Shown piece after piece: positions 1 through 64,000 of a stretch of 64,000 nt of DNA (within the stretch, counting starts at the first letter, position 1; each line of letters starts with the position of its first letter). Made by a program: the position numbers and the translations under genes. The DNA lies in the NCBI GenBank assembly GCA_015207585.1, contig JADEWQ010000001.1, positions 1-64,000 of the forward strand, written 5' to 3'. A model generated the notes under the pieces. It made no database searches, was not told where the DNA came from, and worked only from the letters and a program-made list of their open reading frames with translations. This stretch comes from Pleurocapsales cyanobacterium LEGE 06147 (lineage in GTDB: Bacteria > Cyanobacteriota > Cyanobacteriia > Cyanobacteriales > Xenococcaceae).

Positions 1-212
1 CTTTTTCATCCGCCCCCCTCCGAACCGAGCTTACGCTTTTTAGAGTACTCGGCTCTCCAGTGTATTCATGACTGTGGCAGGTTTTCGGGTCTGTTGTCCC
101 GCGTGAATGTCCTGATGGCACTGTTGATAGACTATCAACGTTTTACGTTGACGGGCTGCCATGACCTGAACTATTGACCAATTATTGCTTGGTGAGGAGA
201 ACTTCAGGAGTT

Positions 213-362
213 TTATTCCTTGGTGTCTCCAACGACCCGCACTCGTCTACCAAAATCCCCACCAATCACGTTGGTTGACTTAGTGGGATTTGGTGCTTCA
301 TCCTTCAGTTGAATGTGGATGTAGTATTTCCCGTCACGGTGCTTGCACAATTGGGCGCTTGT
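213..362 (-). pseudogene. tnpB remnant (RuvC-I region)
   Basis: Read on the minus strand, an open stretch gives QLCKHRDGKYYIHIQL, then KDEAPNPTKSTNVIGGDFGR, and stops at 213-215 about 12 residues later. This matches the beta-strand leading into the first RuvC motif (V-x-D-x-G-R) of TnpB, the RNA-guided nuclease of IS200/IS605 and IS607 elements. Here the residue before Asp is Gly, and the Asp normally found right after the R-R pair is Val. Only about 50 of some 400 residues remain, with neither start nor nuclease core, so it is dead. Family assignment is from memory of TnpB sequences. Confidence 0.6.
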
Positions 363-399
363 AGGCGTTCTACGTTCGGGGAGATAACACATACTGGTT

Positions 400-475
400 G
401 TGACATCCTCCCGACGCTGACTCTAGGAGTACAGCGCGGGCTTCCCAACCTCACTGCTGGGCATTGCTCCCCTTC
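400..475 (-). ncRNA. TnpB guide-RNA-like hairpin remnant
   Basis: On the minus strand a stem forms between CAGCGCGGG (432-440) and CCCGACGCTG (410-419), with one bulged base, and is followed by GAGGATGTCA. This layout is characteristic of the 3' scaffold of cyanobacterial TnpB-associated guide RNAs. It lies upstream of the tnpB fragment rather than after it, so the two pieces are rearranged or come from different copies. Transcription cannot be judged. Confidence 0.4.
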
Positions 476-578
476 GCCACTTATCTAGGCTCATCGCCCT
501 CGACAGCCAGACAAAAACTAGATTTGTTATTTTTAAAATCTTAAACTATGAAGCGAGAGATAAAAAAATGAAATAAAT

Positions 579-1580
579 ATGCAAGTGGTTTTTTTTGGTA
601 CGCCTGCATTTGCCGTTCCTACTCTAGAACGCTTACTCAATCATCCCAACTTTGATGTCCTTGCTGTGGTTACCCAACCAGATAAGCGACGGGGAAGAGG
701 CAATGAAATGATGCCCTCTGCGGTTAAACAAGTAGCCCTCAAGCATAGTTTATCCATCTGGCAACCCAAACGAGTCAAAAAAGACCGACAAACTCTTGCT
801 AAGCTCAAAGAATCGGGCGCGGATGCTTTTGTCGTTGTCGCCTACGGACAGATTCTTTCTCCTGAAATTTTGGCGATGCCCAAACTAGGCTGTATCAACG
901 TTCACGGTTCGCTCCTGCCCAAGTATCGGGGTGCGGCACCGATTCAGTGGAGTATCTATAACGGCGAGACAGAAACAGGAATCACCACGATGTTAATGGA
1001 TGAGGGGATGGATACGGGAGATATGCTCCTAAAAACCTATATTTCCATTGGATTGCTAGATAACGCTTACCAGCTAGCTGCTACTCTAGCAGATCGAGGA
1101 GCGGATCTAGCGATCGAGACTCTACTCAAACTAGAAAAACAGGAACTTACACCGATTCCTCAAGATGATTCTCAAGCTACCTATGCTCCTTTAATTCAAA
1201 AGTCTGATTATGCCATTGACTGGTCGCGTACTGCGATTGAAATACACAATCAAATTAGAGGCTTTTTTCCTAACTGTTTTGCTACCTTTCGCGATCGCTC
1301 GCTAAAAATCTTAGCAACCGTACCGTTAGGAAAAACTTATTTGCCGCAATTACCAGCAGAATTACAAATTTTAGAAGACAACTGGACAGCTTTAGCATCT
1401 TTGACAGGAGATCCAGGAGAAATAGTAAGTAATTTAAAAAACTTGGGTCCAGTAGTCCAGACTGGAAAAGGACTGTTGCTACTAAGAGAAGTGCAGCTTG
1501 CTGGTAAACGTCCTCAGTCTGGATGGAATTTTGTTAATGGAATGCGCCTGTCTGTAGGAGAAGTTATTAGTAATGGCTAG
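579..1580 (+). CDS. fmt: Methionyl-tRNA formyltransferase
   Basis: Formylates the amino group of initiator Met-tRNA using 10-formyltetrahydrofolate, in the cytoplasm, for translation initiation. The N-terminal formyltransferase fold shows GTPAFAVPT (7-15), VVVAYGQ (85-91), the catalytic loop [15 protein letters not shown] (107-121, Asn and His) and [10 protein letters not shown] (140-149, catalytic Asp). The C-terminal OB-like tRNA-binding domain begins near residue 205 ([10 protein letters not shown]). Its 333 residues are normal for the family. The ATG is the only start that leaves the first beta-strand [11 protein letters not shown] intact. There is no def (peptide deformylase) partner in the window, so the gene appears monocistronic. 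Confidence 0.97.
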
Positions 1581-1683
1581 TGTTTATTTAAACAATTAAT
1601 TTTGCTTCACGCAAAGGCGCAAAGGACGCAAAGTTTAAGATACTTTATCTTGTTCCCCGTTCTTTATCTAACAAGCATTAGCC

Positions 1684-2040
1684 CTAATCGATGGGTTCGT
1701 AATAGCGACAACCTTGGCAGGGTCCTTCGGGATTGACAGCACAACGAAAAATTTCCGATCTGGCATTAAAACGACAACTGGCATTGCCGATAACCCAACG
1801 TCCTTCAATTAAACTTTTTTCACTCGGTCGTCGCGATTCTTGAACGTGGAGAGCAATTTTTTGTAAACAATAGCCACCAACCTTATATTGATAGTGGTGG
1901 TGGCGTTCGAGAACGGCGTAAGTTTTACCTGCTAGTTCTAGATAGTTGCCTGGTTGAGGCATCCAATCGAGGTGAATTTTTCCCAAAGTTTTGCGGGGAT
2001 GGGTCAAAATGACCTCAGTGGGTAGTGAATCTGGCTCCAT
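1684..2040 (-). CDS. DUF6464-type cyanobacterial protein
   Basis: A 118-residue soluble protein of unknown function, resembling the cyanobacterial family I know as DUF6464. An N-terminal beta-rich part (PGNYLELAGKTYAVLERHHH) is followed by a C-terminal cluster of four cysteines: CRFNARSEIFRC, then CQGC, in the pattern C-x10-C-x8-C-x2-C, which looks like a metal site. It lies downstream of the acyl-AMP ligase on the same strand, with a 136-bp gap containing a genomic repeat. Co-transcription is therefore uncertain. No function is proposed. Confidence 0.75.
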   Translation of the reverse strand: MEPDSLPTEVILTHPRKTLGKIHLDWMPQPGNYLELAGKTYAVLERHHHYQYKVGGYCLQKIALHVQESRRPSEKSLIEGRWVIGNASCRFNARSEIFRCAVNPEGPCQGCRYYEPID

Positions 2041-2080
2041 GGGCGATCCTGTATTGTTAGTTACATCTGAAAATGGTAAC

Positions 2081-2114
2081 GCGGTGCGGCAGCACTCGCC
2101 AAGCGAGATCGCCC
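2081..2114. repeat. Short GC-rich genomic repeat copy
   Basis: GCGGTGCGGCAGCAC followed by CGCCAAGCG and GATCGCCC. The same block, with CGCTGCGCG in the middle, recurs at 42882-42914. It carries a central imperfect palindrome and sits in the gap between the DUF6464 and acyl-AMP ligase genes. It is one copy of a family of short insertion-prone repeats in this window. Confidence 0.6.
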
Positions 2115-2176
2115 CCTTCCTTTCATGTGTTTTAGAATACTTCTACATTTAGATTCTTGTTAATTGGTTATTTAAT

Positions 2177-4054
2177 TCACATATTCAGTATTTGGTAGAG
2201 GGCGCGTCTTACCTTACCTCCCAGCATACCCGAATATCGTTTTAGATGAGTCATGGGATTGAGGTATCTTTGTATAACCGAAGCAATATCGTTGCGACTG
2301 CCTTCGGGCGATCGCCACTCGCCAATTCCATTTAAGCTACCTGCTAAAAATTGCTCTCGACAGAGGCGACGCTGTATTTTTCCGCTAGAAGTTCTGGGTA
2401 AACTGCCTGGCTTGAGTAAAGTGATGGCATAGACATCGATTAAATGTTCTCGAAAAACAGCCCAACGAATAGCTTCTACCACTTCATCTACAACCAGATG
2501 TTGGCGATGACGGCGTTCTATTTCATGAGCGATCGCTAATTTTTCTTCTCCTTCTATTGAAATGGCAAAAGCAGCACCACCATTGGTATGTAAGGCGGGA
2601 TGACATTTTTCTACTGTTTGCTCGATATGTTGGGGATAATGGCTGAGTCCCCAAAACATCATCACTTCTTTGAGGCGACCTGTAATAAATAATTCTCCAT
2701 CGAGTAGAAAGCCTAAATCTCCGGTGCGCAAAAAAGGTCCTTCACCCGTATCTTTAATATAAGCCTGAAAAGTACGCTCTGTCTCTTCTGGCATATTCCA
2801 GTAGCCTTTAGCTATTCCCCTACTCGCTACCCAAATTTCGCCGACTCGCTCATCCGGACACTGAGTTAACGATTGAGGATCGACAATGACAATTTTCTCG
2901 TCTAACCATGTTCTCCCACAACTGATAACGGAGCGAACTTGTTTTTGTTGGCTGTCAGCTATAACTACTCGATTTTGTTCGAGGGCAGTTTCTTCAAAAT
3001 ATTTAATTACGGGTGGGTCTGTTTTTAGTCCGCCAGTAATAAATAAAGTTGCCTCTGCCATGCCGTAGCAGGGATAAAATGCCTCTCTACGAAAACCACA
3101 ATTGGCAAAAGAGCGAGCAAACTCTTCTATGGTTTCGGTACGAATCGGTTCGGCACCGCAGAAAGCTAATTCCCAACTACTAAGATCGAGATTTTCTTTC
3201 TGTTTTTGGGTCACTTGCCGACACAAGAGGTCATAGGCGAAATTGGGACCGCCGCTAATGGTTCCTCCATAGCGGGAGACAGCTTGCAGCCAGCGAATTG
3301 GCTTTTGAATAAAGGAAATAGGAGACATGAGAACACAGGGAATGCCCAGGTAGAGGGAATGCAAGACATTACCAATTAGTCCCATATCGTGGAACAAGGG
3401 TAACCAGCCAACTCCCACACTTTGTTCGTTACCATCAAAGGCAAGCTCTAGCATTTGCTGATTGGACATCATGCATTCGTGGGTAATCATTACCCCTTTA
3501 GGCATTCCAGTAGAACCAGAGGTGTATTGCAAAAAGGCAAGAGTATCTTTGTTGATGTCTGGTTCGCGCCAATCGTCGGCTCGGTCGATCCCAATTTCCT
3601 GTATGGTCAACCACACTAATTCATTTAATGCCTCGCCAGAGAGAGAATCGGCTAGCTGGTTCTTAATTTTACCGACAAGTTGTTTGGTAGTCAGTATGAC
3701 TTTTGCCTCAGAAGAAGCCAGCCTACCTTGCAGAGAGCGGACGGCAGAACGGGTTTGGGGTGGATTAGACGAGACGGCAACAATTCCGGCATAAAGACAA
3801 CCAAAAAAGGCGGTAATAAATTCTATGCCAGCATTGTAGGGATAGATTAATACTACTCTGGAGCCACTAGGAATTAGGGAACGGAGTCGCAGAGCGATCG
3901 CTCTTGCTTGTCGATCTAACTCAAAATAAGTAATTTTATCTTCCTTGGTTTCTCCATCTCGCAAGAAAATATAAGCAGTCTTATGAGGTTGATGCTGCGC
4001 TCTATAACGCAACAATTCTACTAAAGTTGAATGATTAACTTTTTGTTTTTGCAT
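2177..4054 (-). CDS. Fatty acyl-AMP ligase (FAAL-like)
   Basis: A 625-residue adenylate-forming enzyme expected to activate a fatty acid as acyl-AMP for an acyl carrier protein or another acceptor. Motifs are YTSGSTGMPKG (177-187, phosphate loop), CYGMAEATLF, RTGDLGF and, near the C-terminus, SSGKIQR with the catalytic Lys. The FCGAEPIR and YGMAEATLF blocks match FAAL rather than acetyl-CoA synthetase. The hinge motif reads GRLKEVMMFWGLSHYP, where family members usually have GRxKDxIIxRGxNHYPQDIE, so the conserved Arg and Asn are replaced. No polyketide synthase, carrier protein or thioesterase is adjacent. Acceptor and product are unknown. Confidence 0.88.
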   Translation of the reverse strand: MQKQKVNHSTLVELLRYRAQHQPHKTAYIFLRDGETKEDKITYFELDRQARAIALRLRSLIPSGSRVVLIYPYNAGIEFITAFFGCLYAGIVAVSSNPPQTRSAVRSLQGRLASSEAKVILTTKQLVGKIKNQLADSLSGEALNELVWLTIQEIGIDRADDWREPDINKDTLAFLQYTSGSTGMPKGVMITHECMMSNQQMLELAFDGNEQSVGVGWLPLFHDMGLIGNVLHSLYLGIPCVLMSPISFIQKPIRWLQAVSRYGGTISGGPNFAYDLLCRQVTQKQKENLDLSSWELAFCGAEPIRTETIEEFARSFANCGFRREAFYPCYGMAEATLFITGGLKTDPPVIKYFEETALEQNRVVIADSQQKQVRSVISCGRTWLDEKIVIVDPQSLTQCPDERVGEIWVASRGIAKGYWNMPEETERTFQAYIKDTGEGPFLRTGDLGFLLDGELFITGRLKEVMMFWGLSHYPQHIEQTVEKCHPALHTNGGAAFAISIEGEEKLAIAHEIERRHRQHLVVDEVVEAIRWAVFREHLIDVYAITLLKPGSLPRTSSGKIQRRLCREQFLAGSLNGIGEWRSPEGSRNDIASVIQRYLNPMTHLKRYSGMLGGKVRRALYQILNM

Positions 4055-4386
4055 CGAGCAAGTTAACTAGATCGCGATAGCACGGTCGCGTAAAAATATA
4101 GCAGACTCGATCGTAATTTTGAGGAAATTATTTCAATAGATTCGCCTCGCGCTGATAAATTAACTAATTTGATACATAGCCATAAGGGTAATGCGATCGC
4201 CGATCGCTTTTGGGAAGATGACGAGGCGAGCGCATATGGTTTAAATCATGCCTGGCAAATAATGTTTTTTAAGTAAATCGATAATTTATTCTGAATTTAC
4301 GCGACAACGCTTGACTTTTCCTGGCATCAGCACGATACTGGGAGCGTGTTTACACTGTTTTTTACTATTCCGATTGAGTCAATATA
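4055..4386. other. Intergenic, no gene
   Basis: AT-rich spacer between two minus-strand genes with HIP1-like GCGATCGCCGATCGC at 4194-4208. No reading frame, RNA structure or clear promoter could be supported. Confidence 0.6.
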
Positions 4387-5100
4387 TTAATAATCACGCC
4401 TTTGTGCAAATTCGAGATCGGCGAAATTTTGGCTGTTGCGCAGCAGATTTTCCGTCATTTTAGCCAGTTCGTCTAGTCGTTCTTCCAATTGAGTTGCTCG
4501 TTGCTTATAGTTCCTTTTTTTGCTCAAAGCTGCACGAGCAAGATCGTCTCGGTTCATTTGCACTGCCTTTCTAGCTACTTTATCCCAAACCTCCATTTCT
4601 GCAAGAGTTTGTTTATACTCTGGTTGTACTCGATCCCAAACTACTTTGATATCGGCTAAAGCCTGATGCAATAGTCTCTGTGCATTGTTAGAGTTTGTTT
4701 CTTCCAAAGACTCTTGGACTGGTTGATAGAGGTTGTCAATATTTAGTTTAGCGATCGCGGGAACAAAATCTCTAATTTGTTTGCTATCGCTTATTCCTAT
4801 TTTGCACCAAGTAGCAAAATGTTCGCAGTTGTTAAATAGCAGGTTATATTTTTTTTCTCCCAGGCGACTTTCTGCCCTTTCTACTACCACCTCGGGAACA
4901 AAACAAAATCCTTCAGTATATTGCTTGACATAAACTAAATTACCTCGGCTAAAAGTAGCCAAAGAAGTACGCTCAATAACTTCGCTTGGCTTGCGGTAAT
5001 GGATGACAGTACCGTCACCGCAGTTAATGCCGTGATGCTCGTATATTCCGCCTATATTAAAAAGTTCCCTGTAGACGTAAATTTGATCGCCGCGCGCCAT
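4387..5100 (-). CDS. LRAT-domain (NlpC/P60-superfamily) protein
   Basis: A 237-residue soluble protein. The first ~125 residues carry the lecithin-retinol acyltransferase fold: GDQIYVYRE, a catalytic His in YEHHGINCGDGTVIHY (about 21-36) and the nucleophile Cys in LLFNNCEHFATWC (about 87-99). This circularly permuted papain-like family includes acyltransferases and phospholipases. The remaining ~110 residues are charged and predicted helical or coiled coil (ALADIKVVWDRVQPEYKQTL and an ERLDELAKMTENLLR tail). No signal peptide or membrane segment is visible. It is a single gene with free flanks. Substrate cannot be inferred; the coiled coil suggests self-assembly or partner binding. Confidence 0.82.
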   Translation of the reverse strand: MARGDQIYVYRELFNIGGIYEHHGINCGDGTVIHYRKPSEVIERTSLATFSRGNLVYVKQYTEGFCFVPEVVVERAESRLGEKKYNLLFNNCEHFATWCKIGISDSKQIRDFVPAIAKLNIDNLYQPVQESLEETNSNNAQRLLHQALADIKVVWDRVQPEYKQTLAEMEVWDKVARKAVQMNRDDLARAALSKKRNYKQRATQLEERLDELAKMTENLLRNSQNFADLEFAQRRDY

Positions 5101-5534
5101 AATAATACCGATTGATACAATCTAATACTCTCTAGTTTCAGTTAATTCTGAAGAGAGGATTAATATTTATTATTGTGATAAAATACAGTATTTATTGATG
5201 TTCGGTATCTACCCCAAGATTCAATTATTTAACGGGAGTTTGGAATAAGAAAGAAACCAGATAAGCTGTAATTACCATACCAACAAATTGGGTATCTGTC
5301 TGTTTCAATCGCTCGCTTGGTAATTTTGTGGTTAACTTACTTGCTACTTGCTGGATTAATTGCTTATTATCATCGCCTTACAAAGCCATCTATCCGATCG
5401 AGGACTATGTTTTCACTACTTCTGTTTAAACCGAATTCCCGTTAATATAGGTTGCCTTTCTGTTCCCTGTTGCCTATTCTTTATTTCCTCCTCTGCACCA
5501 ATGAATTCAATTTTAGCCGTCTACTTATTTGCTA
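5101..5534. other. Intergenic, no gene
   Basis: AT-rich. It includes CTGTTCCCTGTTGCCTATT near 5461, a short repeat also present at about 42971. A 67-codon plus-strand frame here shows no family resemblance and no ribosome-binding site, and was not annotated. Confidence 0.55.
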
Positions 5535-6647
5535 TTACCCGTTGCTTGACATCGGATAAATAGTTTTACCACTATCAGGAGAGAAGCAAAATAATTTTTC
5601 CAAATTTAATTCAATTGTTAGGCGATCGCCCTTATAGATTTGCCAGTCGGCAGAAGCAAAAAAACTGAGAGCTAGATAAGAGTTGAGTAAATTAGCTCGC
5701 ACTAAAATTTCTCTTCCTAAAGGCTCTACTAAATTTACTTCTACCACCAGCGATCCAAAGCGATCGCCCGTCCTATTTTGGATAGCAATTTTAATCTGTT
5801 CGGGACGGATACCCAGATCGAAACTTTGTCCTTGAGTCGGTTGCAATTGTTGCTTGATTTTGGCTGTAACTGGTAGGGATTGTCGCTCGATGACAAAATT
5901 ACCGTCAAGATAAGTTCCGGGTAAAATATTCATCGGTGGACTGCCCACAAATGTAGCTACCATTCGACTAGCGGGTCGAGTATAGATAGCTTGCGGACTC
6001 CCGATTTGCTGAATCTTGCCATTCTCTAAAACAACAATGCGATCGGCTAAAGTCATTGCTTCTACTTGATCGTGGGTTACATAGATGGTCGTAATACCCA
6101 CGCGGTCGTGTAGTTGTTTTAATTCTGTTCTAGTATCGTCTCTTAACTGTGCGTCTAGATTAGATAAGGGTTCGTCGAGTAAAAATACTTTTGGTTGACG
6201 AGCGATCGCCCTACCTAAAGCTACCCGTTGCTGTTGTCCTCCCGATAGTTGTTTCGGTTTGCGTTTGAGTAAATGTTCGATATTGAGCGATCGCGCTACT
6301 TCCCGTATTTGGTTATTGATTTTTGTTTTCTCTACCTGACGCATCCGCAATCCAAAAGCCAGGTTATCTTCCACGGTCATGTGGGGATATAAAGCATAAT
6401 TTTGAAATACCATCGCCACATCTCGCTGACGCGCGGGTAGATCGTTAACCAGAGTATCACCGATATAAAGTTTCCCTGCAGCGATCGAGTCCAAACCTGC
6501 GATCGTTCTTAAAATAGTGGATTTGCCACACCCCGAAGGTCCGACCAAGACCCAAAACTCTCCATCTGGAACTTCAAAGGTAATGTCTTCGATCGCCACG
6601 ACATTACTAAACTTGCGAGTGATACCTTGTAAACTTACTCTTGCCAT
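5535..6647 (-). CDS. UgpC/MalK-type sugar ABC transporter ATPase
   Basis: ATP-hydrolysing subunit for a carbohydrate or glycerol-3-phosphate importer on the cytoplasmic membrane face. Walker A GPSGCGKST (about 37-45), Q-loop VFQNYALYPHMT, signature LSGGQQQR, Walker B VFLLDEPLSNLDA and H-loop YVTHDQVEAM are all present. The C-terminal ~130 residues form the MOP/TOBE regulatory domain (GIRPEQIKIA). About 370 residues is typical. I use the ATG at 6647; a GTG lies one codon upstream. No permease or binding-protein gene is adjacent, so it probably serves transporters encoded elsewhere, as shared MsmK/MalK ATPases do. Confidence 0.92.
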   Translation of the reverse strand: MARVSLQGITRKFSNVVAIEDITFEVPDGEFWVLVGPSGCGKSTILRTIAGLDSIAAGKLYIGDTLVNDLPARQRDVAMVFQNYALYPHMTVEDNLAFGLRMRQVEKTKINNQIREVARSLNIEHLLKRKPKQLSGGQQQRVALGRAIARQPKVFLLDEPLSNLDAQLRDDTRTELKQLHDRVGITTIYVTHDQVEAMTLADRIVVLENGKIQQIGSPQAIYTRPASRMVATFVGSPPMNILPGTYLDGNFVIERQSLPVTAKIKQQLQPTQGQSFDLGIRPEQIKIAIQNRTGDRFGSLVVEVNLVEPLGREILVRANLLNSYLALSFFASADWQIYKGDRLTIELNLEKLFCFSPDSGKTIYPMSSNG

Positions 6648-6650
6648 CAC

Positions 6651-7256
6651 TAGCTATCTAGAGGGTATCCCGATGATAGCAGTTTGCTTATCGAGCTTTC
6701 TGCTAGTTTTAACCATCTTTAAAACGAAAAGTGCAATAGACCTAGCTTGAAAATTTCGGCAGGGTTACGGTGACAACACTCGCTCGAATAATTCAAAGTT
6801 TTATTTTTACTATTATTATCTACATAAATCTCATATTTCACGTTTAATTTCAAGTTGTTATTAAACATCAGGATAGAGGAGATCGTGAAAATTAGTAACA
6901 GTTACTTACTAGTAAAATCCGAGTATTTTTTTAAAATTGTGCGAGTATATTGAATAATAATAACTCATTCGAGATTATCAATTAATAATTAAAATACAAA
7001 ATATTTTATTATGTAGATTTTTTCTACAGACAAAATTTAATAATTATCTTTCAATATATATATAAGCAAACTTGGAAATTAATTGGAATTAAAATTAATT
7101 TCAGTAATCTAATTTGATAAAAAAACATTCAGTTATTGACAGCTTTTCGATAGAGCAAGTTGGATAGCAATGGCAACCAGTAGTGGATTCGTCAATTTGG
7201 CACGATTTTTTATGACGACACTTATGGTCTTGCTACCAAATAAATAAAAAAAACTG
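6651..7256. other. Long AT-rich divergent intergenic region
   Basis: About 600 bp between divergently transcribed genes, very AT-rich with homopolymer and ATAT runs (7050-7070). A TTGACA at 7136-7141 could serve as a -35 box for the propeller gene, but no convincing -10 element follows at 16-18 bp. No coding frame or RNA was recognised. Confidence 0.5.
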
Positions 7257-9020
7257 ATGAACAATTTTACATTTGGTCCCTTTGGCAATTCCTTTGGAAT
7301 TGGTCCCTTTTTGTTTCCCGCTTCGCCGGGCAGCGATTACATCTTCTCGATACAAGAAAATGCAATCTATTGGGGTCGCGATGGCAACGATACGCTCTTC
7401 AGTTTTGACCCCGGTGCTAATAATTTACTACAAGTCGATCTGCTGATCGGCGATTTGGTTGATGCCACCTTATTTCCGGAAATGGGAGGCACTCCACGAA
7501 ATTGGCAAAATCGGTTTATCCTCGGCGATTGGCAACAGCCCTACTATGTTAGCGGCTTACCATTCATTTTTGGTTTAAACCAATTTGCTGTCATTGCTGA
7601 CTTTAGTTCCAGCCAGGATACTATTCAGCTACACGGTACTCCCGAAGACTATCAATTAGTAACAACACCAGTAGGAACAGCACTTTTGTGGCGGCAATTT
7701 CCCGCGCTCGATCTCATTGCTTTTTTGCCTTTAGTTTCTGATTTAAATCTTGAGGATAGTTACTTCCAGTTCCAAGGCGATCGACCACCAGAGGGTCCAG
7801 TACTAGAGAAAATCCAGCAATTAGGAACTGAGGGAATTGACGGCTTTACTAGTTTGACTACAGATTCTTTTAGAAACATCTATGTAACCGGAGGAACTCA
7901 GGGAAATATTTGGATAGTTAAATACGACAGCGATGGTAACCAATTGTGGATTCAAGACTTTGGCACTTCCAGTTATGACACTGGCACCGATCTCGTCAGC
8001 GATCGAGAAGGAAATTTATATTTAGTAGGCGTGACCAATGGCGATTTAGGAGGAGCTAATGCTGGTTCTTTTGATGTCTGGCTAGCTAAATATGACAGCG
8101 ATGGCAACCAATTGTGGATTCAACAGTTTGGCAATGAGTTGGTCGATCTCTCCTACAGTATTGATGTCGATGGCGAGGGCAATGTTTATTTATCAGGACA
8201 CTCTGCCAGGGCAGATTCAGAGGGCGAGCAAGCACTATTAGGACAGTCACTCTATCCATGGGTAGCTAAATACGACAGCGATGGCAACCAATTGTGGTTC
8301 CAGGAGTTTGAGATTAGCGGATTAACCGAAGCTTACGGTGTGAACGTTGATAGTAACGATCGTGTTTATGCTACAGGATGGACTTTAGTTGATTTCGGGG
8401 GAGAAAATGCAGGACTTTATGATATCTGGTTGGCTCAGCTTGACAGCGACGGGAACCCAGTATGGATCGAACAGTTTGGTAGTGAGGACTACGATTTTCC
8501 TTGGGGGATTGACACTGATAGTCAGGGTAATATTTATACGACAGGATGGACTTTAGGAGATTTGGGAGGAGCCAATGCTGGCTCTTACGATCCTTGGGTG
8601 GCTAAATATGACAGTGAAGGTAACCAACAGTGGATTCGACAGTTTGGCACTAGCGGGGATGATGGCACTGGCACCTTCTTAAAAGCCATAGAAGTGGACT
8701 CAAATGATAATATTTTCCTAACCGGATATACTGACAGCAATTTAGGGGGAGCCAATGCTGGTTTTTACGATCCCTGGGTAGCTAAATACGACAGCGACGG
8801 TAACCAACTGTGGATTCAACAATTTGGTACCCCTGAATTTGATTATGCTGGCAGTATTAGTTCTGATAATGCTGACAATCTCTACGTGACCGGATGGACG
8901 GAAGGCTCGTTAGGCGATCTTAATGCTGGAGCAGTCGATGGCTGGATTGCCAAGCTCGATGCCGAGTCGGGAATCCTGCAAGACTTTTCTGGGACGGTAG
9001 ATATACCAATTCTCGGTTAA
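7257..9020 (+). CDS. SBBP-repeat seven-bladed beta-propeller protein, probably exported
   Basis: A 587-residue protein in two parts. Residues 1-185 resemble the domain found with RTX/haemolysin-type cyanobacterial exoproteins (WGRDGNDTLFSFD, then RNWQNRFILGDWQQPYY and GLNQFAVIADF). Residues ~190-587 contain seven SBBP units of about 55-60 residues, each with a W-[IVL]-[AV]-K-Y-D-S-D-G-N-Q-L-W core and a NIYVTGxT strand, as expected for a closed seven-bladed propeller. Codons are nearly identical between units. There is no classical signal peptide; such proteins often use type I secretion through C-terminal signals, but no HlyB/D is nearby. Role is probably extracellular or structural. Confidence 0.85.
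   Translation: MNNFTFGPFGNSFGIGPFLFPASPGSDYIFSIQENAIYWGRDGNDTLFSFDPGANNLLQVDLLIGDLVDATLFPEMGGTPRNWQNRFILGDWQQPYYVSGLPFIFGLNQFAVIADFSSSQDTIQLHGTPEDYQLVTTPVGTALLWRQFPALDLIAFLPLVSDLNLEDSYFQFQGDRPPEGPVLEKIQQLGTEGIDGFTSLTTDSFRNIYVTGGTQGNIWIVKYDSDGNQLWIQDFGTSSYDTGTDLVSDREGNLYLVGVTNGDLGGANAGSFDVWLAKYDSDGNQLWIQQFGNELVDLSYSIDVDGEGNVYLSGHSARADSEGEQALLGQSLYPWVAKYDSDGNQLWFQEFEISGLTEAYGVNVDSNDRVYATGWTLVDFGGENAGLYDIWLAQLDSDGNPVWIEQFGSEDYDFPWGIDTDSQGNIYTTGWTLGDLGGANAGSYDPWVAKYDSEGNQQWIRQFGTSGDDGTGTFLKAIEVDSNDNIFLTGYTDSNLGGANAGFYDPWVAKYDSDGNQLWIQQFGTPEFDYAGSISSDNADNLYVTGWTEGSLGDLNAGAVDGWIAKLDAESGILQDFSGTVDIPILG
7914..8822 (+). repeat. Intragenic direct repeats encoding propeller blades
   Basis: The module AAATACGACAGCGATGGTAA plus CCAATTGTGGATTCAA recurs near 7920, 8089, 8270, 8605 and 8786 with few changes, spaced roughly 170-190 bp and once about double. 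A second module, GGAGGAGCCAATGCTGGTTC, recurs near 8045, 8565 and 8745. DNA identity above what the protein requires points to recent duplication or gene conversion between blades. Confidence 0.75.
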
Positions 9021-9203
9021 GTGAGGTACACCATAAAGCGATCGCCTCTCAATCCGCAAGCGCTTAAGCAGATTTTGACGCAAAATACCAAAGAGCTTAC
9101 AGCGCCGGGCGAATTAAGCAAGAATCTTGCTCCAATCATGGAGAAATACGAAGTGTCTATGCTCGATGGCGATCGCCTAAAAATATCAAGCCACAGGAGC
9201 TAA
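9021..9203 (+). CDS. Hypothetical 60-residue protein
   Basis: A GTG-started frame immediately after the TAA of the propeller gene (TAAGTGAGG), coding 60 residues with a helical first half ([19 protein letters not shown]) and no recognised domain. Its 3' end overlaps the convergent serC by 18 bp. The lack of a gap suggests translational coupling, or else a decayed extension of the upstream gene. I do not recognise it, and coding status is uncertain. Confidence 0.35.
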
Positions 9204-10364
9204 CTCAGCTTTCACATTAGCGTATGCCCAGTCTAACCAGGGAAGCAAAGCCTCAATATCTTCCGTTTCGACTGTTGCTCCTCCCCAAATACGCAATCCG
9301 GGTGGCGCAGCTCGATAAGATGCAATATCGTAAGCTACTTCCTGTTTTTCTAAAAGTTTCGCTACTTTTTTGGCGCATTTAGCTTGTTCTTCTGAACTAA
9401 GACTAGTAAACCAAGAATCGACAATTTTCAAGCAAATTGAGGTGCAAGAGCGAGTCTCCGGTTTTTCTGCCAAAAAATCTGCCCAACTACTTCGTGCTAC
9501 CCAATTAGCGATCGCGTTTAGGTTAGCTTCGCTGCGACGAATCAAGCCAGGCAGTCCGCCAACACTTTCTGCCCACGTCAAGCCATCGAGGGCATCTTCT
9601 ACACACAACATCGATGGTGTGTTAATAGTATCTCCCTTGAAAATACCTTCAATTAGCTTTCCTTTTTTTGTCAGGCGAAAGAGTTTGGGTATGGGCCACG
9701 CTGGTTGATAATTTTCGAGTCGTTCGACAGCACGGGGTGAGAGTACGATCACTCCATGTTGTGCTTCTCCACCCAATACTTTTTGCCAAGAGTAAGTAAG
9801 CACGTCTAACTTATCCCAGGGTACGTCCATGGCAAAAACAGCAGACGTAGCATCGCAGATAGTAAGTCCCTGACGATCGTCCTTTATCCAATCGCCATTG
9901 GGCACTCTGACACCTGAAGTAGTGCCATTCCACAAAAACACCACATCATGACTAAAATCAACTTTGTTTAAATCGGGCAAACTGCCATAGGGTGCCTTCA
10001 TTAGACGAAGATCGGGTAACCTTAACTCATCTACGACATCTTTGACCCATTCTTGACCGAAATTTTCCCAGGCAAGGATATCGAGGGGTCTTTGTCCCAG
10101 CAGCGACCATAATGCCATTTCTACTGCACCAGTGTCGGAAGCAGGAACGATACCTAGACGATAATCAGCAGGAACACCTAAAATTTTCTTGGAACGTTCA
10201 ATAACTTCTGCCAATTTAGCTTTACCATCTTCAGAGCGATGGGAACGACCTACACAGGCGTTTTGAAGATTGGTAACAGACCAGCCAGGGCGTTTTGCAC
10301 AAGGACCAGAGGAGAAATGAGGAACGCGAGGTTTAATTTTTGGAGAGATTAGATATTCTGACAT
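9186..10364 (-). CDS. serC: Phosphoserine aminotransferase
   Basis: Converts 3-phosphohydroxypyruvate and glutamate to phosphoserine and 2-oxoglutarate (serine biosynthesis; PLP enzyme, cytoplasm). The 392 residues belong to the second SerC subfamily, shared with alphaproteobacteria and some archaea, judging from [14 protein letters not shown] at the N-terminus and [17 protein letters not shown] binding: [15 protein letters not shown] (Asp) and [15 protein letters not shown] (Schiff-base Lys). The substrate-binding Arg region GLRIWGG lies near the C-terminus. The ATG fits [17 protein letters not shown]. It converges with the small frame at 9021 and overlaps it. No serA lies in the window. Confidence 0.93.
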
Positions 10365-10568
10365 GAGTGCTGAGATGCAGCATTAGGATCACGTAGTAAT
10401 ATAGCAGTTCTCAGTGCTTTTCGTAGATTATATCCCGCGATTAATTTTAATAGATCGCCCCTGGGGTTTTGATCGAAACATTCGCGATCGCCTTACCCTG
10501 AAATCAAATAACAATTGCACCATGGCTTTCGGTGAATAAATTATTTAAGTATTTTTATTTTGAATGGC

Positions 10569-10723
10569 GCGATCGCATTCTTCAGCATTCAATTAGCTTC
10601 AGTAAAAAGCGATCTCGAAGTCGCACCATTCTTCTCTTTAACAGGCGATCGTCCTGCTTATTCCATTTTGAAAAACAGCGATCGCATTCTTCAGCATTAA
10701 ATTATCCTCGGTAAAGAGCGATC
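10569..10723. repeat. Pair of 46-bp HIP1-bounded direct repeats
   Basis: Copy A (10569-10614) and copy B (10678-10723) both start with GCGATCGCATTCTTCAGCAT and end in AGCGATC, differing at about five of 46 positions. Further GCGATC sites lie between and after them, directly upstream of hicA. This is a tandem-like cluster of HIP1 palindromes with a shared spacer, not a gene; a 60-codon frame across it has no support. Confidence 0.7.
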
Positions 10724-10771
10724 GCTCTCATAGCTATAGAATTGATTAAAATAAAATTGGCTTTCTTTCAA

Positions 10772-10972
10772 ATGCCTAAGAAAATTAAAGAACTAAAAAA
10801 ATTGCTAAGAAAAGCTGGATTCACTGAAAAAGCAGCTAAAGGAAGTCATACAAAATGGTCGCATCCCCTGCTATCTAGAAAACTAATATTATCGGGAAAA
10901 GACGGGGATGACGCTAAACCTTATCAAGAAAAAGATGTCGAACGAGCTATTGAAAAAATTAAAGAGATTTAA
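10772..10972 (+). CDS. hicA: HicA-type mRNA interferase toxin
   Basis: A 66-residue double-stranded-RNA-binding-fold toxin of a type II system. It has the family pattern MPKKIKELKKLLRKAGF, then KGSHTKWSHP with the catalytic His, and ends KDVERAIEKIKEI. I start at the ATG at 10772: the in-frame TTG 30 bp upstream adds a hydrophobic decapeptide foreign to HicA. Expected to cleave mRNA at the ribosome when free of HicB. It is followed 20 bp later by hicB, so one operon. HicA with HicB is the usual order. Confidence 0.88.
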   Translation: MPKKIKELKKLLRKAGFTEKAAKGSHTKWSHPLLSRKLILSGKDGDDAKPYQEKDVERAIEKIKEI

Positions 10973-10992
10973 CAACGACAAGGAGAAGATTG

Positions 10993-11217
10993 ATGCAAAA
11001 TCGCTACACCATATTAATTCAGTGGTCAGATGAAGATCGATGCTATGTAGTGAGTTTGCCAGAATGGGGAGAATTTTGCCACACTCACGGCAATACATAC
11101 GAAGAAGCTCTAAAAAATGCACAAGAGGTACTAGAGCTATTAATCGAATCAGCTAAAGAAGATGGCGAACCGCTACCCAAACCTCAGACTTGGCAAAGTT
11201 CTTTTCGAGTAGCGTGA
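10993..11217 (+). CDS. hicB: HicB-type antitoxin
   Basis: A 74-residue partner with the partial RNase-H-like HicB fold: RYTILIQWSDEDRCYVVSLPEWG, then THGNTYEEALKNAQEVLELL. It ends at residue 74 without a C-terminal DNA-binding domain, so autoregulation may depend on another protein or be absent. An AGGAGA ribosome-binding site lies at 10981-10986, 6 bp before the ATG; the TTG one codon earlier is less likely. Co-transcribed with hicA. Confidence 0.88.
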   Translation: MQNRYTILIQWSDEDRCYVVSLPEWGEFCHTHGNTYEEALKNAQEVLELLIESAKEDGEPLPKPQTWQSSFRVA

Positions 11218-11460
11218 ATTACTCAACAGGAAATTTATGATGCGATGTGGGGAACTTCGGAAAGCATTATTTTTGACAGTAGAATTGGAATGGAATAGGT
11301 GAATGTTGGGTTTCGCTTTCGCTTAACCCAACCTACGGACCAGCGATCGCCCCATGGAGTTGGCATGACCTGATTACCTATCCCACACTTTGCTGATGCA
11401 CTACCCGGAGATTTTCGATCGCCACTAATTAAACATAAGAAGAAGAGAAAGGAAAAAAAC

Positions 11461-12819
11461 TTAAAATTGAGAGCGAAATTGCTCGACAACTCGGTTGAGT
11501 CCCACCGAATTAGACGCTTTAAACAACAAGCGATCGCCTTGGCGAACTACTTCTTGTAAACTATTAAGCAAATCTTCGCGATCGCTAAAACATTCTGTAG
11601 CTATTCCCCCTGCACCAGCGGCAATGGCTTCTGTTTCTGGTTCGTCCACTAAAACAAATAAACGATCGATGTCTAGTTGTTTAACTTTTTCCCCTACTTG
11701 ATAATGGAATTGGGCAGAGTGTTCTCCTAACTCTTTCATCGTACCCAATACGGCTATGTGTCGTTTTCCTGGTGTTTCTTTCAATAGTTGCAGCGAGGCG
11801 AGCATCGACTCTAAACCGGCATTATAAGTTTCGTCGAGAATCACTATATCATCAGGTAAAGCATAACGACGCGATCGCCCTTGGGGTAACTCAACGGTCA
11901 AACCTTCCGTGAGTGGGGTAATATCTATCTCTAGTACTTTGGCTACCGCGATCGCTGCGAGATAATTAATCGCGTTATGACAACCGGATAGGGGTAAAGG
12001 AAAGTTTTTTCCTTCTATTCGCAACGTGTTGGGATCGATTAGTTCTCCCCTAACATCTCCTCCTTGTAAACCATAAGTAATCGTTTCACCTTGCCATACC
12101 GTTGCTGCGGTATCCATTAGTAATTGATTATCGTGATTCAATACGGCTATACTAGAGCCTGGCATCCGAGCCAGTAATTCGCATTTAGCTCTAGCGATCG
12201 CCTCGATCGAACCCAGCCTGCCGATATGAGCCGTACCTACGTTAGTAATGACTCCAATTGTCGGTTGGGTAATTTCCGTTAACAGGGCAATTTCTCCTGC
12301 GGCGCGCATTGCCATTTCAATGACCGCATAATCATCTTCTTGGTCTAATTCTAGTAAGGTTTTGGGTACGCCAATTTCGTTGTTATAGTTGGCTTGGGTT
12401 TTGAGTACCCTTCCACGAAAACTTAAAAGAGCAGCAATTAGTTCTTTTGTAGTCGTTTTCCCTACAGAACCGGTAATGCCAATAACTGGAATAGTAAAGC
12501 GATCGCGCCACCAACGAGCAATTGTTTGGTAAGCTTGCAAAGTGTCTGGGACGATTAATTGAGGTATGGTTCGAGCCGAATTGAGTGACAACTGACGGGA
12601 AACAATTAACGCAACTGCGCCTTTGGCTATTGCCGTAGGGGCAAAATTATGTCCATCAAATTTCTCTCCTTCTAAAGCGACAAATAGTTCTCCTGGTTTG
12701 AGATTGCGAGTATCAGTCGTGATGCCTGTAATTGATGTTGTTAAATCTATCGTATGGATATAGAAGGGATCGGTTTTGAGAATTTTACTGAGTTGAAAAA
12801 GAGAAAGTGTCAGAGTCAT
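11461..12819 (-). CDS. murF: UDP-N-acetylmuramoyl-tripeptide--D-Ala-D-Ala ligase
   Basis: Adds D-Ala-D-Ala to the UDP-MurNAc-tripeptide with ATP, the last cytoplasmic step of the peptidoglycan precursor. Domains in order: N-terminal UMP-binding (ITTDTRNLKPGELFVALEGE), central ATPase with P-loop GITGSVGKTTTKEL and the YNNEIGVP block, and the C-terminal domain with DETYNAGLESMLASL. I start at the ATG at 12819 (MTLTLSLFQL); an upstream TTG adds only five residues. About 452 residues is normal. It is not in a dcw-type cluster here, as usual for cyanobacteria. Confidence 0.95.
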   Translation of the reverse strand: MTLTLSLFQLSKILKTDPFYIHTIDLTTSITGITTDTRNLKPGELFVALEGEKFDGHNFAPTAIAKGAVALIVSRQLSLNSARTIPQLIVPDTLQAYQTIARWWRDRFTIPVIGITGSVGKTTTKELIAALLSFRGRVLKTQANYNNEIGVPKTLLELDQEDDYAVIEMAMRAAGEIALLTEITQPTIGVITNVGTAHIGRLGSIEAIARAKCELLARMPGSSIAVLNHDNQLLMDTAATVWQGETITYGLQGGDVRGELIDPNTLRIEGKNFPLPLSGCHNAINYLAAIAVAKVLEIDITPLTEGLTVELPQGRSRRYALPDDIVILDETYNAGLESMLASLQLLKETPGKRHIAVLGTMKELGEHSAQFHYQVGEKVKQLDIDRLFVLVDEPETEAIAAGAGGIATECFSDREDLLNSLQEVVRQGDRLLFKASNSVGLNRVVEQFRSQF

Positions 12820-13134
12820 AAAGTAGAGCGACAAAATTAAAGTTAACGGTTAAGACTCGGGAACGGGTAATAGGATAAATTGAGATTTCTTAATGTAGCT
12901 TTCTAAATTTATATCTATGTACTTATCTTTTATTATTAAGATAGTGATTATCATTAACTAGCAAAACAAATTGACAGCAAAAATTTCAGTAACTTTACTT
13001 AAATAAATCTTTTGAAAATCAACTATCAGGTTATTTTTTCGGCATTTTCAAGCTGTAAATCAAAAATAAAGTCGAGCTATAATTTGGTTAATTTTATTTA
13101 ATTTATCTATAAAAACTTGGGTAGGCTATTGAAA

Positions 13135-14418
13135 GTGAAAAGTTCTAAGCAAAATTATTGCTTACCACCAACCAAACAAGAAGAACAAAAATTATATGAT
13201 TATTTATTACAGTGTACGCAAACTGAAGCACCAGCCAAAGTAATTGAACGATTTCGCCATTTATTCATTAGAGGAACGAGCAATGAAGATCCTAGCCTGC
13301 GTTTAGCATTAGAAAAAATTGTTTCTTCTCCCAATGCCGAGCAAGAATTCAAATTTTTCCTGAGCCGTTGCTGCCATATCATTATCGATCACTGGCAGTT
13401 ACAGCCATATTTACAAGAAGAGATTCCCGAATTAATTGCTCAATTCGAGTATGCTTCACCTCCTGCCGGTGCCCATTCTCGCACTTCCAGAAAAATTCGG
13501 CAACTAGTACAAGATTTTACAAAAAGCGAACAATATATCAAGCTTCGCCGTCTGTCACAACTATTAGAGAAAGAACAAAACAATAATACGAGTAAGTGTT
13601 TGGGAGATTTAATCCAACACTATCCTTTTTTACATCAGCATTGTCTACTGAGTGACAATAGTAGTTACGAGTTTAAGCGTAGTGTTAAAAGAATACAGAA
13701 AAAATTTCAACGGCGTTACGAATTAGATCTTTCTCGCTATGTTACTTATCGAGTAAGGCTAGTACAAACAGTTCGCTCGTATAAAGCTGCCAATCAAACA
13801 AAAATACCAAAAGAAGCTATTAAATCAGTTTCCAATCCGACTTTGTTGAGCGATCGTGAGTTAGACCTGGCAATTAAACAATATTTTGGCAAAGTAGAAA
13901 AAGGCTATTCTTATCGAGATTTATCTCAAAACTTTTTAAATAATCTCGCTCGTTCTACCTCTTACAAAAGTTTTAAAAATGATTTGTACGAGTATTTAAT
14001 TTTATCAATTGATTCTCAATCTGACCGATATCAGTTCAACCAAAAACTATATAGATATTTACAAGATATTTTGGTAGATTACCACTCCCAGCAACTGAAT
14101 GAGTTTCTGCTGATACGTACTTGCACTCAACTATTTCAATTTCTTGTAGATAGTCAAATTAATCTCGATAACGACTTGCTTATCAATTTAATTACTCATC
14201 TGGGAGAAACTAAATTAATTGGCTTGTTACTAAAAATAGCTTTATTGTGTAGTAAAACCAAACCCTATTTAGAAAAAAAATTTTGTATCTTATTTGCTCG
14301 CTATGAAACTTCTACTCAAGAAGAAGTTCCCTGGTTAATTAAGACTTTAGAAAATTGGCAAATTGCTTCAAGCATTCACTTTGGCTCGGTAGATTTATCC
14401 CTACTCAAAATTATTTAA
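13135..14418 (+). CDS. Conserved-looking hypothetical protein, ~428 residues
   Basis: No domain was recognised. The protein is mostly helical, basic and rich in Gln and Leu, with long aromatic-leucine helices (LYRYLQDILVDYHSQQLNEF) and no signal peptide or membrane segment. Similar helical proteins are widespread in cyanobacteria without known function; that is recollection, not a search. The start is uncertain: TTG codons at 13117 and 13129 and a GTG at 13135 are in frame and none has a good ribosome-binding site. It is a single gene between murF (divergent) and the regulator at 14589 (convergent). Confidence 0.7.
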   Translation: MKSSKQNYCLPPTKQEEQKLYDYLLQCTQTEAPAKVIERFRHLFIRGTSNEDPSLRLALEKIVSSPNAEQEFKFFLSRCCHIIIDHWQLQPYLQEEIPELIAQFEYASPPAGAHSRTSRKIRQLVQDFTKSEQYIKLRRLSQLLEKEQNNNTSKCLGDLIQHYPFLHQHCLLSDNSSYEFKRSVKRIQKKFQRRYELDLSRYVTYRVRLVQTVRSYKAANQTKIPKEAIKSVSNPTLLSDRELDLAIKQYFGKVEKGYSYRDLSQNFLNNLARSTSYKSFKNDLYEYLILSIDSQSDRYQFNQKLYRYLQDILVDYHSQQLNEFLLIRTCTQLFQFLVDSQINLDNDLLINLITHLGETKLIGLLLKIALLCSKTKPYLEKKFCILFARYETSTQEEVPWLIKTLENWQIASSIHFGSVDLSLLKII

Positions 14419-14439
14419 ATTCACAATTGAATCAGGAGT

Positions 14440-14580
14440 CAGAATGGGGGACTGGGGAATTGGGGACTTGGGGACTATCCCAGACGCGGGGACGCGGAGA
14501 AGGACGATCGCCGCGTCTGGAGCGTCTCTCTCTCCGTGTCTCCCTCTCTCCTCGTCTCCCCGTCTCCTTCTTCGATAAAA
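14440..14580. repeat. Low-complexity G-rich/C-rich intergenic repeat
   Basis: GGGGACTTGGGGACT-type runs pass into GGACGCGGAGAAGG and then the complementary CGTGTCTCCCTCTCTCC, so the region can fold on itself between two convergent genes. This dispersed type is common in cyanobacteria; a cousin lies at 26740-26930. Frames crossing it on both strands are artefacts. It may act as a convergent transcription stop, but no T-run follows. Confidence 0.6.
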
Positions 14581-14588
14581 TTGATTTT

Positions 14589-15278
14589 TTAGGGCGATCT
14601 AAGCTCTTCTCGCAAAACGTAACCCACACCTCGAACGGTTTGAAGTAAACGTTGTTCTCCTCCGGCTTCTAGCTTGAGGCGCAAATAACGAATATATACC
14701 TCAATAATATTGGAGTCGCCCATAAAATCATAACCCCAAACCCGTTCTAAAATCCGATCCCGAGTGAGGACTTGACGGGGATGAGCCAGTAAATATTCTA
14801 AGAGATCGAATTCCTTAGCCGTCAGTTCAATAAAACGATGACCGCGATATACTTCACGAGTGCGGCGATTTAAGCACAAATCTTTAAACTGAAGAATATC
14901 GGTATTTTCTTCTTGAGTGCGACGTAAATTAGCCCTGATTCTAGCTAGTAATTCTTCAAGACTAAAAGGTTTAATTAAATAATCATCTGCGCCAGCATCC
15001 AAACCAGCGACGCGATCGCCTACCTCGTCTTTAGCGGTAAGCAAAATAATTGGGACTTTATCTCCTGTAGTGCGCAGGCGGCGACAAATTTCTGGTCCCG
15101 ATATACCCGGTAACATCCAATCTAATAAAATGAGATCCGGATGTAATTCTCTAGCAATAGCCAAACCAGCTATACCATCCCGAGCGATCGTTACCTCGTA
15201 GCCTTCATATTCCAATTCCAGTTTAATAAATTGGGCTAATTTAGCTTCATCTTCGATCACTAAGAGGTGGGATTTCAT
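14589..15278 (-). CDS. OmpR/PhoB-family response regulator
   Basis: Two-domain transcription factor. The receiver domain (1-120) has acidic pocket VIEDEAK, phospho-acceptor Asp in LILLDWMLPG (about residue 53), Thr in IILLTAKD and Lys in LIKPFS. The winged-helix DNA-binding domain (130-228) shows RFIELTAKEFDLLEYL and SNIIEVYIRYLRLKLE. The ATG at 15278 (MKSHLLVIEDE) is preferred to a TTG two codons upstream. It starts 24 bp after the channel gene stop, suggesting one transcript. No cognate kinase is adjacent; the kinase at 18176 is a candidate only by proximity. Confidence 0.93.
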   Translation of the reverse strand: MKSHLLVIEDEAKLAQFIKLELEYEGYEVTIARDGIAGLAIARELHPDLILLDWMLPGISGPEICRRLRTTGDKVPIILLTAKDEVGDRVAGLDAGADDYLIKPFSLEELLARIRANLRRTQEENTDILQFKDLCLNRRTREVYRGHRFIELTAKEFDLLEYLLAHPRQVLTRDRILERVWGYDFMGDSNIIEVYIRYLRLKLEAGGEQRLLQTVRGVGYVLREELRSP

Positions 15279-15301
15279 AATCAAACAACCCTAGATAATG
15301 C

Positions 15302-16369
15302 TTATTTTTGTTTGGGTAATCGAGGGACATAAGAACTTCTCGGTCCTAAAATTTGGTTTAGCTGCCGCAGCTGCTCGGCAGTCCCCATACAAATAAGAGA
15401 ATCTCCTTCCATAATTATCGTATCTCCCGTAGGACCTGCCATTAAAGTTCCATTAAAGCGACGAATTGCTAGAACTAAAGCCCCAGATTGAGAACGCAAC
15501 TTGGCTTCTCTCAGAGTCTTACCCACATAAGGGCAAATTTGAGAGTCAACGCGAAACTCTTCGAGGTAATAAGAGCGTTCGGTGCCAGTAAGAATACCAT
15601 CGACAAAATCCATAACTTGAGGTCTCAAGGCGGCGGCAGCCAACCTCTTCGCACCCGTAATATAGGGAGATACAACGGCATCAGCCCCCGCTCGTTGCAG
15701 TTTTTGCACTGCTTCTTCCGTACTCGCTCGCGCGATCGCCCGAATCTGGGGATTGAGGGTTTTGGCAGAAAGAACCGTATAGAGATTTTCTGCGTCGGAG
15801 GATAAGGCTGCAACCAGACAGGCGGCTTGCTCTACTTTCGCTTTTAAGAGAAACTCGTCTAGAGTTGCATCTCCATGAACGACTGCATAACCTAGTTCTT
15901 GAGCGACTTCTACTTGTTCGAGACGAGAATCGATAATGACAAAAGCTATTCCTTCGGTGGCAAACTCGTGAGCAATGTGTGCCCCCATCCGACCAAAACC
16001 ACAGACGATGTAATGTTCTTTTAAAGATTCAATCAAGCGTTTCTCCTGTCTTAATCTCAATCCTTGTTGAAAATATCCTTCAATTAAAGCTTCCGTAAAA
16101 CGATTGACGATATAACCAATGGTAATTAAACCCATCAAAATTAGACAAATAGTAAAGAGACGCGATCGCTCTTCCATAGGATGCACTTCGGAAAAGCCGA
16201 CGGTAGACAAGGTAATAATGGTCATGTAGGCAGCTTCTATTAAAGACCATTCTTCGATCAACCAATACCAGAGAGTACCAATCGAAACGACTCCTGCCAG
16301 TACTACCGCGCCACCAAGTAATTCTTTACGCAAACGCCTGTATTTTTGCTCGAATGGAGAGCCACGCAT
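15302..16369 (-). CDS. Two-TM potassium-channel/RCK (TrkA-N) protein
   Basis: A 355-residue membrane protein: TM1 (about 18-36, ELLGGAVVLAGVVSIGTLWY), pore helix and filter ITLSTVGFSEVHP, TM2 (about 70-92), then a cytoplasmic Rossmann RCK domain with YIVCGFGRMGAHIA and acidic VIIDSR, and a C-terminal TrkA-C domain (from ~265). MthK-like architecture, gating a K+ pore by ligand. The filter is TVGF followed by Ser-Glu instead of TVGYG, a variant also known in some other prokaryotic RCK channels, so selectivity is uncertain. The upstream position relative to the response regulator suggests co-expression. Confidence 0.9.
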   Translation of the reverse strand: MRGSPFEQKYRRLRKELLGGAVVLAGVVSIGTLWYWLIEEWSLIEAAYMTIITLSTVGFSEVHPMEERSRLFTICLILMGLITIGYIVNRFTEALIEGYFQQGLRLRQEKRLIESLKEHYIVCGFGRMGAHIAHEFATEGIAFVIIDSRLEQVEVAQELGYAVVHGDATLDEFLLKAKVEQAACLVAALSSDAENLYTVLSAKTLNPQIRAIARASTEEAVQKLQRAGADAVVSPYITGAKRLAAAALRPQVMDFVDGILTGTERSYYLEEFRVDSQICPYVGKTLREAKLRSQSGALVLAIRRFNGTLMAGPTGDTIIMEGDSLICMGTAEQLRQLNQILGPRSSYVPRLPKQK

Positions 16370-16564
16370 TAATTTAATAATTAAAACTCAAACAAATTCT
16401 TTTATTTTTTAATAAAAATTCAAAAGTAAAATTAATCAGAAAACACCCAATGGTAGATTGTCTTTTTAATAAGCATATATCTGGTTTCAATTTGAATTCT
16501 AAAGCTAGCTAGCCACAATTGTAATTAAGATTGGATAGACAATAACTTGCATAAGGAGTAATTT

Positions 16565-17842
16565 GTGAGTCAATCTACTTTGCTAGATAATTCTTCTGCG
16601 ATCTCTTCGTCCATGAATACCAGTTCTTTCGACCAAGATGCTTTCAACTCAAAGGTAATGAATACCTACGATCGTTTTCCCATCGCGATCGCTAGGGGTG
16701 AAGGTTGTCGTTTGTGGGATACGGAGGGAAAAGAATATCTCGATTTTGTGGCGGGAATTGCTACCTGTACTCTCGGACACGCTCATCCCGCTTTGGTCGA
16801 AACTGTAACCCAACAAATTAAAAAAGTGCATCACGTTTCTAATTTTTACTATATCCCCGAACAGGGACGATTAGCTCAATGGTTAGTAGAACATTCTTGT
16901 GCGGATAAAGTCTTCTTCTGTAATTCTGGAGCAGAAGCCAACGAAGCGGCAATTAAACTGGTACGCAAATATGCCCATACTGTCTTAGATTTTCTCGAAC
17001 AACCAGTCATCCTAACCGCTAAAGCCAGTTTTCACGGGCGCACTTTAGCTACGATTACGGCTACGGGACAGCCCAAGTATCAAAAAGACTTTGAACCTTT
17101 GGTAGAAGGATTTGCCTACGTACCCTATAACGATATTACAGCAGTAGAAAATGCGATCGCCGATATAGATGAGGGTAATCGTCGGGTAGCTGCTATCATG
17201 ATCGAACCTCTACAGGGAGAAGGAGGAGTTCGTCCTGGGGATTTAGAGTATTTTCTGCGTCTACGCAAAATCTGCGATGAAAATAATATTCTACTGGTCT
17301 TCGATGAAGTGCAGGTAGGAGTGGGACGTAGTGGCAAACTTTGGGGTTATGAAAATCTGGGTGTAGAACCAGATATTTTTACCAGTGCGAAAGGATTGGC
17401 TGGCGGTATTCCCATCGGCGCGATGCTGTGTAAAGATTTCTGTGCCGTGTTTGAACCTGGCAGCCATGCCAGTACCTTCGGCGGCAATCCTTTTGCTTGT
17501 GCCGCTGCTTTAACAGTACTGCAAACCATCGAATCAGAAAATATTTTACAAAATGTTCAAGCGCGGGGAGAACAACTGCGAGTTAAATTGAGGGCGATCG
17601 CTCATCAATATCCCTATCTGTTTAAGGAAGTTCGTGGTTGGGGTTTGATTGACGGATTAGAGTTGCAAGCAGATATCGAGTTAACTTCAATCGATATAGT
17701 GAAAGCAGCGATGAACGAAAGTTTACTTCTTGCTCCAGCAGGTCCTAAGGTACTCCGTTTTGTGCCGCCTTTAATAGTTTCTGAAACTGAAGTAGATGAG
17801 GCTGCCCAAAAGCTAGAAAAAGCAATTACTGCAGTCAGTTAA
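16565..17842 (+). CDS. argD: Acetylornithine aminotransferase
   Basis: PLP enzyme converting N-acetylglutamate semialdehyde to N-acetylornithine (arginine synthesis), possibly also serving succinyldiaminopimelate. 425 residues. Motifs: CNSGAEANEAAIKLVRKY (phosphate binding), FHGRTLATI, LLVFDEVQVGVGRSGK (PLP Asp), SAKGLAGGIPIGAM (Schiff-base Lys) and FGGNPFACAA. The GTG start at 16565 has an AAGGAG site 7 bp upstream. The first ~27 residues are a Ser/Thr/Asn-rich extension; homologues often start nearer residue 28 (FNSKVMNTYDRFP). A single gene, with no arg neighbours. Confidence 0.94.
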   Translation: MSQSTLLDNSSAISSSMNTSSFDQDAFNSKVMNTYDRFPIAIARGEGCRLWDTEGKEYLDFVAGIATCTLGHAHPALVETVTQQIKKVHHVSNFYYIPEQGRLAQWLVEHSCADKVFFCNSGAEANEAAIKLVRKYAHTVLDFLEQPVILTAKASFHGRTLATITATGQPKYQKDFEPLVEGFAYVPYNDITAVENAIADIDEGNRRVAAIMIEPLQGEGGVRPGDLEYFLRLRKICDENNILLVFDEVQVGVGRSGKLWGYENLGVEPDIFTSAKGLAGGIPIGAMLCKDFCAVFEPGSHASTFGGNPFACAAALTVLQTIESENILQNVQARGEQLRVKLRAIAHQYPYLFKEVRGWGLIDGLELQADIELTSIDIVKAAMNESLLLAPAGPKVLRFVPPLIVSETEVDEAAQKLEKAITAVS

Positions 17843-17966
17843 AGATTTGAATATTTTGTTTCGTTTCGGCAGTGACAATTGCAAAAGTGTTACACAAAAG
17901 ATTTACTCGTGTTCGTTAAGCGGTCAAAATAAGATCGGGATGTGAGGAGTGAACAACTAGGGGAAA

Positions 17967-18002
17967 GCTTTGGGAGCCGGAACGCGGTCAGACTCCCAAA
18001 GC
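17967..18002 (+). promoter_or_regulatory. Strong hairpin upstream of a 17-codon frame
   Basis: GCTTTGGGAG (17967-17976) pairs perfectly with CTCCCAAAGC (17993-18002) around a 16-nt loop. No T-run follows (ATTTCTCG), so it is a poor terminator for argD. A strong GGGGAGG site lies 10 bp downstream, making a structured 5' leader, or a small RNA of its own, the better readings. Confidence 0.55.
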
Positions 18003-18026
18003 ATTTCTCGTGGGGAGGTTAAATAT

Positions 18027-18080
18027 ATGAAATTGAATTTAATACTGCTAGTGGTGTTAATCGCGATTTTGTCTCTTTGA
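18027..18080 (+). CDS. Putative 17-residue membrane micropeptide
   Basis: ATG at 18027 with an ideal GGGGAGG ribosome-binding site (18012-18018, 8 bp spacing) opens 17 codons, MKLNLILLVVLIAILSL, then TGA. The peptide is one short hydrophobic helix with a single Lys near the N-terminus, as in small membrane subunits or type I toxins. It is preceded by the 10-bp hairpin. No family was recognised; it is not PetN, PetL, PsbM or another photosynthetic small subunit known to me. Evidence is the start site plus composition only. Confidence 0.45.
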   Translation: MKLNLILLVVLIAILSL

Positions 18081-18175
18081 TTTGTCTGCAAACCGCTATA
18101 ATTTTTTGGTTAAAGTTGATGCAGAGATTTCATTTTTCACCGCGTTACCTTGTCCTCGTGTCTTTCTCTGCCTTG

Positions 18176-19294
18176 CTACGGGTCAATTCCTCCATGAGAA
18201 ACTAATTTTGTCTCTTCTTCAAAAATAGTTAAATTTTCGGGTTGACACTGTTTAATTTCGACCGTAATTCCCCGAGCCTTTTCTTCTAACAAATCTTCTA
18301 AATAACCGACTTGAGACAATCGAGCTTCTTTGGCACTCTCAAAAGGACCAAAGTAGTAAATACATCTGGGTATATTCGTCTGAATTTCTACCCACCAAGT
18401 AAGTCCTTGTCGATTGAGATTTAAAACGGGTAGAGTGAAGAAAAAGGTGCTGCCTACTCCCATCGTACTCTCTGCCCAGAGACGACCACCTTGCTGTTGA
18501 ACGATCTGACGGCAAAGGGCTAAACCCAACCCCAGACCTCCTTTTGGACGAGAGTCGGAACGATCCACCTGTTGAAAGCAATCAAAAACTGCTTCTAATT
18601 GGTCTGCGGGAATGCCCATCCCCCTATCTTTGACTTGAAACAAGACAAATTCTGCCTGTTGGTTATCCTTTTCTTCTTTAAACAGCGAAGCAGACAAGCA
18701 GACGCGACAACCTGGGGACGAAAATTTAATGGCATTGCTGAGTAAATGAACTAGGATTAAGATAGTATGGTCGGGATCGACCCAAATAGCAAGATGTATT
18801 GGCTCGATCGAAAGTATGACTCCGGCTTGCTCTGCCTTCAACTGAACCATTTTAGCTGCTTGTTTCATTAATTCAGCAGCATTGCAACTTTGCCTAAGCA
18901 GTTTGAGTTGTCCTGACTCCATACGCTTGAAAGTCAGAAGTTCTCTCACCAGACGTACTAAGTGGTCTGTATTCTTGACGGCGACCTTCAACAAATATTG
19001 ACCTTCTTCTGAGAGAGAACCCAACCTTTCTGTCGCCAAGAGATGGAGCGGTCCTTGAATTAAAGTCAGGGGAGTGAGGAGTTCATGACTTAGTAAAGAA
19101 ATTAATTCATCGTTTTGGCGGGCAAGTTCATCTAAGCCAAGCTTTAGTTCTTCTCGGATCGAAGATAGTTGCTCTATAACTTCTGACAATTGCTCCGATT
19201 GTGCTGGTGATTGACTGACTAATTGCCAAACTACTTCTAAACTCTGAAAAGCAGTTTGAAGCCTCTTTTGAGGAGGGAAACTCTTGTTATTCAT
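18176..19294 (-). CDS. Cytoplasmic sensor histidine kinase with C-terminal DUF1816
   Basis: 372 residues with no membrane segment. An N-terminal helical stretch (1-58) leads to HisKA with phospho-acceptor His in LLSHELLTPLTLIQ (His ~70). HATPase_c follows, with N box HLLSNAIKFSS, G1 DRGMGIP and G2 GGLGLGLALC. The last ~70 residues match cyanobacterial DUF1816: WWVEIQTNIPRCIYYFGPF and EEKARGITVEIKQCQP. DUF1816 usually occurs as a small stand-alone protein, so the fusion suggests an input or partner-docking role. There is no adjacent regulator on the same strand. Substrate unknown. Confidence 0.9.
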   Translation of the reverse strand: MNNKSFPPQKRLQTAFQSLEVVWQLVSQSPAQSEQLSEVIEQLSSIREELKLGLDELARQNDELISLLSHELLTPLTLIQGPLHLLATERLGSLSEEGQYLLKVAVKNTDHLVRLVRELLTFKRMESGQLKLLRQSCNAAELMKQAAKMVQLKAEQAGVILSIEPIHLAIWVDPDHTILILVHLLSNAIKFSSPGCRVCLSASLFKEEKDNQQAEFVLFQVKDRGMGIPADQLEAVFDCFQQVDRSDSRPKGGLGLGLALCRQIVQQQGGRLWAESTMGVGSTFFFTLPVLNLNRQGLTWWVEIQTNIPRCIYYFGPFESAKEARLSQVGYLEDLLEEKARGITVEIKQCQPENLTIFEEETKLVSHGGIDP

Positions 19295-19497
19295 AATTAT
19301 ATTCTTTCAACTTTTAAAGCTATAAAAGTGAGTAATTGTGTTTTATCTGTTAGTTACCCCACTTCAAATTCAGCTAGACTAAGAATATTAATAACAGTCT
19401 CAATTAAAATTTTTTATCTTAAAGAAGTTTAATCAAAAAATTTGAAGTTTTTGTGAGGTGTTAAATTACTGTAAATGTTGGGGCGATCGCTAAGGAA

Positions 19498-20280
19498 TTA
19501 AGGCAAACCCCAAAACTCGATTCTTTCTTGCAACCAACCCGACTCGCGCCAACGGGCGATCGCCCTATCGACTTCTTGCCGCAATGATTCATATTGCAAT
19601 CCCTTTGGCATGACAATAGATAATGGATCGCCCGAAAGTCTTTGTGGTAGAAGTTTATAGTCGGGATATTCTTGTACCCATCCCGCCAGCAAGCTGCGAT
19701 CGCCAGCAAAAGCGTCGGCTTTTTCTATCTCCAATACATTTAGTGCTTCTTCATAGGATTTGACACCGATTAGTCGAGCATTAGGTAAATTGTGTCTAAT
19801 AACGGCAATCGTTGCCGAACCTTCTAATACCGCAATTGTTGCTCTAGTTAACTCAGTCGTACTCTGTATTAAAGGATTTTTAGTAACTAAACTCGTACCA
19901 TCTAAATAATAATAGGGACTAAAATCGACTATTCGTCTGCGAGATGGGGTTGCAGTAACTCGCGCGATCGCTAAGTCTACTCGATCGTCTAATACTACTT
20001 TCAATCTGTCCTGATTGCCTACAGGTTGAAAAACTACTGCTTCTCGATCGCCAAATAATTCTTCTGCTAAACGACGGGCAAGATCGATTTCCAATCCGAC
20101 TAAGTTTCCCTCGTTATCGATAAAACCTAAAGGACGGAAGTTATCCTTAACGGCGACGATTATATGACCTCGACGTTTTATATCTGCTAATTCTGCTGCT
20201 AGGAGCGATCTAGGTATCCCTAACGCTAATAATAAAGTACCGACAACTAAACTAAGACGTAGAATTCTCCAATTAATCAT
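19498..20280 (-). CDS. Amino-acid-type ABC substrate-binding protein (SBP family 3)
   Basis: A 260-residue exported binding protein. The signal peptide is about 1-28 (LRLSLVVGTLLLALGIPRSLLAAE). The mature part has the family-3 pattern: IKRRGHIIVAVKDNFRPLGF, GLEIDLARRLAEEL, LDDRVDLAIARVTATPSRRRIVDFSPYY and LEGSATIAV. It would capture a polar amino acid or similar ligand in the periplasm. No permease or ATPase is adjacent, and it may instead be a ligand sensor. It lies downstream of rplT behind a terminator-like hairpin. The ligand-contacting Arg is in TATPSRRR. Confidence 0.88.
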   Translation of the reverse strand: MINWRILRLSLVVGTLLLALGIPRSLLAAELADIKRRGHIIVAVKDNFRPLGFIDNEGNLVGLEIDLARRLAEELFGDREAVVFQPVGNQDRLKVVLDDRVDLAIARVTATPSRRRIVDFSPYYYLDGTSLVTKNPLIQSTTELTRATIAVLEGSATIAVIRHNLPNARLIGVKSYEEALNVLEIEKADAFAGDRSLLAGWVQEYPDYKLLPQRLSGDPLSIVMPKGLQYESLRQEVDRAIARWRESGWLQERIEFWGLP

Positions 20281-20305
20281 GGAAATTAAACATAATTAAT
20301 AACAA

Positions 20306-20330
20306 ACTCGGTTTCAACAGGAAACCGAGT
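20306..20330 (-). terminator. Rho-independent-like terminator after rplT
   Basis: ACTCGGTTTC and GAAACCGAGT form a perfect 10-bp stem with a 5-nt loop. On the minus strand it is followed by TTGTTATTAATT, only moderately T-rich. It lies 111 bp past the rplT stop and 26 bp before the next gene start, separating the two units. Confidence 0.5.
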
Positions 20331-20440
20331 CAGTTCAAAACAATTTGCTTGCCTAAAACATGGTTAATGCTTTGGCGCAAAGCTTTTATAGAAGAGTATG
20401 CCGGACAAATATGTTTGGGCATTCAGAATTAAAAATTCTG

Positions 20441-20794
20441 TTAACTTGCTTGCTTGGCTACTTCCACCACTTTACCAAAAGCTTGGGGATCGACCATTGC
20501 TAGTTGTGCTAGCATTTTGCGATTGAGACCAATATTGGCTTTCTTAAGATTTCCTGTAAGCTGGCTGTAACTCATATCATGCTGACGGGCGGCGGCATTA
20601 ATGCGGGTAATCCACAGACGACGAAAATCCCGCTTCCGTTTGCGGCGATCGCGATAAGCATTACGCAGGGCTTTCATTACCTGCTGATTGGCTGTGCGGA
20701 AAAGTTTGGAATGACTGCCGCGAAAACCTTTAGCTAATTTGAGAACTTTTTTCCGACGTTTACGAGCAACGTTACCTCGTTTTATTCTGGTCAT
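20441..20794 (-). CDS. rplT: 50S ribosomal protein L20
   Basis: 117 residues. Binds 23S rRNA early in large-subunit assembly, with a long basic N-terminal extension ([20 protein letters not shown]) and a globular C-terminal domain ([20 protein letters not shown]). Length and sequence are canonical. Follows rpmI by 79 bp on the same strand, the usual rpmI-rplT operon; infC, which precedes them in many bacteria, is absent here. Autoregulation by L20 is known elsewhere, but no leader structure is assigned. Confidence 0.98.
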
Positions 20795-20873
20795 GGCTAC
20801 TATTTATGTAATCTATTTCTATATTGTTTACAACTAGGTGAAATAATCTTGATGTCTAAAGATTTAACAAACC

Positions 20874-21077
20874 TTACATATAAGGCAGCATCAAGCGTAC
20901 GTTTTTTTCATCCTCTTCGCTGACTAGAGCGATATGAGAAAGACGGCGACGGGTGCGTTCAGAACTTTTGTGTTGTAGTAAGTGGTTTTTAAATGCTTTG
21001 CGACGAAAAATTTTTTTACCGCTACCAGTAGGGCGAAAACGTTTGGCAGCAGATTTGCGAGTTTTAAGCTTGGGCAT
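20874..21077 (-). CDS. rpmI: 50S ribosomal protein L35
   Basis: 67 residues, strongly basic: [20 protein letters not shown], then [19 protein letters not shown]. Small structural protein of the large subunit. First gene of the rpmI-rplT operon. A consensus TATAAT lies upstream on the minus strand, 30 bp before the start codon. Confidence 0.98.
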
Positions 21078-21106
21078 CAGTAATCTTTAATTCGACACAA
21101 TTTACC

Positions 21107-21135
21107 ATTATAACTTTATCTGGCGATAAAAGTTA
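21107..21135 (-). promoter_or_regulatory. Probable rpmI-rplT promoter
   Basis: On the minus strand TATAAT (21107-21112) matches the sigma-70-type -10 box exactly. The -35 region about 17 bp upstream (AACTTT) is weak. The spacing would give a short 5' leader of about 20-25 nt before the L35 start codon. Confidence 0.45.
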
Positions 21136-21220
21136 AGAGTTAGTTTCTGATTTTTTACATGGCAAGCAAAACTGTCAAAAAAACCACAGATAAGAATTAA
21201 AAGTAAAAATTAAAAGTATT

Positions 21221-22141
21221 TTATTCATTGGGCTTTAATGCAGAGGCGATCGCCTTTTGACTTGCTGTTTGATAGACTTGCGCAAGAAATTGCTCGAAAG
21301 CATCGGCATCCGTAGCAGTTAGAGGAATTTTACCTAATAAATCGAGAACGTTTTTGCTATCTATCGGAGGAGTAATAACAACTAGAGAAGATTCTAATGG
21401 TTCGTTGTAGTGCCAAAAATCTTTGATGTCCGAGGGACTACGCCGTGAGGTGACCGAGCCTGCTTGGACTTCGTCAATAAGTGCAGGGTACTTATTAATT
21501 AAGGTTCGCTCTTCTGTTATACTAGTCTCTTTTTCTGCCGCAGAAGATTTAGTTGTGGCTGGCTCGAAGTTGGTAGTAAATTCATCAGAATCCCGATGAA
21601 TCTCTCGACTTCTGAGTTGACGCAAACCATCTAAAATTTGAGTTTTAGTACGTCCCCGTAGTTGAAATAAGACAAAGGGATCTTCGCTAAAGCGATCGCC
21701 AAGCTGATAATAAACTGCAGCTATGTGTTTGCAGGGATTTGCTTTATCGGGACAACTACAACGGGAACGAATATCTGCCAAAGAAAAAGGAAACAGACTC
21801 AAGCCATTAGTAGTAAAAACTTCTTCAATATTGGCTGGCATTTCTCCGGCTAATAATTGCGCCGAAAAAATCGCTTTCTCAGACATGGTTGCAATAATAT
21901 AATTCCAGTCTTCATCGGTAAAAGGCTCGATAGACAAAGATACTTGATAGGGTTCTGCTTCACTTCCCTGGACTTGAGCCAAAACTTGTGCGCCAGCAAA
22001 CTCAATATTGAGGACATTGCCTTCTCTAGCATAATTGCGTCCTCTTTCCAAACGCTTTTTAAAACGATAGGAATTGAGCAATTCTAACCAGCGTTCTACC
22101 CACCATTCACGACTGGAGATTTGAAAATTATTAGTCATCAT
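21221..22141 (-). CDS. SWIM zinc-finger protein
   Basis: About 306 residues. The SWIM motif is at about 143-165: SRCSCPDKANPCKHIAAVYY (C-x-C-xn-C-x-H). The N-terminal WWVERWLELLNSYRFKKRLERG matches proteins that accompany SNF2-family helicases in cyanobacteria. SWIM domains bind nucleic acid or protein. The helicase itself is not next door. I start at the first of two ATGs (22141 and 22138), because the longer frame begins with a leader that overlaps the upstream Uma2 stop. Middle segments ~200-250 are Ser/Thr/Glu-rich and likely disordered. Confidence 0.85.
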   Translation of the reverse strand: MMTNNFQISSREWWVERWLELLNSYRFKKRLERGRNYAREGNVLNIEFAGAQVLAQVQGSEAEPYQVSLSIEPFTDEDWNYIIATMSEKAIFSAQLLAGEMPANIEEVFTTNGLSLFPFSLADIRSRCSCPDKANPCKHIAAVYYQLGDRFSEDPFVLFQLRGRTKTQILDGLRQLRSREIHRDSDEFTTNFEPATTKSSAAEKETSITEERTLINKYPALIDEVQAGSVTSRRSPSDIKDFWHYNEPLESSLVVITPPIDSKNVLDLLGKIPLTATDADAFEQFLAQVYQTASQKAIASALKPNE

Positions 22142-22149
22142 GCCATATT

Positions 22150-22716
22150 TTAAAAAAACTTCTTCACTAAACAACAAAAACCAGGCAACAGAGGACTCGT
22201 CAATTCATCTTGATTGTATAAAGTAGCTGCCAATTTTAAGACAGCTTGCTCGCGTCGATAAACTTCTACTGTTTGCTCTTGCCAATTAACAATCCAATAT
22301 TCTTGGACTCCTTGTACTGAGTATAGTTTGAGTTTGGCTTCTCGATCTCTTTGCTTGTTTTTTTCTCCAGGAGAAAGTACTTCAACTACTAATTCAGGCG
22401 CACCTGTCAGGTGTCCTGCTTCATCTAAAATCCTTTCTATTCGCTGCTTGTTTACCCAAACTACATCAGGAATCACATTATCAGTTTCAGAAAAAATAAT
22501 TCCTGGCGTAATTGCAGTGATACCCAAACCACTTTCATCAGACCAAAGTTTTAGTATAGCTCCGATGTTGACGCAGACTGCTTGATGTCGCCAATGAGGT
22601 GCTCTTGTCACAAATAATTCTCCATCAATAATCTCATAGCGATTAGCGCGATCGCCTGCAAACAATTCAAGATCGGTTGTCGTCCAACGCACGGAACTTG
22701 CTGAGGTACTTGGCAT
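22150..22716 (-). CDS. Uma2 (DUF820) family PD-(D/E)XK endonuclease-like protein
   Basis: 188 residues of a family greatly expanded in cyanobacteria. Core: YEIIDGELFVTRAPHWRHQAV, then NVIPDVVWV, then PELVVEVLSPG with the catalytic-type Glu, then REAKLKLYSVQGVQEYWIVN (Lys/Tyr) and PLLPGF. Biological role unsettled; nuclease fold by homology. The stop is 8 bp upstream of the SWIM start, so they are probably co-transcribed. Confidence 0.93.
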   Translation of the reverse strand: MPSTSASSVRWTTTDLELFAGDRANRYEIIDGELFVTRAPHWRHQAVCVNIGAILKLWSDESGLGITAITPGIIFSETDNVIPDVVWVNKQRIERILDEAGHLTGAPELVVEVLSPGEKNKQRDREAKLKLYSVQGVQEYWIVNWQEQTVEVYRREQAVLKLAATLYNQDELTSPLLPGFCCLVKKFF

Positions 22717-22749
22717 CTGAGCTTACCCTAATCTTTGTCTGCCTTTATT

Positions 22750-23562
22750 TTAGTTCTGTTTGAGATTGCGGACTCTATAGAAAGTTTCTAGACTATGGCG
22801 ATCGCCTACAAAACGCCAGTGCCAGGGTTCGTAGCTAATTCCTTGAGAATTATCTCGGGGAAAAGATAGTTCAAAGCTATAGCGCGCCGCATTTTGTTCC
22901 AACCAGCGAAAAGCAGCGGTATTTTCAAAATCAGGACTGAGGTTAGTAGCGGGTACATTCCCATCACCAACATCGATAGCGTAACCCGTGTGATGCTCGC
23001 TATAACCAGGAGGTGCGCTCACTTCCGCCCTTTTGGACGTATCTTGTGCTCTTTGTTCTTTAACGCGGAAAAATAAGTAATCTTGCTCAGAAATTGAGCG
23101 AAAACCGGATATAGGAGTCAAAATAATTCCTTCTGCTGCTGCGGCTGCTTGCATTTGTTGAAATTTTTCTGCTGCTGCTCGACGCAATTTAATATTTCCA
23201 TCGGCAGTAATCGCTACTAATTCCGATGCGGGGACTTCTTTATAGGGTAAATGCCCTAAAAGACGATCTACTTCCTCGGTTTTTTTTACTTGTTGCGGAG
23301 GAGCTGCCGTAGGAGATGGAGATTTGTCTGGAATAGCAGTTGCCGATGGCTCGGAATTAGATGGTGTATTATTCTCGGGTTTAGCGACTGTTTGGTTAGA
23401 GATAGATTCATTGTTATTTGGAGCTGTTGGACGCAAGAGAAAGGCACTGGTAACAAGAGCAAGTGCCCCCAAGCTCACTCCCCCCACGATCGATCCAAAG
23501 GGTAGCCGCGACGCTGGCTTATAAGTTGCTTTCTCTCTTACTGCTTCTGGTATATCATCCAT
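22750..23562 (-). CDS. VanY/M15-family D-alanyl-D-alanine carboxypeptidase
   Basis: 270 residues: short cytoplasmic tail (ATYKPASRLPFG), one TM anchor (about 24-44, VGGVSLGALALVTSAFLL), a disordered Pro/Ser/Asn linker (45-95), then the zinc peptidase domain with SGFRSISEQDYLF, the Zn ligands His and Asp of SEHHTGYAIDVG and the third His in YEPWHWRFVG. Cleaves terminal D-Ala from peptidoglycan stems in the periplasm (LdcB/VanY-like). Here it reflects wall trimming, not vancomycin resistance, as no vanHAX is present. Confidence 0.92.
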   Translation of the reverse strand: MDDIPEAVREKATYKPASRLPFGSIVGGVSLGALALVTSAFLLRPTAPNNNESISNQTVAKPENNTPSNSEPSATAIPDKSPSPTAAPPQQVKKTEEVDRLLGHLPYKEVPASELVAITADGNIKLRRAAAEKFQQMQAAAAAEGIILTPISGFRSISEQDYLFFRVKEQRAQDTSKRAEVSAPPGYSEHHTGYAIDVGDGNVPATNLSPDFENTAAFRWLEQNAARYSFELSFPRDNSQGISYEPWHWRFVGDRHSLETFYRVRNLKQN

Positions 23563-23616
23563 GATCTCTCGATTTTTGGATTTTAGATTAACTTCTCACT
23601 GGTGACTGGTGACTGT

Positions 23617-25011
23617 TCACTGTTTACGAGCGACTCCATCCTTTTCTGCTGCTAGTTGAACGGCAGTAGCTACGGCAGTAGCCACTCTGGTATCAAAAAC
23701 CGAGGGAATAATATGCTCTCGATCCAAATCCTCCGGACTAATTAGAGAAGCGATCGCCTTAGCGGCTTCCAGATACATATTAGTCGTAATTTCCCGGGCA
23801 CGACAATTTAGGGCACCGCGAAAAACTCCCGGAAATGCCAGCACGTTGTTAATTTGGTTTGGATAGTCACTGCGTCCCGTTGCCATTACCGCCACGTCCT
23901 CATAAACTAACTCTGGTTGAATTTCTGGAATAGGATTTGCCATGGCAAAGACAATCGGATCTTTTGCCATTCTTTTTATCATCTCTGGCGTGACTACTCC
24001 AGGAACGCTCACTCCCAAGAAAACATCGGCTTCTTTTAAAGCATCTGCTAGAGTACCGCTAGCGGCTACCGCAAATTTTAATTTTTGGGCATTGAGATCG
24101 CTGCGTTGAGTACAAAGAATACCTTTGGAATCGCACAGTACAATTTTAGTCGCCCCTGCTTGGCGTAACAATTGAGCGATCGCTACTCCCGCAGCCCCCG
24201 CCCCGTTAATGATTATTTGCACGGTATCTAGAGATTTACACACCAGTTGGAGAGCATTATATAATGCACTTAAAACAACGATCGCCGTCCCGTGTTGGTC
24301 GTCGTGGAAGACGGGAATATCCAACTCTTTACGCAGTCTTTGCTCGATCTCAAAACAACGGGGTGCAGAAATATCTTCTAAGTTAATCCCACCGAAAACG
24401 GGAGCGATATTCTTAACTGTTTCGATAATCTTGTCTGTATCCTGAGTGTCGAGACAAACGGGAAAAGCATCGATACCAGCGAACTCTTTAAATAGTAAAG
24501 CTTTTCCCTCCATCACTGGTAAAGCTGCTTCTGGTCCGAGGTTACCCAATCCCAATACTGCACTGCCATCGGTAACTACTGCCACCGTATTGCCTTTAAT
24601 GGTTAGGGAAAAAACTCGTTCCTTCTCAGCTGCGATCGCCTGACAAATCCTTCCTACTCCAGGAGTATAAGCCATAGCCAGATCCGATTGGGATTTGAGG
24701 GGCAGTTTACTTTCGATACGAATTTTTCCCCCTCGATGCATGGCAAAAGTACGGTCGGAAAAATTGAGTACCTTAACATTGGGTAAACTTTTAACTGCAC
24801 TGACAATTCGCTCGGCGTGTTCGGTACTCGAAGCATCTACCGTTAGTTCTCGCTGAGAATACTTTAAATTTCGTTGCAGTAGGGAAATATCTCCCAGGCT
24901 ACCTCCTACTGAAGCGATCGTACTCATCACAGAAGCTAAAGCTCCGGGACGATTAGGAATTTCAATCTCAATTTTTAAGCTAAAACTAGAAGTAGGATTT
25001 AAATTGACCAT
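23617..25011 (-). CDS. NAD(P)-malic enzyme with N-terminal ACT domain
   Basis: 464 residues. Residues ~10-88 form an ACT regulatory domain (KIEIEIPNRPGALASVMSTI). The malic enzyme part has YTPGVGRICQAI, VTDGSAVLGLGNLGPEAALP, the metal ligands in GINLEDISAPRCFEIE and FHDDQHGTAIVVLSAL, and a Rossmann fold INGAGAAGVAIAQLL. Decarboxylates malate to pyruvate. The short bacterial form without phosphotransacetylase. ACT suggests allosteric control by an amino acid or other small ligand. Residues after the Rossmann Gly motif (VLCDSKG) have Asp, suggesting NAD+. Single gene. Confidence 0.93.
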   Translation of the reverse strand: MVNLNPTSSFSLKIEIEIPNRPGALASVMSTIASVGGSLGDISLLQRNLKYSQRELTVDASSTEHAERIVSAVKSLPNVKVLNFSDRTFAMHRGGKIRIESKLPLKSQSDLAMAYTPGVGRICQAIAAEKERVFSLTIKGNTVAVVTDGSAVLGLGNLGPEAALPVMEGKALLFKEFAGIDAFPVCLDTQDTDKIIETVKNIAPVFGGINLEDISAPRCFEIEQRLRKELDIPVFHDDQHGTAIVVLSALYNALQLVCKSLDTVQIIINGAGAAGVAIAQLLRQAGATKIVLCDSKGILCTQRSDLNAQKLKFAVAASGTLADALKEADVFLGVSVPGVVTPEMIKRMAKDPIVFAMANPIPEIQPELVYEDVAVMATGRSDYPNQINNVLAFPGVFRGALNCRAREITTNMYLEAAKAIASLISPEDLDREHIIPSVFDTRVATAVATAVQLAAEKDGVARKQ

Positions 25012-25052
25012 CTTGACATTGATAACAGTTGATTGGTACTTAGTATCGATTG

Positions 25053-25232
25053 TTAGGTAGCTTTTAGCTGTTTGACTAAACGGGCAAGTTCTGGCAATAC
25101 TAGCTGGGTTAGACCTAATTTAACTGTATTAGAAGAATCAGGGGGACAAAAAAAATTAACTTTTGCTAATAAACTCCTGCTACTGTCCTGGTGGCGATCG
25201 CTCTCGAGCCTATTTCCCGATCGCTTAAAAAC
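25053..25232 (-). pseudogene. C-terminal remnant of an unidentified protein
   Basis: About 59 open codons end in TAA at 25053-25055; the tail includes KVNFFCPPDSSNTVKLGLTQ, then LVLPELARLVKQLKAT. The sequence is protein-like (amphipathic final helix) but there is no start and a stop lies in frame upstream, with HIP1-rich DNA beyond. I do not recognise the family. It sits upstream of the malic enzyme on the same strand. Confidence 0.4.
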
Positions 25233-25415
25233 CTAAGTAACTCTTCAAAGCTAGGTAATGTCTTCTCTAGCAAGCTAGCGATCGCTTATCTGTGAGCAAA
25301 TAGGCAATTCCTAAACCATTACTTTTTTCAACTCGTGAATTCATGTTGCTAACTCTATAGATTTCTAAATAAATTTTCCGGGAAACTAGGGACCGATCTT
25401 TAATCGTTCATATTT
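25233..25415. other. Intergenic, nothing recognised
   Basis: HIP1 site near 25278 and AT-rich sequence up to the PLP enzyme stop. No gene or structure was supported. Confidence 0.5.
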
Positions 25416-26648
25416 TCATTTATTAACTCCTACTGCTTCAATAGCTGCCTCCAGAGCGATCGCTATGTGGGTCCAATGAGTACCTCCCTGGCAAAAGACA
25501 ATATAGGGTTCTCGCAAAGGACCATCGGCAGAAAATTCTGAAGTACTACCATCAATAAATGTCCCGCCAGCCATTACTAGTTGGCTTTCATACCCGGGCA
25601 TATCTGCAGGAACTGGGTCTAAGTAGGAATCAATCGCAGAATGCTGTTGAATTGCTCGACAAAAAGAAATAAGTTTATCCGGCGAACCCAACTCGATTGC
25701 CTGAATTACGTCGCGACGGGGTACTAAAGGTAAGGGATTGACTCGATAACCCAGCTTGTCGAACACATAAGCAATCAAATGACTTCCCTTAACTGCTTCT
25801 CCTACCATTTGGGGAGCGAGAAAAAATCCTTGGAATAACAACCGATTTTGGTCTAAAGTTGCGCCGCCACTACTGCCAATACCCGGTGCAGTCAAACGAC
25901 AGGCTGCCGCTTCTACTAACTCAGCTTTTCCCGCCACGTAACCACCAGTGGCAACAATCGTTCCCCCAGGATTTTTAATCAGCGAACCTGCTATTAAATC
26001 TGCACCGATTGCTGTTGGTTCTCGATCTTCAATAAACTCGCCGTAACAGTTATCCACAAAACAAACAGTATGGGGATTTTGCTGCTTGACAATAGAGACA
26101 ATCTTTTCGATCTCGGCGATGGATAAACTCTGTCGCCAGGAATAACCACAAGAACGCTGAATGAGAACTAGACGCGTATTGTCTCTAACTGCAGTACTAA
26201 GTGCCGACCAATTAATAGTTCCTTCTTTAGTTAGAGATAACTGGCGATAGAGAATGTTAAACTCAGCTAGTGAACATTGCGAATTTCCTCTAATACCGAT
26301 TACTTCTTCGAGAGTATCGTAGGGCGATCCTGCCACGGCTAGCATTTCGTCTCCCGGACGAAGTACGCCAAAGAGTGCACAGGCGATCGCATGAGTACCG
26401 GAAACAAATTGTATCCTTACTGCGGCTGCTTCTGCACCCATCACTTGGGCAAAAACGCGATCTAAAGCTTCTCTTCCCAGGTCATCGTGTCCATAACCGC
26501 TAACACTAGCAAAATGGCGGACACCAACACGATGATAATTAAAGGCTTGTAACACTTTTCTTACATTTTGCTTGACCTGGGTGTCAATTCCAGAAAAAAT
26601 CGGTAATAGCTCTTTTTCTGCTTTTTGTAGCAGATTATTGCTGTTCAT
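25416..26648 (-). CDS. Methionine-gamma-lyase-like PLP enzyme (YnbB/aluminium-resistance family)
   Basis: 410-residue fold-type I PLP enzyme of the family annotated as aluminium resistance or methionine gamma-lyase-like. Shows FASVSGYGHDDLGREALDRVFA, FVSGTHAIACALFG (cofactor phosphate), CFVDNCYGEFIEDREP (PLP Asp), GSLIKNPGGTIVATGGYVAG (Schiff-base Lys) and GIGSSGGATLDQNR. The true substrate is not established; a C-S lyase on a sulfur amino acid is the usual proposal. Single gene with a low-complexity repeat upstream. Confidence 0.92.
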   Translation of the reverse strand: MNSNNLLQKAEKELLPIFSGIDTQVKQNVRKVLQAFNYHRVGVRHFASVSGYGHDDLGREALDRVFAQVMGAEAAAVRIQFVSGTHAIACALFGVLRPGDEMLAVAGSPYDTLEEVIGIRGNSQCSLAEFNILYRQLSLTKEGTINWSALSTAVRDNTRLVLIQRSCGYSWRQSLSIAEIEKIVSIVKQQNPHTVCFVDNCYGEFIEDREPTAIGADLIAGSLIKNPGGTIVATGGYVAGKAELVEAAACRLTAPGIGSSGGATLDQNRLLFQGFFLAPQMVGEAVKGSHLIAYVFDKLGYRVNPLPLVPRRDVIQAIELGSPDKLISFCRAIQQHSAIDSYLDPVPADMPGYESQLVMAGGTFIDGSTSEFSADGPLREPYIVFCQGGTHWTHIAIALEAAIEAVGVNK

Positions 26649-26699
26649 TAGTCAATGGAGATGCCAATTTGTTTGCCAATCATCTATCGAAAAGCATTT

Positions 26700-26935
26700 T
26701 TTGGCTGGATGTCAAGCAGCTTTGCTGCAAGGAAGAAGGAAGAAGGAAACGCGGGAACACGGAAGGTGACGCGGCGAGATGGGAAATTTGGGAAATAGGG
26801 GAAAGTTTTCCCCAATTCCCCAAACCCCCAGTGGCGAAGCCTCTTCTCCGCGTCTTTAACAACCCCATCTTCCCTCAAACCTCTTCCCTGCTGGAGGCGC
26901 TCCGCTCTTCCTTCTAAGGCATAAGCCTTGGTCAA
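26700..26935. repeat. Low-complexity repeat cluster
   Basis: Purine-rich GGAAGAAGGAAGAAGGAAAC passes into ACGCGG and GGGAAATTTGGGAAATAGGG, followed by pyrimidine-rich CCCAATTCCCC and a CTTCTCCGCGTC block. It can fold into a long imperfect hairpin and resembles the repeat at 14440-14580. Frames on both strands across it have biased composition and are not genes. Confidence 0.6.
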
Positions 26936-27111
26936 TCTTTTTTAGTTGGTAACCGATCGCAGGCAAATTCCATGGGCACAAATTCCTTTAAAGACAAAGG
27001 AAAAGATATAAAAAACAGAATTTTTCAGTTTTACTGTTTACTTTTCCTTATCAATCTATGTCTTTGACATAGCACCAAAATTTTGAATAAAGTTGAGATT
27101 TAGGTTACTAA

Positions 27112-27945
27112 ATGACTGTTGTTACATCAAATAAACTTCCTCTAGATTGGAACGTTATTATTTACATGGCTACCATTCACTTGGTAGCATTATTAGCCCT
27201 TTTTCCTAGCAACTTCAGTTGGGGAGCATTGGGCGTTGCTTTTATCCTCTACTGGATTACCGGTGGTTTCGGTATTACTTTAGGTTTTCATCGTCTAGTT
27301 ACCCACCGTAGTTTTGAAACTCCTAAATGGCTAGAATATTGCTTGATTTTGTGCGGTACCCTTGCCTGTCAGGGAGGACCGATTGATTGGATTGGCTTGC
27401 ATCGAATCCATCATAAATATTCAGATGCTGGTGGCGATCCTCATGATTCTAATCGTGGTTTTTGGTGGACTCATATGGGATGGATGATATATCAAAATCC
27501 TGCCAATAAAGATATTCCCCGTTACACACACGATATTGCCGATGACCCCTTTTATCGATTTTGCCAAAATTTTTTCATTCCTATCCAAATCGTCTTAGGC
27601 TTGTTTTTATACTTCTTGGGGGGTTGGTCTTTTGTAATTTGGGGCATTTTTGTCCGCTTGGTAGTAGTATTTCACTGCACTTGGTTTGTCAATAGTGCTA
27701 CTCACAAATTTGGCTATAAGAGCCATGAATCTAACGATAACTCCAAAAACTGTTGGTGGGTAGCTTTACTGACTTTTGGCGAAGGCTGGCATAACAATCA
27801 CCATGCCTATCAATATTCTGCTCGTCACGGTTTGCAATGGTGGGAAATAGATACCACTTGGATTAGTATTAGGCTACTTCAATTCCTTGGTTTGGCCAAG
27901 AATATTAAATTGCCACCTAAAGAACTAAAATCAGTCAAAGCCTAA
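27112..27945 (+). CDS. desC: Acyl-lipid delta-9 fatty-acid desaturase
   Basis: 277-residue membrane di-iron enzyme that introduces the first double bond into glycerolipid-bound stearate or palmitate in thylakoid and plasma membranes, with ferredoxin as donor. The three histidine boxes are visible: HRLVTHR (H-x4-H), HRIHHKYSDAGGDPH (H-x2-HH) and GEGWHNNHHAYQYSARHG (H-x2-HH). Hydrophobic segments are about 14-50 and 155-190. It matches the cyanobacterial DesC type. ATG directly after an AAATTTTGAATAAAG leader with no strong ribosome-binding site. Confidence 0.95.
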   Translation: MTVVTSNKLPLDWNVIIYMATIHLVALLALFPSNFSWGALGVAFILYWITGGFGITLGFHRLVTHRSFETPKWLEYCLILCGTLACQGGPIDWIGLHRIHHKYSDAGGDPHDSNRGFWWTHMGWMIYQNPANKDIPRYTHDIADDPFYRFCQNFFIPIQIVLGLFLYFLGGWSFVIWGIFVRLVVVFHCTWFVNSATHKFGYKSHESNDNSKNCWWVALLTFGEGWHNNHHAYQYSARHGLQWWEIDTTWISIRLLQFLGLAKNIKLPPKELKSVKA

Positions 27946-28704
27946 ACAGAGCTAAGTGGTAAGAGATATTAGGTAGTAGATATTAAGTAGTTAATTTTTA
28001 AATACTGAATATCTGTTACCTACTTTTTTTAGTTTAAAGTTTTAGGCAAGATTCTTTAAACTCCGAACTTTATACAAGTGAAAACTGCTTTAATATCGGT
28101 TGCAACTTGTTGACAGTCGAGCGTTAAATCAAAGATTTTAAGGCACGATTCCTGCTTCACAACCTCTTAACTAGACACAGCCCTAAAACTATGCCCCCGC
28201 CAGACTGATTCCACAAGCATTCTATGTTAGAGTCCAAGATCTGCCCTACCGCCGACTTTTTGCAATTAATGTTAACCAATTAATATGCTCCCCCAGACTC
28301 GCAATAAACTTTTACGCTCCCAGCGAGCGATCTGAGACTTCTGGTTACAACCCATGTTTATTTCGTTTTCTAGGTTCGCTTGTTCGTGAGGCTCGGGATC
28401 CTTACTACCGAACAAGAGTATGATACATCGCTTGAAACCACTGGTATATAAAGATTATGTGTCGAAAATGTAAATTACATCATCCTGACCGCGATTCATC
28501 TCCCGCTAACCGCAAGCGGTTTAACGGAAGTCCTCTCGCGGAGACTAGATAGATTTATCAGTTTTGAGGGAAAACTATTCTAAAGACTTCCCAAGCAAGT
28601 TAATTCCTAACTAGGAGCAACTACTTGCTGAAGAAGGATGACCGAGACTTCCATTTTGAAAAAAGAGTGAAGTCGCTTGATATAGTAATTCCCTTAAAAC
28701 TTTT
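27946..28704. other. 759-bp intergenic region with structured remnants
   Basis: No gene. 27950-28060 is AT-rich with repeated AGATATTA. 28190-28420 is GC-richer, with an 8-bp inverted repeat CTTGTTCG / CGAACAAG (28379-28417). 28469-28541 holds a nested hairpin described separately. The composition differs from the flanks and probably marks the wreck of an IS200/IS605-like element. Confidence 0.5.
28469..28541. repeat. Nested hairpin, possible IS200/IS605 end
   Basis: ATGTAAATTACAT (28469-28481) is a small palindrome. It is followed by an outer stem CCGCGA (28489-28494) with TCGCGG (28536-28541), enclosing AACCGC (28508-28513) with GCGGTT (28516-28521). Two stacked hairpins of this kind resemble the subterminal structures of single-strand transposons. 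No transposase fragment was found beside it. Confidence 0.4.
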
Positions 28705-29553
28705 ATGTTTTCTATTTATATACTTACCTATAACGAACAAATCGATATAGCTGATTGCATTGAATCTGCTTTACTATCAGATGATGTTATCATAGTCGAT
28801 TCCTTTAGTACAGATCGTACTATCGAAATTGCCTCCCGTTATCCCGTCCGTATTGTCCAACACGAGTTTGAAAGTCATGGTAAACAACGGACTTGGATGT
28901 TAGAAGCCATCGAGACTAAACACGAATGGGTATACATTCTTGAAGCGGACGAACGGATGACTCCAGAACTATTTGCTGAATGTATTGCAGCAACTAAAAG
29001 TCAAGCAGCGATCGCCTACTATGTAGCAGAGAGGGTAATGTTTATGAATAAATGGATTCGCTACAGTACCCAGTACCCTCGCTATCAACTGCGTCTATTT
29101 CAAAAAGGAAAAGTCTGGTTTACTGACTACGGTCATACCGAACGAGAGGTATGTGATGGACTGACTGGTTTTCTAAGAGAAACATATCCCCACTACACTT
29201 CTGGGAAAGGTTTAAGTCGCTGGATTGACAAGCATAACCGTTATTCTAGCGACGAAGCGAGAGAAACAATTTGTCAACTAGCTGAAGGAAAGGTTATTTG
29301 GCACGATTTATTTTGGGGTAAGTCGGAAGTAGAAAAAAGACGCGCCCTCAAAGATTTATCTCTCCGTCTACCTTGTCGACCAATAGTACGCTGGATTTAT
29401 ATGTACTTTTTACTGCGGGGATTTCTGGATGGTAAGGCAGGTTTTGTCTGGTGTACTCTACAAGCTTTTTATGAATATTTAATTTTGCTAAAAATAGAGG
29501 AAATAAAACAACAACAATTACAAACAGCTACATTCAAAGCAAAATCTCTGTAA
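28705..29553 (+). CDS. Family-2 glycosyltransferase (WaaE/LpsC-like)
   Basis: 282 residues, GT-A fold: FSIYILTYNEQIDIADCIES, VIIVDSFSTDRTIEIA and the metal-binding EADERMTPEL (in place of DxD). The Tyr-rich region QLRLFQKGKVWFTDYGHTE matches the LPS core beta-glucosyltransferase group. A C-terminal amphipathic or short hydrophobic region (WIYMYFLLRGFLDGKAG) suggests membrane association. Likely adds a sugar to a cell-surface glycan. Neighbouring surface-glycan genes start at 31165. ATG chosen; no alternative start. Confidence 0.9.
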   Translation: MFSIYILTYNEQIDIADCIESALLSDDVIIVDSFSTDRTIEIASRYPVRIVQHEFESHGKQRTWMLEAIETKHEWVYILEADERMTPELFAECIAATKSQAAIAYYVAERVMFMNKWIRYSTQYPRYQLRLFQKGKVWFTDYGHTEREVCDGLTGFLRETYPHYTSGKGLSRWIDKHNRYSSDEARETICQLAEGKVIWHDLFWGKSEVEKRRALKDLSLRLPCRPIVRWIYMYFLLRGFLDGKAGFVWCTLQAFYEYLILLKIEEIKQQQLQTATFKAKSL

Positions 29554-29802
29554 ATACTCGCTTGTAGACTGCTGAAGATACGAAGCTATTTATTATTAAA
29601 AGAGCATGTGGACAGATTACTGGTAAAATAGATTGTTGCGATCGCCAAAACTTATTTTGCTGGTAGCATAATTCTTCCCAAACTTGGCAATATGCGAGAG
29701 CAAGTCGACAGTGAAATTCAAGCAAGAGCAGAAAAAGTATGCCAAGCAATATCGGCATAGTTTTCGTCAAAAATCTTATCAATAAACAAATTACCAGGCA
29801 AA
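29554..29802. other. Intergenic, no gene
   Basis: One HIP1 site near 29639 and short open stretches on both strands with no recognisable product. It lies inside the putative transposon whose end is proposed at 29803-29869. Confidence 0.4.
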
Positions 29803-29869
29803 AGACAGTAATCTGACAAAAATGACACTAATTTGTTTTGCCAAAACGACCTTAATTTGATAATCAACA
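29803..29869 (-). mobile_element. Possible Tn7/CAST-like transposon end next to tRNA-Gly
   Basis: Read towards lower coordinates, the sequence starts with TGT (29869-29867), then carries three diverged direct repeats of a (T)GACAnTAATTTG-type site: CGACCTTAATTTG (29847-29859), TGACACTAATTTG (29823-29835) and AGACAGTAATCTG (29803-29815), at 24 and 20 bp spacing. Terminal TGT plus spaced sites of this form are how TnsB-type transposases mark the ends of Tn7-like and type V-K CAST elements, which favour DNA just past tRNA genes. The end lies 10 nt beyond the tRNA 3' base. No transposase or Cas12k gene is in the window, so it is a remnant at best. Confidence 0.45.
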
Positions 29870-29879
29870 AAACATTTTA

Positions 29880-29950
29880 AGCGGGTGGGGGGAATCGAAC
29901 CCCCATCATTAGCTTGGAAGGCTAAGGTTTTACCACTAAACTACACCCGC
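29880..29950 (-). tRNA. tRNA-Gly(TCC)
   Basis: 71 nt on the minus strand. Acceptor GCGGGTG (5') pairs with CACCCGC (3') and U is the discriminator base, normal for Gly. D-arm TAGTTTAGTGGTAAAACC, anticodon stem-loop TTAGCCTTCCAAGCTAA with anticodon TCC, T-arm GGGGGTTCGATTCCCCC. CCA is not encoded. All helices pair, so it should be functional. Confidence 0.96.
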
Positions 29951-30810
29951 AGCAAAACTTTATTTCTGTCGCGTAGATAATGTTAACACAAGTTGAGCCG
30001 TTCTCGTCAAGCCTCTAATTGTGATGAATTTCTAATTGATTCTTAATTGAAATGTGAGAGGTTTGCTCATTCCTTGCGAGCGGCTTTTGCTGCGCCTTTG
30101 GCAATTTTGCCAAATTAACTTAGTTCTAGCAATGAGCTACGGCAACCAATACCAATATTTGGATAATTATAAATTATTCTGTTTGCTCTATGGCAATCCT
30201 ATTAGGTCTTGTATCCGGCTGAACATTGAGTTGTGAATTTATCTTTGAGAAATAGAATAAACAAGAAACTATCTCGGTGAAATTCTTTAAGAGTATTTAC
30301 GGTATTTGACAATGTTAATATTTGAAACTTTAAAGATAGTGTTATATTGTCGTTATCTAAATGATTGATTATGATGTTATTATTTGTCAAAGCTTTTTTA
30401 AGCTAAGTAAAAATGCCTGGAAACTCCCTAAAAAAAAGTCATAATTGTCAATTCAATAAAATATTTTTTTCGCTCGAGTTAGCTATAGCGGTTTTTAATT
30501 AGATAAGATATAGAGCTCAAAGAATAATTCGCGCGTTCGAGCATTAAAAACTATTCTCTTTTTTGAACACATTTGCTGTCCTCTTCACTCTGTTCGGGGC
30601 TTCGGCTTAGTACAGTGCATGCTCTATACGGACGTAGCATGCTACGTCTACCAAGAATTGCTAGAGATAATGTCACTAAGATCGCTTGGGCTAATATATC
30701 GATGCAACAAGATTAACAACAAACGGAATTCTTCAGTTACTTTTGGAAATTTCTTAATCAATCCAAAAACCAATTTTGCTGCAATTATTCTATTGGGGAA
30801 AACATATCTG
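29951..30810. other. 860-bp intergenic region, no supported gene
   Basis: AT-rich. Short frames at 30054 and 30619 have no ribosome-binding site or recognisable product. 30580-30650 carries a GC-richer block with imperfect palindromes (GACGTAGCATGCTACGTC). Nothing else could be supported. Confidence 0.5.
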
Positions 30811-31128
30811 ATGTCTCAGCAAAATCCTCTACCAAAACCAAACCGACACGCTCGTAAACATAATGATAGAAATAATTTATATTTACCGGGAGGTAATCTA
30901 CCACTAATAGGAGGAGAAGCTCACATTGGGACTACTTGGCGCGATATTAAATGGACTCGCAAAAAGCTTTTCTTAATTATATCTTTATTAAGCTTGCCCT
31001 ATTTAATGATAATAATCGCAACCTATTTAGCGGGACTGACGATGGGCACGTTTTTCCTCATCGGACTTGCCTTATTAGTTGGCATTTTGTTTCTCATTGT
31101 TCGTTGGGTCGAACATGCCGATCTCTAA
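30811..31128 (+). CDS. Small two-TM membrane protein, hypothetical
   Basis: About 105 residues starting MSQQNPLPKPNRHARKHNDR. I prefer this ATG over one 64 codons upstream, whose extra residues lack protein-like character. The basic, Asn-rich cytoplasmic head is followed by two transmembrane helices (LFLIISLLSLPYLMIIIATY and GTFFLIGLALLVGILFLIV) and a short tail WVEHADL. No family recognised. It precedes the TPR glycosyltransferase by 36 bp on the same strand and may be co-transcribed. Confidence 0.6.
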   Translation: MSQQNPLPKPNRHARKHNDRNNLYLPGGNLPLIGGEAHIGTTWRDIKWTRKKLFLIISLLSLPYLMIIIATYLAGLTMGTFFLIGLALLVGILFLIVRWVEHADL

Positions 31129-31164
31129 GCTACGTCGTGCAATTACCAATAAACCGCACAGTCG

Positions 31165-34140
31165 ATGAATATTACAAATACTACTAAGCTTATTGAAGCT
31201 TACCTCAAACAAGGGACTGCTCACGCAAAACAAAATGAATGGGAACGAGCTATCTCTTGTTATCAAAAAATTACAGAAATCGATCCCACAAATGCCATTG
31301 CTTGTCATCATTGGGCAGATGCTCTTCTCAATTTAGAACGTTGGGAAGAAGCGATCGCTACTTATCACCGTGCTATTACCATTAATCCCAATTTTGATTG
31401 GTCTTATTACAACCTCGCCGATGTCTTAGTTCGCCTCGAGCGATGGGAAGAAGCAGTCCATGCCTACCAGAAAGCTTTTGATCTCAATCCTAGCTTGCCC
31501 TCTATTTATCAAAAGCTGGGCAATGCTTTTCTCCAGCGATCGCTCGCCAATCGCAAGGAAATGTTTGTTCTTCATCATCAGGTATTGCGGGATAACCCTC
31601 ACGATATAGAGCGTTATCATCAAGCTATCGAACTGCAACCACGAGATGCAAAGCTTTATTTGGGATTGGGCAATGCTTTAGTAGCTAATCATAAACTAGA
31701 TGAAGCGATCGTAGCCTATCAAATGGCATTGCAACTGCAACCAGATTATGCTGAAGCTCAATTTCAGTTAGACAAAATTCTCAAATTTCAGCTGGAGGAG
31801 ACTCTGACCGAGGGTTCTCCTGAGTCTAATAGACAAGAAAATATCCAGTCTAACATAGAACTTACCAAAGAAGATGAAATTAGTCAAGCAGTCCAAGGTA
31901 CTCCGCCCTTCAAAAGAGGGAGCGTGCAAGGGAAAGGGGCAATTGCGCGACGCACCTCTGTTCCCGTAGGGTCCATAATGCCGCTCGCAGGTGGCGGCAG
32001 AGATTCCTTCGCTCCGAGGGGTTCCCTCACTTTGTTCGGGAGCGGGAGCTCATTCGAGCACGCAACTCCAGACCCTCGTGGCTTATCCAATTCGTTCCAC
32101 AGCCCCTCTAGAGCCGACTTGAACTTTGTCAAACTGAAGCAAGCCAAAAACATTTTAGACAATTTAAATCAAATTGCTTTAGATAATTTTCTCCTAACTA
32201 ATACTCAAATTCACTTGCCTCAAGTAGAACAGCCTCAAGTTAGTATTATTTTAATTCTTTATAATCGAGCCGAACTAACTTTAAGTTGTTTATATTCAAT
32301 TTTACGAAATAATTTCAAGTCAATCGAAGTAATTCTTGTTGATAATTGCTCGAGCGATCGCACTAGAAAATTGCTAGAGCGTATTCAAGGAGCAAAAATT
32401 ATCTTAAATGAAGAAAATAAACATTTTCTTTTGGCTTGCAATCAAGCCAGCCAGGTAGCCACTGGGAATTATTTATTATTTTTAAATAACGATACTCAAA
32501 TTTTAGGCGATAGCATTAAGATCGCCCTGGAAACGATAAGATCTTCGCCGGATATAGGAGCGGTTGGCGGCAAAATTATTCTCCCTGATGGCACGCTTCA
32601 AGAAGCAGGAAGTATTATTTGGTGCGATGGTTCTTGCTTGGGTTATGGACGAGGGGACGATCCTAAAGATCCTAAATATATGTTTAGAAGGGAAGTAGAT
32701 TATTGTTCGGGTGCTTTTTTACTTACTAGCCGCGAATTATTTTTAAAATTTGGTGGTTTCGAGCGAGCTTATCAGCCAGCTTACTACGAAGAAACAGACT
32801 ATTGTGTCAAGCTACATAAAGCAGGAAAGAAGATTATTTATGAACCTAATGTAACTATTTTGCACTACGAATTTGCCAGTTCTAGTTGCAGCGATCGCGC
32901 TATCGAATTACAAAAAAGAAATCAGCAAATTTTTGTCGAGCGACACCGAGATTGGTTGCAGTTCCAATATTCACCAGATTTAAGCAAAATTCTTTTTGCC
33001 AGCAATCGCAATACCTGTCGCCGCATCTTGTTTATTGATGACCGCATTCCTCATCCCTATTTAGGTTCGGGTTATACCCGCAGTCACGGCATCTTAGCTA
33101 GAATGGTTCGTTTGGGTTATTGTGTTACCTTCTATCCGACCGATCTTAGTTATTTAGAAGATTGGAATGATATTTATGCGGATATCGATCGCGAAGTAGA
33201 GATAGTTACTGACAGTGGTTTAGAAGGATTAGAAAAATTTTTACTTACCAAAAAAAGTTATTACGATATTGTTTTTGTCAGCAGACCCCATAATATGAAT
33301 CATCTCAATTATCTTTCTGCTCGGAACAAGAATTTGTTAAGGGGAATGAAAGTTATCTACGATGCTGAAGCCTTATATACTTTACGTCAATTTGAACAAA
33401 GACGGTTAAAAGGAGAAACAATTTCCACCGAAGAACAAAAAAAATTAATTGCAGAAGAATTGGACTTGGCTCGCCAAAGCGATTGCATTATTGCTGTTTC
33501 TGCGCTAGAAAAACAAAGATTTATCGAGTGCGGATATAACAATGTTATTGTCTTGGGTCATGCTCTTAACCCTATTCCTACACCTAACAGTTTTTACCAA
33601 CGCCAACACATCTTGTTTGTCGGTTCTATCTATGAATTAGAATCGCCTAATGCCGACTCTATTTTATGGTTTAGCAAAGAAATTTTTTCCCTTATCCAAG
33701 CCGAACTGGGACAAGAAGTTAACTTGCTTATAGCTGGTAATAATACAGTCGAGGAGATTAAACGACAAATAGAACAATTCAATAACGATTCGATCAAAAT
33801 GTTAGGCAAAGTAGACGATCTCAAGGATTTATATAATCAAGCTCGTCTGTTTATTGCACCCACACGCTTTGCAGCGGGTATTCCGCATAAAGTTCATGAA
33901 GCAGCAGCCTATGGTTTACCTGTAGTTACCACCTCTCTTATTGCTGCTCAATTAGAATGGGAGGACGAAATTGACTTATTAGTTGCAGACAGTAGTAAAG
34001 CATTTGCTCAACAATGCGTCAAACTTTATCAAAATAATCAACTCTGGGAACGTCTAAGACTAAATTCCCTCAAAAAAATAGAAAGTCAATGTTCCCCCGA
34101 GTATTTTACAAAAACTCTAAAGCAAATATTAAAGTATTGA
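31165..34140 (+). CDS. TPR - GT2 - GT4 multidomain glycosyltransferase
   Basis: 991 residues. Residues 10-215 are TPR units (AKQNEWERAISCYQKITEID, ALLNLERWEEAIATYHRAI and similar). Residues ~245-318 are an odd repeat-derived linker. Residues ~350-600 are a GT2 domain: VSIILILYNRAELTLSCLYS, VDNCSSDRT and LFLNNDTQIL (DxD-like), then YCSGAFLLTSRELF. Residues ~610-991 are a GT-B/GT4-like module with PYLGSGYTRSHGILARM and PTRFAAGIPHKVHEAAAYGL. TPR-GT fusions act in large surface glycans or protein glycosylation. The downstream sulfotransferase suggests a sulfated product. The linker is probably a later insertion. Confidence 0.9.
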   Translation: MNITNTTKLIEAYLKQGTAHAKQNEWERAISCYQKITEIDPTNAIACHHWADALLNLERWEEAIATYHRAITINPNFDWSYYNLADVLVRLERWEEAVHAYQKAFDLNPSLPSIYQKLGNAFLQRSLANRKEMFVLHHQVLRDNPHDIERYHQAIELQPRDAKLYLGLGNALVANHKLDEAIVAYQMALQLQPDYAEAQFQLDKILKFQLEETLTEGSPESNRQENIQSNIELTKEDEISQAVQGTPPFKRGSVQGKGAIARRTSVPVGSIMPLAGGGRDSFAPRGSLTLFGSGSSFEHATPDPRGLSNSFHSPSRADLNFVKLKQAKNILDNLNQIALDNFLLTNTQIHLPQVEQPQVSIILILYNRAELTLSCLYSILRNNFKSIEVILVDNCSSDRTRKLLERIQGAKIILNEENKHFLLACNQASQVATGNYLLFLNNDTQILGDSIKIALETIRSSPDIGAVGGKIILPDGTLQEAGSIIWCDGSCLGYGRGDDPKDPKYMFRREVDYCSGAFLLTSRELFLKFGGFERAYQPAYYEETDYCVKLHKAGKKIIYEPNVTILHYEFASSSCSDRAIELQKRNQQIFVERHRDWLQFQYSPDLSKILFASNRNTCRRILFIDDRIPHPYLGSGYTRSHGILARMVRLGYCVTFYPTDLSYLEDWNDIYADIDREVEIVTDSGLEGLEKFLLTKKSYYDIVFVSRPHNMNHLNYLSARNKNLLRGMKVIYDAEALYTLRQFEQRRLKGETISTEEQKKLIAEELDLARQSDCIIAVSALEKQRFIECGYNNVIVLGHALNPIPTPNSFYQRQHILFVGSIYELESPNADSILWFSKEIFSLIQAELGQEVNLLIAGNNTVEEIKRQIEQFNNDSIKMLGKVDDLKDLYNQARLFIAPTRFAAGIPHKVHEAAAYGLPVVTTSLIAAQLEWEDEIDLLVADSSKAFAQQCVKLYQNNQLWERLRLNSLKKIESQCSPEYFTKTLKQILKY
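31898..32115 (+). repeat. Repeat-derived insertion inside the TPR-GT gene
   Basis: Between TPRs and the GT2 domain the codon and amino-acid style changes abruptly: GTPPFKRGSVQGKGAIARRT, then GGGRDSFAPRGSLTLFGSGS. The DNA is GC-rich with intergenic-repeat style words (TTCGCTCCGAGG, GTTCGGGAGC); a related GTTCGGGGCTTCGG occurs at 30591. The frame is kept through about 216 bp. Confidence 0.55.
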
Positions 34141-34380
34141 CTAATGAAGGAGTTTAACTTAAAGAAAAATTATTCTCGTTACTGATTCTCGAGATATTTT
34201 TTGTTCTTGCAATAAAGTTTTATCTGAAGCTTTACAAGAGTTCGGTTACACTACAAATTCAGTCCAAAGTACTTCTCTCCAAATCTTTCCCACTGTCGAG
34301 CAGCGGGTTTCCATTATGCCAAATGCCAATAGTGACTGCGGAAACTTCGAGAAGATAAAGGATACTTGAAAAGTGAGACA
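34141..34380 (+). pseudogene. Possible gene fragment after the TPR-GT
   Basis: A frame from about 34170 reads ILVTDSRDIFCSCNKVLSEA, then LQEFGYTTNSVQSTS, and continues to TGA near 34368 (about 65 codons). It resembles the first strand-helix unit of a GT-B glycosyltransferase. An ATG-started frame (MKEFNLKKN) reaches it only through a frameshift. No domain is complete. Weak evidence. Confidence 0.3.
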
Positions 34381-34527
34381 ATGCTTTCTGTACCCGAAAG
34401 GGACGGAATTATTTACAGTCGTTTTTAGGTGGCGACTTTGACACCCGTTAACGATCTACCGCATCAATACTTTCATCTCTAAAAAAAAGTAAGTATAATA
34501 GCGATCCTTAAATTAAGGAAGTGGACA

Positions 34528-35625
34528 GTGAAAGTAGAAGCAATTTTTCAAGATCTTCAGGAAACGCATTTTTTGGACAAGCTGATTTGTGAAGAGAAAA
34601 TTATGTTTATTGGAGAAAACCCAACTATTAGTTATCTGAAAAAATTTTTTTCTGTACACAAACAACTTGATGAAAACTACTACTATAACTGGCAGCCAAT
34701 AAAGCAACAAGAGCTGATTTTTAATCCAGAAAAATTAATTAATTATCGTGCTATTGTGGTAGCATCCGTTAACAATGAACATGCTATTTTTGATGAGATT
34801 AACGATTGGGTTGATGCCTCAAAAATTGATATTTCTGTACTGAAGTTATTTACCAATATTTTTATTAACTTCATGTCTGGCCAAAAATTACTACAAGTAA
34901 CTGAATGTAGGCCTTCATCACCTCGATTATCCTACGCAATTATTACTACTCCTCGTTCTGGCTCGACTTTTCTTTGTAGTATCTTACAATCTATCCGGAT
35001 TGCCGGTTATCCCACCGAACATCTCAGGCAAGCAAGTGCAATTTTAGCAAACAACTGTCAGTTTGACTATATAAAATTATTGCACGCCCTCATGGCTTAC
35101 AAGACAACTCCCAATGGAGTCTTTGGCACCAAGTTTATTTCGCATTTTTTAGAAGTTTTTCAGAAAGCTGAATTTGATTTTGGAGAAATTTTTCAATCTA
35201 TCTCTAAATATATTTATTTAGTAAGACAAGATAAAGTAGCTCAAGCAGTCTCGATTGTTCTGGCACAAAAAACTAACGTCTGGCACATCTCTACCCAAGA
35301 AAAACAACAAAACTACGAAACTCAACTGGAACAGATCGAAATTGAAGAATTTTTACTTAAAGAAGTACACAAACAATACCGTTTTATTCAACAACAGGAA
35401 GAATATTTAATAAAATTATTTGAAACTTATCATATATCTCCTCTCATAGTCGAATACGAGCAACTAGTCGAGCATACAGAAGAGCAAACTAATCTTATTT
35501 TAGATTATCTTCAGATACCTCCCTTAGAAACAAAAACTACTAATTTAAAATCTCATTTGCGCAAAATGCGCTCTGATTTATCAGAACAAATTATCAAAGA
35601 GTATAAAGATAAATTCGCTCATTAG
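34528..35625 (+). CDS. Stf0/LpsS-type sulfotransferase
   Basis: 365 residues. An N-terminal ~130-residue extension of unknown role precedes a PAPS-dependent sulfotransferase domain. 5'-phosphosulfate loop ITTPRSGSTFLCSILQS (about 138-154), GVFGTKFISHF and IYLVRQDKVAQAVSIVLAQK, plus the helical QIEEFLLKEVHKQY part, match the trehalose 2-sulfotransferase (Stf0) group. It would sulfate a sugar, plausibly the glycan made by the upstream GT. GTG start at 34528 with an AAGGAAG site 7 bp upstream. Confidence 0.88.
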   Translation: MKVEAIFQDLQETHFLDKLICEEKIMFIGENPTISYLKKFFSVHKQLDENYYYNWQPIKQQELIFNPEKLINYRAIVVASVNNEHAIFDEINDWVDASKIDISVLKLFTNIFINFMSGQKLLQVTECRPSSPRLSYAIITTPRSGSTFLCSILQSIRIAGYPTEHLRQASAILANNCQFDYIKLLHALMAYKTTPNGVFGTKFISHFLEVFQKAEFDFGEIFQSISKYIYLVRQDKVAQAVSIVLAQKTNVWHISTQEKQQNYETQLEQIEIEEFLLKEVHKQYRFIQQQEEYLIKLFETYHISPLIVEYEQLVEHTEEQTNLILDYLQIPPLETKTTNLKSHLRKMRSDLSEQIIKEYKDKFAH

Positions 35626-35684
35626 CTTTAAAAAAACTAATTAATCTAGCAGTTAAAACTGCGGAATATATGCATTTCATTTAT

Positions 35685-36130
35685 TATAGGACTTACGCAG
35701 TTTGCCGTAAACTAAAGTTCCGGCTCAAAGCTCAAACCCATTGAAATGGGTTAGCTTAACGAAGTCCAAGCAGGCTCCGCCGTCTCACGGCGGAGTACCT
35801 TGGACTAATATTTTGAGCCAGTTTTAACTGACCGCGGAAGGCGGTGGCGTGCCGTCTCCGGAGGGGCTGTGTCCAGTCGACCTGGAACAACGCGCCCCGT
35901 CAGTCACCAGTTTTTCTTTCACTGATGACTGGTGACTGTTGTAAGCCCCGTTCGTCTCACGAGGGGCTGTCTCTTGAATTCAGTTCAAGAGTGCGGAATG
36001 CACCGGGCAGCGGACAGCCGGAACTCGGTTCCGGCTTCCGCCCGGTTTATAAGCCCCGTGGCGGAGTACCTGCCACTTTAGCTTTGAGATGAGGAAATTG
36101 ATTTCCTGGTGGCTATGCGTAAGTCCTATA
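35685..36130. mobile_element. 446-bp MITE-like element with 15-bp terminal inverted repeats
   Basis: Begins TATAGGACTTACGCA (35685-35699) and ends TGCGTAAGTCCTATA (36116-36130), a perfect inverted repeat. TTAT flanks both sides (35681-35684 and 36131-36134), consistent with a 4-bp target duplication. The inside has no gene but is full of hairpins: ACTGATGACTGGTGACTG, GAGGGGCTGT with AAGCCCCG, CCGGAACTCGGTTCCGG and CTCCGCCGTCTCACGGCGGAG. The ends resemble cyanobacterial DDE insertion sequences, so a nonautonomous derivative mobilised in trans is likely. Confidence 0.75.
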
Positions 36131-36317
36131 TTATTAATGTTGTGCGCACTGTGCAGCATCTCGTTTTTGGCGAGACTGCGAAAAGAAAAAAGTGGTCTTA
36201 ATGAAGATTTGGTGTCTATGAGTGTAAACCCTGCCCTCGCTTTCGGCGCGAGGTATGAGCGAACCTCTCTCCCGCTTCAATTCTTCGATTAGAATCGGAG
36301 GATTCCCGCGAGGTTCG
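36131..36317. other. Intergenic remnant with TnpB-end-like hairpin
   Basis: On the minus strand, GAATCCTCCGATTCTAATCG then AAGAATTGAA (about 36278-36307) folds like the right ends of IS200/IS605 elements (GAATC, stem-loop, TTGAA). It is flanked by two GCGAACCTC words in inverted orientation (36258-36266 and 36306-36315). No transposase is adjacent. It could also serve as a transcription stop after rpe. Confidence 0.4.
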
Positions 36318-37013
36318 CTAAACTGTAGCTAATTCTGCTTCGGGACGCTTGCTATTACGAATACCCTCAATTACCGTAGCATAATCGGGAGCTTTGAATA
36401 CTGCCGAGCCAGCAACGATCGCGTTAGCACCAGCTTCTAAAACTTTCCAAGTATTATCGGGTTTAAGTCCGCCATCTACTTCAATCCAAGGATCGAGTCC
36501 CCGTTCATCACACATCTGACGCAGTTTGCGAATTTTGGGCACGACTTCGGGAATAAAGCTTTGACCGCCAAAACCAGGATTGACGCTCATAATTAAGACT
36601 AGATCGCACAGCGGAAGGACATACTCGATTAGTTCTAAGGGAGTAGAGGGATTGAGGACAACTCCTGCTTGCTTGCCTAATTCGCGAATTTGACTGAGGG
36701 TGCGGTGCAGATGGGGTGAAGCGTTATGTTCTGCATGTACCGAGATAATGTCCGCGCCAGCCTTAGCAAAGTCTTCTACATATTTTTCTGGTTCCACAAT
36801 CATCAGGTGGACATCTAAAGGCTTTTTCGTGACGGGACGAATCGCCTTAACAATTAGAGGACCGATAGTAATGTTCGGAACGAATCTACCATCCATTACA
36901 TCAACGTGAATCCAATCAGCGCCAGCTTCGTCTACGGCTTTAACTTCTTCTCCCAAGCGACTGAAATCCGCTGATAGGATTGAGGGGGCAACAACTACAT
37001 GTTTATCGGTCAT
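36318..37013 (-). CDS. rpe: Ribulose-phosphate 3-epimerase
   Basis: 231 residues, TIM barrel. Interconverts ribulose-5-phosphate and xylulose-5-phosphate in the Calvin and oxidative pentose-phosphate cycles. Motifs: [32 protein letters not shown] (metal ligands His and Asp), DVHLMI (His), [15 protein letters not shown] and [10 protein letters not shown] (catalytic Asp). Length and start normal. Cytoplasmic; single gene. Confidence 0.98.
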
Positions 37014-37170
37014 GATTTATATTCTCTCTCTCTAAGAGTTCCATTTTGTAACAATGTTAACAAAATTCTTAAATTTTTTCTGCTTATTACAGACCTTTAT
37101 TAAGGTGTAATTCTATCAGTAAATTTATATAGATCGAAACAAATTTTTGCCAATTATTGGTGGTTATTTC

Positions 37171-38127
37171 TTATACGAAATCAAGAATTGCTCGGGCAGT
37201 GATTTGGGGTTGTTCTAAATGAGGGACGTGACCGCAACGGTCGATCCAAACTAATTTACTGTGAGCGATCGCCTTTTTAAAATCTTCGGCAGCCTTGGTT
37301 CCTAAAATTTTGTCTTCTTTTCCCCACAGAATTAGAGTTGGTTGCTCGATTTGAGTTAATTTCTTGGCAAAAGAACCATAACCGCCACTTTTCGTAAAAG
37401 CAATTAAAGCTTGATTCCAAGCTGCACAATTTAAATGCAAAGCAGCACAAATTTGTGCATCGACGTTAGCCAGATTTTTATCGTAGTATGCTGTCCGACT
37501 GATATTTTGCCGAACTTTGGGATTGCGCAAAAATGCTGTTGCTAAATAGTCGAGGGGAGGAAACATCAGCTTACCGATGAAAGGTGGATTGGCTAATCCT
37601 GCACTATCGATCAAGACTAATTTATTCACAACATCGGGATAAGTAAGAGTAAAATCTATCGCCGCCGCACCCCCCATCGAGGCACCTACTAAAATTATGG
37701 GTTTCCCAATCTTGGTTTTCCAAAAATAGTAAAGATGGGTTTTAATTTCTGCAGCACTATAGGATATTCCTGCCAAACGTTCGGTAAAGCCAAATCCCAA
37801 TAGATCTACTGCCCAAGTTTCCCTTTCCTTTGCTAGTAGAGGAAGAAGACGGCGAAATTCCAGAACAGAGCTGTCGAAACCATGTAATAGTAAAATAGGC
37901 GGAGTGCCACTGCCTTGTCGAACGTAGGTAGTCACGATCTCGGCTTTGCCGAGGCGTTTCACCCTCGCGCGATCGCCCTTGGCGCAGCGAAGCTGACCGC
38001 GACTGCAAGGAGCGAACTCCTCACTAAATGGAGTCAAAATTGATTCGACTTCAATCCTTTTCAACAATTCGAGGGAAGTAGATTCGGTCAAATTGTTGGC
38101 TTCAGCAGGGATAAAGCTGGGAAACAT
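37171..38127 (-). CDS. Alpha/beta hydrolase with repeat-derived N-terminal insert
   Basis: About 318 residues. Serine hydrolase core: LLLHGFDSSVLEFRRLLPLL (oxyanion HG), ILVGASMGGAAAIDF (nucleophile Ser), LILWGKEDKI (acid) and DRCGHVPHLEQP (His). The closest resemblance is to cyanobacterial epoxide-hydrolase/esterase-like enzymes. Residues ~35-63 (EEFAPCSRGQLRCAKGDRAR) are encoded by a genomic repeat inserted in frame before the core. I start at the ATG at 38127; the longer frame uses a TTG inside a poly-A/T stretch. Divergent from menI. Substrate unknown. Confidence 0.9.
   Translation of the reverse strand: MFPSFIPAEANNLTESTSLELLKRIEVESILTPFSEEFAPCSRGQLRCAKGDRARVKRLGKAEIVTTYVRQGSGTPPILLLHGFDSSVLEFRRLLPLLAKERETWAVDLLGFGFTERLAGISYSAAEIKTHLYYFWKTKIGKPIILVGASMGGAAAIDFTLTYPDVVNKLVLIDSAGLANPPFIGKLMFPPLDYLATAFLRNPKVRQNISRTAYYDKNLANVDAQICAALHLNCAAWNQALIAFTKSGGYGSFAKKLTQIEQPTLILWGKEDKILGTKAAEDFKKAIAHSKLVWIDRCGHVPHLEQPQITARAILDFV
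37937..38022 (-). repeat. Genomic repeat inside the hydrolase gene
   Basis: On the minus strand GAGTTCGCTCCTTGCAGTCG then CGGTCAGCTTCGCTGCGCC and GGGCGATCGCGCGAGG. The first 25 bases match GAGGTTCGCTCCTTGTAGTC then GCGGT at 42862-42886 apart from two differences. It ends in a small palindrome CTCGGCAAAGCCGAG (37937-37951). Confidence 0.7.
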
Positions 38128-38190
38128 ATGAAAAAAAATCAAAAATCAAAAAAAGTTTATTGACTTCAGTAATAAATAAGTTAACGCAAA

Positions 38191-38625
38191 ATGGCTTTTT
38201 CCCATCCTCGAACTGTCTATTTAGCCGACACTGATGCTGCGGGAGTAGTTTACTTTGCTTGCGTGATGAACATGTGTCACGAAGCTTATGAAGAGTCTTT
38301 AGCAGCAGCACGAATAAGTTTACAACAATTAATTGCCGACTCGGCGATCGCTATCCCCATAGTTCATGCAGAGGTTAGTTTTTTCCGTCCCCTGTTTTGC
38401 GGTGATAAGTTGCTAATTAACTTAGTAGCCGAGCAATTGAGCGACAATGAATTTATAGTTAACTATGACATTGTTTTGGCTTCATCCTCTCAAAAAAAAT
38501 TAGCCCAAGGCAATACCAAACACGTTTGCATCAATCCTGCTACTAGAACCAGAGTTAAACTACCTCAAACAATAATTGATTGGCTTAAACAATATAGCAG
38601 GAGTCAGGAGCTAGTTGAAGATTAG
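38191..38625 (+). CDS. menI: 1,4-dihydroxy-2-naphthoyl-CoA thioesterase
   Basis: 144-residue hot-dog thioesterase of the 4-hydroxybenzoyl-CoA type. The motif YLADTDAAGVVYFACVMNMC carries the catalytic Asp. HAEVSFFRPLFCGDKLLINL and HVCINPATRTRVKLP match the cyanobacterial DHNA-CoA hydrolase that releases DHNA for phylloquinone (photosystem I). 66 bp divergent from the hydrolase gene. ATG after AAGTTAACGCAAA; ribosome-binding site weak. Confidence 0.87.
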   Translation: MAFSHPRTVYLADTDAAGVVYFACVMNMCHEAYEESLAAARISLQQLIADSAIAIPIVHAEVSFFRPLFCGDKLLINLVAEQLSDNEFIVNYDIVLASSSQKKLAQGNTKHVCINPATRTRVKLPQTIIDWLKQYSRSQELVED

Positions 38626-38712
38626 GGGGATAGGGGATTAGGAATTGGAGAGAAATTAATTTCCACTTTAGTTCGAGTGTTGGAAGTTTTGAGGAAAAAC
38701 GGACATATCAAG

Positions 38713-38733
38713 CGGGCGAATCGAATTCGCCCG
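38713..38733. repeat. Perfect 9-bp palindromic hairpin
   Basis: CGGGCGAAT / ATTCGCCCG with a 3-nt loop, 88 bp after menI. No T-run follows, so a dispersed palindrome is more likely than a terminator. Confidence 0.45.
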
Positions 38734-38758
38734 TCTCGTCCTCCCCTAGGAAAACACG

Positions 38759-39124
38759 AAGAAAAAAAGGACAAGGAAACGGTTCTATCCATTACCGTCA
38801 GTAACGAAGAATGGTCAACAGTACACTGATGCTTACTATCACTACGTAGAGAACGGCAAGAAGCGGACTAAATATATTCCTAAGAAACTGCTGCACGACG
38901 CAAACAAGGATTTGGTGCAGATTATATCGAATGTAAACCCATCAAACGCAGTGGGAAGGAGTATAAACAGTACTGGTATCACTATGAGTTTTGGCGGAGG
39001 GCGATCGCTATCTCAAGAAAAGTCGCTATATCCCTAAACGGTTATTGGCACGAGTGGAGAAGATGGAGGAAGCGAAAGCACCTGTGAGGGAAATTTTAAA
39101 AGTGATGGGAGTTATAAAAGTATG
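38759..39124 (+). pseudogene. Frameshifted remnant of a small Lys/Tyr-rich cyanobacterial protein
   Basis: Three frames hold consecutive pieces of one repetitive protein: YVENGKKRTKYIPKKLL near 38850, ECKPIKRSGKEYKQYWYHYE at ~38929-38988, and GDRYLKKSRYIPKRLLARVE ending KVMGVIKV-stop at 39124. The style (YYHYxENGKKRxKYIPKKLL) is that of small cyanobacterial proteins near DUF6788. At least two frameshifts; not functional. It abuts a truncated hsp70-like gene. Confidence 0.6.
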
Positions 39125-39748
39125 ATGTATTGCTAGTAGGCGGTTCGTCACAAATTCCTTTAGTACAGCGTAAAGTAAGAGAAGCTTTTGGCGCAGAAAG
39201 AGTAGTAGTCCATCCTCGTCCCATGTATGCGGTTGCTGAAGGTGCTGCTATTGTTGCTGTTGGGTTGGTTGAAAAAGTTGGTACAGTCTCCCGCGATTAT
39301 TGTATTGAATTAGTTGACGATCCTAGACACAAACTTATCAAATTTTGTTGGGTATTTTGAGTTTATTACCGATGACTGCGGTTTTCTGCTTCCCTCCAGT
39401 CAAAAAGAACGATTGGAAACACTGTGTCGGGATTTAAAAAATGCGATCGCCAATCATCGTAAAGGCGAAATGCAGAAGCTTTCAGAAGATGCTAAACGAG
39501 AGATAGAGAATCTCCCCGATAAAATAAAAATTATTTTAGCGTGCCGTGATGGAATAGCACGAGCGTATCAGATAGAGCCAAATCAAGCTAGAGCAATGGA
39601 AGCTAAATTGTGGCAAATGATTGATGCGATGAGGCGTGATAATGAATATGAAGCAGAACGACTATTTAGGGAGTTAGCCCAAGATATTCGCCCCTATCTA
39701 GAGCGAGAAATTCCTACTGTCAGTATTGCTACAGGATTGACTCGATAA
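39125..39748 (+). pseudogene. Truncated, frameshifted Hsp70/DnaK-like gene
   Basis: The first part (39125-39358) starts abruptly inside the Hsp70 ATPase domain: LLVGGSSQIPLVQRKVREAF, HPRPMYAVAEGAAIVAVGLV, the adenosine-binding region. After DDPRHKLIK the frame breaks. The second part (39314-39748, different frame) reads LETLCRDLKNAIANHRKGEM ... SIATGLTR, the helical end of such proteins. The start, most of the ATPase and the beta-sandwich substrate domain are missing. Resembles cyanobacterial Hsp70-family loci followed by a zinc-ribbon gene, as here. Confidence 0.75.
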
Positions 39749-39754
39749 TCGATT

Positions 39755-40129
39755 ATGCCAGTAAAGCTAACTTGTCCCGTTTGCGAGCGATCGCAAATAG
39801 AAGAAGATATTTGTCCTAATTGCGAAACCGATCTTTCTACTTACCGAATGTTGGCTCAATTGCCAGTAGAAACACTTATCGAAACGAAAAAACAAAAACG
39901 AATTATTCCCTTATGGTTTCCTGTAGGTGTAGCAGTTTTATTTCTTTTAGTAGGTATTGGCTTAGGGTTTGCTAGTAATTCTGTTATTTTTCGACAACAG
40001 CTACCAATTACACCAACTTCTACTACTGCTTCTAGTTCGATACCCGAAACTAAGCCAGATAAACTAGTTGCCTCTTCTACTGTTGCTAACAAACCCACAG
40101 AGGTAGAACAGTCTCAGTCAAAATCTTGA
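39755..40129 (+). CDS. Zinc-ribbon single-TM protein (probably C-terminally truncated)
   Basis: 124 residues: N-terminal zinc ribbon CPVCERSQIEEDICPNCETD (C-x2-C, C-x2-C), one TM (about 50-70, WFPVGVAVLFLLVGIGLGF) and a Ser/Thr/Pro-rich tail. It lies 6 bp after the Hsp70-like ruin and is probably its former partner. After its stop another frame continues with VSSKLKQMLENAIDAVKDNN, then INEYLRLRDIYRRDLLSF (40133-40278), so the original protein likely ran on and was frameshifted. Confidence 0.6.
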   Translation: MPVKLTCPVCERSQIEEDICPNCETDLSTYRMLAQLPVETLIETKKQKRIIPLWFPVGVAVLFLLVGIGLGFASNSVIFRQQLPITPTSTTASSSIPETKPDKLVASSTVANKPTEVEQSQSKS

Positions 40130-40248
40130 TGTTTCTTCAAAACTAAAGCAAATGCTGGAAAATGCGATCGATGCGGTTAAAGATAACAATATTAATGAGT
40201 ATTTAAGACTAAGAGATATTTATCGTCGAGATCTGCTTTCTTTCTGTC

Positions 40249-40590
40249 ATGAAAAAAATTTGTCTATTTCTGTATAAGTTAACAGCAGCTACTTTCCCCG
40301 TAGAAAAATTATGTAGCAAGTCTACGCAAGCAGCATTATATACAGACTGGGGTTTAGCTGTAGCAGCCTGTCTGGAAAAGGATACAGCTCGTGCTATACA
40401 AATCAAACCTGTCAAACACTCATCTAGTCAAGCAGATCGCTTTGCTCATTCTTTTGTTTCTTACCATGAAGGTTGCTACCATCTTCAAAATTTAGAGTGG
40501 TGTAAAGCAATTAAACCTCTTCAGCAAGCTCAATCTGAAATCAAAACTAAGTCTGATTGGTGTAAGGAAATAGATAGACTCTTAGCGCCA
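40249..40590 (+). pseudogene. Fragment of an Hsp70-locus partner gene fused to transposase
   Basis: Residues 1-112 of a 288-codon frame (KSTQAALYTDWGLAVAACLE, FVSYHEGCYHLQNLEWCKAI) are TPR-like and unrelated to the transposase that follows in the same frame from LAPSKSKAGRGRKR. The chimeric frame is an accident of insertion, not a designed fusion. Original function unknown. Confidence 0.55.
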
Positions 40591-41115
40591 TCCAAGTCAA
40601 AAGCAGGAAGAGGGAGAAAAAGAACTGTAGACGAGAGAGAAATTGTGAATGCGGTTCTCTATTGGAGTCGAAGTGGTTGTCCTTGGGAACTACTGCCTCA
40701 TGACTTTCCAGATTACAAAACGGTATACAGCTACTTCCGTAGTTGGCAAAGAAAAGGAGTTTGGGAACGAATTCACGCACAATTAACAACTAAAGTACGT
40801 CTTCAAGAAGGTAAACAAGAAACCGCAACCGCAGCAATCATTGATAGCCAGTCAGTGAAAACAAGCGAAAGCGGGGGTAATGAGCGAGGATTTGAGGGCG
40901 GGAAACGAATTAAAGAAGGTTGCCAGTTAAATTTAGAAGTCGTCAAACGACAATCGAAACAGTTTGAGATTCTTCCTCGAAGATGGGTCGTCGAACGCAC
41001 TTTTGCTTGGCTTGGAAAACAAAGACGTTTAAGTAAAGACTATGAGCGACTACCATCCGTCAGCGAATCTGTAGTTTACATTGCGATAGTCTTAGAACTT
41101 TTCCCTAGATCTTAA
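40591..41115 (+). pseudogene. IS5-family transposase, internally deleted
   Basis: SKSKAGRGRKRTVDEREIVN, then VLYWSRSGCPWELLPHDFP and VYSYFRSWQRKGVWERIH, match the N-terminal half of IS5-type transposases. IIDSQSVKTSESGG has the first catalytic Asp. After GGKRIKEG the middle (with the second Asp) is missing and the frame resumes at LEVVKRQSKQFEILPRRWVV, ERTFAWLGKQRRLSKDYE (catalytic Glu). About 75-90 residues are deleted in frame and the first ~20 residues are also gone. Inactive. Confidence 0.85.
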
Positions 41116-41135
41116 GGCGATCGCCATTTACTTCC

Positions 41136-41423
41136 TTAATACCTTGGCGGTGCGTGACCGATCATCCAAGGTCGTCCGCTTGCAGGATTTTGATATCTTG
41201 ATTTGGATGGCTCCTTATCTAGTTTCACCAAACGTGGTTCTTTAGTTTCTTGCCGTCCGAGGGATGATAAGCTGCTAGAGCTTAGATTAACCATTGGCGG
41301 CGAAAAAAGGCGTTTAGCCTCTGCTGCACAGATCGGGCAAGGCATGGGCGAGTTTAACTCGGCAAGAGTACGCCATGCTTCAAACTCACCGCAGGAATTA
41401 CATCGGAATTCGTAAAGTGGCAT
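41136..41423 (-). CDS. FmdB-family zinc-ribbon protein
   Basis: 95 residues: N-terminal zinc ribbon MPLYEFRCNSCGEFEAWRTL with C-x2-C, then CPICAAEAKRLFSPP with C-x2-C, and a basic disordered tail ending RPWMIGHAPPRY. The FmdB family includes regulators linked to formamidase. The formamidase gene lies upstream on the same strand at 42984, separated only by repeats and an IS110 copy, so the two probably formed one operon. Confidence 0.88.
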   Translation of the reverse strand: MPLYEFRCNSCGEFEAWRTLAELNSPMPCPICAAEAKRLFSPPMVNLSSSSLSSLGRQETKEPRLVKLDKEPSKSRYQNPASGRPWMIGHAPPRY

Positions 41424-41600
41424 ATTTCAGTTATCAGTTATCAGTAAGGGCGATGCTGCTTGCCTCCTTCGGAGGAGCTACGCTAGCGTAGTACAAAGAG
41501 GGCGCGCGCGGTTTTCTACCCGCCCCACTACGCGCAGCGGCAGGGCCTCGGAGCGAGCGAACCTCTTCGCCCGTACACCGAGTCCGTAGTCAGAAGTAAA
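41424..41600. repeat. Repeat patch between fmdB and the IS110
   Basis: Starts with TCAGTTATCAGTTATCAGTA (tandem 9-mer TCAGTTATC), then GC-rich imperfect palindromes: GCCTCCTTCGGAGG, GCTACGCTAGCGTAG, and GAGCGAGCGAACCTCTTCGC. No gene. The last word is the same family as the repeats at 42860 and 37990. Confidence 0.6.
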
Positions 41601-41609
41601 TACTGTTCC

Positions 41610-42759
<1,150 letters not shown>

Positions 42760-42861
42760 ACTTTATGGTTGAGTTGAGTCCCAAAACATCAAACGCAGCG
42801 ACTTTGATGTTTAATTGTCTTGGTTTAACGTCATTTTGCTTTTAGCAATTGAGATTGGCGA

Positions 42862-42914
42862 GAGGTTCGCTCCTTGTAGTCGCGGTGCGGCAGCACCCGC
42901 TGCGCGGGATCGCC
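42862..42914. repeat. Genomic repeat copy after IS110
   Basis: GAGGTTCGCTCCTTGTAGTC, GCGGTGCGGCAGCACCCGC, TGCGCGGGATCGCCC. The left part matches the repeat inside the hydrolase gene (37990-38022), the right part the repeat at 2081-2114, so this copy links both variants of the family. Confidence 0.65.
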
Positions 42915-42983
42915 CTAGATGGCAAACACTCAAAAATCCAAAAATTCAACTTGACATTCAAGACAATCGCTGTTCCCTGTTGC

Positions 42984-44171
42984 CTATTTTGGTAATATGT
43001 CTTGGTCAAAAATTTCCGTAGGTAAGGCAAGGGTGCAACAAGCATTAGGAATATCAACAATTCCACTTATCCGACCTTCCACGGGAGCACAACTTAATAG
43101 CAAGTAAGCTTGTTCGCCTGTATAACCAAATTTCTTGAGGTACTCAATGGCATTCAAACAGGCGCGACGATAGGAAACGTGAGCGTCTAGATAGTATTGC
43201 TCGCCAGTGAATTCGTCTACGGAGATGCCTTCAAATATCAAATATTCAGAGTAACGAGGTTCGACAGGACCTGGTTTAAAGATAGGGTTGACCATACCGT
43301 ATTTTTCGACACCATCCTTAATCAAATCGACGTGGAGGTCAATATAACCCGACATTTCGATCGCACCACAAAAAGAAATTTCACCGTCTCCCTGGGAAAA
43401 ATGGATATCCCCCATGGAAAGTTTTGCCCCGTCTACATAAACTGGAAAGTAAATGCGCGAACCTTTAGAAAGATTTTTAATATCGCAGTTACCTCCATGT
43501 TCGCGGGGAGGAACCGTACGGGCGGCTTCTGCCGCTACCCGCTCAAACTCTGTTTCTTTTAATGTTCCTAAAATTGCTCTTTCAGGATTGGGTAAAGCAG
43601 CTAGAGGGGGAATTTCAGGCTTCCAAGGCGGACCTCCTTTTTCTATTAGTGCTTTCTCTCGCTTATTCCATTTTTCTAACAGTTCCATCGAAGGGGCGCA
43701 GCCAATTAAACCAGGGTGAGTAATTCCGGCAAAACGCACACCAGGAATATGACGGGAACTAGTGTAAATGCCTTGAAGATCCCAGCAAGCTTTAGCAGCA
43801 TTGGGAAAGCGATCGGTGAGGAAACCGCCACCATTATCTCGTGCAAATATGCCCGTAAAGCCCCATTCATCTTCTGGCAAAGCTCCAATATCGAGCAGAT
43901 CCACCACAAGAATATCTCCTGGTTCAGACCCGTTGACATAAATTGGACCGCTAAGGACGTGAACTACCCTTAGATCTACATCGCGGATATCATTAGGATC
44001 GTCGTCATTTTTGATTTGTCCGTCAGTCCAGTCTTTACATTCTATGCGAAAAATCTCCCCAGGATTAACAGAAACTACAGCAGGAATATCTGGATGCCAA
44101 CGATTATGTCCGGGAACTTCCTGCTCGTCCATTGGTTTGGTTAGATCGACTTTAAAAAGAGTTTCTGGCAT
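42984..44171 (-). CDS. fmdA: Acetamidase/formamidase
   Basis: 395 residues. Hydrolyses formamide or acetamide to the acid and ammonia in the cytoplasm. Family signatures: HNRWHPDIPAVVSVNPGE, SGPIYVNGSEPGDILVVDLL, PGLIGCAPS, REHGGNCDIKNLSKGSRIYF, DIHFSQGDGEISFCGAIEMS and SCAPVEGRISGIVDIPNACC. Length normal. The pairing with an FmdB-type zinc ribbon on the same strand, interrupted by IS110, indicates a split operon. Nitrogen scavenging is the likely role. Confidence 0.95.
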   Translation of the reverse strand: MPETLFKVDLTKPMDEQEVPGHNRWHPDIPAVVSVNPGEIFRIECKDWTDGQIKNDDDPNDIRDVDLRVVHVLSGPIYVNGSEPGDILVVDLLDIGALPEDEWGFTGIFARDNGGGFLTDRFPNAAKACWDLQGIYTSSRHIPGVRFAGITHPGLIGCAPSMELLEKWNKREKALIEKGGPPWKPEIPPLAALPNPERAILGTLKETEFERVAAEAARTVPPREHGGNCDIKNLSKGSRIYFPVYVDGAKLSMGDIHFSQGDGEISFCGAIEMSGYIDLHVDLIKDGVEKYGMVNPIFKPGPVEPRYSEYLIFEGISVDEFTGEQYYLDAHVSYRRACLNAIEYLKKFGYTGEQAYLLLSCAPVEGRISGIVDIPNACCTLALPTEIFDQDILPK

Positions 44172-44527
44172 GAAATTTTTTTGCTAATCTTAATTAAGAA
44201 AATTCTCTATTTAAAGAGTAGACTTAATAAAAATTTTCTCCTCAGCGAAAGTTAAATCAAAGGTATTTCTTGAGAAGTCAAAATATGGTAACTTAGGGAC
44301 TTACGATCTTGCGGATTCGACGCACTTTGTGTATGCTGAGCGTGAGTGGAGGGAGCGAACTTCTTGCTTCGCTGCTTTGTAGTCGTTCTGCGCTCCGTCA
44401 AAGGCGAGGCGCTACGGAACAGTAAAAAGCGATCACCTCATGTCAAGCTAGCATAAGCATCTCCAAAATTCTTTGGCGAGACTGAACTTTAGACCGATGT
44501 CCTAATTTTCTTGAAAAGGCGAGCAAG
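44172..44527. other. Intergenic with GC-rich repeat
   Basis: 44351-44425 has a GAGCGAACTTCTTGCTTCGC and GTAGTCGTTCTGCGCTCCG block, a diverged relative of the repeats at 42862 and 37990. GGGACTTACG at 44295 recalls the 35685 element's end but no partner end was found. No gene. Confidence 0.45.
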
Positions 44528-44800
44528 TTAAATAAAATAATAGTTGAGATTTAATCTTGCTTTACGGATTTTGTTAAGAAGTTGTTCTACCGTAGCAATT
44601 TTTTGATTTACCTGCTCTGCTAAAGCGAGGTTGTATACATATTGTTGCTGTTTTTTTAGTTTAAGTAAATTAGATTTAACAGTATTTAGCTCTTTTTCAA
44701 TTTTGATTAACAAAATTATTAATTTTGCTACCTTAACAGTTTTATTGTCAGCAATAATTTCCTGCTGAATAGAAGTTAAATAGTTGTTTAGATTGTCCAT
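44528..44800 (-). CDS. Small coiled-coil hypothetical protein
   Basis: 90 residues, almost entirely helical with heptad-like leucines: LIILLIKIEKELNTVKSNLL and VNQKIATVEQLLNKIRKARL. High Lys/Asn/Leu, no Cys and no membrane segment. No family recognised. Good start context (ATG), alone on its strand after fmdA upstream. Coding is plausible from composition but not certain. Confidence 0.55.
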   Translation of the reverse strand: MDNLNNYLTSIQQEIIADNKTVKVAKLIILLIKIEKELNTVKSNLLKLKKQQQYVYNLALAEQVNQKIATVEQLLNKIRKARLNLNYYFI

Positions 44801-45593
44801 GAATCTGCTGATTTAGTTATAAATTATTGAATTATGGCGGATTACTTATATTTCTCCACTTAGTATATAAGTGAAAATTCAGATGCTGTATAAAGTTTAT
44901 GTAATTCTTGGATATTAATATGTAAAAAGTGTGTGAATTATTTCCGTAAATTCCGCTAGAATTTACGGCAAGAATCCAGCCTATCTAAAGTTATTGCCAA
45001 ATTTTTATTAGGGCAATAACTTAGGGGATTCCGATAAGCTGTTTCCTTGGGCAAATTGACTAAAAAAACAGGTTGTCTACGAAGAGAGCGGGATTCGAAC
45101 CTCTGTTAGGCTTATCCCTGAAGCGGTTTTGAGTCAATATTGATAAGAGCTAAGGTTACTTTATTCTCATAGTTTTGAGAGTGAGAGTAAGTAATTTGGG
45201 ATTGTTCTAATTTCGCTCTAAAAATAGCTTTCAAAAATTTAATACTAAATTGCTAAAATCCTGCAAAAAGCTTTTCTGCGAGTAATTCCTCGACAAGCGC
45301 GATCGCTAAAAAGTTTGTAGTTCATCAATTTTAGCTATTTCAGGAATTTCTGCCAAGTTGGGAAAATCGTTGGTTGCGATCGCTCAACTAAAGAGTTTCT
45401 TGATTATATTCGGGTTCAAGGCTTAGAAACTGAGAAAATTTCTCATAGAGAACTTAAAATAAGCTTAAAGAACAACAACAAGCAATTAACAATAATTCTA
45501 TTTTGGAAGCGATGTTCGAACAGAAAGTGTTGGTGAAAAAGACTCCGTCCAACCAAACCGTCCTCGTTAATAAATATTTAGAAATTAGAAATA
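44801..45593. other. 793-bp intergenic region with tRNA-Ser fragment and gene debris
   Basis: The tRNA-Ser fragment is at 45080-45130. From 45290 to 45570 short protein-like pieces (for example LEAMFEQKVLVKKTPSNQTV near 45505) appear in one frame without a start, suggesting a decayed gene before the ABC cluster. HIP1-like sites near 45300 and 45379. No functional gene seen. Confidence 0.45.
45080..45130 (-). pseudogene. Decayed 3' half of a tRNA-Ser gene
   Basis: On the minus strand AAAACCGCTTCAGGGATAAG, then CCTAACAGAGGTTCGAATC, then CCGCTCTCTTCG reads as tRNA-Ser from the 3' side of the anticodon loop, through the long variable arm, the T-arm (GGTTCGAATC) and the acceptor strand. The 5' half is absent and the T stem (AGAGG with CCCGC) no longer pairs. 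Such 3' halves are typical attachment-site scars of integrating elements. Confidence 0.6.
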
Positions 45594-46628
45594 ATGCTAA
45601 CTACTGAGAAGAACTCTTACTTAAGACAACAAAGAAAACATTTACAACTCTTTACAGGTTTACTCTTGGCGGGATTAATTCTCTGGCTAAGTTTATTAGC
45701 CAGTATTGCCTGGGGGGCGGCAGACATCTCTTTTAAAGACATCTATCAAGCCTTTACCGCCTTTGACGGTTCTAGTAGTCACCTAATTATTCGCACAGTA
45801 CGCTTACCGCGATCGCTAATTGCCATGTTAGTGGGTGCAGCTTTAGCGATAGCCGGAGCAATTATGCAGGGACTGACTCGCAATCCTTTGGCATCTCCCA
45901 GCATCTTAGGAGTCAATGCAGGAGCAGCTTTGGCGGTGGTGGTAGGAACGTTTATTCTTGGCAGTAACTCCCTCAGCGTTTATGCTTGGTTTGCCTTTGC
46001 CGGAGCAGCTATCAGTGCTATTACAGTGTACTTACTCGGTTCGATTGGTCGTGGAGGACTTACTCCCTTTAACCTAACTATAGCCGGTGCTGCTATTACC
46101 GCCTTTATTTCCTCGATTACAAGCGCTATTCTCATTTTGAGTCAACGCACCCTAGAAGAAATTAGATTTTGGTTAGCTGGTTCGGTGGCGGGTAGAGACA
46201 TGAATCTGTTATGGCAAGTACTACCCTACATCTGCATCGGATTAATCCTAGCATTAGCTCTGAGTAAACAAATTACTATCCTCAGTTTGGGAGAAGATAC
46301 CGCCAGGAGTTTAGGACAGTCAACTGCTTTAATTAAAATCTTGGCAGCTATTAGTATTATCTTACTAGCAGGGGCAAGTGTGGCGATCGCGGGACCGATT
46401 GGCTTTGTGGGCTTAATTGTACCTCACATAGTTCGTTTCTTAGTTGGGGTAGATTATCGCTGGATTTTGCCTTATTGTGCGATTTTTGGGGCAATTATCG
46501 TTCTCAATGCCGATCTATTGGGTCGTCTAGTGGTTCGTCCGACAGAGCTACCTGTAGGGTTGGTAATGCCCTTAATTGGTGCGCCCTTTTTTATTTATTT
46601 AATTAGGTGGAAGCTCCATAACAGTTGA
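45594..46628 (+). CDS. FecCD-family siderophore ABC permease 1
   Basis: 344 residues, BtuC/FhuB-like with about 10 transmembrane helices. [60 protein letters not shown] (ATPase-coupling loop) and [20 protein letters not shown] are hallmark blocks. It would form a heterodimeric inner-membrane pore with the next gene for ferric siderophore uptake. ATG chosen; 61 bp before permease 2. No Fur box was identified. Confidence 0.93.
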
Positions 46629-46669
46629 TAATTGATAATGGACAATTGATAATCTTTACCACTAAATAC

Positions 46670-46693
46670 TGACTAATGACTAATGACTAATGA
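46670..46693 (+). repeat. TGACTAA heptamer tandem repeat at permease 2 start
   Basis: TGACTAATGACTAATGACTA followed by ATGACA: three full heptamers, with the start ATG of permease 2 embedded in the last unit. No ribosome-binding site is visible. Slippage here would change spacing to the start, not the coding frame. Confidence 0.6.
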
Positions 46694-47736
46694 CAAAACA
46701 ATGGTTAATTATCCGTCCTAAAGTACTACCGATTTCCTTTCATTGCGATCGCAGAGTTCCAAGGGTACTGTCGATCCTCACTTTGATAACTATCGTGGCA
46801 ATGGTAATTAGTGTCGGCTATGGAGAATATTACATTTCCCCTCTCGATGTAATTAAAACTTTGTTGGGGTTACAGACAACTAATACTGATTATTATTTTG
46901 TTATTAACATCCTACGCTTACCGCGAACCCTTGTAGCCTTTTTAGTAGGAGTGGGACTGGCGATCGCCGGAACAATTACTCAAGGCATTACGCGCAATCC
47001 TTTAGCAGCCCCAGATATTATCGGCGTGAATGCTGGAGCAGCTTTAGCGGCTGTTACTCTGATTATTTTATTACCTAATACCCCTGTATCCTTACTTCCT
47101 TTTGCCGCTTTTACTGGCGCGCTGACGGTTGCTTTATTAATCTATTTCTTGGCTTGGCGGGAAGGTAGTTCTCCGGTAAGGTTAATTTTAGTGGGTATTG
47201 GTTTTAGTTTAATTGCTAATGCTTTGACTAATTTAATGATTACTTTTGGGGAGATAAATACAGTTTCTCAAGCTTTAGTTTGGTTGACAGGCAGTGTTTA
47301 CGGACGTAGTTGGTCACAAGTTTTGGCTCTTATTCCCTGGATTGTTATCTTTGGAGCGATCGCTTTAATCCTAGCCAGAGAATTAAATACTTTAAATTTA
47401 GGAGATGAAGTTGCTCGCGGTTTGGGTAGTCCGGTGGAGTGGCAGCGAGGTTTATTACTTTTAACTAGTGTAGCTTTAGCGGGATCTTCTGTTGCTACAG
47501 CAGGTACAGTTGGCTTTGTCAGTTTAATGGCACCCCATCTCGGACGACAGCTAGTGGGAGCTTCTCATGAAGGACTTTTACCCGTAGCTGCCATGATGGG
47601 AGGAATGTTGGTGGTAGGTGCCGATTTATTAGGCAGGGTAATGTTTGCACCTCTAGAACTTCCCTGTGGTATTATCACTGCTGCTATTGGCGCCCCTTAT
47701 TTCGTCTATCTGTTAATTAAAAATCGTCAACCATGA
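46690..47736 (+). CDS. FecCD-family siderophore ABC permease 2
   Basis: 348 residues, second pore subunit. [60 protein letters not shown] and [20 protein letters not shown]. About 9-10 membrane helices. Overlaps the ATPase gene by 4 bp (ATGA), so translationally coupled. The ATG at 46690 lies inside a TGACTAA repeat; [14 protein letters not shown] may be an extension. Confidence 0.93.
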
Positions 47737-48560
47737 ACCAAAATCGCTTTTGTGACCATCGATTAGAAACCAAACAGCTAACTCTTGCTTATGATGGTGT
47801 GCCTGTAGTACGGAATTTAAATTTGGGAATTCCTACAGGTAAGATTACCGTGCTGGTGGGTGCCAATGGTTGTGGAAAATCTACCCTTCTGCGAGGACTA
47901 GCTCGACTATTAAAACCCAAAGGGGGAATGGTTTACTTAGATGGAAAAGCGATTTTTCAACTCTCTGGGAAAACTGTAGCTAAAAAATTAGGAATGCTGC
48001 CTCAAAGTCCTATCGCCCCAGAAGGATTAACTGTCAGGGATTTAGTCGCTATGGGTCGTTATCCCTATCAAAGCTGGTTGCAGCAGTGGTCTAGTGAAGA
48101 CGAGCAAAAGGTTAAAGAAGCATTAGATATTACCACTATGACCGAACTAGCAGACCGCCCTCTAGATAACCTTTCAGGCGGGCAACGACAAAAAGCTTGG
48201 ATTGCGATGGTACTGGCTCAGGATACAGATATTTTGTTGCTAGACGAACCGACAACTTTTTTGGATTTAGCTCACCAAGTAGACTTATTGGATTTGCTCT
48301 ACGAACTCCACCAACAGCAAGGTAAAACTATTGTCATGATTCTACACGACCTTAATCTTGCTTGTCGTTATGGAGATTATTTGGTAGCGATACAACAGGG
48401 AAAAGTTTATGCTACTGGAACTCCAGAACGGGTAATGACTGAAGAGATGGTGCGAGAGGTGTTTGGTTTAGAATGCCGAATTGTTGCAGATCCAGTAGCT
48501 GATACCCCAATGTGCATTCCGATGGGATGCAAGGTTAAATCCGACATTTTGCGCCACTAA
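47733..48560 (+). CDS. FecE/FhuC-family siderophore ABC ATPase
   Basis: 275 residues. Walker [16 protein letters not shown] (about 37-51), [20 protein letters not shown] (Q-loop), signature [13 protein letters not shown], Walker [17 protein letters not shown] and [13 protein letters not shown] (H-loop). Powers the two upstream permeases; completes a permease-permease-ATPase operon. The periplasmic binding protein and TonB receptor are not in the window. Confidence 0.95.
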
Positions 48561-48737
48561 TAAAAATTACCAATGACGCGAACTCGAGATAAGCTTAATC
48601 GGATAAGTTTTTCTCGAGCTAGTTATTGCTGATTGCTGACTGGGTTGGCTGATGTTTGTTTTCTTTTTGTTCGATCTCGCTCGCGTTTCTTTTCTCTATC
48701 CTTCCGCCTTCAGCTTTCTTTAATAAACAGTCTCTAA

Positions 48738-48771
48738 TTGACACTCACCCCGAATCGCGCAGGGGTGATTC
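48738..48771 (-). repeat. IS200/IS605-type right-end hairpin
   Basis: Minus strand GAATCACCCCTGCGCGATTC, GGGGTGAGTGTCAA. CACCCC pairs with GGGGTG, framed by GAATC and TCAA. This is closely parallel to the right end of ISDra2-type elements, the 3' end of the TnpB guide RNA. It follows the tnpB stop by 7 bp, in the position an active element would have. Confidence 0.65.
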
Positions 48772-48777
48772 TTGGTT

Positions 48778-49200
48778 CAATGACTCAACTTATCCTGGCA
48801 GGTATTGCCACCAACCAACACAGAGGTCGAATCTCCCCAAGCGTTTAGGTGAGGGGCTGTCACCCGAACCAAGTTCAGGTGCTTGAAAGCCCCGTCATCA
48901 GACCAGCTTACCCAGGGGCACTGGGTAGCTTTCTTTAAAATATTTAATGACGCTGCATAATCGCGGTCTATGGATGCAATCCCGCAAGAACAAACATGAG
49001 TTCTAGTAGAAAGCGATTTGTTTACTCTTTTACCGCAAGCAGGACAATCAGTACTCGTGAAGTGTGATGGAACGGCTATAGTTAATCTACCCTATTTAAT
49101 ACCAAAATATTCAATCCACTTTCGTAGTTTTGTCCAAAAATCAAGTTATTATATCTAGCTAAAGCTAAAGGTTTCATCTACTGGGGCTTAAGCCCCGTAG
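48778..49200 (-). pseudogene. tnpB remnant (zinc finger and last RuvC motif)
   Basis: The minus-strand frame reads RKWIEYFGIK, a TAG stop, then GRLTIAVPSHFTSTDCPACG, KRVNKSLSTRTHVCSCG, IASIDRDYAASLNILKK and a tail running to TGA at 48778. C-x2-C and C-x-C form the TnpB zinc finger, and the Asp in DRDYAAS is RuvC-III. The tail overlaps a guide-RNA-like scaffold (CAAGCACCTGAACTTGGTTC, then GACAGCCCC). Upstream similarity fades near 49150; the N-terminal two-thirds and tnpA are missing. Confidence 0.8.
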
Positions 49201-49332
49201 CTTTCACGGGCTAAAGCCTATTTTCTGTAAAAATAAAAAAGCGATCGCCTCGGTATATAGAGTGAAGTTGGCGATCGCCAATGAGTAGAAAAGAGGAAGT
49301 ATTAATTTAGAGACTAATATAATTTTAAAAGA

Positions 49333-50724
49333 TCAAAAGTCTGCATTCAAAGGGGTTCTGGGGAAAGGAATTACATCGCGAATATTTCCCATTCCAGTCA
49401 TAAACTGAATTACTCTTTCAAATCCCAAACCAAAACCAGCATGAGGAACGGTTCCGTATCGGCGTAAATCTAAATACCACCACAAAGCTTCAGCATCTAG
49501 GTTTAATTCTTGAATACGTTTTTCTAATACATCGAGTCTTTCTTCCCGTTGCGAACCGCCAATAATTTCTCCTACTTTCGGTACTAATACATCCATGGCA
49601 GCGACGGTTTTATCGTCATCATTGAGACGCATATAAAAAGCCTTAATTTTTTTAGGATAATGAGTAACAATAACTGGCTTTTTAAATAATTCTTCTGCTA
49701 AATAGCGTTCGTGTTCGGACTGTAAATCTACGCCCCACTCTACAGGAAACTCAAATTTTTTATCTGCTTTTTCTAATAGAGCAACGGCTTCGGTGTAAGT
49801 AATTCTTTCAAATTCATTATTAATAATATTATCGGCAGTTTTTAGAACCGTTTTATCGACCCATTTGTTGAAAAATTCTATATCTTCTGGACAAGTATCC
49901 AACACGTATTTAAAGATATATTTGAGAAATTCTTCTGCTAAGTTGCGATCGCCTTCTATATCGCAAAAAGCCATCTCCGGTTCTACCATCCAGAATTCAG
50001 CTAAGTGCCTGGATGTATTGGAATTTTCGGCGCGGAAAGTCGGACCAAAAGTATAGACATTCTGAAAAGCCATTGCCATGACTTCCGCTTGTAATTGTCC
50101 GCTAACCGTTAGATAGGCAGGTTTGCCAAAGAAATCTTGAGTGTAATCGACTTCTCCTTTGTCCGTTTTGAGTACATTTTTCAAATCGAGACTGGTAACG
50201 GTAAATAACTCTCCCGCGCCTTCACAGTCGCTAGCCGTAATAATCGGACTGTGAATCCATAAAAAGCCCCTATCTTGAAAAAACTTATGAATTGCCATAG
50301 CACAGGCATTGCGGACTCGTACAACTGCCCCTATAGTATTAGTGCGCGCTCTGAGGTGAGCGATCGTGCGCAAAAATTCAAAGGAATGACGTTTCTTTTG
50401 AAGAGGATAGGTTTCGGGATCGGCTTCTCCATAAACAGTAACCGAAGATGCTTTTAATTCGATGCGCTGTCCTTTTCCTTGAGAAGCAACGAGTATTCCT
50501 TCTATTTCTATAGAAGTACCTGTATTAATTTGTTTTAAAACCTCTTCGTAATTTGGTAAATCTGAGTTGAGGACTACTTGCAGATTAGCTAGCGATGAAC
50601 CATCATTGACTTCCACAAACGTAAATCCTTTCAATTCTCTCTTAGTACGCACCCAGCCTTGAATAGTAAGAGATTCGTCTGGTTGTCCGTTTTTTAAGAT
50701 ATCTGCAATTCGTCTCGTTCCCAT
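49333..50724 (-). CDS. asnS: Asparaginyl-tRNA synthetase
   Basis: 463 residues, class IIb. OB-fold anticodon domain ([20 protein letters not shown]), catalytic core with motif 2 [21 protein letters not shown] and motif 3 [20 protein letters not shown]. Charges tRNA-Asn in the cytoplasm. The start [19 protein letters not shown] matches the usual cyanobacterial N-terminus. Ends canonically in [10 protein letters not shown]. Single gene. Confidence 0.98.
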
Positions 50725-50965
50725 ATAGCCTCTAATTCCTCATACCTGAATTATTTTAACTAGATTAAAGGCAACTATAACTGATAAGCCCGACTGCATC
50801 TGCCCCACTTACGAGCGATCGCCTTTTAACATTAACACTTTGGGTTCCGTGTCCCCTCTTTACCTGTTGGTTAAGAGTAACAAGTAACGGAAATTTACTC
50901 TTTACTCATTACTCTTTACTCGTTACTCTATATTGACCTTCTGCCCTCTGCCTTCTTTTAATTGC

Positions 50966-51976
50966 TTATGACATTGCCAACATTCTTTCAATTGGTTTAA
51001 GGGCAGCAATCCGAATATCTTCTGGTAGAGTAATCTCTGGAGCTTTATGTTTCATCGCCAAATAAAGCTTTTCTAAGGTATTGAGACGCATGTAAGGGCA
51101 TTCGTTGCAAGCGCAATTATTCATCGCGGGTGCGGGAATAAAGCGTTTATTTGGTTCTGCTTTCTCCATTTGGTGGATAATTCCTGGTTCGGTTGCTACG
51201 ATAAATTCTTTGTCATCACTTGCCTGGCAATATTTTAGTAAAGCAGTAGTCGAACCAATGTAACTAGCATGACGCAGTACAGACGGTTCACATTCTGGAT
51301 GGGCAATAATTGTTGCTTCTGGATGTTCTATTTTTAGTTGAACGATTTTCTTCTCGGAAAAGGTTTCGTGGACGATACAGCTACCTTGCCACAAAACTAA
51401 ATCCCGTCCTGTTTGCTCCATCACATAGCGACCTAAATTTCTGTCGGGAGCAAAAATAATCGGTTGGTGTTTCGGAATTTGATTGACAATTTTAACAGCA
51501 TTAGAGCTGGTACAGATAATATCGCTCATTGCCTTAATTTCAGCAGAGCAATTAATATAGGAGATTACAATATGATCCGGATGAGCTTGTTTAAAAGCTT
51601 TAAATTCTTGTGGCGGACAACTATCTGCCAAGGAACAACCTGCATTTAAGTCTGGTAAAAGAACGAGTTTGTCAGGATTGAGAATTTTGGCTGTCTCTGC
51701 CATGAAGTGAACGCCAGCAAACACAATGACATCGGCATTAGTCTTGGCTGCTTGTTGCGATAAACCAAGGGAATCGCCAAGATAGTCGGCAATGTCTTGA
51801 ATATCTGGATCTTGGTAGTAGTGAGCCAGAATAACGGCGTTTAATTTGTGTTTTAGCTCTTCAATGGCAGCAAATAGATCTTGAGGAGTAGCATCCAGGT
51901 GTGGTTGGGTTTTTGGTAATGCAGTTGCGAACACAGTAGTTGATAATTCCTCTTGCAATAAAGTATTGGTTGTCAA
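50966..51976 (-). CDS. nadA: Quinolinate synthase A
   Basis: 336 residues. Condenses iminoaspartate with dihydroxyacetone phosphate to quinolinate for NAD synthesis, using a 4Fe-4S cluster. The three cluster cysteines lie in [21 protein letters not shown] and CACNECPYM. Others: [34 protein letters not shown] and IAHPECEP. The start is not ATG but TTG ([10 protein letters not shown]), and the first ~25 residues are poorly conserved, so an internal start is possible. nadB and nadC are not adjacent. Confidence 0.96.
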
Positions 51977-52056
51977 TTATAGTTATTTTTACCAAAACTA
52001 TTATAGTTAATTTTACCAAAAACGTAGAACAAGTGTTTGAGGACAGCGGATAATTA

Positions 52057-53217
52057 TTAAATAAGAGTTTTATAAGCCTTTAATGTTTCTTTTGCTGTTC
52101 TTTCCCAAGAAAAAAAATTGGCTCTTTCTCGTCCTTTATTAATTAACTCATCACGTAACTGAGAATCATTAATTACTTTCAAAATAGCTTCAGCTAATTG
52201 GACAAAATCGTTGGGCTCGATTAGTATAGCCGCATCTCCTGTAACTTCTGGGAGAGATGAAGTTTTAGCAGTAACAACCGGTGCCCCTAAAGTCATTGCT
52301 TCTAACACTGGCAGACCAAATCCCTCGTAGTGAGAAGGATAAACAAAAACATCAGCTTTTGAGTAAAATAGGGCTACTAAATCATTAGATAGGTAGTCAA
52401 GATGGTGAATTTCGTCTTTCCAGGGAGATGTTGCAATAGCTGTAAATATTGATTCATAACTCCATCCTTTTCTACCAATTAAGATTAACTGATGCTCGAT
52501 TTTATATTTTTCTTTTAAAAAATTAAATGCCTTAATTATAGTATTAATATTCTTGCGCGGTTCGATAGTGCTGACCAAGAGTAAATAAGGTTTAGAAAAA
52601 TCATATTTCGCTTGCTTTTCTAACTCTTCAGCCAATTCTCTAGACAAGTAATCTGGATGGTAACGACTAGCTAGAGGAGTAACATGAATTTTTTCTGGCT
52701 CTACTTGCAAATACTCGATAATATCTTTTTTAGAACTTTCTGAAATTGTTAAAATTAAATCTGTCCACTGTAAGCAACGCTTGATTTTTTCTGTATAAGT
52801 TTTGACAACTGAGTCTATATAGTTAGGGTATTTAATAAAAGTTAGGTCATATATATTCATCACTTTTAAGCTATTCCTACAGGGATAAACTGAGTAATTA
52901 GTCCCATGTAATATATCTGGAGAACCGAAATACTTTTCAAAATAAGATAAACTCGGTTGCCAAGATAAAGCTAATAACAAATCTGATATTCTTACAGGTA
53001 GAGGTAGTATATGCCTTGGAGAATACTGTTTCAAGGAACCGGGAAAACTTAAGTCACCCCGCAACCACTTTTTAAACCCTGGTTGGTAGACTATTCCTAA
53101 CTGAAAATCTTCTGCTGCTTGTAGTGCATCGAGGGCACATATTAAATTAGCAACATAAAAACCAACCCCACTGGGTTTTGGCTCTACTGGGGTAGCATCA
53201 ACTACAATTTTTAACAT
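52057..53217 (-). CDS. GT4-family glycosyltransferase (cluster end)
   Basis: 386 residues, GT-B retaining transferase. N-terminal DATPVEPKPSGVGFYVANLI (acceptor site), LLVSTIEPRKNINTIIKAFN (phosphate region) and C-terminal VFVYPSHYEGFGLPVLEAMT, the E-x7-E motif binding the nucleotide sugar. Likely adds mannose, rhamnose or a deoxyhexose, given gmd 8 bp upstream. Last gene of the minus-strand polysaccharide operon. Confidence 0.92.
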   Translation of the reverse strand: MLKIVVDATPVEPKPSGVGFYVANLICALDALQAAEDFQLGIVYQPGFKKWLRGDLSFPGSLKQYSPRHILPLPVRISDLLLALSWQPSLSYFEKYFGSPDILHGTNYSVYPCRNSLKVMNIYDLTFIKYPNYIDSVVKTYTEKIKRCLQWTDLILTISESSKKDIIEYLQVEPEKIHVTPLASRYHPDYLSRELAEELEKQAKYDFSKPYLLLVSTIEPRKNINTIIKAFNFLKEKYKIEHQLILIGRKGWSYESIFTAIATSPWKDEIHHLDYLSNDLVALFYSKADVFVYPSHYEGFGLPVLEAMTLGAPVVTAKTSSLPEVTGDAAILIEPNDFVQLAEAILKVINDSQLRDELINKGRERANFFSWERTAKETLKAYKTLI

Positions 53218-53225
53218 GAGAAAGT

Positions 53226-54200
53226 TTAAGTTTTGCCGTTGCTCAATTTCTTTAGGTCATGATCGACCATTAATTCAATCAATTGCTCAAAGGAATACTG
53301 AGGTTCCCAACCTAGCTCGGTCTTAATTTTATCAATAGAACCAACTAATTGTACTGGTTCATCAGGGCGATAAAATGCAGGGTCAACCGAGACATAATCT
53401 TGCCAGTTTAAACCAACGCAATTAAAGGCACACTCAACCAGTTCCCTGACAGAGTGAGTTTCACCACTGGCGATAATATAATCGTCCGGTTGTTCTTGCT
53501 GCAACATCAGCCACATGGCGTAAACAGCATCTTTGGCATAACACCAATCCCGACGGGCATCTAAATTGCCTAACTTTAGTTCCTTTGCCAAACCGAGTTT
53601 GATTTGGGCTGCTGCATGGGTAATTTTACGAAATACAAATTCTGTACCCCGTCGGGGAGATTCGTGAGTATAGGTAATACCACAGCAGGCATATAAGTTG
53701 TATTTTTGTCGATAGTTGACACTCATCCAGTGGGCATAAGCTTTGGCAACGCCGTAAGGATTACGGGGACGGAAGGCGGTGCGTTCGGTTTGGGGTGATT
53801 CGTCAGGTTGACCAAAAACTTCGCTACTAGATGCTTGATAGAATTTAGCATCCGGTTTGCAGCGACGGATGGATTCTAGCAGACGGGAGACCCCAAGGGC
53901 AGTGTATTCGGCAGTGAGGGCTGGTTGTGTCCAAGAAAGGGGAACGTAGCTTTGAGAAGCAAGATTATAGATTTCATCGGGTTGTGCTTCAGAAATAACA
54001 TCCATTAAGGAAGACTGATCCAAAAGGTCACCAGATAAAATTTGAATATTATCTGAAAAATGACTAATGCGTTCTAAATTGCTACTGCTGGAACGGCGAA
54101 CTAAGCCAAACACTTGATAACCTTTTGTTAAGAGAAGTTCGGCAAGATAAGATCCGTCTTGTCCAGTTAAGCCAGTGATGAGGGCTTTTTTTATTGTCAT
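53226..54200 (-). CDS. gmd: GDP-mannose 4,6-dehydratase
   Basis: 324 residues, SDR fold. Converts GDP-mannose to GDP-4-keto-6-deoxymannose, precursor of fucose, rhamnose or perosamine. ALITGLTGQDGSYLAELLL (Rossmann GxxGxxG), YNLASQSYVPLSWTQP, SSSEVFGQPDESPQTE (catalytic Ser/Thr, Glu) and YGVAKAYAHWMSVNYR (Tyr-x3-Lys), plus SPRRGTEFVFRKI. No GDP-fucose synthase or reductase is in the window, so the final sugar is unknown. Confidence 0.97.
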   Translation of the reverse strand: MTIKKALITGLTGQDGSYLAELLLTKGYQVFGLVRRSSSSNLERISHFSDNIQILSGDLLDQSSLMDVISEAQPDEIYNLASQSYVPLSWTQPALTAEYTALGVSRLLESIRRCKPDAKFYQASSSEVFGQPDESPQTERTAFRPRNPYGVAKAYAHWMSVNYRQKYNLYACCGITYTHESPRRGTEFVFRKITHAAAQIKLGLAKELKLGNLDARRDWCYAKDAVYAMWLMLQQEQPDDYIIASGETHSVRELVECAFNCVGLNWQDYVSVDPAFYRPDEPVQLVGSIDKIKTELGWEPQYSFEQLIELMVDHDLKKLSNGKT

Positions 54201-54214
54201 CTGCTATTCAATGA

Positions 54215-54490
54215 TTAAGATTCTGGAGTTATTAATTCTAAGGTGGGAAAATAAATGCGGTAGTGATTAACATCTCTAGTTAAAAGCATCATATCCGCGA
54301 TCGCAGCATGAGCGCCAATATAAAAGCCTGGTAAAGGCGATCGTTGGGTTCCGCCTTTTTGGCGATATTGTACAAAGCATTTTCCTGCTAAAAACGCTGC
54401 TTCCCAAGGTAAGTCTAAACGGTGAAAAAAATTTAGAGGTAAGATGGCTTCTAGTTCTTCTATCTTTTGAAAGCCAATGGAAATTCTCAT
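54215..54490 (-). pseudogene. N-terminally truncated VapC-like PIN protein
   Basis: 91 codons match the second half of a PIN ribonuclease toxin: ISIGFQKIEELEAILP, LPWEAAFLAGKCFVQYRQKG and FYIGAHAAIADMMLLTRDVN with the late acidic residues. The N-terminal strand with the first catalytic Asp (DTNxxID) is missing; the frame opens at an ATG in the middle of the domain. No antitoxin upstream. Sits between the EamA gene and gmd. Inactive as a nuclease by inference. Confidence 0.75.
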
Positions 54491-54555
54491 GTTTTTGATG
54501 TTGAGTAAGAATTTTCTTACTTAGAGTATTACGTAGTTTAGCACTAAAAATTTCG

Positions 54556-54954
54556 TTACTTTTGCCAGACTACTAAAATAACTCCACCTACGATAAAACT
54601 CAAACCGACAAGACGAGTTAAAGGAATAGTTTCTCTAAATAAAAAGTAACCTAACAATACAGAGAAAACATAAACTAAGGATACAGATGGACCAGCAATA
54701 CTCAGGTTAACTCTAGTTAATAGGAGGATATAAGCTACGGCACCTAGAGCATAACAGGTTAACCCTATTAAAAGCTCACGTATTGTGATGATACTGAGAA
54801 TGTGACTAATAGTATTGCCTATATTTACTTTTCCTAGTTTAAGCGCGCCTGCTTTCAAAAAAAATTGTCCTGCCACACTAGCAAGGACTGACATCAACAG
54901 TAAAGCAAATTCTTGGAGTGTCACAGAAATATCCTTTAAATTCTTTAACTGCAA
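54556..54954 (-). CDS. EamA/SMR-type small membrane transporter
   Basis: 132 residues with four transmembrane helices (about 14-32, 52-76, 80-100, 108-130). EFALLLMSVLASVAGQFFLK and SIAGPSVSLVYVFSVLLGYF resemble ArnE/ArnF, half-size EamA proteins that flip undecaprenyl-linked aminosugars. In this cluster it may flip a lipid-linked sugar supplied by the dolichol-phosphate-mannose-like GT2 at 57999. 9 bp after the large membrane gene. Confidence 0.85.
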   Translation of the reverse strand: MQLKNLKDISVTLQEFALLLMSVLASVAGQFFLKAGALKLGKVNIGNTISHILSIITIRELLIGLTCYALGAVAYILLLTRVNLSIAGPSVSLVYVFSVLLGYFLFRETIPLTRLVGLSFIVGGVILVVWQK

Positions 54955-54963
54955 TTTATATGA

Positions 54964-57276
54964 CTAATTTTCCTCAATAGCAAGTTGCGTAAAATTGACA
55001 GTCAAGTTACGTTCATCACCTGGTGCAAACGTAACTTTCCCATTATTCCAATAATCGGGTTTATATCTAAAAACTACTGTATTCCACCCCGGAATACTTT
55101 TAAATTCAAGCCTACGCTGAATATTAGTATCTTTGTTGATATTATCCAGTTTTTCCAAAATAACACCATTAGCTTCTACTACTACATCCTGGTCATTAAT
55201 TGGATTTATAAAGCTGAACACTAAAGATAGCGATCTAGAGTTTGGCAACTTAAATTTGAGCAGTGTTTCTGGACTTAAACCCCAACGCCATGGACTCTCT
55301 TGAGATTGGTTTTCAATTTCACTTAGCCCAGCTATATCTAAACCATAAGGTAATTGAAATTTCAGCAAGTTAGCTTCGGAAACATTTAAAAAAGGTTCAA
55401 ACTTTAGGCGACTACCTAAGCTTAAGTCCACTCGATCTCTTAATTCAGAAGATTTGGGTATAAATGTTACTAGACCTGCATCAGGCACTTTTGTTTGCAC
55501 AGTTGGTTTACCGAAGCGTGTATAAAAATCATTAACGCAATCTTGAGGCAACAAATCTACATAAAGGTTAATTCCTGCAAAATCGTTAAACTTATAAAAA
55601 TCTGTAAAGAATGACCATTCATCTGAGTTGAAGCAGTGGGTTTGGCGGCTTGCTTGCAAAATATCTAGGCGATCGGGGAAAAACAGTCTATCCCAGCCTG
55701 CTTCAAGATATGGCTCTATTTGGGAAGGATGCAGACGACCAAAATACTGCCCCATCACTTTTTTATGATGAAATCTTCTTAGAGCAAAAATTGCCATATT
55801 TCTTGAATAATATGGGCAAAGACTGTTGCCACCTACTCCATTACCTCCTACAATGCAAAATGGCCAATCCAGAACTGCTTCTCCTGGTTGCTCCTTAACA
55901 TAGTTCATATATTGAAAGAAGTTTTGCTCGAATGAGTAAGGCTGATAACTTAGCTTGAGTAAATAGGCAGTATAAAGCTCAGTGCAAGCCAAAAATACTA
56001 AAAATGCTGATAATAGCTGTCTAGTATATAAACGCAACCCACTCAGATTAATATGTAGAGCAAAAATGCAAAGTATAATTGGGTAAAGAACAGTAAAACG
56101 ACCTTGTACCCGACTGAAGGCAAACCAAGGAAATATCTTTAATATGGGAAAGTGAATTGGGTGGTAAAAGAGACAAAGGAAGAAAATTAGCAGCAGAGGT
56201 ATGAAAATGATAATTTTTTTGCGTCCTTGCCATAATCCGATGGATGCAACGATCGGTAAAAACCAACCTGGACTACCAGCACCTAAACCTTCTGGCGTAT
56301 CGTTAAAGAAGCGATCGAGATTAACTTGCCCTGGGTGAAAAAAAGGCAGAAAAGGAATTAATATTCTAAAAGGGTTAGTCCACCAAGCCTCACTAGGAAT
56401 TCCGGTAAAGTCAAAGCTTTTCGCTTCTCTCGCAATTTGAATAGATAAGGGTAAATTAATAAAGCTTGCAGTTAGGAATAACCCCAGTAAAGCTAAGCAT
56501 ATACGGGGATGGGCAAAAAATTCACTTTTATAATTGGCTGCTGTAGTTTTAATAAATGTTACTAAAGTCTGTTTTTTATGTTTAAAGTACCTGTAACCAA
56601 GCAAAAACGCAGCAAAAATAGTAGAAATGGTAAATGACATTAAGGCAAAACCAGCTATGTATCCTAACTCTTGTCCTAAGCATAGAATAAGCAAACAAGC
56701 CCTTAATAAAAGGAGTCTTAGAGATACATATTGCCCGAATGCTACTCTTTTGATTATGAGAAAGTCAGCTATAAAACTGAGGGCAGTCCAATGAAATATT
56801 GAATAACTAAGATGATGTGGATATTTATGAATTGCGTAGAAGCTAAAAAAAGGAATTAATAATCCAGCACCACTAGCGCGGGCAAAACCATAATCTTTAA
56901 AAAGTAGAATGAAGCTTCCAATACCTGTAAGTAAAACACTTAAAAGATAGTAAATTTGTATCCAGGGTCCAATTCCAAAAAGCGAGTAAAAAATGGAGTA
57001 GAAAATATCTCGTTCAATCGACCAAGGCTGAAAAACACTGTTAGTGCCATAAGGATAAAAAGCTTGATTATTGAGCAGATTTAGATGGGGAAACGGGAAT
57101 AAATTTAAATTTTTAGAAAAATAAAATCCTGTATATTCCCAATATTCTGTATCTCCACCTCCCCCTAAGGGATTTGAAAAATCTTTAATTATTAAAAAAC
57201 TGAAGGAAAAAGAAATACAAACAAAAAGATATAAAACGTACTTCCATTTAATTTTAATGTCTGAAAGTATATTCAT
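54964..57276 (-). CDS. Large polytopic membrane protein, GT-C/YfhO-like
   Basis: 770 residues: about 12 hydrophobic segments in the first ~470 residues and a soluble C-terminal ~300 residues (beta-rich, VVFRYKPDYWNNGKVTFAPG). The first external loop has GGGGDTEYWEYTGFYF, an acidic pair where GT-C enzymes keep the catalytic Asp. Likely a lipid-linked sugar transferase acting on the outer face of the membrane. The specific family was not recognised. 15 bp after a methyltransferase gene. Confidence 0.75.
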   Translation of the reverse strand: MNILSDIKIKWKYVLYLFVCISFSFSFLIIKDFSNPLGGGGDTEYWEYTGFYFSKNLNLFPFPHLNLLNNQAFYPYGTNSVFQPWSIERDIFYSIFYSLFGIGPWIQIYYLLSVLLTGIGSFILLFKDYGFARASGAGLLIPFFSFYAIHKYPHHLSYSIFHWTALSFIADFLIIKRVAFGQYVSLRLLLLRACLLILCLGQELGYIAGFALMSFTISTIFAAFLLGYRYFKHKKQTLVTFIKTTAANYKSEFFAHPRICLALLGLFLTASFINLPLSIQIAREAKSFDFTGIPSEAWWTNPFRILIPFLPFFHPGQVNLDRFFNDTPEGLGAGSPGWFLPIVASIGLWQGRKKIIIFIPLLLIFFLCLFYHPIHFPILKIFPWFAFSRVQGRFTVLYPIILCIFALHINLSGLRLYTRQLLSAFLVFLACTELYTAYLLKLSYQPYSFEQNFFQYMNYVKEQPGEAVLDWPFCIVGGNGVGGNSLCPYYSRNMAIFALRRFHHKKVMGQYFGRLHPSQIEPYLEAGWDRLFFPDRLDILQASRQTHCFNSDEWSFFTDFYKFNDFAGINLYVDLLPQDCVNDFYTRFGKPTVQTKVPDAGLVTFIPKSSELRDRVDLSLGSRLKFEPFLNVSEANLLKFQLPYGLDIAGLSEIENQSQESPWRWGLSPETLLKFKLPNSRSLSLVFSFINPINDQDVVVEANGVILEKLDNINKDTNIQRRLEFKSIPGWNTVVFRYKPDYWNNGKVTFAPGDERNLTVNFTQLAIEEN

Positions 57277-57291
57277 AATTTTGATTCTTCA

Positions 57292-58002
57292 CTAAACCTG
57301 TTTCCGCCATATACCTAGTAGAGACTTTCCTAACGAATATTGAAATAATGGATCGAGTTTCCTAGACAGGGGAACCATCACTCTGTCCCAAAATAGTATT
57401 TGTTTCCTACTGGGCATTTTACTTTTGAGGATGAGGCGATTACCCAGTGAAGCCAATAATCCAATAGAGTCTAAATACCTTAAACTGACACATTCGACAG
57501 TTTCTGGGATTATTGCCGACAACATCTTTTTATTGTACCGACGGTAATGACCGATCGCGCGATCGAACGGAGTAAAAAGCCATTGGTGAGACGGAACCAA
57601 TACTATTAGAAACCCGCCATCCCTCAGGTGACTGGCAGCAAGTCTAGTCTCAGCTCTGTCATTTTTAATATGCTCTAAAACATCAATGTAGATAATACTA
57701 TTAAACATGTCTTCACGATCTAAATCTAATAAGGTTCCTATTTTTACCTCACAACATTCTGAAAGATAATCTTTAATAATTGAACAATTTAATATACTTG
57801 CGAGCATTGGATCTGGTTCAAGGCAAACCCAACGTTTCCGATCTCCTTTACACAGAACTTCAGTAGTTCCTCCAATACCTGCACCTACCTCCAAGACTTC
57901 AGCTCCTATATAGGCTCTAATAAGAGAGCTCCAATAAGCTTTCCAATTGTAAGCTTCACGGAATAGCTTCAGTTCTGAGCCAATGTAAGATAAATTAGTC
58001 AT
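57292..58002 (-). CDS. SAM-dependent methyltransferase
   Basis: 236 residues, class I fold: VLEVGAGIGGTTEVLC (SAM Gly motif), VCLEPDPMLASIL (acidic strand 2 end) and IIYIDVLEHIKNDRAETRLA (motif III/post). Similar proteins sit beside GT2/GtrA-like genes in surface-glycan clusters. May methylate a sugar or lipid carrier. Overlaps the upstream GT2 by 4 bp, so coupled. Confidence 0.85.
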   Translation of the reverse strand: MTNLSYIGSELKLFREAYNWKAYWSSLIRAYIGAEVLEVGAGIGGTTEVLCKGDRKRWVCLEPDPMLASILNCSIIKDYLSECCEVKIGTLLDLDREDMFNSIIYIDVLEHIKNDRAETRLAASHLRDGGFLIVLVPSHQWLFTPFDRAIGHYRRYNKKMLSAIIPETVECVSLRYLDSIGLLASLGNRLILKSKMPSRKQILFWDRVMVPLSRKLDPLFQYSLGKSLLGIWRKQV

Positions 58003-59042
58003 GATTTAGGAAAAATTTCTTGAAGACCCAAAATAAAATAATGATAATCCCGCTGTGGCAGAAAACTAGTATAATTTCTTCCAACTAAAATTAAAAAAAT
58101 TAAAGATATTGACACCATCAAAGCTTGCATAGTAATTATAAACAGTAGTCCGACGGTGTAAGATGTCCAACCGGGAATTGCTAAATCAGTAGTAAACTTG
58201 ATACTGATAACAGCAATGATAGAAATAATAGTAAAGAATATAAGCAAGCAGGATGCAACGAGTAATCTCACACCTACTATATCCGCCTGTACTGAGATAG
58301 CACTGAGTCCATGGGTTACAAGAGATACAAAGTGCATCTTTGACTGTCCGTAGAGACGGGTACCACGTCTAGTGGAAACTTCTGTGTAAGGAACTTTTGC
58401 CTTTAGCAATCCAGCAGCATAGTGATTCCAGGTTTCTGAAACAACTACAAGTCGTCGTAAAATTTTATAAGGGATAATACTGAAATTTCCTACACGTATC
58501 TCTTGACCTGTTAATAGCTTGTAAAAGAATTTATAAATTAAATAAAAAAGCTTGAATGTATGACTTTCAGAACGTTGATTTCGTCTAGCAAAAACTACCT
58601 TTTGATATCCTTCAGCACTACATTTTTTAATGAGTTTTATTACATCTCTCGGAGTATCTTCTCCATCTCCATCCATAACAATAACTGCTTGGCAAGAAAC
58701 ATTAGCTTCGACATAAGCTAATCCTATAGTAATGGCTCGTTGATGCCCTAAATTTCTTTTCAATTCTAGACAATGAATTTTTTTGATAGACTGGAATTTT
58801 ACAGGGATAAAACTGTCATGAGCGGGTATAGTCGATGCATCGTCTATAACTAAAATGTCACATTTGATACTTTCATGATTAAGTGCTTCATCTAAATATC
58901 TCAATAACATCTCTAAAGAATACCAATCATTAAAAACGGGAATTACTATCAAAATTCCATCAGTATCAAACTTTTGATTATTCATTGGAGAAAAGAAGCT
59001 ATTAACATTTTTTAAAAAAGCTAACATTGGATAAATCTTCAA
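57999..59042 (-). CDS. Polyprenyl-phosphate-type GT2 with two C-terminal TMs
   Basis: 347 residues. GT-A domain: ILIVIPVFNDWYSLEMLLRY, LVIDDASTI and VIVMDGDGEDTPRDVIKLI (DxD), then RRGTRLYGQSKMH. Two TM helices near 240-265 and 282-318. DPM1/GtrB-like: transfers a sugar to undecaprenyl phosphate. The annotated start M1 is only 2 bp from a perfect 19-bp hairpin that would hide any ribosome-binding site; the internal ATG at 58985 (MNNQKFDTDG) is an alternative. Confidence 0.88.
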   Translation of the reverse strand: MKIYPMLAFLKNVNSFFSPMNNQKFDTDGILIVIPVFNDWYSLEMLLRYLDEALNHESIKCDILVIDDASTIPAHDSFIPVKFQSIKKIHCLELKRNLGHQRAITIGLAYVEANVSCQAVIVMDGDGEDTPRDVIKLIKKCSAEGYQKVVFARRNQRSESHTFKLFYLIYKFFYKLLTGQEIRVGNFSIIPYKILRRLVVVSETWNHYAAGLLKAKVPYTEVSTRRGTRLYGQSKMHFVSLVTHGLSAISVQADIVGVRLLVASCLLIFFTIISIIAVISIKFTTDLAIPGWTSYTVGLLFIITMQALMVSISLIFLILVGRNYTSFLPQRDYHYFILGLQEIFPKS

Positions 59043-59043
59043 T

Positions 59044-59084
59044 AAAACTAATACCTGAATTTTTACAAAATTCAGGTATTAGTT
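59044..59084. repeat. Perfect 19-bp inverted repeat with 3-nt loop
   Basis: AAACTAATACCTGAATTTT (59044-59062) and its exact complement (59066-59084) around TAC. Directly before the GT2 start and 80 bp from the IS630 remnant. May be a terminator for the upstream genes (T-rich on both flanks) or the end of a small mobile element. Confidence 0.7.
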
Positions 59085-59165
59085 TGTCAATTTTGAATTG
59101 ACGGATAGAGTCGCTTAATTTTTATTTAAACATTTGCAGTGTAAACCGCCATCAACACTGTTTCC

Positions 59166-59330
59166 CTAGTGGCTTCTCTGTTCTTTCCAAAGCCACCTCT
59201 TCTCTTGTTTCAAAATCTCTTTGTTGGGAATGCCTCTGTCGAGACATTGGCGAGCTAAAACACTCAGTTCAATCTCTACCATATTTAACCAACTGCCGTG
59301 TTTAGGGGTGTAGTGAAACTCCAATTTGTT
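59166..59330 (-). pseudogene. IS630-family transposase C-terminal remnant
   Basis: LEFHYTPKHGSWLNMVEIEL, SVLARQCLDRGIPNKEILK, KEQRSH-stop is the conserved DDE end of IS630/Tc1-type transposases (Glu of GSWLNMVE). Only about 54 residues remain; the frame upstream (CCKKGLIGLNEIKCC) is unrelated. It lies at the 3' end of the methyltransferase gene at 59375. Confidence 0.8.
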
Positions 59331-59374
59331 TAAAATTCCCAGAGAATAACAACACTTAATTTCATTTAAACCAA

Positions 59375-59938
59375 TCAAGCCTTTTTTACAGCAGTACAAA
59401 AATTATTCATCCATAGTTGAAAGTATTGATGATGAAAATCTTGAAAGTTAGTAATTTCAACTAATACTTTTTTAAGTTTTTTTCTATCATAGTATCTTTT
59501 ATGGTCTCGTATTTCTGCTTCGCTAGCAATTTTTAATTTATAAGCGAGGAATTCTAATACAGGTTGAGACCAGACAGATGGAACTGTCAAAATCAGTTTA
59601 CCACCTGGGGTAAGAACTCGATAAATTTCTTGCAAAATTTCTTTTTCCTCTTCTATATGTTCTAGAACCGCTAACATAGTAACTACTTGAAAACTTTCAT
59701 CTGGGAAAGGTAAATAGTTTTTAAATTTTAATTGTTTTGTTTGAATATTATGAAACTGATGATCTTGTACCTTAAAATCGACCCCAAATCCCTGCTTGAT
59801 ATAAGGTGATATACTTTTTAGAAAAGTAGCTTTTGTGCCACAGCCTATATCCAGAAGTATTGAATTTTTGGGGATATGAGGCATTACTTTCCGAATCCTT
59901 AAATGTCTTAATAGTGGTTCTAATAATGGTTTACTCAT
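59375..59938 (-). CDS. SAM-dependent methyltransferase, possibly truncated
   Basis: 187 residues. NSILLDIGCGTKATFLKSIS (SAM Gly motif), GVDFKVQDHQFHNIQTKQLK, FPDESFQVVTMLAVLEHIEE and LTPGGKLILTVPSVWSQP are the class I methyltransferase 11 blocks. The C-terminus (NNFCTAVKKA) ends right where the IS630 debris begins, so the original protein may have been slightly longer. Target unknown; sugar or lipid in the glycan pathway by context. Confidence 0.85.
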   Translation of the reverse strand: MSKPLLEPLLRHLRIRKVMPHIPKNSILLDIGCGTKATFLKSISPYIKQGFGVDFKVQDHQFHNIQTKQLKFKNYLPFPDESFQVVTMLAVLEHIEEEKEILQEIYRVLTPGGKLILTVPSVWSQPVLEFLAYKLKIASEAEIRDHKRYYDRKKLKKVLVEITNFQDFHHQYFQLWMNNFCTAVKKA

Positions 59939-60045
59939 ATTCTTTTCTTCGCTAAATCTTATAAGATACTATTTCCGATTAGTTTTAAAATATTTGTACG
60001 TATTAGCTACTCTACCAATCTGATAAGGCGATCGATACCGTGCAA

Positions 60046-61203
60046 TTAGCTTAATAATTTTAAATAGTCTTCTTCTATTTTCGACCATACATAATTTTTT
60101 TCTACAAAGTATTTTCCTTGCAACCCTAGTTGATTTCTCACTTGCTCATCCATCTTTTCTATAGCCACCTGAAACTCATCTTCACTGGTATACCAAAGCC
60201 CGCCATGGGATCTACGACATTGTCCGACCAAAACATCACATCTGCCGTTGACTAGCACGGGTTTACCTACTGCCCAAGCTTCCAACAATACCATAGAAAG
60301 ACTTTCATAGGGGGAAGGCATTATTAGCAAATCACAAGCAGCCAAAGCATTCCACTTTGTCTGTTCATCAACAAAACCCAGTGCCATAATCTCTGGATGT
60401 TGAGGTATCGGCATGGTTGATTTGCCTAGCAAAACCAACTTTCTGGAAGTAAATTCTTGGCTCCGCAATGCCATAAAATAACTGAAAAGCTCTTCACAGC
60501 CTTTAGAAGGGTCAATTCTGCCTATATACAGCAAAAATGGTTCATTAATGTTGTATTTTTGTCGAAATATTTCTGGATAATAAGCTTGAGGCGGCTCTAC
60601 TGCTATACCAGCTATAAATCCTCGTAAACTAGCTTTGGGAAAACGTACTTTGAGGAACTTTTGTTCTTCTACAGTGTTGAATATAAATCCGCGAGGTTTT
60701 TCAAAAAAACTATCCCATATACTCATATAAATTGGCCATTCATTATGAGCTAAAGGAGCTAAATAAGCTTTGTGTGCTACAAATGGTAAAGTAAAATAGG
60801 TAGTTGCATATAAATAAGTAAAAAAAATAAACGCATCATATTTATGTTCATTTTGTTTAACATAAGCTATTAAGTCAGGAGACAATGGTCCCTGCAACTG
60901 CATCCATTTTTCCTGTTTCTGTATAGAGGTTTTTTCTAAACGAGGATAGATTTGTTCGGATAAATGATTAAATTTTGTTATGTCCCGCTTCTGTGCTACA
61001 GAAAAACGACGTACTTTAATACCAGAAATTTCTGCAACGCCTGGTGGATAATAATTTTCCCAAGTCATGTAATCTAATGCACAGGTCGTCAGTATTTCTG
61101 TATCCCAATAATTAGACATACGCTGCGCAATTTTTAAGCAGTGTGTTTCTGCACCACCATTAACTTCCAATCCACAGCGCTGAACTATAAAAGCAACTCG
61201 CAT
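60046..61203 (-). CDS. GT4-family glycosyltransferase
   Basis: 385 residues. N-terminal VAFIVQRCGLEVNGGAETHC (Gly-rich acceptor loop), LLYIGRIDPSKGCEELFSYF and C-terminal DLLIMPSPYESLSMVLLEAW (E-x7-E-type nucleotide-sugar site), CDVLVGQCRRSHGGLWY. Retaining GT-B transferase of the polysaccharide cluster. ATG at 61203; 107 bp before the methyltransferase. Confidence 0.92.
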   Translation of the reverse strand: MRVAFIVQRCGLEVNGGAETHCLKIAQRMSNYWDTEILTTCALDYMTWENYYPPGVAEISGIKVRRFSVAQKRDITKFNHLSEQIYPRLEKTSIQKQEKWMQLQGPLSPDLIAYVKQNEHKYDAFIFFTYLYATTYFTLPFVAHKAYLAPLAHNEWPIYMSIWDSFFEKPRGFIFNTVEEQKFLKVRFPKASLRGFIAGIAVEPPQAYYPEIFRQKYNINEPFLLYIGRIDPSKGCEELFSYFMALRSQEFTSRKLVLLGKSTMPIPQHPEIMALGFVDEQTKWNALAACDLLIMPSPYESLSMVLLEAWAVGKPVLVNGRCDVLVGQCRRSHGGLWYTSEDEFQVAIEKMDEQVRNQLGLQGKYFVEKNYVWSKIEEDYLKLLS

Positions 61204-61430
61204 TATTACTACTCTATCTCATTAGGTGGATAGCTTCTATATAAAAATGCCGGTTTTTTATCTCCTGCTTTTCCAGTATTTAAAGCTCGTACAACAAAAG
61301 TATATTGTCCTAAATTAAATTCTCAGTGCTTTAACAATGATTTTAAAGTAGAAAGAAAAAAGTAATTATGGTAGTTCTGAATTGTAATGATTGCATTATC
61401 ATCTTATTAGTTCGCTCATCAATTGATTAG
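61204..61430. other. Intergenic, nothing recognised
   Basis: AT-rich spacer upstream of the GT4 gene; no frame or structure supported. Confidence 0.5.
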
Positions 61431-61433
61431 CAA

Positions 61434-61690
61434 TAAATTGCCTCAAGTGCTATTCTTATAAAATTGTTGAAAATGGACATACTTACTATAGTAAACAGCG
61501 TTTTTGTTGCCAGGAATGTGGTTGTCAATTGGTCGAATATTCTTCTCATCAACCTGTCACTCAAGAAACTCATAAATTAATTGATAATTACTAAACGAGC
61601 GTGTGTTGCTAACTGCGATCGCGCGGATTACGTATTAGTATTTTATCAGAACGATGGTTAAAACATTCTATTTACTAAAAATATTACTTG
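61434..61690 (+). pseudogene. IS1-family transposase remnant (InsA zinc finger)
   Basis: Plus strand KCYSYKIVENGHTYYSKQRF, CCQECGCQLVEYSSHQPVTQ, ETHKLIDNY-stop, the zinc finger and start of the helix-turn-helix of IS1 InsA. A diverged continuation (ERVLLTAIARI, then FLSERWLKHSIY) follows in another frame. The first cysteine pair is incomplete and the DDE half is missing. Confidence 0.75.
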
Positions 61691-61831
61691 ACTCCCCAAA
61701 AAAAAAGTCAACAATCGGAGCAACTTGAATTTTGTTCATCACTACAACGTCAGCTTATAAGTTTAATAATTATTACTATGCAGAACTACCAAGAAGCGCT
61801 GGGCGAAAAGATTTTCTCTTTTTGTTTTTTG

Positions 61832-62752
61832 TTAAGTTCGCTCCAGATAATACGCCAGAGCGAATGCCAAAAGATCGCCTAGACTCGTAACAACCCGTAA
61901 GGTTAGCGATAAGGCAATTGCTAAACCTTCTCCTAGTTCCTGTGAGTAGAGACCAACTAAAATTGTTTCCCTAATACCGATTCCACCTGGGGCACCTGGA
62001 GTCACGAATCCAATAACCCATGCCATGGCAAAGCTCCAGACAAATTGGTACCAATGTAAAGGGGTTTTTACTGCCCAAAAGAAGTTTATCAGAAATGCTA
62101 TAGATAGTCCAAAAAAAATAAATATGATTGTATAAAGAAGAACTGATACTAAAATTCGACCAATATTAAAATAATTTAAACGGGATTTTAGCCAACCCTG
62201 AATGGGCAATAAAAAATAAGCAGCAATTCCTAAGATTAAAACTACAGGAACAGTTATAAGTAAAACTACAATAATTCTAGTTAAATTTATACTTGATAAA
62301 ACAAATAAAATATTATCTCCAAAAATATTACTAAATAGAAATCCAGTTACAGCAACAGCCAGTCCTGTTATAGCAATAATAAGTGTTTCTACCCCTGTAC
62401 TTAGGATGATTGCTTCTGTAGGTATTCCATATTGACGTCCCAAAATTAAGCGACCAGCATAGTGAAAGATATTTCCAGGCAAGTACTTTCCTATTTGAGA
62501 TTTTCCGATAATAATATATGCTTGTTTGAAGGGAATTTTAATATCTCCTCCTCTAATCAATATTTGCCAAGCTACACTGATGATTGCTGTTACACCAGCA
62601 CAGAAAAACGTGGCTACGACCAAACCTATAACTGCTTTATAATTAAAATTAAAACTAGGTATACTTTTAAAATTAGTGACAAGACTAGAAGCCAGAAATA
62701 GTAAAGATACAGTAACGAAAAAGTAGCCAATAAAACTAATAGTTTTTTTCAC
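61832..62752 (-). CDS. LPG_synthase_TM/flippase-like membrane protein
   Basis: 306 residues, about 8 transmembrane helices, GTG start. SVAWQILIRGGDIKIPFKQA, GKSQIGKYLPGNIFHYAGRL and FVTPGAPGGIGIRETILVGL are the conserved blocks of the UPF0104/AglD family (lysylphosphatidylglycerol synthase membrane domain without the catalytic tail). Next to a polyprenyl GT2 such proteins are thought to move or recognise lipid-linked sugars. 46 bp after the GT2. Confidence 0.88.
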   Translation of the reverse strand: MKKTISFIGYFFVTVSLLFLASSLVTNFKSIPSFNFNYKAVIGLVVATFFCAGVTAIISVAWQILIRGGDIKIPFKQAYIIIGKSQIGKYLPGNIFHYAGRLILGRQYGIPTEAIILSTGVETLIIAITGLAVAVTGFLFSNIFGDNILFVLSSINLTRIIVVLLITVPVVLILGIAAYFLLPIQGWLKSRLNYFNIGRILVSVLLYTIIFIFFGLSIAFLINFFWAVKTPLHWYQFVWSFAMAWVIGFVTPGAPGGIGIRETILVGLYSQELGEGLAIALSLTLRVVTSLGDLLAFALAYYLERT

Positions 62753-62798
62753 TATTAAAATTCATCTTCAATAATTAAGTTTTTTTCAGGACTTATAT

Positions 62799-63776
62799 TT
62801 ACTTATATATCTGCGATCGCTCCTCAATAGCTTTAAGTATCTCTTCCAATTTCTGAACGCGCCAGTTTAATTTTTCTAGTAATTTTCTATTAATAGAAAT
62901 TATATCTGCTATTAGTCCAAAGATAATTATTAAAAAACCTATTCCTAATAGAATAGCTGCTAAGATAAGAGATTGGATTTTTCCTTGACCCTCACCTATT
63001 AAATAGAAATATAAAAAACGCAAGTTTATTAGGATTCCAAAACCAACTAAAATTGTTCCTAAACTAACAAAAAATCTAAAAGGTTTATAAGCTACGAAGA
63101 TACGGATAATAGTGAGAGCTGAACGTTTTAAATAGCTTGGTATACTTTTGACTAAACGCGATGGACGAGTCTGCTTATTAACGCGTACTGGGACAGAAGT
63201 AATCGCAATTCCATTTTGACCTGCTTGAATAATAGTTTCTAACGTATAGGTATAGTCATTAAATACATTGAGTTGCATAGCTACATTCCGAGTCATTGCT
63301 CGGAATCCACTAGGGGCATCAAGGGTATCAGTATTACTAACTAGACGTACTACCCAGCTACCTAATTTTTGTAAAAGTTTTTTAGTCGGGGAAAAATGAT
63401 TAATTCTTTTAATTGGTCGTGCCCCAATCACCATCTCCGCTTTTCCTTTCAAAATTGGCTCAATGAGCTTTGGGATATCATCAGCACAATACTGGTTGTC
63501 TGCATCTGTGTTAACGATGATATCTGCTCCTGCAGCAACGCAAGCTTCTAATCCGGCGACAAACGCTTTGGCTAGCCCAAGGTTTCTGGGAAATCGGATG
63601 ATATGGTCAACTTGGTAAGCCTTCGCTATCTCAACTGTTCTGTCAGTACTTCCATCATCAACGATCAACCACTCTACTGTGTCAACACCAGGAAGCTGGC
63701 GCGGTAAGTCAGAAAGAGTAATACCAAGGGTTTTTTCTTCGTTGTAGCAAGGTATTTGAATGATTAGCTTAGTCAA
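62799..63776 (-). CDS. GT2 family transferase with C-terminal TMs (DPM1/GtrB-like)
   Basis: 325 residues. LIIQIPCYNEEKTLGITLSD, LIVDDGSTDRTVEIA and IIVNTDADNQYCADDIPKLI (DxD), then RAMTRNVAMQLNVFNDYTYT. Two TM helices at about 233-255 and 268-295, a short coiled tail. Likely loads undecaprenyl phosphate with a sugar. Start is TTG with a strong GAGGTGG site 7 bp upstream, which decides it; no ATG lies nearby in frame. Confidence 0.92.
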   Translation of the reverse strand: MTKLIIQIPCYNEEKTLGITLSDLPRQLPGVDTVEWLIVDDGSTDRTVEIAKAYQVDHIIRFPRNLGLAKAFVAGLEACVAAGADIIVNTDADNQYCADDIPKLIEPILKGKAEMVIGARPIKRINHFSPTKKLLQKLGSWVVRLVSNTDTLDAPSGFRAMTRNVAMQLNVFNDYTYTLETIIQAGQNGIAITSVPVRVNKQTRPSRLVKSIPSYLKRSALTIIRIFVAYKPFRFFVSLGTILVGFGILINLRFLYFYLIGEGQGKIQSLILAAILLGIGFLIIIFGLIADIISINRKLLEKLNWRVQKLEEILKAIEERSQIYK

Positions 63777-63789
63777 TAAGCCACCTCAT

Positions 63790-64000
63790 TTAATATTTAT
63801 TTGAGTCATTATATAGCTTTTCCAAGACTATTCTGTGCAGAGTCAGTTTAATATCTGAATTAACATAGAGACGATATTCTAAATCCTTGACTGGCTTGTC
63901 TAGAGAAAAACTAATTTTTGCCACAGTTCCCTGTAACCCAAGGGTTTTTTCCCCAAGAATTAAAGGCTTTTGTTTAATCGAGGTTGAACCTTTGTCACTT
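63790..64000 (-). CDS. C-terminal end of an unidentified protein (runs off the window)
   Basis: Minus-strand open frame from the window edge to TAA at 63790-63792, 69 codons: SDKGSTSIKQKPLILGEKTL, AKISFSLDKPVKDLEYRLYV and SDIKLTLHRIVLEKL. Beta-rich and continuous with the cluster (13 bp before the GT2). Resembles the C-terminal beta domain of large membrane glycan proteins, as in the one at 54964. Function not assigned. Confidence 0.6.
   Translation of the reverse strand, partial: SDKGSTSIKQKPLILGEKTLGLQGTVAKISFSLDKPVKDLEYRLYVNSDIKLTLHRIVLEKLYNDSNKY

Follow-up and report, generated by a model that had tools for sequence, protein, structure and literature searches.

In published cyanobacterial CASTs the left end lies downstream of a tRNA that points toward the element, with a truncated anchor spacer and a GTN PAM 46–82 nt from the left end (PMC9938897); the architecture of cyanobacterial CASTs is also described in PMC11406308. 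The 64,000-nucleotide stretch of DNA analysed here (the window), from Pleurocapsales cyanobacterium LEGE 06147, holds what is, with high confidence, the left end, on the tRNA side, of a type V-K CAST at tRNA-Gly(TCC) that is now dead and truncated. A sequence-only reading had proposed that a CAST-family element once inserted at this site and left one end behind, a proposal borne out by a Cas12k fragment, by an end profile, and by relatives with the same layout, including one at the same tRNA-Gly.

Eroded end and Cas12k fragment

Three diverged GAC(A)nTAATnTG sites had been claimed in the sequence-only reading, together with an inward TGT at 29869 and a tRNA-Gly(TCC) 3′ end at 29880; the sites are real, each starting one base further right than first placed (Table 1), the inward-reading TGT (ACA on the plus strand) ends where described, and ARAGORN agrees on the tRNA 3′ end, 10 bp away. 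The middle repeat, GACACTAATTTGT, is an exact copy of repeats in the CAST ends of relatives, for example L060 and L108. The locus shows the arrangement expected of a type V-K left end, with repeated TnsB sites and a TGT terminus lying downstream of a tRNA that points at the element; the terminus is eroded to TGTTGA as read inward (TGTACA in most relatives), so that the exact boundary is a predicted one. If the terminus is rightly placed, the 10-bp spacer would hold one copy of a 5-bp target duplication (AAACA); the corresponding gaps in relatives span ∼2–44 bp.

Table 1. Coordinates of the features at the tRNA-Gly(TCC) locus, in window positions.
Feature	Position	Strand	Remarks
Left junction, remnant with GT2 downstream side	29554-29601	.	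GT2 stop 29553; cas12k alignments start 29602-29606 in 3/4 cases
Cas12k pseudogene fragment, ∼60 codons, C-terminal RuvC region	29602-29782	+	One in-frame TAG, one 29-nt frameshifting deletion
Inner TnsB-type repeat GACAGTAATCTGACA	29804-29818	+	Window sequence
Middle TnsB-type repeat GACACTAATTTGT	29824-29836	+	Window sequence
Terminal TnsB-type repeat GACCTTAATTTGA	29848-29860	+	Window sequence
Terminal repeat with eroded terminus TCAACA	29848-29869	+	Compare L060 GACGCTTAATTTGTGAATGTACA
Spacer, element terminus to tRNA	29870-29879	.	10 bp
tRNA-Gly(TCC), attachment site, directed toward element	29880-29950	-	ARAGORN
Predicted homing protospacer in tRNA	29914-29933	-	PAM GTA 29931-29933 + 17 nt AAACCTTAGCCTTCCAA; inferred from relatives' rule

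Directly inside the end repeats, at the expected place and in the expected orientation, lies a Cas12k fragment matching the NCBIfam Cas12k profile NF038191 (G000:C134:29596-29745 +, E 2.5e-16, profile positions 517-566, one TAG), the sole significant Cas12k profile match in the 6.2-Mb genome of the strain, with all others at E of at least 0.01. The relic reads KEHVDRLLVK*IVAIAKTYFAGSIILPKLGNMREQVDSEIQARAEK and, after the frame-shifting deletion, KKYAKQYRHSF. At the nucleotide level it aligns over 29602-29781 to intact cas12k genes of other genomes, with the one TAG and a 29-nt gap, at ∼80–85% identity over 50 bp; 29644-29736 aligns to the Cas12k gene of relative G011 in matching orientation. 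Amino acid identity is 69% over 45 aa with G011 Cas12k; against Cas12k from elsewhere in the order it rises to as much as 82%, over 34 aa. The fragment is a pseudogene whose homology attests descent rather than function, and it is its presence that settles the reading as a CAST remnant, since the repeats alone would be suggestive only. A minus-strand ORF at 29534-29782, considered as a gene of its own, has no family match and is simply the reverse of the cas12k relic.

V-K elements at tRNAs in related genomes

The genome of the strain (6.2 Mb, 244 contigs) and 27 genomes of the same family were searched. An opposing tRNA lies directly downstream of Cas12k at 21 of the 23 family Cas12k loci (the other two have none in the stretch fetched), in the order Cas12k, end repeats, opposing tRNA, as in the window; the tRNAs concerned are Val, Asn, Phe, Thr, Cys, Arg, Tyr, Pro, Lys, Gly and Ser, and most family ends carry TnsB-type repeats with TGTACA or CGACA termini adjoining the tRNA. 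In G011 (L057) a V-K CAST end lies ∼10 bp past tRNA-Gly, 97% identical to the window's (TCTTTAAATT|TGTACAGTGACACTTTATTTGTC), and the element interior contains frames for Cas12k (PADLOC E 5e-177; NF038191 E 3e-165), V-K TniQ (E 4e-72) and V-K TnsC (E 2e-55). G020 (L060) has a V-K element beside tRNA-Ser, with array-type repeats and a tRNA-matching spacer. A TGTACAGTGAC beside tRNA-Gly in G026 (L038) was weighed as a possible scar of an element terminus but is likely due to chance, because it is accompanied by no further repeats and similar flanks occur in sister genomes.

G011 also carries a block of ∼2.63 kb, running from the left end into cas12k, at both tRNA-Gly and tRNA-Thr, with no mismatches and 2 gaps between the copies (L057, G011:C1:4968500-, 1146-3776; L059, G011:C1:3550000-, 9101-11733). 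Its anchor spacer, GAGCACACTCTTGGT, fits tRNA-Thr with one mismatch and not tRNA-Gly, so a different guide, off-target insertion or recombination would account for the Gly copy.

In the end profile the window repeats group best with the CAST subclade L060/L098/L110, and for the Cas12k scrap G011 and other members of the order come closer, such that the pieces give no agreed closest relative. This difference would fit two unrelated relics, with scrap and end derived from different CASTs that inserted one after the other or recombined at this tRNA, as would the elements of G011, whose shared mismatch-free block and differing remaining contents indicate that such blocks may recombine; a single insertion followed by deletions is nevertheless simpler, the parts stand in native order and orientation, and subclade assignment from ∼60 aa and ∼65 bp is weak, which together make two relics improbable, if not negligibly so. 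Descent from one CAST remains the preferred account.

In relatives, the homing spacer mostly follows a TTGAAAG-type repeat end, and a GTN PAM lies in or beside the tRNA, mostly 57–67 nt from the terminus. A GTA at tRNA nt 18–20 in the window stands 61 nt from the terminus at 29869, inside the published 46–82 nt range, a weak test because GTN is common. A homing spacer matching tRNA-Gly, which the sequence-only reading had suggested seeking, was found neither within 28400-29800 nor, allowing up to 3 mismatches, elsewhere in the strain's genome.

The second partial tRNA copy (attL/attR) expected of a tyrosine-integrase island at a tRNA gene was not seen: the strain's genome has no further tRNA-Gly(TCC) copy, its only other match being a diverged tRNA-Gly on C93. 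Separately, G026:C295 (L061) carries, at 3189-3234 and 10512-10583, a 46-nt exact copy of the 3′ part of tRNA-Gly and, 7.3 kb from it, the full tRNA, which resembles the flanks of integrase islands, and similar partial copies occur in G010 and G012.

Missing parts of the element

The window has 209 bp between a conserved Cas12k motif and the tRNA, against 764–1937 bp in 21 relatives, which implies the loss of at least ∼550 bp comprising the Cas12k C-terminus, tracrRNA, CRISPR array and homing spacer; a tracrRNA would have no room between Cas12k and the end. Within the strain's genome, no V-K TnsC was found (best profile E 0.115), PF06527 gave no match for TniQ, with the control silent, and no V-K-type TnsB was identified, the single TnsB-profile match being distant (E 2e-19) and belonging to another Tn7-like element, one that carries a TnsA-like gene. 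No opposite end was detected on either strand of the 64-kb window, where no other end-profile match fell below E 0.6. The locus, for which no V-K TnsB, TnsC or TniQ was found, is thus a remnant only and not a functional member of the family. The earlier suggestion that the other end and the machinery were lost or lay outside the window holds for the opposite end and for V-K TnsC and TniQ; it does not hold for Cas12k, part of which lies inside.

The genome contains a different Tn7-like element (L205; G000:C30, ∼3683-4471), in which a TGA splits a pair of TnsA-like/TnsB-like frames and which also includes a TniB/TnsC-like ATPase.

As V-K CASTs seem to have target immunity (PMC11406308), the worn end might have been kept by selection, as a solo end conferring passive immunity against new V-K insertions at tRNA-Gly, and three sites do remain recognisable with most of the element gone; the sites and terminus have, however, diverged from functional ones, and the sole TnsB-like gene of the strain sits in a different Tn7-like element that includes a TnsA-like domain, with no resident V-K TnsB identified, so that such retention seems very unlikely.

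End-profile statistics

End HMMs were built from the CAST ends of relatives, with the window left out, and run on both strands of the 64 kb. The V-K end model finds its best match here: the six-relative HMM scores 29804-29864 at 18.1 bits (E 1.2e-4; next match E 4.2), and the same site is the top match in the window for the five-relative (E 2.1e-4) and all-28 (E 1.9e-3, 13.9 bits) models, the last being the fairer figure because the relative subsets were picked after the ends had been viewed. In 40 Markov-1 simulated 64-kb windows the maximum was 14.5 bits for the six-relative model and 11.4 bits for the all-28 model.

That the repeats are an ordinary terminator or flank downstream of tRNA-Gly, resembling TnsB sites by chance, could draw on the AT-richness of the flank, the divergence of the repeats, and an end HMM that by itself gives E 1e-4 to 1e-2 for most sets and in one subset (E) misses the site altogether, yet this scarcely credible alternative is refuted by the Cas12k fragment at the predicted place and in the predicted direction. 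Also against it are scores unreached in the simulated windows and the tRNA-Gly(TCC) locus of relatives, where those tested without a CAST have no such repeats downstream of the tRNA.

The GT2 side and surrounding sequence

The GT2 gene at 28705, which had been taken as possible cargo or captured DNA, proves instead to be an ordinary chromosomal gene: counterparts of the aminotransferase-type gene (25432-26699), of the desaturase (27112) and of GT2 follow one another in the same order and direction in G001, G003 and G007, in a stretch without tRNA-Gly, and no tRNA lies within up to ∼3 kb on each side at any of 80 named GT2 loci. Xenococcaceae MAGs are the closest named relatives of the locus. 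In relatives, GT2 does not adjoin tRNA-Gly, and the genus is represented by one genome in the sample; neither an empty site nor a second target duplication was found. The left junction of the remnant falls between the GT2 stop codon and ∼29602, and may have arisen by simple deletion or by a rearrangement.

The gap between desaturase and GT2 (27945-28705) measures ∼760 bp, against ∼200–290 bp in relatives, indicating extra DNA there. Elsewhere in the window, 30480-30615 is a dispersed repeat, pieces of which match at least 4 other places in the strain's genome at 69–88% identity, and transposase genes of IS4/5 type (DUF4096) and IS110 type occupy 40249-41115 and 41818-42759, respectively.

Proposed history of the locus

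The guide sequence, the insertion event, the order of the deletions and the way in which the remnant came to abut GT2 are reconstructed from these comparisons. The complete element would have used a Cas12k-bound 17-nt homing crRNA against tRNA-Gly(TCC), with the GTA PAM, for insertion by TnsB, TnsC and TniQ ∼61 bp downstream of the PAM, at a point 10 bp beyond the 3′ end of the tRNA. Subsequent deletions would have removed the transposition genes, the opposite end and the bulk of cas12k, and a further internal deletion the ≥∼550 bp described above. What is left are ∼60 cas12k codons and three worn TnsB sites, which can now neither yield Cas12k nor guide anything.

The locus illustrates that one end and a scrap of Cas12k suffice to recognise a strongly eroded CAST, and with it tRNA-Gly(TCC) joins the V-K attachment sites of this cyanobacterial family. 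The locus further suggests a pattern of island decay in which the far end, transposition genes and guide RNAs are lost, with a cas12k piece and the tRNA-side repeats lingering. Its use lies in annotation and in counting past CAST insertions, with no mechanism changed.

Comparison with known systems

The remnant resembles the type V-K CASTs ShCAST (Tn7747), AcCAST (Tn7746) and AnCAST of Anabaena 7120 in its Cas12k sequence, TnsB-type end repeats and inward TGT, in its position immediately downstream of a tRNA that points at the element, and in its GTN PAM distance. Unlike these, the window retains no more than a scrap of Cas12k and a single eroded end, with no tracrRNA, array, anchor spacer, or V-K tnsC or tniQ found. 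The order of Cas12k, repeats and opposing tRNA is shared with L057 (G011, at the same tRNA-Gly(TCC)) and L060 (G020, at tRNA-Ser). In contrast to the window, L060 has an intact cas12k frame, an array, an anchor spacer and a TGTACA terminus, and L057 keeps its cas12k, TniQ and TnsC frames, although its anchor spacer fits tRNA-Thr.

Degenerated Cas12k loci were known before (PMC9938897), and the ∼60 codons and single end seen here are akin to the decayed Cas12k described in cyanobacterial CAST settings by Ziemann et al. 2023 (PMC9938897), where 12 degenerated proteins were set aside. Both the CAST family and the layout are already known, and the remnant is a fossil of a known element rather than a working or new system.
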